A stretch of 36,952 nucleotides of DNA from IMG/VR virus record IMGVR_UViG_3300006927_000024, positions 1-36,952 of that record. One strand, 5' to 3'. A program made the translations under genes and the position numbers. The notes beneath the pieces were generated by a model, which saw nothing but the letters and a program-made list of their open reading frames with translations, had not been told where the DNA came from and searched no databases. Below, piece after piece: positions 1-36,952 of the stretch (position 1 is the first letter of the stretch; every line of letters begins with the position of its first letter). Source of the DNA: a virus.

Positions 1-1419
1 AGCAGGAATATTGATATCGTTAGTTGCCTCTAGTTCTATGTCGGCTGCGGAATCCAAGGTGACAGTAGTTCCTGCCAACTCAGCAGTACCGTCTGCTGTT
101 ATCTGTATGTTCGCTGCTGCTGCTGCTGCGTCCGTAGTTACTATACTTAGTGTGCCGTCAGTTCCTGCAGTAAATACTGCGGTATCACTGGTATCGCCAG
201 TCATAGTAATAACTTTGCCGTTGATTGCTACGTCATCAATAACTGCATTGGTTATTGCTGAATTTGTTCCTAGTGTTACACCATCTATAGCACCAGCATC
301 AATATCTACAGCACCATTGATATCTACAGTTGTGTCTGATTCTATAGTGAGTACACCATCTGAACTCTGGTGTATGAAAGTTCCAGTATCTCCAAACGTC
401 AACTTATTAGTTGAGTTTAAAGTCAAACCAGTTCCATCTGTATGGGTTAGGGTAGTGTCTTTATCTGCACCGAATCCAAGAACAACGCTATCGGTAAGTA
501 GGGAAACATCCTGAGAACTATCAATCCGCATGGCTTCAGTTGCTACTTCAGCACCATCAGCAGTTGTTGCAAAGACTATACGTCCTGGCATATCACCAGT
601 ACCTGGAGTTCCGTCTACCTCAAATTGAATCTGTGCAGCTATGGCTTCAAGGTCTGTACCATCATCACCATAAGCTACGATATTACCTAGTTCCTCATTA
701 TCAGTTACAACAGTATGGGAACCAATCGTAGCATTACCACCCTTAACGAAACCAAGAATCGGAGAACCTGCAATTGTTGCTGTGGTCGAGAACGCAGCCA
801 GCATCATTGATGAATCAGCAGCAGCAGTTCCAAGAATCTGAAATCCAGGTGAAAGATCAGTAGACCCATCTATTGATATAGTCTCCTTTGCTGTATGTCC
901 GATAACCAGACTTCCACCGATTGCGGTTAGAGATGAAGCTGCATCGCCTCCATTGGTGATAGTGATATAGTCAATGATGGTTCCTTCAGAGGCTTTGTCT
1001 GAACCTATAGCAAAAGTATCGCTATCAGTTGCTTGGACTCTCCACCAATCCCCTGCATCAGCAGCTCCGTCTGCAAAGAAATTTAAAACAGCAGCATTAG
1101 TATCAGATGCTCTTATTATTATCTTCTCTGTATCTAGATTCTCTACCTGTATAGAATCCCTATACTTGATACGTCTTTTGGAAGTTCCACCAGATGAGGT
1201 AATTTCTACGTCAAGTCTGTTATTAGCATCTGTAGCACTGTTAGAAGAGGTGATAGTCCATTCTCCATTACTATCTGTAGTATCACCTGATCCTATTGCA
1301 CTACCATGAGTTGCAGTATCGGCAGAGTCTCCCTGGTAAATCTTTACAGTAGCACCGTTAACGCCAGTACCAGCATCATCATATACATAACCTTTTAAAA
1401 CTATATCGTCATATGCCAT
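1..1419 (-). CDS. Tail fibre/spike-like structural protein, N-terminal 473 codons (runs off left edge)
   Basis: The frame opens with ATG at 1419 and reads without a stop to position 1, so the end is outside the window or, if the genome is circular, at 36296. The ATG overlaps the TAA of the upstream gene (TAATG) and follows a G-rich ribosome site (AGGGGGC). Residues about 5-60 look like a carboxypeptidase-regulatory/Ig-like beta-sandwich (VYDDAGTGVNGATVKIY, then DSNGEWTI). The rest is low-complexity, rich in Thr/Asp/Ala/Gly, with short beta repeats such as TLTHTDGTGLTL and FIHQSSDGVLTIESD that are typical of environmental phage fibre stalks. Lack of Cys and aromatic residues fits a fibrous trimer. 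It is the last large gene of the leftward structural block, where receptor-binding proteins usually lie. Fibre role is inferred from repeats and position; the receptor is unknown. Confidence 0.7.
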   Translation of the reverse strand, partial: MAYDDIVLKGYVYDDAGTGVNGATVKIYQGDSADTATHGSAIGSGDTTDSNGEWTITSSNSATDANNRLDVEITSSGGTSKRRIKYRDSIQVENLDTEKIIIRASDTNAAVLNFFADGAADAGDWWRVQATDSDTFAIGSDKASEGTIIDYITITNGGDAASSLTAIGGSLVIGHTAKETISIDGSTDLSPGFQILGTAAADSSMMLAAFSTTATIAGSPILGFVKGGNATIGSHTVVTDNEELGNIVAYGDDGTDLEAIAAQIQFEVDGTPGTGDMPGRIVFATTADGAEVATEAMRIDSSQDVSLLTDSVVLGFGADKDTTLTHTDGTGLTLNSTNKLTFGDTGTFIHQSSDGVLTIESDTTVDINGAVDIDAGAIDGVTLGTNSAITNAVIDDVAINGKVITMTGDTSDTAVFTAGTDGTLSIVTTDAAAAAANIQITADGTAELAGTTVTLDSAADIELEATNDINIPA

Positions 1420-1820
1420 TAAAGCCCCCTACCGCCTAGTCTGGAATGGTCTCTGTATCTTAATGCCTCTCGTACATAATAGAAAGGATTCTCTTCTAAG
1501 CTACTCTCATCTATAAATATTAATATAATACCAAGTGATGCAAGTTGCACACGGGCCATTACATCCCTCGTAGCTGTTTCGACTCCCATTCCATAGTGAT
1601 AATAATTTCCCTGTACATTGATTCCCAAGTCTGGAGGGTCTTTGAATATAAAGTCAACTATTGTCCCTCCTTTATCTAATCTTCCTCCCATAAGAGGAGA
1701 TTGATATGTAAAATCTTCATCTGGTATTTTACCAAGTTGAATAAGTACGCTGTATGTAATCCATTCAGGCTCTGATCCTTCCCACGAATCAGGCATATCT
1801 GGAATTGTCTGTGTCGTCAT
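1419..1820 (-). CDS. PD-(D/E)XK/Vsr-like nuclease-fold protein in the tail cluster
   Basis: 133 residues. The ATG at 1818-1820 overlaps the upstream stop as ATGA, and the stop overlaps the downstream ATG as TAATG, so it is tightly coupled between two tail genes. The pattern GGRLDKGGTIVDFIF, then LGINVQGNYYHYG, then a helix (RDVMARVQLASLG) and the strand IILIFIDE resembles the core of small endonuclease-like folds: an acidic residue on one strand, a second strand with a polar residue, and a following helix. The Asp of VDF and the Gln of VQG occupy the expected metal-site strands, but the usual E-x-K pair is not clean, so activity is uncertain. It could be a virion-associated nuclease or a structural protein that has kept the fold. 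Assignment is from motif shape only. Confidence 0.45.
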   Translation of the reverse strand: MTTQTIPDMPDSWEGSEPEWITYSVLIQLGKIPDEDFTYQSPLMGGRLDKGGTIVDFIFKDPPDLGINVQGNYYHYGMGVETATRDVMARVQLASLGIILIFIDESSLEENPFYYVREALRYRDHSRLGGRGL

Positions 1821-3781
1821 GGCTCAACTAATAATATTTGTGACTGTCCTCTTTCATCATAGCCTGTATATTCAAGACCAGATGCAGATGCTATATCCAC
1901 ATAGTAATTCCTGGTACCGCCACTATCATCTCGGAATGTAAACTCAACTAACTGTCTGCTTTCTATGGCAGTCACAAGATTAGAACGTAACTCCATAGGA
2001 GTATTACCCTTGTAATCATCAGAGAAATCTACCGTTACTGTATGTCCCCACTTAGATTCCAGTTTCTTTCTATACTCAAAAGTAAGGGATATAAGATCAG
2101 GAGATAATTTCTTTGCTGCATCAGTATCAGAGTCTTCTCTCTCAAGAGTTATCTTAAATCGTATAGCCCTAAATGCTGTTCCATTTAATACTGACGTACT
2201 ATCTCCAAAGTTAAACGTCTGTACGCCCTTCACAGCCCCCATAGTGGTTGAAGTTACATCGGTATCTCCTATCTGTATAGCTATTGGTTCCTCAGCATGA
2301 TCTATTTCATAATATATTGTTAGTTTTTCATTAGCACTTAGATCGCTTGCCTCTACCTTTAATCTCAATGCGAGCTTATCTACTTCTACCTGACCTGCAT
2401 CAAACCAAGGAGTGTAATGTTCTGCTGACTTGGCATACTCAAAGTCAGCAAGCTGAGATGGATTAATAATATCTGATGCTATCTTCATGTTATAGACATC
2501 ATTATCAAATACCCACCATAGCCTGTAACCATCATGTGCATTACTAACATGGGTATCCAGTATTGGTTTACCTGCATCGGGAGCATACCATTTGGTCTGC
2601 CAACCTATCTCGTTATAGCCATAGATACCACTTGTACCTGTATCAGTTGGCATAACTGGTGAGCCGTGTCCGTGTTGTACAGCACTCCACTGGAAGTTAC
2701 CAGTAACGGCATCACTGGGAACTGTAGGGGAAGTAGTAGCATCAACCATCGCTAGAAGCTCGTTGTGGGACGCATCTAGGCGTTTAATAGTTCCTCTAGC
2801 CTCAGAGGGTAGGCCATCATCTTTATCAGGCCCTACTGTAGTAATAACTGCATTGTTAGAACCATTTATATATTTGTATATCCCAAGTCCAGCAGGGAAA
2901 TATACAGAGTCTCTCCATCTTCTAGTTCCCATTCCATTAAATGGATGGAATGGAAAGTCTACCTCTGTCTCTACCCACTTGGTATTTGCAGAGTCATGTG
3001 CAAATAATCCTACCTTGGTAGAGGCATACAGTATTGAATTACCAGAAGAATCTCTTGCTGTGAATAAATCAGTTACCTGTCCAGCAGGTAACGGAAGTAA
3101 TGCATCTGTAGATGGAGATGCATTGGGAGCAGTAGCGTTATATAACTGACCATCATTATTAATCCAATACAGTTTGTTATTCCACCATGCCATATACTTT
3201 GCAGTATGAGTTGTATCAGCAGTCCATGAAGTAAGATCGGATGGATCACTATATGTATATCCAGTAGTATGAGCAAAGATAATATATATAGTTCCCCCAA
3301 GATTAACTGTTAAGGTATCTGTTGCATTGGCACCAAGAGTGGCTACCACCGACCAAACATCTGTAGCTGATACATACTTGAGAACCTTGTTATCACAGGT
3401 AGCATATATCGTATCGCTAATCTCTCCGATTACGGCTGTTGTTAGTCCTGCTACAGCATGAGCTGTTGATGCTAATGTGCCATTTGCTCCTGTCTTATTA
3501 GCAAGAGGTGGTAATACTAAATGTCTCTTATATCTAAGCTGTGCTGTAGACCACCATGTCTTGTCTACATCTACGGCACCTTCCATTCTTTCTGTACCAA
3601 GACCACCACGCCAATCAGCCCAGGATATAACAGACGCTCTTGTCTGTGAGTCTCTGGATGTATCCCCTATAGTAACTTTAGGTGGATATAAAGAGGCCAG
3701 TACTGCCTGTACTGGTCTATTCGTAGGATAATAGACTCCATTAATAGATACTTCGTTCTCTTCTATTACTGTTGCTACCAC
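1817..3781 (-). CDS. Large tail protein with beta-propeller-like repeats
   Basis: 654 residues, directly after the connector gene (sharing base 3781) and overlapping the next gene by ATGA. The N-terminus (about 1-95) contains VISWADWRGGLGTERM, a motif I associate with tail/nozzle proteins of environmental short-tailed phages. Residues about 110-330 contain repeated short beta units with W/Y-rich turns (TIYATCDNKVLKY, KYMAWWNNKLYWIN, ILYASTKVGLFAHD, DSVYFPAGLGIYKY), the usual look of a beta-propeller. The C-terminal third is also beta-rich (IRFKITLERED, LISLTFEYRKKLESKWGHTVTV). Size and place fit a tail hub or nozzle protein comparable in role to the tail tubular B protein of T7-like phages. 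Function is inferred from context; there is no catalytic motif. Confidence 0.6.
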   Translation of the reverse strand: MVATVIEENEVSINGVYYPTNRPVQAVLASLYPPKVTIGDTSRDSQTRASVISWADWRGGLGTERMEGAVDVDKTWWSTAQLRYKRHLVLPPLANKTGANGTLASTAHAVAGLTTAVIGEISDTIYATCDNKVLKYVSATDVWSVVATLGANATDTLTVNLGGTIYIIFAHTTGYTYSDPSDLTSWTADTTHTAKYMAWWNNKLYWINNDGQLYNATAPNASPSTDALLPLPAGQVTDLFTARDSSGNSILYASTKVGLFAHDSANTKWVETEVDFPFHPFNGMGTRRWRDSVYFPAGLGIYKYINGSNNAVITTVGPDKDDGLPSEARGTIKRLDASHNELLAMVDATTSPTVPSDAVTGNFQWSAVQHGHGSPVMPTDTGTSGIYGYNEIGWQTKWYAPDAGKPILDTHVSNAHDGYRLWWVFDNDVYNMKIASDIINPSQLADFEYAKSAEHYTPWFDAGQVEVDKLALRLKVEASDLSANEKLTIYYEIDHAEEPIAIQIGDTDVTSTTMGAVKGVQTFNFGDSTSVLNGTAFRAIRFKITLEREDSDTDAAKKLSPDLISLTFEYRKKLESKWGHTVTVDFSDDYKGNTPMELRSNLVTAIESRQLVEFTFRDDSGGTRNYYVDIASASGLEYTGYDERGQSQILLVEP

Positions 3782-5049
3782 TAGGATGCTGTCCTTACAT
3801 TAGTAAGAAATGGAAATGCTCTTTTATTCTGTTCTGACATACCATAATAGAATGCTGCCTGCTGTCTCTTAGCATCAGGATCAGTTGTCGGCCCTCCTGA
3901 AGTAGACGATAACGCAAGTGCTGTAGCCTTATTAATTACATATCCATCATCTATCTCACATGTAGCAGAGTCAGATGTCAGGAGAGCAGGCTTGTCTCCA
4001 CCCTTGATCTTAAGGAGTTTATATCCCATATAGCTCACACCATCAGTAGTGAAAACAATATCCTGAGCAGCCTTATCAACTCTCCATAGCTGGCTGGGTA
4101 CGTCTTCCCATGTAATGGTGTTGTTAGCAACTGCCCTAATATCATCCATCCATACTGTACAAGCTCCTAGATCAGCATCATATTCCAAGCCTATAGATAT
4201 GATTGCCGTATCAGTTTCAGGATTTGCTAGAGCGATGCGTACATACGTCCATGTATCTGCTGATAGAGCAGGGATAGATAAAGTCTCTAACGGAGATGCA
4301 CAACTAGCTGTATTATCAAGTAATATCTTTAGATTACCAGAAGATGTAGCAACAGTACTCTTCACCCAACATTCAATATAATCGTATTTACTAATATCTT
4401 TACTAGTAATGGAATCAGTAGCTATATCTCCAGCAGAAGCACCTGAAACAATAACAAACTTATTACTTCCAGTACCCTGTTTCTTGTCTTCTGTATCCAC
4501 AGATACTGTTATATCTGAATCTACTGTTTCATCAAATGCAGTACCGCAGGTATGAAGGCTAGTCCACTGCATCTTATCTCGCATCTGAATCTTATTGACC
4601 ATAGCAAAGTCAGATGGCAGATCAAATCGGGAATCATATCCATTTGAGTGTAAACTCAAACTCTCTAATGGATCATATACCTGACCAGTAACATCAAGGA
4701 TTGATTGATTAATAAACTCATTGATCTGGGTAGGTGAGTATCCGTCCCACATCTCATACTTGTCATTGACAGTAGTTGTGGCAGGGAAAGCCTGAACAGT
4801 TACAGTGCCTCCTGTAGCATAATCAGATACTCTTCTTTCTACTTCTCTATTAGTAGATTGGGCGACATCATTATAGAACCAGACGTATCGTCCGTTATAA
4901 ACGTCATTACCACCATATAGAACGGTATCGTTTAAAGTCGTAGTACCAGAGGAACCAGGAGTAGAAGTAGCAGTACCTACATGTAAAGCACCAAGGTTAT
5001 AGCCTACGGACTGTCTCAGCTCCTGACGAGTACGTTTCTGTATAACCAC
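3781..5049 (-). CDS. Head-tail connector/tail adaptor with inserted jelly-roll (carbohydrate-binding-like) domain
   Basis: 422 residues, GTG start at 5049 preceded by GGGGGTTAACC. Residues 1-160 hold a helical/beta segment (QELRQSVGYNLGAL, then SPTQINEFINQSILDVTGQVYDPLESLSL, then SRFDLPSDFAMVNKIQM) resembling adaptor proteins of short-tailed phages, whose long helix contacts the portal. Residues about 165-308 form a separate beta-sandwich: DTEDKKQGTGSNKFVIV, then YDYIECWVKST, then TWTYVRIALANPETD, then CTVWMDDIRAV. This is the strand order seen in carbohydrate-binding jelly rolls. The adaptor-type sequence resumes after residue 310 (WRVDKAAQDIVF, INKATALALS, KRQQAAFYYGMSEQ). The gene lies between the capsid/decoration genes and the tail protein, where a connector is expected. 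The insertion may decorate the neck and bind cell-surface sugars (inference). Confidence 0.55.
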   Translation of the reverse strand: MVIQKRTRQELRQSVGYNLGALHVGTATSTPGSSGTTTLNDTVLYGGNDVYNGRYVWFYNDVAQSTNREVERRVSDYATGGTVTVQAFPATTTVNDKYEMWDGYSPTQINEFINQSILDVTGQVYDPLESLSLHSNGYDSRFDLPSDFAMVNKIQMRDKMQWTSLHTCGTAFDETVDSDITVSVDTEDKKQGTGSNKFVIVSGASAGDIATDSITSKDISKYDYIECWVKSTVATSSGNLKILLDNTASCASPLETLSIPALSADTWTYVRIALANPETDTAIISIGLEYDADLGACTVWMDDIRAVANNTITWEDVPSQLWRVDKAAQDIVFTTDGVSYMGYKLLKIKGGDKPALLTSDSATCEIDDGYVINKATALALSSTSGGPTTDPDAKRQQAAFYYGMSEQNKRAFPFLTNVRTAS

Positions 5050-5061
5050 GGTTAACCCCCA

Positions 5062-5268
5062 TTAGGTAACTTTTTCTAGTTTTTCAGTTGAACCAGTACC
5101 GTTCTTAGAATTCTTAGATTCCAGTTCTTCTTTAAGAGATGCTATCTCAACATCCCTTTCCTGTAATACTCTGGTCAACATCTGAATCTGTAATTGCATC
5201 TGTGCAGTAGGATTACTATTAAGCACTGCATTTACATCTTCAGTTGTAGGCATGATAGGCTCTGTCAT
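5062..5268 (-). CDS. Small coiled-coil protein in head-tail cluster
   Basis: 68 residues, ATG overlapping the preceding gene as ATGA. The middle (about 20-58) is a predicted coiled coil: QMQLQIQMLTRVLQERDVEI followed by ASLKEELESKNS, with regular hydrophobic spacing. No enzymatic motif. Such short coiled-coil proteins between capsid and connector genes are often minor virion or assembly factors, but nothing here fixes the function. The overlap with its upstream neighbour and the 12-base gap before the connector gene make it a real coupled gene rather than a chance frame. Confidence 0.6.
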   Translation of the reverse strand: MTEPIMPTTEDVNAVLNSNPTAQMQLQIQMLTRVLQERDVEIASLKEELESKNSKNGTGSTEKLEKVT

Positions 5269-5633
5269 AATTCAGTCCCCTTATAATAGACTTTATTGTT
5301 CGTACTCTCTCTTCGTTTAAAAGTATATTCTCTAAATTCAAGAATAGCCTTTCCAGCTTCTTTCTTCTGTTCAGGTGTTGGACTCTTTTTCTTACCGTCA
5401 GTTCTTATTTCTAAAATCCAGCTCTCTAGTGCCTGAGCAGCCATATCTTCTATATGAGCCTGAGAGACCGATGAGTCTACAGGAATCTTTATTACAGACC
5501 TTCTTCCACTTTCCTTGTCATGGAAATGAAAGGTGTGGATAGTTATGGACTCCCCTGTCTCAGCATTGTTTCCTCCTATGTCAGAGGAAACAAGGCTAGA
5601 GCCTTGAGGAGTCCAAAGTTCTACTGGATTCAC
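5265..5633 (-). CDS. Hypothetical protein in head-tail cluster
   Basis: 122 residues, one base after the stop of the 248-aa structural protein and overlapping the next gene by four bases. The first half is beta-rich (ESITIHTFHFHDKESGRRSVIKIPVD); the second half is helical and basic (EDMAAQALESWILEIRTDGKKK, then EQKKEAGKAILEFREYTFKRR). No motif I recognise. Length and place would fit a head-completion or neck protein, but that is context only. Confidence 0.6.
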   Translation of the reverse strand: MNPVELWTPQGSSLVSSDIGGNNAETGESITIHTFHFHDKESGRRSVIKIPVDSSVSQAHIEDMAAQALESWILEIRTDGKKKSPTPEQKKEAGKAILEFREYTFKRRESTNNKVYYKGTEL

Positions 5634-5634
5634 T

Positions 5635-6381
5635 CTAGTATAGATTCAGCAACATAACGGTGTGATACTCATCATTCACAGCCACTTTACCATGTACTCT
5701 GCCAACAGCAGACGTTACGTCTGCACCTACAGCAATCATTGAGCCAGCGTGTGTACCACTGGAACCAACTAAGGTTCCCATAGCATTAGTTCCATCCATA
5801 GCAACTACAGCCAGACCTGCAACCTGTACCCACCCGAAGTAGTTAGCAGCAATCTGGCAAGGTGAAACTCCAACATACCGTCCCACTGTAGCAGCAGGAG
5901 CGACTACGATGTCCTTGTAAGGACTCTTAATTAGTCCTGCTGTCTCTGTGCCGTTAGTAACTGCGATAACTGTTCCATCAGGCTCATCAATAGTCAGAGC
6001 CAACGTAGCAGCAGCGTCAGCTTGAGGATGGCTCTTAATCTTGTAAAAGACTCTTGACCCTGCTGTTGAAAGCACAGGTTTGTTAAAGAAGAGATATCCC
6101 TCTGCATATAGATTCTTTGCAGCAGCAGTTGAGCCAAGCGTGACCGTAACTGAACTAGAACCAGCAGCAGTTGTTGCTACCGCTAGGTCTTCGTCATGCT
6201 GGGCTTCTACAGCTTCACTTGCTACAAGCATTCCTTCCTCAATAGCAGTACCACCATTCTCTACATATCTGTACTTTCTGCCATCTGGAAATGCCATCTC
6301 AGCCCCAAGGACTTGCCTCTGTGCTGATGTAGTTTGTTTTTCCCATCCATAACTTCCACCTACTGTTGTCGGAAAAGACAT
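5635..6381 (-). CDS. Virion structural protein, probable head decoration protein
   Basis: 248 residues with a strong ribosome site (AAGGAGG) six bases before the ATG. The composition is capsid-like: rich in Ala/Gly/Val/Thr, one Cys, many short beta segments. The early segment (FPDGRKYRYVENGGTAIEEGMLV) and the end (GRVHGKVAVNDEYHTVMLLNLY) match the layout of phage decoration proteins that carry a beta-barrel and an exposed loop domain. It lies two genes downstream of the major capsid gene, a common place for such a protein. No catalytic motif. The strong Shine-Dalgarno fits a high-copy product. The decoration role is inferred; a minor head protein is the main alternative. Confidence 0.6.
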   Translation of the reverse strand: MSFPTTVGGSYGWEKQTTSAQRQVLGAEMAFPDGRKYRYVENGGTAIEEGMLVASEAVEAQHDEDLAVATTAAGSSSVTVTLGSTAAAKNLYAEGYLFFNKPVLSTAGSRVFYKIKSHPQADAAATLALTIDEPDGTVIAVTNGTETAGLIKSPYKDIVVAPAATVGRYVGVSPCQIAANYFGWVQVAGLAVVAMDGTNAMGTLVGSSGTHAGSMIAVGADVTSAVGRVHGKVAVNDEYHTVMLLNLY

Positions 6382-6434
6382 ATCGAACCTCCTTAAAGGT
6401 TACTTGTTACAGGGTTTACCCCTGCGACCAACCG

Positions 6435-6773
6435 TTATTTTTTACCAGAAGAGGAGCCACGGTCAATCGTTACAACTGCCTCTTCTGGTTTTTCTTTATT
6501 CCAGTCAGTGACAATACACCACTGACATTCACATTCATTACTTGGCATCCAAGGGAATAAACCGATCTTAGCCTTACGCAATACATAATCTGGATTGCCA
6601 GGAACTCCTGCTGTGACTGATCCAACTTTCTCAGATATCTCGCCATCAACAGTGTAGCTAGGTCTATGCCTGTATAGAGTAGCTTTAGGTTGCCACTCAT
6701 CTATGTATTGCATAGAGAAGCCTTGATTGACTAACTCTAATTTTTGCTTATTACGTTCAGTTATCCCTACCAT
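6435..6773 (-). CDS. Conserved-type hypothetical protein between capsid and decoration genes, with CECQWC motif
   Basis: 112 residues, ATG preceded by AGGAG. The features are an N-terminal helix (ERNKQKLELVNQGFSM), the segment ATLYRHRPSYTVDGE, then NPDYVLRKAKIGLFPW and a Cys cluster ECECQWC near residue 85. The DYVLRKA-x-x-G-x-x-x-W block followed by a C-x-C-x-x-C cluster is a pattern I associate with small proteins next to capsid genes in marine phages, from memory and unverified. The Cys cluster could bind a metal or form disulphides. The end is basic (GSSSGKK). It is probably a virion or assembly protein; the function is unknown. Confidence 0.6.
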   Translation of the reverse strand: MVGITERNKQKLELVNQGFSMQYIDEWQPKATLYRHRPSYTVDGEISEKVGSVTAGVPGNPDYVLRKAKIGLFPWMPSNECECQWCIVTDWNKEKPEEAVVTIDRGSSSGKK

Positions 6774-6785
6774 TTGTCTCTCCTA

Positions 6786-7661
6786 CTAAGAAGTAGCAAT
6801 GTCACCAATTTCAAATGTAACACCTGCACCACGGGTATCATCTAGTTCAAATACACCATAGTCAGCAGTCATTACCACTTCAGTTGCTCGAAGAGAGGCA
6901 TCTCTCTGTCGCTCTGTCCTCGTATCCATACTGGTAAGAGCAGCCATAGCAGACTTATCAGCTATAACACCAATACCAGAGTCAACACTAGTAACCTTTT
7001 CAATATTTCCGTCTTCAAAAATACTGACACCGTTAATTGGCTTAAGACCGCTGTAGAAATTCTTCAGCAAGTCTACGCTCCATCCAGATGTAAGTTCACC
7101 ACCTGCTGTGCTATGTACTGTTGCTGCTTCTGAAGCAAGGGCAGCAACAGCATTAGGGTGGTGGTTAATATAAAGCTGGTTACCAAACTTATTTGCCTTG
7201 GCATTAGAAATAATGGCAGCAACATTAGCAGCAGTCATAGAACGACCATCTGCTCCTAGCTTAGTACCACTGTTTAAGTTGGTATAAAGAGCAATTACAT
7301 CTGTATCTTTCTTTCGTGCCATACCATCACCAAGCTGTCGTCCTATGATGGCAAAGACATTCTGAGCCATCTGTCGTACCAGCTTATCCGTAAGGATAAT
7401 CTTGGCTCCAACCTCACTTGCTGTAAGGTCAACAGTACTCATTCCAATATCTTCTTCGTCTATGATGTCCTGTCCATCTTGCAGGTCACTCATTGTCATT
7501 GTGCCTACTTTGGGAACGGTTACCTGCTTGGCTCCCTTTGGCAGTTTAAACTGCTCAATCAAAGCTAGTGCTGGAGCATTATGCTCTTCCGTATATCTAG
7601 CTGTACTAATGATGATTTTCTGGGCAGATTCCAGGTTGCCCGTTGTTGCTGTCTGAGCCAT
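6786..7661 (-). CDS. Major capsid protein
   Basis: 291 residues, ATG preceded by AGGGGGGCG. It opens with a short flexible arm, then KIIISTARYTEEHNAPALALIEQF, a long strand/loop (GAKQVTVPKVGTMTMSDL), an acidic loop (DGQDIIDEEDIGM), the helix KLVRQMAQNVFAIIGRQLGDGMARKKDTDVIALY, and a C-terminal beta part ending in TADYGVFELDDTRGAGVTFEIGD. This order (arm, E-loop, spine helix, A-domain) is that of HK97-fold capsid proteins. It directly follows a scaffold-like gene and precedes decoration and connector genes, the standard head order. Length is normal for a small HK97-type shell. No N-terminal protease domain is visible, so assembly probably uses the separate scaffold. The family assignment is by fold pattern and position. 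Confidence 0.85.
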   Translation of the reverse strand: MAQTATTGNLESAQKIIISTARYTEEHNAPALALIEQFKLPKGAKQVTVPKVGTMTMSDLQDGQDIIDEEDIGMSTVDLTASEVGAKIILTDKLVRQMAQNVFAIIGRQLGDGMARKKDTDVIALYTNLNSGTKLGADGRSMTAANVAAIISNAKANKFGNQLYINHHPNAVAALASEAATVHSTAGGELTSGWSVDLLKNFYSGLKPINGVSIFEDGNIEKVTSVDSGIGVIADKSAMAALTSMDTRTERQRDASLRATEVVMTADYGVFELDDTRGAGVTFEIGDIATS

Positions 7662-7676
7662 TACGCCCCCCTTTTC

Positions 7677-8438
7677 CTATATCCCCAATAATTTTGCTGC
7701 TGCAGCCGTTGCTGCAGTAGACCTATCGCCAGCAAGATACGCATCCAGTAATCTCTCATCATTTGTTGAGGCTGCTGGAGTAGGTGTGTTGCTGTCAAAT
7801 GCCTGTGCTGGAGCTAATCTTGCTTTAAGATCAGCTATCTCTTTATCTTTAGCTGCCATACCAGATATAGTCTTAGCTTTTATTTCCATATCCTGTGGAT
7901 TAGCAGCAGTTTCTAGTTCGGCTATATGATCTATTCCAAGATTATATTTCTTAGCGAAATGTAAAGAGGCATTTCGCTTACCCTGTAAATTCTGTTGTTG
8001 TGCCTGAAGATTTCTTTGTCCCTGAATCTCATTAACTCTTCCCTGAAGATGGGACATTGTTTGTCTTTGAGCTTCCTGATCCGAAAGTCCCTGTTCTGTT
8101 AGAGACCTTTCCATATTTATAGCTTCTTGTTCAAGCTCTTTTATAGTACGGTCTCGTGCTAAAAGGTCTTCATGTTTTGCACGTTGTTCTTCTAATTGTC
8201 TGGTTCTTTTTTCTATTTCCTCTAAAGAGGCACCTGATTCCATACTTGTAGGTGTGGTCTCAGGTGCCTGACTGACTACGGGTTCTACATCAGTTATTTC
8301 AGAAATAGATGGAGACTCAGAGGAGGGAGCTTCCAAAGTTTCATCTGCATTAGGAGTAACAGTTTCGCTAACTAGTGGCGTGTCAGGAATATCCTGTGCT
8401 TCTTCTGTAAATGTTGAAAAATCTGATTCTGTAGTCAT
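7677..8438 (-). CDS. Capsid scaffolding protein
   Basis: 253 residues immediately upstream of the capsid gene, with a G-run ribosome site (GGGGGC) before its ATG. Residues 1-70 are disordered and acidic, rich in Glu/Ser/Thr/Pro. About 72-145 is a charged coiled coil (EEIEKRTRQLEEQRAKHEDLL, then IKELEQEAINMERSLTEQ), followed by Gln-rich sequence (GQRNLQAQQQNLQGKR) and a helical basic stretch (IDHIAELETA, MAAKDKEIADLKARL). The C-terminus is Ala-rich (STAATAAAAKLLGI). Acidic disorder plus coiled coil plus place before the capsid gene is the signature of scaffolds that organise the shell and then leave. No catalytic Ser/His triad is visible, so it is unlikely to be a protease-scaffold fusion. Confidence 0.8.
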   Translation of the reverse strand: MTTESDFSTFTEEAQDIPDTPLVSETVTPNADETLEAPSSESPSISEITDVEPVVSQAPETTPTSMESGASLEEIEKRTRQLEEQRAKHEDLLARDRTIKELEQEAINMERSLTEQGLSDQEAQRQTMSHLQGRVNEIQGQRNLQAQQQNLQGKRNASLHFAKKYNLGIDHIAELETAANPQDMEIKAKTISGMAAKDKEIADLKARLAPAQAFDSNTPTPAASTNDERLLDAYLAGDRSTAATAAAAKLLGI

Positions 8439-8493
8439 ATCGCCCCCGATTATCTTTTAGTTTAAACTCAAATGTCAACTATATAATAGCAAA

Positions 8494-18272: not shown

Positions 18273-19886
18273 CTAATTAACAACACTTGTATCTATTTGT
18301 TCTTCTATATTTTTCCGTTTCGGATTAATCATACCAAAGTAATTATTCTTATCAACATACTCAAGATAGTTACCTCCCTCTCTCTCTGGATCGGCAAGCC
18401 ATCTCTGGTAGAGTCTGTGTAATATAGATTCTGTTTCTTTACGTAATGCCATAGGTGTATGTTGCATTATAGGAAGAGTAGACAGTCGATACTGGTTCTT
18501 ATCAGCGTCAGATGATGCTTTATACCTCTCCCATAATCTGTAGTCTTTTATTTCCTCTGCACTGTAAGCTCCCTGTTCCAGCTTGGCATCGTCAAATTCC
18601 ATCTTTGCCCATTCATCCATTGGTGTTCCTATGATATCAATAACATGACCGATATCACCTGTAAGTTCTCCAAAGGTTGGGGTTTTAAAATCACTTAAGA
18701 ATTCAGCGTATGGGTTTTCCTCTTTTATCTGACCAAATATACGACCAGAACCCTCGGTTCTGGGCTGATCCCAATTTGCATCCAGCATGAAATAAGTATG
18801 GAGATCATTCGATTGTCCAGCCCTGAATTGATACTCTGCAGGGCTTGATATAGGAAGATTGGAAAGATAGTCAGAGTATATAGTGTTCCATGGTAAGTCT
18901 GCGTACCTGTTGAAAACAGGTACTGGTGCATTTGGGTCTACATCCTTATCTCCCAGTTCTGTACTGGTGGTTATCTTTGTATTCTCACTACCTCTCGTCT
19001 GAGGTGGAAGACCTCTCTCCGCATTAGCAAAATCTATGATTGTCTCCCACTTTTCCCTGTTGTTTAATGTTTCGAGCAACCAATCTTTACCATATTTTTC
19101 TTCTATTGGATCAAAATAGTTTTCTGGAAGATTTTTTCTTGCTACATACAATCGTTGCCATTGTCTTGTTTTATGCGCAAAATGTGGCCCTTCTGCTGTT
19201 GGGAAAATCCATAAAAATCTTCCAGATTCTGTTACCAATCCCTCCTCATTATGTTTAGAAGGCGTATATGAAGATTTAAAAACATTAATTATATCTTGAT
19301 ACCAAGGTAATTCTAGACTGAGTTCAAATGCCTTCCAATCCTTACCATCAATCGTTGCTTCTGTTATACCCTGCTCCTCAAGCTCTTCAAAATATTTATA
19401 CATAGCCTGAGTTTGAGGTGGGCTAAGCATACCCGATACATATTCGGGAGCTTTTTCATCTATTCCTGGTATGTTCATCTTTGCAGGAGAAGCATTAACT
19501 TCATTTAATACTGCACCCGTATAAGCTGTAGTAAAAGGGTCTGGTATTTCTCCTTGATCTGTAGGTATATTTATAACACCACTAGGTTCACTAGGAGATA
19601 TCATAGGTTCTACAGGATCAGCAGGTATCTTACCTGCTTCCTGTGCATTCTTTATCTGCCAATCGTTCTGCCATTCAGTATCGTCACTCCACTTATCAAC
19701 AGTACTTGGGGCATCAGGAGTACCAACTCCCAGAAGCTGTGGCTCATATGATGTCTTTTCTACAATAGGAGTAGTCTTTACATTGTTGGTATTGAATTTA
19801 AAGCTACCTCCTATATCACCATATGCGTCTATCTCACTGACGTATATCTCGCCATTCCCAGTTCTGCTCCATATATTAAATCCCAT
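18273..19886 (-). CDS. Virion-associated protein (537 aa) of unknown function
   Basis: Starts one base after the portal stop. The N-terminus is beta-like (FNIWSRTGNGEIYVSEID), followed by a Pro/Asp-rich linker (about 45-125) and helical segments with many Trp and Tyr (WKAFELSLELPWYQDIINVF, then ARKNLPENYFDPIEEKYGKD, then RYADLPWNTIYSDYLSNL). The last 70 residues are homologous to the end of the next gene (TPMALRKETESILHRLYQRW, GGNYLEY), indicating duplication. No signal peptide or catalytic motif. In short-tailed phages the genes just after portal often encode core or ejection proteins; that is the best guess. Confidence 0.6.
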   Translation of the reverse strand: MGFNIWSRTGNGEIYVSEIDAYGDIGGSFKFNTNNVKTTPIVEKTSYEPQLLGVGTPDAPSTVDKWSDDTEWQNDWQIKNAQEAGKIPADPVEPMISPSEPSGVINIPTDQGEIPDPFTTAYTGAVLNEVNASPAKMNIPGIDEKAPEYVSGMLSPPQTQAMYKYFEELEEQGITEATIDGKDWKAFELSLELPWYQDIINVFKSSYTPSKHNEEGLVTESGRFLWIFPTAEGPHFAHKTRQWQRLYVARKNLPENYFDPIEEKYGKDWLLETLNNREKWETIIDFANAERGLPPQTRGSENTKITTSTELGDKDVDPNAPVPVFNRYADLPWNTIYSDYLSNLPISSPAEYQFRAGQSNDLHTYFMLDANWDQPRTEGSGRIFGQIKEENPYAEFLSDFKTPTFGELTGDIGHVIDIIGTPMDEWAKMEFDDAKLEQGAYSAEEIKDYRLWERYKASSDADKNQYRLSTLPIMQHTPMALRKETESILHRLYQRWLADPEREGGNYLEYVDKNNYFGMINPKRKNIEEQIDTSVVN

Positions 19887-19887
19887 G

Positions 19888-21699
19888 TTATTCCCTTGGC
19901 CCTAACAATCCTATATCTCTTAACTGTTGTTCAGCACCCTGACCGTTAGCTCCACCAGGTCTTGGAGAACCTGGTGGTACATTCGGCCCTGCCTGTGGTG
20001 TAGGCATAGGTGGAGGAACTCCCATCATAGCATTAGGCATAACCATAGGATTTGCTGTTGGTGGCCCGCCCTGTCCCTGTGGTTGTCCCTGTGGTGCCTG
20101 TGGCATCATACTCTGCTGTCTCATCATCTGCTTCTGCATAAGTAAATGCATCAACTCACCATAATAGAACTGTGCCAGATCAGATCGTCCCCGATTCTCG
20201 GATGCCTGAAGAAGAGACCATAATGATGCTTCTGGAAGTACCCTTTCAGCCATCTGTTCCTTGATGGAGTCCTCTATGGTATCGGCATCCTGTAATCCAA
20301 GTATCTTATCCCTGACATATATATCAGATAACAGAGGTGTCGGGCCTTCTCTTGCCATCTGTGCCATAGACATACGGGACATATCGTCTTCTGGTAGCTG
20401 GCTTACCAGTGTAATCTCTGGAGTGCCAGCCATTCCTATTGATTCAGGATTAACAGCCTCACTGAAGTACACACGATTCCTGTCTCTGCCACTTACACTT
20501 ACGGGATCATAAGCTCCAGTGCCATACTGATCACAGATAAGATGTGTGATCTGAATATATGCGTCTTCCATTGCTGTAATTCTTGGTTGAAGAACGGTAT
20601 CAATACCCTGTCTTAGTGTATTAATAGCAAATCCAGATAGTTGAAACTGTAAATCACCGTATACTGTATGTGGAATAGCACCTCGCTGCATCTCGCCAGC
20701 TACCATTCCCATGTAAGCACCAGTTTCTTTTGCAACTTCCATGAGTCCAAGAGGTTTAATATCTTCTCCCTGTGCAAGAGCGACTTCAGCTCCAGCTTTA
20801 TAGGGGTCTTCATCAAGAGTTTTCTGCCCATCTCTTGAAGTTATAGCTATACCCTGCTTCCTAGATCGGGCAACCATCTCCATCATGACTGACATAGTAA
20901 AGTTATGCTTATCATAAAGGTCACGGTTAGCTGCATATACAGATTCTCCGTAGTCAGAAATAGTATCAGTGATAGATGTTTCATCTAAATTCTGTACTAA
21001 TGGCTGTGGCCCAACCATACCTATAAACACAGGGACTCTTTCGGCACCATGTGGTGTAGCCTGTTTGAGTATTGTTTCTCCAGTACAGACTATATTGTGT
21101 TCCTCATCATAGTAATCATAGATATCAATGGGCGTTTCATCATCTTGTTCATCTAAAGATATGCCATATTGTTGAAGAATCTCGTCCTTGGTCTTCTGTA
21201 TCTTATAGCAAGCCCACGCTAAGCCTTCTTCACCTTCGCCCCAGTAAGTGTGCATGATATCCCACGGGGTAATATCTATCTGTGTCCTGTCTTTTGAGTC
21301 GGTATGAAGTAGTGCCCTGCCTGCGTACCAGCCTCTTAAAGCTATATACCATGCCATTTGTTCCCGTAGTGATGGCTGTAATCTTCTTCTGAGTCTTTCA
21401 TCAGCAGCACGTAGTATGCCTATAAGGAACTTTTCCTTTGCATCATTAACATCACGTTCTTCTCTCGGCTCTTCTATATTGGGAATACGTATAACAAGCT
21501 GTGCCGATGACATCCATGAGATGATTTTATCTGCATATGTGCGTGGTTCATTAGAAGTATAAGACTCATACCCATCGCCTGCGTCATATGGACGCATACG
21601 ATATATATCATAATCATCCTGCATCCTATTTCTAAAGGGATAAGTTGCATCTCGGTGATTCTCAACTAGTTTAACTATTTCATCTGCAGTCTTTCTCAC
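19888..21699 (-). CDS. Portal protein
   Basis: 603 residues, GTG start overlapping the large-terminase stop (GTGA), so the two are coupled. The N-terminal part (TADEIVKLVENHRDATYPFRNRMQDDYDIY, then RTYADKIISWMSSAQLVIRIP) matches the opening helices and the crown/wing entry of phage portals. A long central helix-rich region contains REQMAWYIALRGWYAGRALLHTD and TPWDIMHTYWGE, typical of the portal wing; NRDLYDKHNFTMSVMMEMVARSR, then RQGIDTVLQPRITAMEDAY fit the stem and clip helices. The last about 90 residues are a Pro/Gln/Gly/Met-rich tail (MMRQQSMMPQAPQ onward), probably flexible inside the capsid. Place directly after the large terminase is standard. Family assignment rests on length, helix pattern and order. 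Confidence 0.82.
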   Translation of the reverse strand: MRKTADEIVKLVENHRDATYPFRNRMQDDYDIYRMRPYDAGDGYESYTSNEPRTYADKIISWMSSAQLVIRIPNIEEPREERDVNDAKEKFLIGILRAADERLRRRLQPSLREQMAWYIALRGWYAGRALLHTDSKDRTQIDITPWDIMHTYWGEGEEGLAWACYKIQKTKDEILQQYGISLDEQDDETPIDIYDYYDEEHNIVCTGETILKQATPHGAERVPVFIGMVGPQPLVQNLDETSITDTISDYGESVYAANRDLYDKHNFTMSVMMEMVARSRKQGIAITSRDGQKTLDEDPYKAGAEVALAQGEDIKPLGLMEVAKETGAYMGMVAGEMQRGAIPHTVYGDLQFQLSGFAINTLRQGIDTVLQPRITAMEDAYIQITHLICDQYGTGAYDPVSVSGRDRNRVYFSEAVNPESIGMAGTPEITLVSQLPEDDMSRMSMAQMAREGPTPLLSDIYVRDKILGLQDADTIEDSIKEQMAERVLPEASLWSLLQASENRGRSDLAQFYYGELMHLLMQKQMMRQQSMMPQAPQGQPQGQGGPPTANPMVMPNAMMGVPPPMPTPQAGPNVPPGSPRPGGANGQGAEQQLRDIGLLGPRE

Positions 21700-23024
21700 C
21701 AGTGTTTCACCTTTATTTTTTGTCGATCACTAGCGTAACTGAACCCAAAGTGGTATACAAGTCCATAGATTAGTGCTTTAACACCATGATTATATTTATC
21801 TTCTGGAGTATTGCCAACTATATTTCCATCCCTGTCCATCTTCCACCTGTATGCCTGTGTCTGTCCTGTGAATGGATTAGGCACGGCACCGAACTCAGAA
21901 AGAAGTCCACGGCAATTTGGGTTTATACTCAAACGTGGATAGCCAGCAATAGGATCAACTTTAAGAAAAGACTTAAGCCTTTCCGTACCGTCCATGATTC
22001 CTACCTTCTGTGAGGAAAGATATAAACCAGTATTGGCAAGCCATACCTCTGCAGGAGCTGGCATAGCCTGATGTTGAGTACCAGCTATATCAATCACACC
22101 GTACTGTACATCCTGCCACCAAGGTTTAGTCATAGCAGCATCTATTATCTCTTCCGTCACCATGCCTATTTCATATATCTCATCAAACACCCTGACGTTA
22201 TCGTCAATTATTTGTACAGCTTCCAACGCATAACCACCAGCATACCCAGGGTCAATCCAGATATGAACAGGCTCGTGTGGGATATAATCAACTTCTTTTG
22301 TGTGTATACTGGCTCTGAATTCGTTGAAGACAAGTCCTCTAGGTGGTACAGGCTGCCCTTCAATACGTTCCATAAAAAAGTCATCACTAGAAAATGCCTC
22401 CAGCCTTTTTATTTCTGGATCATCCCTACCACCAGGATACAGATGATAATTAGAATAGCTGGGAAGAGAGAATGACTGTTCGTCATTTACCCCCGATTCC
22501 CAAGCCGTAAAAGTCTGAGGATACCATCCCAGAGAGCTTTCAAACGTACCGCCAAGGAAGAGCCATCCTTTCTTCGGGGCACATCTACCAACCATTCTGT
22601 GGAATGTTTCCAGATCAAGCTGTGACGCTTCACATCCAACGATACCATTGGGGGCACGCATGGCGAGTGTTCTTGGGTCTTTCGCTGACTTTGTTTCGAT
22701 TCTCGTCCCATCGGATAACACAATCCTTCCCGGGTCTACCCTCTTCGTTACTTCCGCAAGGATACCGAGCTTGGCAAAGTCTTCAGTAAGATATTCAAAC
22801 TCCGCTCTAGTCCTCTCGTAGTCAGCAGCTACAAGCCAGTACAACCCAGGACTTTCGTCTTCCAGAAACTTCTGAAGAAGGAACTTGGAAGCGACCATAG
22901 ACTTACCAGCCTGCTCACCACCAGCTACCAGTATGAATCTCTTGTTTGAATTTAATATGGTTGACTGTTCGTTAGTAGGATGAAAGTCGACTATCTCAAA
23001 TACAGGTGAGGTAGTCGTTGCCAT
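21696..23024 (-). CDS. terL: Terminase large subunit (packaging ATPase-nuclease)
   Basis: 442 residues. The ATG overlaps the stop of the 39-aa gene by one base (TAATG). The ATPase half has Walker A GGEQAGKS (35-42), the motif-II-like strand LYWLVAADYERTRAEF (61-76), a Walker-B-like segment PNGIVGCEASQLD (125-137, Glu132 as probable catalytic carboxylate), and the coupling strand GWLFLGGTFES (153-163). The nuclease half has an RNase-H-like strand HIWIDPGYAGGYALEA (Asp258), a second acidic strand YGVIDIAG (Asp312), and a C-terminal segment DKYNHGVKALIYGLVYHFG that supplies the last metal-site residues. All parts of a packaging motor are present, so it is likely active. Classical Walker B (four hydrophobics then DE) is diverged. 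Small subunit upstream and portal downstream complete the packaging set. Confidence 0.88.
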   Translation of the reverse strand: MATTTSPVFEIVDFHPTNEQSTILNSNKRFILVAGGEQAGKSMVASKFLLQKFLEDESPGLYWLVAADYERTRAEFEYLTEDFAKLGILAEVTKRVDPGRIVLSDGTRIETKSAKDPRTLAMRAPNGIVGCEASQLDLETFHRMVGRCAPKKGWLFLGGTFESSLGWYPQTFTAWESGVNDEQSFSLPSYSNYHLYPGGRDDPEIKRLEAFSSDDFFMERIEGQPVPPRGLVFNEFRASIHTKEVDYIPHEPVHIWIDPGYAGGYALEAVQIIDDNVRVFDEIYEIGMVTEEIIDAAMTKPWWQDVQYGVIDIAGTQHQAMPAPAEVWLANTGLYLSSQKVGIMDGTERLKSFLKVDPIAGYPRLSINPNCRGLLSEFGAVPNPFTGQTQAYRWKMDRDGNIVGNTPEDKYNHGVKALIYGLVYHFGFSYASDRQKIKVKHW

Positions 23025-23143
23025 TAATACTTCTTAGATTTCTTTGCCTTAGTCATCTTCTGACCAGACTTCTTTGCGTATCGCTTGGCAGCAGCCTTAC
23101 CCTTTGAACTGTATGAGAAATGTTTCTTTCCTACTTTGGGCAT
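23024..23143 (-). CDS. 39-aa Lys-rich basic protein upstream of terL
   Basis: A short gene: ATG at 23141-23143, TAA at 23024-23026 sharing one base with the terL ATG. The ribosome site GGGAG lies eight bases before the start. The product begins MPKVGKKHFSYSSKGKAAAK and ends in KAKKSKKY; 14 of 39 residues are Lys or Arg. Very short lysine-rich proteins starting MP-x-VGKK followed by an F/Y-x-Y-x-x-x-GK motif occur in many environmental phages, often near terminase genes (from memory). The charge suggests binding to nucleic acid or to the packaging complex; function unknown. Coupling to terL supports a real gene. Confidence 0.7.
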   Translation of the reverse strand: MPKVGKKHFSYSSKGKAAAKRYAKKSGQKMTKAKKSKKY

Positions 23144-23241
23144 ATTACACTCCCTTTTTATTTACTGATATTTACCGACATTACCGTCAAGTGTTGCAGT
23201 GTTGCAGTATAAAAGGGATGGAGTCACCCCTCCACACATCC

Positions 23242-23412
23242 TCACTCACCGTCTAATAACTTCATCCCTAATGCAATGATACCACCAGTACATCCAGTAA
23301 CAACTGCAACGTACTGTTCACCATCCCGACATAAAGCTACCGTACTGATAATACCAAGGGCAAGAATAGCTAAAATAATCTGCGGCCTTATCTTCTTAAA
23401 GAATTCGTTCAC
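23242..23412 (-). CDS. Holin-like two-helix membrane protein (56 aa)
   Basis: GTG start at 23410-23412 with an excellent ribosome site (AAGGAG, six bases upstream), TGA at 23242-23244. The product has a short charged N-terminus (VNEFFKKIRP), a first membrane helix (about 11-27, IILAILALGIISTVAL), a tight turn with charged residues (CRDGEQ), a second hydrophobic stretch (about 34-52, AVVTGCTGGIIALGM) and a charged tail (KLLDGE). A small hairpin membrane protein with short ends fits a holin or other lysis-timing membrane protein. It lies between the two terminase genes. No endolysin is recognisable nearby, so the lysis role is inferred from topology only. Confidence 0.65.
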   Translation of the reverse strand: MNEFFKKIRPQIILAILALGIISTVALCRDGEQYVAVVTGCTGGIIALGMKLLDGE

Positions 23413-23458
23413 AAGGTTCTCCTTAACGGGCGGTACTCAACTTATATTAACTATCTCC

Positions 23459-23540
23459 TAATATATATATATATACTATATATAAGCTATATATATATAG
23501 ATAAGTCTTTAGAAGACTTATCTATCTCTTTATATATATT
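23459..23540 (-). other. AT-rich element: TA tract plus 13-bp perfect hairpin
   Basis: In the gap between the small-terminase and holin-like genes, a nearly pure alternating TA tract (about 23459-23498) runs into a perfect inverted repeat: 23497-23509 pairs with 23513-23525 (stem core AGATAAGTCTT, loop TAG). The flanks are poor in G and C. The tract should melt or extrude easily. Possible jobs are an intergenic mRNA processing or attenuation site, a DNA-unwinding element, or part of a packaging-initiation site next to the small terminase. The sequence does not choose between them. Confidence 0.6.
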
Positions 23541-23578
23541 AAACTGTCAGGGGTATCCCCACCAATATTCATTAAAGG

Positions 23579-24085
23579 CTAAGCCATGCCCCCCTTCTCG
23601 TTCAGTATCTCATTCACCTGATCTATAGCAGTTTTGTCTTTCTTATCATTCGATACATCCGAGTCAGTATCCGAGTCCTTAGCGAGTGATCTTAGTTCCT
23701 TGAGTACATCCTTAGCTGTGTCGTTGTCTACCATCACTGTCGGCCTGTACTTAGTCGGAAGATTAGCATTCAGCAGAGTGATGAGCAAGATCGGATTCGA
23801 CTTAGCGTCCTGTATCTTAACTCGATCTAGAGCTAACTGCTCTAACGACTCACAGAACTGTATATCAGCTTCATCTAGTCTCTCCATGAAACCAAAGTAG
23901 TTCTCCTTCTGCCACTTCATGACCGTCCTATACTTAACACCAGCATACTGACAAGCTGTCGTCTTACTTCTAGTCTCAACGTAGCATGAAAGAAACTTAT
24001 CCTGCAGTCTCCAGCTACGTTTTTGACTAGGGCTAAGTGCTTTGTAGGTATCCTCAGTCTTGCTGTCGATTCTAGTAACTAGCAT
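23579..24085 (-). CDS. terS: Terminase small subunit
   Basis: 168 residues, first gene of the leftward block; ATG preceded by AAGGGG. Residues about 25-60 hold a helix-turn-helix of terminase type: QDKFLSCYVETRSKTTACQYAGV followed by KYRTVMKWQKENYFGF. Then comes the oligomerisation helix region (MERLDEADIQFCESLEQLALDRV) and the segment NPILLITLLNANLPTKYRP, a pattern common in small terminases of this type. The C-terminus is charged and Asp/Lys-rich (SDTDSDVSNDKKDK) and could contact the large subunit. It would bind the packaging start on the concatemer; such sites often lie in or near terS, which makes the structured region just upstream a candidate. Family assignment by helix pattern and context with terL. 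Confidence 0.8.
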   Translation of the reverse strand: MLVTRIDSKTEDTYKALSPSQKRSWRLQDKFLSCYVETRSKTTACQYAGVKYRTVMKWQKENYFGFMERLDEADIQFCESLEQLALDRVKIQDAKSNPILLITLLNANLPTKYRPTVMVDNDTAKDVLKELRSLAKDSDTDSDVSNDKKDKTAIDQVNEILNEKGGMA

Positions 24086-24234
24086 TCTAGACCCCTTGAC
24101 CTAGCGGTACTCCGCTAGGTTGATTCACCTCTGGTCACTTTGTGACCAACTGAGCAATTTCGCTAATGGTACACCAGATACGGAGTATCTGTCGAGACAT
24201 TAGAATCGGAAATCGAACATTCGTTCTGGGTCAT

Positions 24235-24286
24235 CCCCCTCCCCAAAGAAAGAGCATTCAAACCCCTCCCCCTAGTCCCCCTCCCC
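24235..24286 (-). other. Potential G-quadruplex / mirror-repeat triplex element
   Basis: On the plus strand 24263-24286 is four C-runs of 4, 5, 5 and 4 separated by T, TAGT and T, so the minus strand has four G-runs with loops of 1, 4 and 1 base. That satisfies the usual G-quadruplex rule with room to spare. The same block is a near-perfect mirror repeat around TAGT, the geometry for intramolecular triplex DNA. A further pair of C-runs (5 and 4, separated by T) stands at 24235-24244. On the minus strand this is the non-template strand for terS and the template strand for the early block. Whether it folds in vivo cannot be told from sequence. Confidence 0.65.
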
Positions 24287-24299
24287 TCGGGGACATCCT

Positions 24300-24353
24300 A
24301 CCCCACTGCGGTCTCTTAGTGTCAACGAAGTTGACACAGAGACCTGGTGGGGT
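24300..24353 (+). other. Three-tier nested hairpin in the early leader
   Basis: Outer stem ACCCCAC (24300-24306) with GTGGGGT (24347-24353), middle stem GGTCTCT (24310-24316) with AGAGACC (24338-24344), inner stem GTGTCAAC (24319-24326) with GTTGACAC (24330-24337), apical loop GAA. The interior loops are only two to three bases. With 22 pairs it is the most stable leader structure before the first early gene. No T-run follows, so it is not a terminator on the plus strand. Confidence 0.75.
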
Positions 24354-24456
24354 GGTCGGATGGTGTCGGCAATTTCTCCGACATCGGATGGCTCCAAAGG
24401 AGCCATAAGCCACTGACCAAAGGTCAGTAGGGTAGCCACCAAAGGTGGCAAAGGAG

Positions 24457-24471
24457 TTAGGCTATGCCTAA
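24457..24471 (+). promoter_or_regulatory. Hairpin enclosing the start codon of the 126-aa gene
   Basis: TTAGGC (24457-24462), loop TAT, GCCTAA (24466-24471). The ATG (24464-24466) lies across the loop and the first stem base; the ribosome site GGAG (24453-24456) ends directly before the stem. If formed in mRNA it would leave the Shine-Dalgarno open but could hold the start codon, so it may tune initiation. Confidence 0.6.
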
Positions 24472-24844
24472 GATCGGAAAAGCGAAGCTAGCGAAGCTAG
24501 GACTGGGGCCAGACGGCAAGCTGAAAGTCGGAGACTTTCTAGCTTGGTGGCTAGACCCCAAAAACGGCAAGGTAGGTGAAACCTACCTTGACAAAGCAAC
24601 TGGCACAGAGAGAAAGACGAAGTCTTTCCACTCTGTGCTATCAGGCTTCAACGAAGCCTGTGGCCTCTACTACGACCTTGACACCAAAGGTGTCATTGCC
24701 CTGACCAATGAGGCTGAGGCCAGAGGCCTCATCAAGATTCGCCCCACCAGAGGTGGGGTCAAGGGAGTCCGCATCAGTCTACCGACTGATGGAGGATCAA
24801 GAGGCATCTCAGCACTAGCTGAGATGGGCTTAGCTCCTAGCTAG
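24464..24844 (+). CDS. 126-aa early protein encoded within the hairpin array
   Basis: First gene of the rightward block; GGAG eight bases before the ATG, stop TAG inside a 9-bp stem. The N-terminus is basic and repetitive (MPKIGKAKLAKLGLGPDGKL), from a 9-base tandem repeat. The core (WWLDPKNGKVGETYLDKA, then KSFHSVLSGFNEACGLYYDL, then GLIKIRPTRGGVKGVRISLP) looks like a small alpha/beta nucleic-acid-binding or winged-helix-type fold; the FHSVLSGFNEA-to-RGGVKGVRI order reminds me of a recurring phage/marine microbial domain, from memory only. It carries thirteen or more perfect hairpins, for example the codons of GFNEA form an 8-bp stem. The protein still reads as a normal globular sequence, so synonymous positions seem to serve the stems. 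Function unknown. Confidence 0.72.
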   Translation: MPKIGKAKLAKLGLGPDGKLKVGDFLAWWLDPKNGKVGETYLDKATGTERKTKSFHSVLSGFNEACGLYYDLDTKGVIALTNEAEARGLIKIRPTRGGVKGVRISLPTDGGSRGISALAEMGLAPS

Positions 24845-24864
24845 GCTCTGCCTAGCTAGACACT

Positions 24865-24905
24865 AGCCCCTAGCGGTAGCTAGCTACCGCTAGGGGCTTT
24901 TCTTT
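24865..24905 (+). terminator. Strong intrinsic terminator after the 126-aa gene
   Basis: A 16-bp perfect stem (24865-24880 with 24883-24898, core GCCCCTAGCGGTAGC) with loop TA, followed by TTTTCTTTT. Classic intrinsic terminator for rightward transcription. It cuts the first early gene off as its own short transcript or attenuates entry into the rest of the block. Confidence 0.9.
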
Positions 24906-24917
24906 TGTCTCTAGCTA

Positions 24918-24941
24918 GGAATCAAGCAAGGAATCAAGCAA
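24918..24941 (+). repeat. 12-base tandem duplication in the leader of the zinc-finger gene
   Basis: GGAATCAAGCAA occurs twice without a gap, 19-42 bases before the ATG at 24960. It contains GGAA and is followed by the actual ribosome site GGAAG. Could be a binding site or a recent slip duplication. Confidence 0.7.
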
Positions 24942-24959
24942 GCTAAACAAGGAAGAAAC

Positions 24960-25406
24960 ATGCCTAAAGCAAGTACAAAATTACGAATCCCTAACTGGCT
25001 AGAAGCCAAGGAACCATGCCTACAGTGTGGGATGCCAACTAGGCTGGCTATTCATGATCCGAAGGATCAAAAGCAAGTGCATATATGCTCTGACAATTGC
25101 CAGACAAACTATGCCCTACAGGTAGGGCACATTAGCTACAACCAAGTAAGAGACCATGATAGCCCGATGAAGTTTGAATCAATCGGCAAGCTAAACGAGC
25201 TAAGTGCTGATGAGATCAAGAACAAGTTTAAGTTTAAACACAAACTAACTACGTCTCAAATGAACAGGAACAAACAAGGCGATCCACTAGATCGCATGTT
25301 CAAAGCGATGGGATTGAGGTTACCCAAGAACAAAAGACGCAAGAACATCAGCACTAGGATGCCATTCACATACACAATAGACGAGGTAAAGGAATTGCCT
25401 TGGTAA
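24960..25406 (+). CDS. Early zinc-finger protein (148 aa)
   Basis: ATG preceded by AAGGAAG. Residues about 17-50 form a treble-clef-like zinc site: EPCLQCGMPTRLAIHD with C20-x2-C23, then HICSDNCQTNYAL with C43-x3-C47. The rest is basic and helical (SADEIKNKFKFKHKLTTSQMNR, then LPKNKRRKNISTR), suited to DNA or RNA binding. It is enclosed by two intrinsic terminators (24865-24905 and 25431-25469), so it probably has its own promoter in the 24906-24959 gap. Scattered perfect hairpins continue inside it: 25055-25069 (6 bp, GAA loop), 25112-25129 (8 bp) and 25279-25295 (6 bp). Likely an early regulatory or host-takeover protein; exact target unknown. Confidence 0.65.
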   Translation: MPKASTKLRIPNWLEAKEPCLQCGMPTRLAIHDPKDQKQVHICSDNCQTNYALQVGHISYNQVRDHDSPMKFESIGKLNELSADEIKNKFKFKHKLTTSQMNRNKQGDPLDRMFKAMGLRLPKNKRRKNISTRMPFTYTIDEVKELPW

Positions 25407-25430
25407 GACAAGCAAAATAGAGCTACAATC

Positions 25431-25469
25431 TAGGGCTATGGTAGCTGAGTACCATAGCCCTATTTTTTT
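25431..25469 (+). terminator. Intrinsic terminator after the zinc-finger gene
   Basis: A 13-bp perfect stem, TAGGGCTATGGTA (25431-25443) with TACCATAGCCCTA (25450-25462), loop GCTGAG, followed by seven T. Strong intrinsic terminator on the plus strand. It overlaps an in-frame ATG at 25438, which argues that the next gene starts later, at 25498. Confidence 0.92.
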
Positions 25470-25497
25470 GCCTAATACGGAACAGGAGCATACTCAT

Positions 25498-25770
25498 ATG
25501 ACAATTTCACTGGTGATATCAGCCCATACAGAACAAGACAAGGAACAACTCATGAATTGGATACTGGAAGGTGAATGCAGAGGCACTGTGCCAGACAACC
25601 TAGTGACACAACTAGTGCCCGATAACCTAACTACCAAGGAAGACATAATCAAATGGACAGGTACATATGTACCTGGTCTAGTACCCAAACTGCAGGATAC
25701 AAAAGCCGAAGAGGCAAAGCTGTATCCGCAAGCACCAAAGTATTACTGGCAAGACCCATACCTCACATAA
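25498..25770 (+). CDS. Small hypothetical early protein (90 aa)
   Basis: The frame is open from 25438, but that ATG lies inside the terminator. The ATG at 25498 has AGGAG nine bases upstream and is the better start. The product (MTISLVISAHTEQDKEQLMN, then LTTKEDIIKWTGTYVPGLV) is acidic with no Cys and no motif I recognise. The gene contains an imperfect duplicated phrase (VPDNLVTQLVPDNLTTK) and an 18-bp perfect DNA palindrome at 25658-25675 (CAGGTACATATGTACCTG), besides short stems at 25582-25592 and 25600-25615. Early host-takeover proteins are often small and orphan like this; nothing more can be said. Confidence 0.6.
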   Translation: MTISLVISAHTEQDKEQLMNWILEGECRGTVPDNLVTQLVPDNLTTKEDIIKWTGTYVPGLVPKLQDTKAEEAKLYPQAPKYYWQDPYLT

Positions 25771-25797
25771 CATACTACATGAATATCAAAACTGCAC

Positions 25798-25827
25798 GGA
25801 ATGTCAATGAGAATACATTGACATTCC
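25798..25827 (+). other. 12-bp perfect hairpin in the leader of the phospho-His gene
   Basis: GGAATGTCAATG (25798-25809) pairs with CATTGACATTCC (25816-25827) around AGAATA. No T-run follows on the plus strand, so an attenuator, processing site or operator is more likely than a terminator. The 25771-25899 gap otherwise holds only the ribosome site AAGGAGG for the next gene. Confidence 0.7.
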
Positions 25828-25899
25828 TTAGCAGTCTCGATATATTGGAATCAGTTTCCGCCAACTGGCGTAACAAGCAAGGAGTCCAAGGAGGACAAC

Positions 25900-26238
25900 A
25901 TGGAAATTAAAGGATTAGGAGCAGTGAAAGGTACAGCTAGTGGGATAGCTAAACTACCAAGTGACCCCACATTTAAGGAAGGGGACATACTGGTAGCTGA
26001 GATGACAGTACCAAAGGATGTGCCTATCATGAAACTAGCATCAGCTATAGCTACTGACATTGGATCAATAACATGTCACGCTGCGATAGTAGCTAGGGAA
26101 ATGGGTAAACCATGCATAGTAAGAGCAAGAGTCAACGCACCATCAGGTGCAAAGGTGACTGACTATGCAGGTAAGCTGATGACCATCTCAGTCAAGGGAA
26201 TACAGGAAGCAACAGCTACGATCACGGAGGCTGAATAA
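25900..26238 (+). CDS. Stand-alone PEP-utilising-enzyme phospho-histidine (swivel) domain
   Basis: 112 residues; AAGGAGG five bases before the ATG. The sequence is a complete beta/beta/alpha swivel domain of the PEP synthase / pyruvate phosphate dikinase superfamily (the PEP-utilisers mobile domain). It starts GLGAVKGTASGIAKL, has the strand GDILVAEMTVPKDVPIM, then the catalytic block DIGSITCHAAIVAREMGKPC with His60 as the expected phospho-carrier, and closes GAKVTDYAGKLMTISV. The family normally carries this domain inside a protein of 800 residues or more; here it is alone. In the family it shuttles phosphate between an ATP-grasp site and an acceptor site. The matching ATP-grasp domain is encoded separately at 29099-29890. 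All key residues are intact, so it is probably functional. The acceptor is unknown. Confidence 0.85.
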   Translation: MEIKGLGAVKGTASGIAKLPSDPTFKEGDILVAEMTVPKDVPIMKLASAIATDIGSITCHAAIVAREMGKPCIVRARVNAPSGAKVTDYAGKLMTISVKGIQEATATITEAE

Positions 26239-26918
26239 TGGGTATGGTAGGCGGTATCAACAAAGCGATACAACAACATGCTCGTACTAGCTATGACTGG
26301 AAACACCAACAGATAGCTGACAAGGCATACACCATATTCGGTGCAGTCAATGAGTACCTGTACAAGTTAGCACTGCCTGAAGTCATCATAGGGTTTGATG
26401 ACAGGCTCAAAAAAGCTGGTGAATACTACTTTGAAGGTGACAACATAAGTCTACCTCATCACTTTGACATAAGGACTGATCTCAGTGAGATAGAACTAGC
26501 TATATCTATCATACACAATGCAGTACACGCATTTCAGGATGTGCATAAAGCCAAGGGTAGTTGGTACCACAGTGCCCTGTTCAGAGATGAGATGAAAGGA
26601 TGGGGCATCATCGTTAACAGTAACGGTGACGTTACAGACATAGACTTTAGTACATTTGGTGAAGTGCTAGGAAGGATCGGGTTGTTAGGTATAAGAGATC
26701 AGCTTGTTGACTATGAGATAAGCGAAGCTAATACCTCGGTGCAAGCAGAACAAAAGAAAGCAGAAACTATTAAACAGATTACAACCAAAGTACCTAAGAA
26801 AAACAAGATGAAGAAATGGTCTTGTACATGTAACCCACCAACTAATATCAGATGCTATACCAATGTAACAGCATACTGTACTACATGTAACACGGACTTT
26901 GAACAGATGGAACCGTAA
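26238..26918 (+). CDS. SprT-like protein with C-terminal zinc ribbon but altered active site
   Basis: 226 residues; the ATG overlaps the TAA of the previous gene (TAATG). The pattern IELAISIIHNAVHAFQDVHK, then GSWYHSALFRDEMKGWGI matches the SprT/Spartan zinc-peptidase layout (helix with HExxH, then a third His before an F-x-x-x-M/W helix). Here the motif reads H93-N-A-V-H97: zinc ligands H93, H97 and H111 are kept but the catalytic Glu is Asn. The C-terminus (KKWSCTCNPPTNIRCYTNVT, then AYCTTCNTDFE) is a zinc ribbon with C196, C198, C206, C214 and C217, as in many phage SprT-like proteins. In active relatives the family cuts proteins crosslinked to DNA. This copy may bind DNA or protein without cutting. 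Neighbours suggest it acts with the phosphotransfer cassette, but that is only inference. Confidence 0.72.
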   Translation: MGMVGGINKAIQQHARTSYDWKHQQIADKAYTIFGAVNEYLYKLALPEVIIGFDDRLKKAGEYYFEGDNISLPHHFDIRTDLSEIELAISIIHNAVHAFQDVHKAKGSWYHSALFRDEMKGWGIIVNSNGDVTDIDFSTFGEVLGRIGLLGIRDQLVDYEISEANTSVQAEQKKAETIKQITTKVPKKNKMKKWSCTCNPPTNIRCYTNVTAYCTTCNTDFEQMEP

Positions 26919-26920
26919 CC

Positions 26921-27841
26921 ATGTTTACTACTAACTTAGTACACAAAATGACCAAGATAGATAGTCATGCTAAAGACTTTTCCATGATGTTCTCCTACTT
27001 AGGAGACCCACAAACGTCTAAGATGCTATCTCTTAACTGGATAAATAGTGTAACGGTAAAGCACTCCAATCCAATTACTGTAACAGGTAAGACAAAGACA
27101 GTTGGACATCAACCGATATCCAAGACTACCAAGGTAAAGAAAACAGGAGGTAATCCTTGGGAACTAAAGGGAACTCACTGGAATCTAAAGAAGGCTGCTG
27201 CTAATTACTACATGTTAATACTGTGCAATCTACTGGATGATAAGTATGAACCATTCCTTAACAGACATACTGACATACTAGTAGACCAGTTCTCGAGGTA
27301 TACAGACATGGTTGTGGGTGGAGAACTAAGACATGCTAAGCACACTCAGGGTATGCCTAATAAATTAAAGCAAGCTCTTAAAGACAACACACTACGAGGC
27401 CCAATGGCAGGTAGTAGACATGGAGCATGGGAAGGATGGTACTGGTTTAGGTCTAGGTATGGGGTACTGGCTACACAATGGGCAGTCGATGCATACCGTG
27501 ACGATACAAAATGGGGTAAAGGATATGGTGGTGAAGCGTGGGCTAATATAGCAAACACACTATGTATGTATGAACGTGATGAAATAACACCACACTCCTT
27601 TGTTGATACATGTTGGGGTCTACAACACAACGGTGGTGTTTACTTCAATAAATGGTGGGATACATCAGGTCTCAAACACATACTGGACTTAAACCAAGCA
27701 GGATGGTACTGCCAGCTACTCGACTACACATCGTGGGCAATAAGAGGAGTAATAGAACCTAACATAGAATTAATTAAATCAGCATGTGTATGTACTAGCT
27801 GTGAATTAAAGAGGGTAAAGGAACTAAAAGACAATGGATAA
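26921..27841 (+). CDS. Unknown protein rich in Trp/His/Gly (306 aa), inside the phosphotransfer cassette
   Basis: ATG two bases after the SprT-like stop; weak ribosome site, so coupled translation is likely. The N-terminal 90 residues are basic (VKHSNPITVTGKTKTVGHQP). The core 105-290 has a striking density of Trp, Gly, His and Tyr: DMVVGGELRHAKH, then GSRHGAWEGWYWFRSRYG, then WGKGYGGEAWANIANTLCMY, then PHSFVDTCWGLQHNGGVYFN. It ends in a Cys cluster CVCTSCEL. Such invariant-looking His/Asp/Glu/Trp positions suggest an enzyme or ligand-binding fold, but I do not recognise the family. Because it lies between the two halves of the split phosphotransferase, it is a candidate for the missing acceptor-binding part (speculative). 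Confidence 0.65.
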   Translation: MFTTNLVHKMTKIDSHAKDFSMMFSYLGDPQTSKMLSLNWINSVTVKHSNPITVTGKTKTVGHQPISKTTKVKKTGGNPWELKGTHWNLKKAAANYYMLILCNLLDDKYEPFLNRHTDILVDQFSRYTDMVVGGELRHAKHTQGMPNKLKQALKDNTLRGPMAGSRHGAWEGWYWFRSRYGVLATQWAVDAYRDDTKWGKGYGGEAWANIANTLCMYERDEITPHSFVDTCWGLQHNGGVYFNKWWDTSGLKHILDLNQAGWYCQLLDYTSWAIRGVIEPNIELIKSACVCTSCELKRVKELKDNG

Positions 27842-28742
27842 ACTAGATGCAATGTGGAGAGTCATATTGGGAAAGAACAAAAAGAAACAAAACAAAATAG
27901 ATTGGGATGCATATCTTAATGAAGTAGACACACTCGATGAAGAGATACAAAACCCAACATACTATCTGACAGGTGACATAGTACGCATACCTGGTAATCG
28001 TACAGCAAAGGTAACAAGGCATAGTGGTGACAATGTTGATGTATTCATACAGTCAGAGACCAAACTCGATACCTTTAAGGCAAGTGAAGTTAATCTCGTA
28101 AAGGCAATAGATGGATGGGAATCACATGTAACAAATGGTAGTAAACATCTTAAGGCCAAGTACCAGAAAGGTACACATGGATTAACTAATTCTCTGTTCA
28201 AGAACTGTCAACATGCTATGGATGAGTTCCACTTACTGGATGAATTCAAGATATATCTGTCTGGCAGAAGAGGCAATAAGGTTACACAAGAGCCAACAAT
28301 AGGATGTTACATGGACTCAGGGTGGGTTAAGACTATGTTCTTGGCAACACCTAACTGTCCTACCAACGATGACCTATTAACAAGTCCAAGTCATCCATAT
28401 ATGTATATCCAATGGCCTGATATGAGAGATATACCACTAATGGAGTACAGCCAAGCTGTAGTCTGGTGTATATCAAGACTGTTTGAAGGACACAAATTAG
28501 AAATCGGCTGTCATGGAGGACATGGTCGAACAGGTACATTACTGGCTGGCATACTCGTATACCAAGGGATGAGTGCTAGTGATGCTATCAAGAAGGTACG
28601 TACAGGTCATTGCGAACAGGCAATAGAAACACAACTACAAGAGAAACTTATACAAAGATACTGCGAGGAACTAAGGAAGGAATATAACAATGGAAACTCA
28701 GAAGAAAATACATCTGGACACACTGCTACAGATAGCAACTGA
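27834..28742 (+). CDS. Dual-specificity/tyrosine-phosphatase-like protein with N-terminal SH3/KOW-like domain
   Basis: 302 residues, overlapping the previous gene by 8 bases. Residues about 43-90 (YLTGDIVRIPGNRTAKVTRH, then NVDVFIQSETKLDTFKASEV) form a small beta-barrel of SH3 or KOW type. Residues about 155-290 form a phosphatase domain: the WPD acid loop (W194-P195-D196 in IQWPDMRDIPL) and the P-loop IGCHGGHGRTGTLLAG with nucleophile Cys226 and Arg232 (C-x5-R-T), then the helix typical after it (GILVYQGMSASDAIKKVR). The nucleophile, acid and arginine are all present, so activity is likely. In the family it removes phosphate from Tyr/Ser/Thr, RNA 5' ends or phosphoinositides; the substrate here is unknown. 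The low-complexity tail overlaps the next gene. It sits in a cassette with a phosphotransferase, suggesting paired modification and removal. Confidence 0.78.
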   Translation: MDKLDAMWRVILGKNKKKQNKIDWDAYLNEVDTLDEEIQNPTYYLTGDIVRIPGNRTAKVTRHSGDNVDVFIQSETKLDTFKASEVNLVKAIDGWESHVTNGSKHLKAKYQKGTHGLTNSLFKNCQHAMDEFHLLDEFKIYLSGRRGNKVTQEPTIGCYMDSGWVKTMFLATPNCPTNDDLLTSPSHPYMYIQWPDMRDIPLMEYSQAVVWCISRLFEGHKLEIGCHGGHGRTGTLLAGILVYQGMSASDAIKKVRTGHCEQAIETQLQEKLIQRYCEELRKEYNNGNSEENTSGHTATDSN

Positions 28743-29115
28743 TCATGAAAATACAGTATTTCAGGGAACAGTACAATTCAATACCACTCCACCAAAGGGA
28801 TGGGTTCAACAGCTAATGGACATGGGTATAACAAAGGCTGAGACTACAGTTAACTGTAGTCGCTTGGGAAAAAATCCTGAATGCAACACATCTATATTTG
28901 AATTGCAAAACCACAACCACCATACACCTATATTCAATAATGAATTTGCTATGACTGAATACATTAATCGCATACTGACTGATGTAAATGTTACATGTAA
29001 AAAGATAGATATGCATCTGGAAATAGAGAAACCAAAAGAACTATCCAAACTAACATATGTTTTGAAGCAAGGATACGAATTGCAAGAGGGAAACAACGAT
29101 GACAACGCACAGTAA
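28690..29115 (+). CDS. Hypothetical protein of phosphotransfer cassette (141 aa)
   Basis: Starts inside the 3' end of the phosphatase gene (53-base overlap) with AAGGAA before the ATG, and overlaps the ATP-grasp gene by 17 bases. Alternating short strands and helices (TVFQGTVQFNTTPPKGWVQQ, then LMDMGITKAETTVNCS), then His/Asn-rich FELQNHNHHTPIF and KKIDMHLEIEKPKELSKLTY. Two Cys lie in the middle (VNCSRLGKNPECNTS). No family recognised. The double overlaps argue that it is translated and stoichiometrically tied to its neighbours. Confidence 0.6.
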   Translation: METQKKIHLDTLLQIATDHENTVFQGTVQFNTTPPKGWVQQLMDMGITKAETTVNCSRLGKNPECNTSIFELQNHNHHTPIFNNEFAMTEYINRILTDVNVTCKKIDMHLEIEKPKELSKLTYVLKQGYELQEGNNDDNAQ

Positions 29116-29890
29116 AGATACATATATACACAATAAAAATAACAAATTTGTACACCTAGACCAAGAGATAGGGGGTAAAGCTACTCAGCTACACAATATA
29201 ACCTCTGATCTAGTACCTGAATGGGTAGCTATAACTGCTGACTGTCCTGATGAGGCACTATCTGAGGTAGTGTGTGGGGCATACATTAGTCTAGGATTTC
29301 CTTATGTGCTTCATTACTTAATGGAAGCCAAGTACGCAGTACGATCCTCTGCTCTAGCTGAAGATGGTGAGAGGCAGAGTTATGCAGGGATATTTGAGTC
29401 TAAACTCAACGTCCCTATCACTGGATTAGAACATGCAGTAAGGGAAGTAAGAGACTCTGCTATCTCAGATAGGGTAAGGAAATATGGTGACCACTTTAAA
29501 GATGAGCATGGTAATGAACCATCAAACATAGCAGTAATCATCATGCCTATGGTAGATGCTATGTACAGTGGCACACTCTTCACTAAGGAGCCAGTAGAGG
29601 GCACAGATAGGATGCTACTTGAGTATGAAGAAGGTGTTGGTGGTGTAGTGGATGGTACTGGTGACAGTATTACATTCTTTTTAGAGCATGATAATTTTTA
29701 CGAAACACTAATAGACGATGGTGAATTAAGTCACAGCCACCCACCAGCACCACTACATCCTATATGGGAAGAGGCTAAGAGACTAGAAGAATTATATGGC
29801 AAACCTGTAGACATAGAGTGGGCTATAGATAAGAACAATAAGCCTTGGATACTACAGGTAAGGCCGATAACTACAACGGTGACAGCATGA
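29099..29890 (+). CDS. Stand-alone PEP-synthase-like ATP-grasp (ATP/pyrophosphate-dikinase N-terminal) domain
   Basis: 263 residues with the whole set of PEP synthase N-terminal motifs in order: GGKATQL (26-31, nucleotide-binding Lys27), VPEWVAITAD (39-48), YAVRSSALAEDGERQSYAGIFESKL (79-103, Arg82), GLEHAVREVRDSAISDRVRKYG, AVIIMPMVDAMYSGTLFTKEP (145-165), DIEWAIDKNNKPWILQVRPIT (238-258; the DIEWA and Q-x-RP metal and nucleotide residues are intact). In PEP synthase, pyruvate phosphate dikinase and rifampin phosphotransferase this domain takes phosphate from ATP and passes it to the swivel His. It is shorter than usual (about 330) and ends directly after the RPIT motif. No swivel domain or PEP barrel follows; the swivel is the separate gene at 25900. 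Ribosome site GAGGGA upstream. Likely an active half of a split enzyme. Confidence 0.85.
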   Translation: MTTHSKDTYIHNKNNKFVHLDQEIGGKATQLHNITSDLVPEWVAITADCPDEALSEVVCGAYISLGFPYVLHYLMEAKYAVRSSALAEDGERQSYAGIFESKLNVPITGLEHAVREVRDSAISDRVRKYGDHFKDEHGNEPSNIAVIIMPMVDAMYSGTLFTKEPVEGTDRMLLEYEEGVGGVVDGTGDSITFFLEHDNFYETLIDDGELSHSHPPAPLHPIWEEAKRLEELYGKPVDIEWAIDKNNKPWILQVRPITTTVTA

Positions 29891-30069
29891 TATACAACAT
29901 GGACTTTTCTATTATGTTTGCTTCCGTATATGTTGAAGCTGACTCTGAAGAAGAGGCAGAAAAGAAACTAAATGAAGGGGTTTATCTAGCAATAGAGCCT
30001 AAATCTGGCATCGACCATAACGATGGTGGAGAAATAGAAGTGCATGAGATAGACGAGATGCCAATATGA
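29887..30069 (+). CDS. Small acidic protein (60 aa)
   Basis: The ATG at 29887 overlaps the ATP-grasp stop as ATGA; an upstream in-frame ATG at 29845 is less likely because it lies deeper in the previous gene. The product (MIYNMDFSIMFASVYVEADS, then EEEAEKKLNEGVYLAIEP) is one beta strand, an acidic helix and a beta/acidic tail, a layout common in small phage proteins with a VYVEA-x-x-EEEA motif. It overlaps the next gene by ATGA as well. Function unknown. Confidence 0.6.
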   Translation: MIYNMDFSIMFASVYVEADSEEEAEKKLNEGVYLAIEPKSGIDHNDGGEIEVHEIDEMPI

Positions 30070-31502
30070 AAATAAAGCTACCTCAATTCGTTTCTGGAAA
30101 AAAAAGTCTCTCTTACAAAGACAAAAAGTATGGATGGAGTAACCCTGAAGAGGTAACAAAAACAATACCCCAAACAGAATACACAAAGACGATAGACAAT
30201 TTGCTGCACTACCAAATACCAAATGAATCAGTAGCTGTAGGGAAGACACCTCTGACTCATGGACTAGATGCACCAGAGTCTTGGAAGGATAAATCTGCAC
30301 AACAGATAGTAGATAGTTTGAAAGCTACGGCAATCGATCTACACACTGACCTTAGCAAAGACCCATTGATGCTAATGTTTGAAAGAGAATATGCACAGAC
30401 TATGGTAAAAATCTATAAAAGTAAGGGCAGTGTCTATCCAGGTATAGAGGAATTACTAACTGTCTCAAAGACATGGCAGTCTATCGTTGTACATAAATTA
30501 GCCATGACTACTATCGCTCGGTGTGTTATAGATACAGCAAATAATGATTTCACCCTAAAAGATCAGTCACATAATGACCTGCTTATAGGAATTAATGACG
30601 AAAATACATTCATGGATCATGTAACTAACTTAGCTCTGATCAATGGCTCTACTATATTCCACTGGGTAGACAAGACATTTCAAATGGCAATGAAGATGCC
30701 ACTGCCAGAGATGACTATCACCAAGGATTTATTTCCTGTTGACGATATGTTTGTAGTCTTTGAGTATCCAGTAGACTATCCAAGCCATAAAAGAAATAAC
30801 CCCAGACGACACTCAAGATGGTTAAACCTATCGATAGAACGTGATAAAGATACCAATGAACCAGTTAAAGTACAGTGGTCAGTACAAGACTCTTCATATA
30901 GCGATCTAAAAAAATACTTTGAGATTGGTCAGAAATACTACCAAGACTATGGAATATTAGCCAACCACCATGATAACTGTACACACTGTGAGGAACATGA
31001 ACCAATAGATAATCTAATGAACGGTAATGATGAATATATACAGCATGGATGGATAAAGCTAGATTCCAAATGGCCCGATGATCTACAGGGTGAAGACTAT
31101 GTAGGTAACCCAAAGGACATAGAGTCAGTCAACTACTGGACTGAAATAATAGTCAAGTTTCTAGCCTTCATAAATACCAAGGCTTCAAGTATAGAAGACA
31201 GTGGTATGAGTCGTGCTGAGAAACGAAGGATTAAAGACCCAAAGTCCAGAGATCAATACGTAAAGACTATAAATCTAAGGCGTATTGAGCATGAAGGCAA
31301 AGCATTACCAAGCGAGATCACACACGGTGACGGCTCTACCAAGAAATATATGAAAGCCCACTGGGTTACTGGTCACTACAAAAAACAGGCTCATGGAATA
31401 GCTAACTCATTACGAAAAGTTATATTCATAGAGCCATATATAAGGGGGAAAGGCGATCCAGAAACAGATAACAGATTAACAGTATACAAAGTAAGGAGAT
31501 AG
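30066..31502 (+). CDS. Large early protein of unknown function (478 aa) with basic C-terminal module
   Basis: ATG overlapping the previous stop (ATGA). Three parts are visible: an N-terminal basic stretch (KIKLPQFVSGKKSLSYKDKK), a mostly alpha-helical middle with an acidic/aromatic core (EIGQKYYQDYGILANHHDNC, then THCEEHEP, a possible C-x2-C metal site), and a C-terminal module from about 400 (KKYMKAHWVTGHYKKQAHGI, then LRKVIFIEPYIRGKGDPETD ending VYKVRR). The pattern K/R-x-H-W-V-x-GH-x-x-x-Q followed by a strand and EP-x-I-RG is one I recall at the ends of plasmid and phage proteins of unknown function. Between the phosphotransfer cassette and the replication module, it could belong to either. 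Confidence 0.65.
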   Translation: MKIKLPQFVSGKKSLSYKDKKYGWSNPEEVTKTIPQTEYTKTIDNLLHYQIPNESVAVGKTPLTHGLDAPESWKDKSAQQIVDSLKATAIDLHTDLSKDPLMLMFEREYAQTMVKIYKSKGSVYPGIEELLTVSKTWQSIVVHKLAMTTIARCVIDTANNDFTLKDQSHNDLLIGINDENTFMDHVTNLALINGSTIFHWVDKTFQMAMKMPLPEMTITKDLFPVDDMFVVFEYPVDYPSHKRNNPRRHSRWLNLSIERDKDTNEPVKVQWSVQDSSYSDLKKYFEIGQKYYQDYGILANHHDNCTHCEEHEPIDNLMNGNDEYIQHGWIKLDSKWPDDLQGEDYVGNPKDIESVNYWTEIIVKFLAFINTKASSIEDSGMSRAEKRRIKDPKSRDQYVKTINLRRIEHEGKALPSEITHGDGSTKKYMKAHWVTGHYKKQAHGIANSLRKVIFIEPYIRGKGDPETDNRLTVYKVRR

Positions 31503-31503
31503 G

Positions 31504-31719
31504 ATGAACCAATATAAAAAGGATCAAACAGATGAAGCAATGGGCGTACCTGATGTTGCAAGAATGTTAGGAGTACACAAGAACACTGTATATAACATGA
31601 TAAAGAACGGTGATCTTGAAGCATTTAATGTCGGGCTAGGAAATAAAGGTACTGGTGTCAGGATTATGAGAAGTGTCGTAGATGAGTACCGTAAAAACCA
31701 TAGGATAAAATATTTTTAA
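31504..31719 (+). CDS. Excisionase/MerR-like helix-turn-helix protein (71 aa)
   Basis: ATG one base after the previous stop, with AAGGAGATAGG upstream. Residues 13-36 are a clear helix-turn-helix of the excisionase/HTH_17 kind: MGVPDVARMLGVHKNTVYNM followed by IKNGDLEAFNVG. A basic wing follows (NKGTGVRIMRSVVDEYRKNH). No integrase is present, so a regulator of early genes or a replication accessory factor is more likely than a true excisionase. Confidence 0.75.
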   Translation: MNQYKKDQTDEAMGVPDVARMLGVHKNTVYNMIKNGDLEAFNVGLGNKGTGVRIMRSVVDEYRKNHRIKYF

Positions 31720-31806
31720 CTGATATAATAACTAGTCCAAATAGGGACGATGTCAAGGAAGAAAGTCATCGCCCCTAAAGCAAGGAACCCAATCGGAGGA
31801 GAAACT
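31720..31806 (+). promoter_or_regulatory. Short leader with imperfect hairpin before the recombination module
   Basis: An imperfect hairpin pairs GGGACGATG (31744-31752) with CATCGCCCC (about 31767-31775), one A-C mismatch. No T-run follows. The following ribosome site is very strong (GGAGGAG at about 31796-31802). Could hold a promoter or attenuator for the recombination genes; no clear -35/-10 found. Confidence 0.35.
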
Positions 31807-31887
31807 ATGACCACGACTAGGCTTTTTCTATTATACAACACAACAATATATAGAGGTCAACAGATAGAGGATAACTATATATGGTAA
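31807..31887 (+). CDS. Possible 26-aa leader peptide
   Basis: ATG at 31807 preceded by GGAGGAGAAACT, the best Shine-Dalgarno in the early block, and stop TAA at 31885-31887, overlapping the next start by seven bases. The product begins MTTTRLFLLYNTTIYRGQQI. Too short to test by composition. The strong start signal and the overlap suggest a translated leader that couples to the next gene. Confidence 0.4.
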   Translation: MTTTRLFLLYNTTIYRGQQIEDNYIW

Positions 31888-32069
31888 AAAAATGTGTTCA
31901 CTACTGGTTAGTAGAACAACCAAGAGGCCCACTAAGCAAGGCAAGATGTAAGCTCTGCATGGAGGTAAAAGAGTTTGCCAATTCGATAGAAGCAAATATA
32001 GCGTGGCTAAAGAGCAGTGACTCTAAAGCCAGACCATTATTCTATAAAGGGAGAAACAAAAATGGATAA
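31881..32069 (+). CDS. Small Cys/His zinc-knuckle protein (62 aa)
   Basis: ATG at 31881. The motif C5-V-H7-Y-W followed by a PRGPLSKA turn and C23-K-L-C26 (KARCKLCMEVKEF) forms a compact C-x-H...C-x2-C metal site. Proteins of the form C-x-H-x-W-x6-GP-x-S-x-x-x-C-x2-C-x4-EF occur widely in Chloroflexi and their phages, to my memory, giving a faint host hint. It overlaps the annealing-protein gene by eight bases (stop 32067-32069). Role unknown; a small DNA- or protein-binding adaptor is plausible. Confidence 0.6.
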   Translation: MVKKCVHYWLVEQPRGPLSKARCKLCMEVKEFANSIEANIAWLKSSDSKARPLFYKGRNKNG

Positions 32070-33099
32070 CGCATTAGTAAAACAAGAAGACAACAATCAG
32101 GCTATGTGGTTAAAGCCAGAAGACCACATGGAACAAGCACAAGAATGGGCAACTAGCTTAATGTCTAGGGTAGATAATACCTTTGACAAGAAGGGACAGC
32201 CTGTTTATTACTCTGATCTAGGTGGCAACAAGTATCTACGTGTAGATGCTTGGGAAATGATCGGTAAGTTTGCAGGAATATCTGCTGAAACTGAATGGGA
32301 GAAAGAACTCTTTGATGCTGATGGAAACATCAGGGGATACAGGGTTAAGGTAAGACTAGTACACAAAGATACTGGTGAACGTGTTGGTGGTGGTGCAGTA
32401 ATGCAGTGCTTGATGGACAGCAACGTAGCCAAAGGACAGTATACCCAAGATGGTAAAGAAAATGCAGTCTTGTCTATGGCTCAGACAAGGGCAACAAGTA
32501 AAGCATTTAGGTTAAACTTCTCCTTTGTTGCCATACTTGGTGGGTACGACTCGTTACCTGCCGAAGAGATAACAGATGAGATGAGAGCTAAAGCCTCCAA
32601 GACTGTACAACATGCTGAGTCACTCGGTGCCGAAGTAACATCTGTTAAGCCTGTAGTATCTGAGGTAAAGGCACAGTCAGTAATAACTCAGACTATCAGC
32701 CCAGAACCAAAGATCACTACGACAACACCAACACTAGAACAGATACCAGAAAGTATCGTGTGCCCTGTACACAATGACACAATGGCACAACGCTCTGGTA
32801 ACTATGGTATCTACTACTCGCATAGAGATGAGGCATCAGACAAGTGGTGCAACTGTAACTATGACAAGCCACGCCAAACATTTAGAGAGGCATGGCTCAA
32901 AGTTATAAGGTCTGAGCATGGTGAAGCTAAAGCCAGCGAAGTAGAGTCACAGGAATTCGGACAGAATATATCTTGGTGGATGACACAACTGGCAAGTACT
33001 ACAGAGATGTGCATAGTCTGTGAATCAAAAGCAGACATAGAAATATCTGATGGTGTATGGACATGCATAGAGCATGAAAGTGAATACAGTGACAACTAG
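32062..33099 (+). CDS. Probable single-strand annealing / recombination protein with C-terminal zinc modules
   Basis: The frame is open from 32017, but the ATG at 32062 has AAGGGAG at the right distance; this gives 345 residues. Residues about 60-170 (YLRVDAWEMIGKFAGISAE, then GYRVKVRLVHKDTGERVGGGA, then LSMAQTRATSKAFRLNFSFV, then LGGYDSLPAEEI) have the layout of phage annealing proteins and Rad52-like single-strand binders, in particular a final S-x-A-x-TRA-x-x-KA-x-R helix followed by a GY-x-x-x-PAEE strand end. The C-terminal third carries cysteine pairs (VCPVHND, WCNCNYD, CIVCESK, WTCIEHE) that may bind two zinc ions. Downstream are two nucleases and an ATPase, so it would pair strands in recombination-dependent replication. 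Family by pattern; Erf, Sak or RecT type cannot be resolved. Confidence 0.65.
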   Translation: MDNALVKQEDNNQAMWLKPEDHMEQAQEWATSLMSRVDNTFDKKGQPVYYSDLGGNKYLRVDAWEMIGKFAGISAETEWEKELFDADGNIRGYRVKVRLVHKDTGERVGGGAVMQCLMDSNVAKGQYTQDGKENAVLSMAQTRATSKAFRLNFSFVAILGGYDSLPAEEITDEMRAKASKTVQHAESLGAEVTSVKPVVSEVKAQSVITQTISPEPKITTTTPTLEQIPESIVCPVHNDTMAQRSGNYGIYYSHRDEASDKWCNCNYDKPRQTFREAWLKVIRSEHGEAKASEVESQEFGQNISWWMTQLASTTEMCIVCESKADIEISDGVWTCIEHESEYSDN

Positions 33100-33403
33100 A
33101 CGCAACGCCAACAACCGTAATAGGGGCAAGGTATACGAGCGTAGAGTTGCAACAACATTAGGTGGGGTACGAAATCTGGATAAGTCCAGACCCCACACTG
33201 ATGTTGAGACAGAAGACTCAGTATACGAAGTCAAAAGCACACAGGCTTCTGTGCCTGTGTGGCTAGATAGTGCATACAGGCAACTGGAAGAAGCCTCAAA
33301 AGAATCTAATAAGACTATGGGAGGAGTCATAAAAGTTTTTACAAAGAACAAAGCAAGGGCATTCTTGATACAAGAAATAGAACTAAAGGGAGAAACACTT
33401 TGA
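33074..33403 (+). CDS. Holliday-junction-resolvase-like PD-(D/E)XK nuclease (109 aa)
   Basis: Overlaps the annealing-protein gene by 26 bases. A weak ribosome site leaves the start open (ATG 33074, or GTG 33089). The basic N-terminus NANNRNRGKVYERRVATTLG has the helix-Glu (Glu22) of Hjc-like resolvases and other RNase-like PD-(D/E)XK nucleases, followed by SRPHTDVET and the catalytic strand DSVYEVKSTQ (Asp43, Glu52, Lys54), then LDSAYRQLEEASKES. All three metal-site residues are present. Size matches archaeal-type resolvases of 110-130 residues. Would cut branched DNA before packaging or during recombination. Confidence 0.75.
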   Translation: MKVNTVTTRRNANNRNRGKVYERRVATTLGGVRNLDKSRPHTDVETEDSVYEVKSTQASVPVWLDSAYRQLEEASKESNKTMGGVIKVFTKNKARAFLIQEIELKGETL

Positions 33404-34287
33404 AATCTAAAAGCTATAAAAGAACAATAGATGATGGTGTCAATGTAAATATAAACACTGTTACTGTTGAACAAAAGACGATAGGTCGTGGACATAAATA
33501 CATAGTTACAGGTACTGGCAGTGATATCGATGGACTGCAATTACCTTCAGTCACTACGATAACTGGTGCCACTGATGGCAGTAGTACTAATCCTATATCC
33601 AGGTGGTCAGTGAAAAATGCACTGGAATATATCAAACAAAATACTTATCCAGTTGCGGAAGACGATTTCCCTATTGATATGGAAGAGATAATTGACAGGG
33701 CTAAGAAAGAACCAGATCGAATACTGAAACAGTCAGGAGACAGAGGTACAAGAATCCATAATGCTGTTGAGGCATACTTGGATAGTCAAGATAACTGGCG
33801 AGCGTATCTGGGACAAGCAGAGAACAAAGAAAAATTAAAGACATGCTTTGAGAAAATAGAAAGCTGGATATCTGAGCTAGGCTTTGAAGTTAAAGCACTG
33901 GAGATACCAGTGTTCCATGATGCTCTCTGTTACGGTGGCTCTATAGATATGGTTATCTCTGATAACAATAGACGAATATATGTATGTGACTTTAAAACAG
34001 GTTCCAATATATATTTCAAAGACGGACTACAGATATCAGCTTATATAGGATGTCTTGCCTCTATGATAAGTAACAATATAGATATCTGGAACGGATACGG
34101 TAGCGACATGTCGTACCGCAAGGAAGACTTACAGCTAGGTGGTGCGGTCATACACATAAAGGAAGAGTCAGAATCTGTCACTATTAACCATTTGCCTGAT
34201 GCTCTTATAGGTGGCACAAGTTTCATGTATGCCCGTGGTCTATACGATAACCAACGTAGCCACAAGTTTAACTCTCACACCCTATGA
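33400..34287 (+). CDS. RecB/Cas4-like PD-(D/E)XK exonuclease (295 aa)
   Basis: TTG start at 33400, overlapping the TGA of the previous gene (33401-33403), with GGGAG upstream. The sequence follows the RecB-type nuclease order: LPSVTTITGAT (48-58), SGDRGTRIHNAVEAYLD (112-128, His120), KALEIPVF (165-172), CYGGSIDMVI (177-186, Asp183), YVCDFKTGSNIYFKDGLQIS (194-213, Asp197 and Lys199, Gln211), then YIGCLASM. No Cys cluster of the Cas4 iron-sulphur type is visible. In phages this enzyme supplies 5' to 3' resection for the annealing protein, as exonuclease does with beta in lambda. Good match in order and spacing. Confidence 0.8.
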   Translation: MKSKSYKRTIDDGVNVNINTVTVEQKTIGRGHKYIVTGTGSDIDGLQLPSVTTITGATDGSSTNPISRWSVKNALEYIKQNTYPVAEDDFPIDMEEIIDRAKKEPDRILKQSGDRGTRIHNAVEAYLDSQDNWRAYLGQAENKEKLKTCFEKIESWISELGFEVKALEIPVFHDALCYGGSIDMVISDNNRRIYVCDFKTGSNIYFKDGLQISAYIGCLASMISNNIDIWNGYGSDMSYRKEDLQLGGAVIHIKEESESVTINHLPDALIGGTSFMYARGLYDNQRSHKFNSHTL

Positions 34288-34538
34288 ATAACGAGTGGGA
34301 ACCATTCTGGAAACAGAGATACGATGTTCTAAATAAAGAAATGAAACTCGTTATGAAAGAAAACGCAGAGATGTTCAACACCATGATGAAGGTAAAGACA
34401 CATACTGACATGGGTGAAATACTTAAAGCAGTAGGACTTGTATCTAATTTAATAGATAAAATAGACAACAATAAAGCAAGGCAATCAAGAAAATACGGAG
34501 AAGAATACTATGGAAGGCCTACGAAGAGACAAGAATAA
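34284..34538 (+). CDS. Small helical protein of replication module (84 aa)
   Basis: ATG overlaps the previous stop (ATGA). Almost wholly helical: WEPFWKQRYDVLNKEMKLVM, then ENAEMFNTMMKVKTHTDMGE, then ILKAVGLVSNLIDKIDNNKA. The C-terminus is basic. It overlaps the ATPase gene by 29 bases. A helicase accessory or single-strand binding role is possible from context; no motif. Confidence 0.6.
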   Translation: MNNEWEPFWKQRYDVLNKEMKLVMKENAEMFNTMMKVKTHTDMGEILKAVGLVSNLIDKIDNNKARQSRKYGEEYYGRPTKRQE

Positions 34539-35772
34539 TGGAATATTACTAGACTTAGATTTGGGTTTAGACTCAATTACATTCTCAGCACACGATATAA
34601 GAAATGAGAAGACGGGGGTACATGCTGAACTGGCTATATCTCTGAACGATAGAAAGATAGCTTACACAATATGTAACATCAAACGTCAGGAAGAACGTAC
34701 TAAATTAACTAATGCTGCCTACAAATTTCTAGGTACGACTCCTGCTGATGCTGCGATGTTGATAGATAAAGGCACACTTGTCGAAGAGTTTAACGACTAC
34801 TGTGACAGGGTGTATCCAGAATTCCTGTCAATACAGGCACCAATTATTGTGAATGGCAAAGAGCAAAGTGCAGTTGAGTATGCACTTAAGCCACATGTCC
34901 TACAGGGTGGTGGCACTATCATGTACGGTAAACCAGGTAAGGGCAAGAGTTTCACAGGAATGATGATGGCTCTTGCTATAGAGAATGGTACTAACCATTA
35001 CTGGGAAACCAGTAAGGGGACATCACTGTATGTGAACCTTGAAAGACCAGAATCAACAATAGCCCCAAGAATATATTCTGTATCAAAGGCTTTGGGTTTA
35101 GACCCAAATGAATCATACCTGTCAGTACTCAACGGTAAAGGAGCTACACTCGTAGACGTTAAGGATGTGATGCAAGAATACATAAGAAAACATAACGTCA
35201 CATTTGTAGTACTAGATTCTATATCCCGTGCTGGTACAGGAGATATGAAAGAAGACAGGGTAGCATCAGCTACTATAGACATGTTGAATAAGCTGGGTAT
35301 ATCTTGGCTGGCTATAGCACACACACCAAAGTATGACGAGACTGTATATTACGGATCAGGCCAATACGAAGCTGGTGCGGATGTTATGCTAAGACACTCG
35401 TCTTCTATCATAGACGACAAGGGTAGTATCGCAGTACTACTAGAGATCACAAAGGCAAATGACATACCAGTGGCACAGCCTATGGGACTACACTATTCCT
35501 TTGATGAAGGCGGACTCAACTCTATCAGGTTTGCGTCAAGGGAAGAGACTGCTCCTCTCATAGATAAAGAGGCTAATCTCTACCGATACGTCAAGGAATA
35601 TATAGATGAAACCACAGGTAGTACAGCTACTGAGATAGCAAATACATTTGATATTGACAGAACTAAAGTAACAGATGTCCTGAAAATTATGTACAAGAAT
35701 AAAGAGATTCAGTCGATAGGTACCAAGGAGAATGAAAAGGTATATGGACTAACAGAACAAGCTAGAGTATAA
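34510..35772 (+). CDS. RecA-fold replicative ATPase/helicase (RepA/DnaB-type) with C-terminal winged-helix-like domain
   Basis: 420 residues; ATG preceded by CGGAGAAG. Residues 1-130 are an N-terminal domain without motif. The ATPase starts at about 125: LKPHVLQGGGTIMYGKPGKGKS with Walker A 140-147, the strand GTSLYVNLERP with Glu178 (ATP-hydrolysis position in RepA-like proteins), VTFVVLDSISRAGTG with Walker B Asp236, then ISWLAIAHTPKYDE (sensor His) and SGQYEAGADVMLRHSSS. The end (STATEIANTFDIDRTKVTDV, then LKIMYKNKEIQSIG) is helix-turn-helix-like. This order matches the hexameric RepA and related phage helicases. The only replicative motor seen; a DNA polymerase is not recognisable, so the host polymerase is probably used. 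Confidence 0.82.
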   Translation: MEGLRRDKNNGILLDLDLGLDSITFSAHDIRNEKTGVHAELAISLNDRKIAYTICNIKRQEERTKLTNAAYKFLGTTPADAAMLIDKGTLVEEFNDYCDRVYPEFLSIQAPIIVNGKEQSAVEYALKPHVLQGGGTIMYGKPGKGKSFTGMMMALAIENGTNHYWETSKGTSLYVNLERPESTIAPRIYSVSKALGLDPNESYLSVLNGKGATLVDVKDVMQEYIRKHNVTFVVLDSISRAGTGDMKEDRVASATIDMLNKLGISWLAIAHTPKYDETVYYGSGQYEAGADVMLRHSSSIIDDKGSIAVLLEITKANDIPVAQPMGLHYSFDEGGLNSIRFASREETAPLIDKEANLYRYVKEYIDETTGSTATEIANTFDIDRTKVTDVLKIMYKNKEIQSIGTKENEKVYGLTEQARV

Positions 35773-35775
35773 GAC

Positions 35776-35830
35776 TATATATATATATATATATACATAT
35801 AAGAGTTGAGTTTAAACTCAACTCTTATAT
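35776..35830 (+). other. TA tract followed by 34-bp perfect palindrome
   Basis: A 20-base alternating TA tract (35776-35795) leads into a perfect palindrome 35797-35830 (17-base half-sites, centre TTTAAA, half-site core AAGAGTTGAG). A partial third copy of the arm (ATAAGAGTT) follows at 35831-35839. It is just after the helicase gene and before the last small gene. There is no T-run as for a terminator. AT-rich melting tract plus palindrome beside a helicase gene is compatible with a replication origin; a cruciform or operator is the alternative. Confidence 0.65.
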
Positions 35831-35872
35831 ATAAGAGTTAAAATATGAGTTTAATACTTATAGAGGAATAGA

Positions 35873-36091
35873 ATGAAAAATGCTACTACGAATTGTGACT
35901 ACAAGATTAAACATAAGACACAAGAGGATGCATTAAAAGCAATTAATAACTATCTAAGCCAGATAGTAATGACTGTTGATCCCCTGGCTCCTTACTACTG
36001 CTATAAACATAAGTGTTATCACGTTGGACACAGTACAAGTAGAGAACAAAGGAAGGACAAGTGGGAGATCATGAACTGGTGGAAAAACTAG
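35873..36091 (+). CDS. Last early gene: small Cys/His protein (72 aa)
   Basis: ATG preceded by AGAGGAATAG. The residues DYKIKHKTQEDALKAINNYL form a helix; then YYCYKHKCYHVGHST gives a C-x4-C plus His cluster suited to zinc, an element I know from small phage proteins with a Y-x-C-x2-C-x-x-x-HVGH motif. It ends with an aromatic basic tail (KWEIMNWWKN). The stop lies inside the bidirectional terminator. Function unknown. Confidence 0.65.
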   Translation: MKNATTNCDYKIKHKTQEDALKAINNYLSQIVMTVDPLAPYYCYKHKCYHVGHSTSREQRKDKWEIMNWWKN

Positions 36092-36116
36092 GGATGCTCG
36101 CAAGTACATCCCTAGT
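36082..36116. terminator. Bidirectional terminator between the convergent blocks
   Basis: ACTAGGGATG (36087-36096) pairs with CATCCCTAGT (36107-36116), 10 bp, loop CTCGCAAGTA. On the minus strand the stem is followed by a run of five T (from AAAAA at 36083-36087), a good intrinsic terminator for leftward transcription arriving from 36117-36952. On the plus strand the T-rich tail is weaker (TTGTCTTTT at 36122-36130). It stands where the two blocks meet. Confidence 0.75.
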
Positions 36117-36287
36117 CTATGTTGTCTTTTGAATAGTCTTTATAAGACTCCAGTACTTAGACATTAACTTTGACTTCTCTTCTTTAGTTAAGCCATCGGG
36201 ACTAGCATCATTTACTATTCCCATAAATTCCACAACTTCTGGAACAACATGGCTATACTTCATGGCAAACTTTATAGCTTGTATCAT
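36117..36287 (-). CDS. Small helical protein downstream of the fibre gene (56 aa)
   Basis: Short minus-strand gene: ATG at 36285-36287, stop TAG at 36117-36119. AGGAG lies six bases before the start and overlaps the stop of the upstream fibre gene, so the two are coupled. The product (MIQAIKFAMKYSHVVPEVVE, then FMGIVNDASPDGLTKEEKSK) is helical with a charged middle and ends in a basic helix (KLMSKYWSLIKTIQKTT). No membrane helix of convincing length. Last gene of the leftward block if circular, just before its terminator. Function unknown. Confidence 0.6.
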   Translation of the reverse strand: MIQAIKFAMKYSHVVPEVVEFMGIVNDASPDGLTKEEKSKLMSKYWSLIKTIQKTT

Positions 36288-36295
36288 AGACACTC

Positions 36296-36952
36296 CTAAC
36301 GTATATACACTGGCTCTTCAACGACTCCATCGTTTACGGTATTAACTTTGACTGTTGAGTTTATAATCAAATCGGCACTGTTAATGTCACCATCATCACC
36401 TACTCTTACGTTCTCTAAAGTTAATGTTCCGATCTCAAAGTAGTCAGCATTAAAAGCACCCACCCAGGCACGTACCCCATCCAGTATTAGCTTGTCTATT
36501 ATGACATCACCACCTGTTGTGCTTTGCAATAATAAAATTCGGTCAACGGTCATGTCCTCTGCTATATAGCTGGTCGCTCCACGACCAGAGCCAATGACTA
36601 CATCATTAGTTGTACTGGACATAGTAGGAGAGAAAGTGTGCCCAGCAGCGACTACGGATGTTGTGGCATTAATAAGATAGATATCTCCATTAGCCCAATC
36701 CATTGTGGGAAACTCAGAGTTCTTGATAATGAGTTCATCGACTGTGATTACGTCAGAGGTACTTGTTCCTGCTATTTGAAAAGCATCAGTTAATCCGCTC
36801 TTTCCTAAATTGATATTCTTAAACGAGATTAAATCCAATCGGAGATTAGCTGGCATATTAATCTGTAGGGTTTGACTTCTGTCAGCAGGAAACTCCCTGT
36901 CTACTATATTATTACCTACCATAGAAGGAGCAGTGTACTGCGCACCAAGCAT
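36296..36952 (-). CDS. C-terminal part of tail fibre/spike (beta-helix-like), continuing from the window edge
   Basis: 218 codons from the window edge to TAG at 36296-36298. The first codon here is Met, but no ribosome site can be seen because the window ends. The frame is the same as that leaving position 1, and no stop intervenes, so in a circular genome the two make one protein of 691 residues. The sequence has repeated beta coils with Ile/Leu/Val and Asp/Asn turns (DLISFKNINLGKSG, VITVDELIIKNSEF, DMTVDRILLLQSTTGGDVII, IGTLTLENVRVGDDG), typical of right-handed parallel beta-helix spikes. No catalytic residues are evident. It would form the distal, receptor-facing part of the fibre. If the genome is linear it is a separate fibre gene. 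Confidence 0.65.
   Translation of the reverse strand: MLGAQYTAPSMVGNNIVDREFPADRSQTLQINMPANLRLDLISFKNINLGKSGLTDAFQIAGTSTSDVITVDELIIKNSEFPTMDWANGDIYLINATTSVVAAGHTFSPTMSSTTNDVVIGSGRGATSYIAEDMTVDRILLLQSTTGGDVIIDKLILDGVRAWVGAFNADYFEIGTLTLENVRVGDDGDINSADLIINSTVKVNTVNDGVVEEPVYIR

Follow-up and report, generated by a model that had tools for sequence, protein, structure and literature searches.

Dense perfect hairpins across the divergent leaders and first early gene of a double-stranded DNA phage

Results

Organization of the locus

The window, that is, the whole stretch of DNA analysed (36,952 nucleotides), is IMG/VR record IMGVR_UViG_3300006927_000024, a possibly incomplete virus record without end repeats. 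No similar DNA was found in named phages, and its TerL is distant, sharing about 25% identity with those of actinophages and with other terminases. The region of interest lies between terS, which is the first gene of a leftward structural operon and the left border of a hairpin array, and the early genes, which run rightward from the right side of the array:

23579..24085, minus strand: terS, small terminase (PHROG 4044, E 7.9e-8), kept in all relatives
24099..24191, no strand: left part of the array, terS leader, with hairpins 24099-24120, 24132-24148 and 24175-24191
24239..24266, no strand: conserved element, consensus CCCTTAAAGAAAGATCATTCAAATCCC (leader alignment, pattern search)
24275..24449, no strand: right leader, that of ORF126, with hairpins at 24275, 24319, 24364, 24388, 24412 and 24435
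24450..24466, plus strand: ribosome-binding site AAAGGAG between two hairpins, with the loop of hairpin 24457-24471 carrying the start codon; lineage B is arranged alike
24464..24844, plus strand: ORF126, first early gene, with nine hairpins of stem at least 6 in the CDS
24837..24859, no strand: hairpin spanning the ORF126 stop codon
24865..24898, plus strand: intrinsic terminator, a 15-bp stem followed by TTTTCTTTTGT, right border of the array

Relatives were found through terL and terS, and ORF126 is conserved together with terS in them, with homologues in at least 10 related lineages. We refer to these as A (window, L001, L002), B (L004 and others), C (L014), D (L025), E (L028), F (L059), G (L054), H (L050), I (L065) and J (L066). 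Bacterial and archaeal genomes yielded no relatives by terS or ORF126. Searches of Pfam and PHROG gave no match for the ORF126 protein. Fold searches with its predicted model (pLDDT 73) pointed to winged-helix DNA-binding proteins at weak scores (Foldseek E no better than 0.07, VIA Z no higher than 7.0), and on this basis it is probably a winged-helix protein. Its ribosome-binding site is unpaired, between two hairpins, in lineages A and B. A long-range pairing of this site with the end of ORF126, seen in an RNA fold, was set aside, as it seems by eye to be absent in lineage B.

The conserved element, of about 27 nt, occupies the only hairpin-free gap in the array (about 24192-24274). By leader alignment, CCCTTAAAGAAAGATCATTCAAATCCC is present in nearly all relatives, although lineage F and the partial locus L062 show no clear copy; a pattern search found it in 15 contigs. 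The element also occurs in L083, L085, L086, L089 and L091, where the stretch searched holds no ORF126 homologue. The purine bias of the linkers flips at the element, and no convincing sigma-70 promoter was found there. We regard it as a probable divergent control site. Since array-poor relatives keep terS beside the same element, packaging would at least not need the array.

Elsewhere in the window, a second early gene (24960-25406) is conserved and carries four cysteines (CxxC ... CSxxC), and its product is likely a zinc-binding protein; it is followed by a strong terminator (25431-25462). A PEP-utilising-enzyme mobile domain (PF00391, 25900-26238) and a PPDK_N ATP-binding domain (PF01326, 29099-29890) lie in separate genes, as if a PEP-synthase-like enzyme had been split. 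A 2929-residue protein (8494-17283, minus strand) is probably a large polyvalent virion protein; it contains a HEISH zincin motif and matches BPP-1 Bbp10-type proteins over a short stretch.

Density of the array

We counted 22 non-overlapping perfect hairpins across 24099-24898 (stem at least 5, loop 3-8), with stems of 5-15 bp and mostly 3-nt loops. Stems account for 340 of the 800 bases (42%), to which compound stems add more; hairpin 24319, for example, is the core of a compound hairpin at 24303-24353. Segments of 800 nt hold 16-18 stems of at least 6 in the array, 7 where they overlap its edges and 0-5 everywhere else. Dinucleotide shuffles gave 0.57 hairpins in the leader and 0.49 in the CDS, compared with the 9 and 9 observed, and 0 of 300 reached the observed count in either half. 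The folding z-score of the whole region was -15.75 as DNA and -13.95 as RNA. Two 50-kb stretches of E. coli, used as a control, contained at most 4 hairpins per 800 nt (stem at least 7, loop 3-5).

The first-pass annotation had described a continuous run of about 23 perfect hairpins over these 800 bases, with stems of 5-16 bp that held about half of the bases. The perfect small-loop stems are indeed there, but the run is broken by the gap noted above, the longest stem is 15 bp, and the counted share is the lower one given here. Its placement of terS and a terminator on the two flanks agrees with our annotation, although it overlooked that half of the stretch (24464-24844) is protein-coding, and its statement that the density is unmatched elsewhere in the window is borne out by the segment counts. 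The hairpin listing likewise supports its description of the stems as mutually unrelated: no sequence is shared among them and the loops vary. Direct repeats are short and few, and CRISPR, REP or attC repeats were rejected for lack of a repeated or consensus unit. We also rejected an assembly or amplification artefact, because several contigs share near-identical arrays and other lineages carry different arrays at the same place.

Selection for pairing

In lineages A to E, RNA folding on both strands was better than in dinucleotide and codon-preserving shuffles (z -2.2 to -10.7), and equally strong on either strand. Codon-preserving shuffles of the sense strand folded worse than the native ORF126 CDS in all five lineages, a GORS-like behaviour (z -8.5 in A, -9.2 in B, -3.7 in C, -2.9 in D and -4.2 in E). 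In the protein alignment, loop centres fall at columns 25, 47, 70, 80, 93, 105, 119, 130 and 146 in lineage A, at 25, 34, 48, 67, 75, 93, 110, 130 and 146 in B, and at 32, 48, 69, 80, 121, 129 and 154 in F. These gave 11 coincidences within one column (p=0.0015), where circular shifts led to an expectation of 4.0; adding lineages C and E gave 17, where 9.3 were expected (p 0.011).

The arms at these places have been rewritten in pairs. Eight hand-picked homologous stems contain 14 double changes, all still Watson-Crick and 8 of them transversions. Since the choice was of perfect stems, this count describes the manner in which stems change and not the rate at which they break. At column 93, TGACACC-AAA-GGTGTCA is replaced by TGACAGC-AAA-GCTGTCA, so that Thr-Lys-Gly becomes Ser-Lys-Ala; the stem at column 130 differs throughout (CATCAGTC-TACC-GACTGATG and CTAGAATCTCTG-CATA-CAGAGATTCTAG). 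The terminator (24865-24898) shows a paired change from C-G to T-A in L002. Residue conservation in stems and outside them was 0.43 and 0.37 in A, 0.42 and 0.36 in B, 0.46 and 0.49 in C, and 0.46 and 0.36 in F. Stem residues are thus about as conserved as others, which argues against blind overwriting; only in lineage E, where the hairpins lie mostly in the variable N-terminus, are they less conserved (0.22 vs 0.42).

Because hairpin positions persist while both arms are rewritten and the protein is retained, selection was shown to be for pairing rather than for sequence. The first-pass annotation had proposed selection for structure and not a copied repeat, to be refuted if shuffled controls folded equally well or if relatives lacked paired changes. 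The native sequence was found to fold far better than dinucleotide and codon-preserving shuffles, and the relatives keep stems with double changes, some of which alter amino acids. The proposal is therefore upheld by codon-shuffle folding, by the rewritten complementary arms and by the conservation of stem residues.

A graded array in the relatives

With regard to hairpins of stem at least 6 in leader and CDS, respectively, the lineages hold 9 and 9 (A), 7 and 9 (B), 6 and 5 (C), 5 and 2 (D), 4 and 5 (E), 4 and 7 (F), 4 and 0 (G), 2 and 3 (H), 1 and 0 (I), and 0 and 0 (J), with shuffles near 0.3-0.9 for each half. The array is therefore graded, being dense in A, B and F, intermediate in C and E and absent in J, and relatives I and J live without it. 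In a further lineage (L080, L082, L084), ORF126 is present with four hairpins to the left of the element and none to the right. The left-part hairpins have homologous hairpins with rewritten sequence in L003/L004, the right leader of ORF126 has a hairpin in the same place in most relatives too, and hairpins at the end of ORF126 also occur in B, E, F, G and H. In the ORF126 tree, A, B and F group together (88/87), and C and E are unresolved among array-poor lineages. The lineages are few, and contig counts are not counts of independent observations, because some contigs may stem from repeated assembly of one set of samples.

Several further observations were made in these contigs. TGGTCAC-TTT-GTGACCA (24132-24148) recurs unchanged in the distant lineage G (L054, L056), where its flanks are different. 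Seven contigs (L045, L051, L053, L061, L062, L063 and L064) end within a few hundred bases upstream of terS, in or near the array; these may be genuine ends of the genome or points where assembly broke at hairpins. More distant terL relatives (L012:1-4009 and L016:1-6000, reverse complement) are without ORF126 and the array, and near that place encode a protein of about 305 residues that by eye looks like an ArdC-type antirestriction protein.

Form of the stems and signs of template switching

Across six lineages, we found 57 perfect stems of at least 7 pairs where 2.4 were expected. Near-perfect stems comprised 3 with one G.T (3.0 expected), 2 with one A.C (3.6) and 15 with other mismatches (11.1). 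As G.T stems occur only at chance, neither strand shows signs of tolerating wobble pairs. In a control of terminator-like hairpins from E. coli, a small set with many false members, 8 G.T stems were found to 14 perfect ones; rRNA offered too few comparable stems to serve as a wobble control. Triloops are closed by C-G or T-A in 30 of 33 cases, a bias that shuffles do not have, and none of 26 tetraloops is of the UNCG or GNRA type. In lineage A, 14 of the 19 stems of at least 6 carry 3-nt loops; the corresponding figure for B, whose loops are mostly of 4 nt, is 4 of 16. The composition skew switches at the array; the purine bias of the loops was discarded as a strand test, being weak beyond local composition.

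Two loop inversions were identified, the only ones with matching flanks in near-identical genomes, and both lie outside the array. In L001, the loop at 23497-23525 is changed from TAG to CTA with the 13-bp stem intact and one flank identical; in L002, that at 25431-25462 is changed from GCTGAG to CTCAGC, again with a 13-bp stem intact and with both flanks identical. Both match the pattern of template-switch hairpins, for which perfect stems, compensatory changes and loop inversions have been described in events scattered over RNA genes (PMC8794818). These three features are shared with our case, whereas here the hairpins are packed into a dense array that spans a protein gene as well as a leader. 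Template switching in DNA replication, in which one arm is copied from the other, would explain perfect stems, double transversions and inverted loops, and is likely the source of new and repaired stems.

Discussion

The reading that we hold most likely, tentatively and at somewhat under an even chance, is that the folding of the divergent leaders and of the first early mRNA is selected; from this structure we infer a function exerted mainly as RNA. It is preferred because the array is bordered by the start of terS and by the ORF126 terminator and leaves the ribosome-binding site free, features that agree better with an RNA role. The array covers the control region between the leftward terS unit and the rightward early unit as well as the whole of ORF126. 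On this reading, almost every base of the two divergent 5' leaders and of the ORF126 mRNA, as far as the terminator, would be part of a local fold, with the ribosome-binding site remaining open. The first phage mRNA would then be left with few single-stranded stretches, and we propose that this could confer resistance to single-strand-specific endonucleases or allow controlled translation.

The absence of a wobble excess and of UNCG or GNRA loops, together with the C-G-closed triloops, nevertheless looks DNA-like rather than RNA-like. Folding of equal strength on the two strands, and the existence of relatives (I, J) that do without the array, also speak against the RNA reading. The hairpins could act as DNA, either as cruciforms formed under negative supercoiling or as single-stranded hairpins at a control region or replication origin, where their shape would be recognized by a protein such as ORF126 or they would absorb supercoils. 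The strictly Watson-Crick stems, the DNA folding score (z -15.75), the skew switch and the hairpins on both sides of the conserved element all favour this, as do the triloops closed by C-G or T-A, whose form is that of N4 hairpins that extrude at physiological supercoiling (PMC4496689). We still consider it unlikely, although it is the main rival: the array passes through a gene and ends at the terminator of that gene, the skew also tracks gene direction, and no single-stranded stage, initiator or hairpin-binding protein has been demonstrated. Its more specific form, extrudable DNA minihairpins for which codons and even amino acids are bent and which act in supercoiled or single-stranded phage DNA, seems to us slightly more doubtful again. 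The same DNA-like features are also what template switching, itself a DNA copying event, would leave, and a hotspot for it near a replication start could make perfect inverted repeats that have no function. Perfect stems, small loops, double transversions and the two inversions fit such a by-product (PMC8794818), which is improbable all the same, as hairpins are equally dense in the coding sequence and in the non-coding leader, stem residues in four of five lineages are no less conserved than others, hairpin positions are kept across lineages, and half-decayed stems show almost no excess.

A close counterpart in form is the set of early promoters of N4, DNA hairpins with 5-7 bp stems and 3-nt loops (PMC4496689), and the short perfect stems with purine-rich, C-G-closed loops beside early genes are shared with our array; GAAAGTC-GGA-GACTTTC at 24523 even has a GGA triloop. 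It would be very surprising, however, if an N4-like virion RNA polymerase, possibly the 2929-residue protein, used the hairpins as its many promoters. The promoters of N4 number three and have conserved bases, whereas here 22 stems share no sequence, many of them lie inside a gene, and the loops vary in relatives, being mostly 4-nt in lineage B. The 2929-residue protein has neither a T7-type motif B nor a DFDxD motif, carries a zincin motif instead, and matches Bbp10-type proteins over only about 4%, with no polymerase match in the PDB. Among the proteins examined from this possibly incomplete record, none matched such a polymerase by motif, family or structure.

Folded transcripts, the reading that we favour, have a precedent in RNA viruses, where ordered RNA structure is pervasive and extends through coding sequence at genome scale. 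Pervasive local folding that is kept as the sequence changes is common to both, whereas here the host of the folding is a dsDNA phage, in which it involves a single gene together with its leaders, with simple small-loop hairpins and no wobble excess. Frpo, the ssDNA promoter in the leading region of conjugative plasmids, is a single folded promoter that acts in the transferred strand; it resembles our locus in placing hairpins in an early-entering control region, but ours is an array, with no evidence of ssDNA entry. The first-pass annotation could name no known element of this form, in keeping with which Rfam, whose structured RNAs include GOLLD, ROOL and riboswitches, gave no match to the array at gathering score; a tRNA search found none. 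No such array was found described in the open-access literature, which is not proof of absence.

The new part is pervasive folding of coding sequence in a dsDNA phage gene by strictly paired, small-loop hairpins. To our knowledge, a protein gene bent by self-pairing until its amino acids change in pairs is rare outside RNA viruses. The graded relatives, from no array to a full one, provide a natural experiment on how such hairpins originate and are kept up, and on whether RNA or DNA is their target. The array may also point to a means, so far unrecognised, by which phages protect or control the first transcript that they make.
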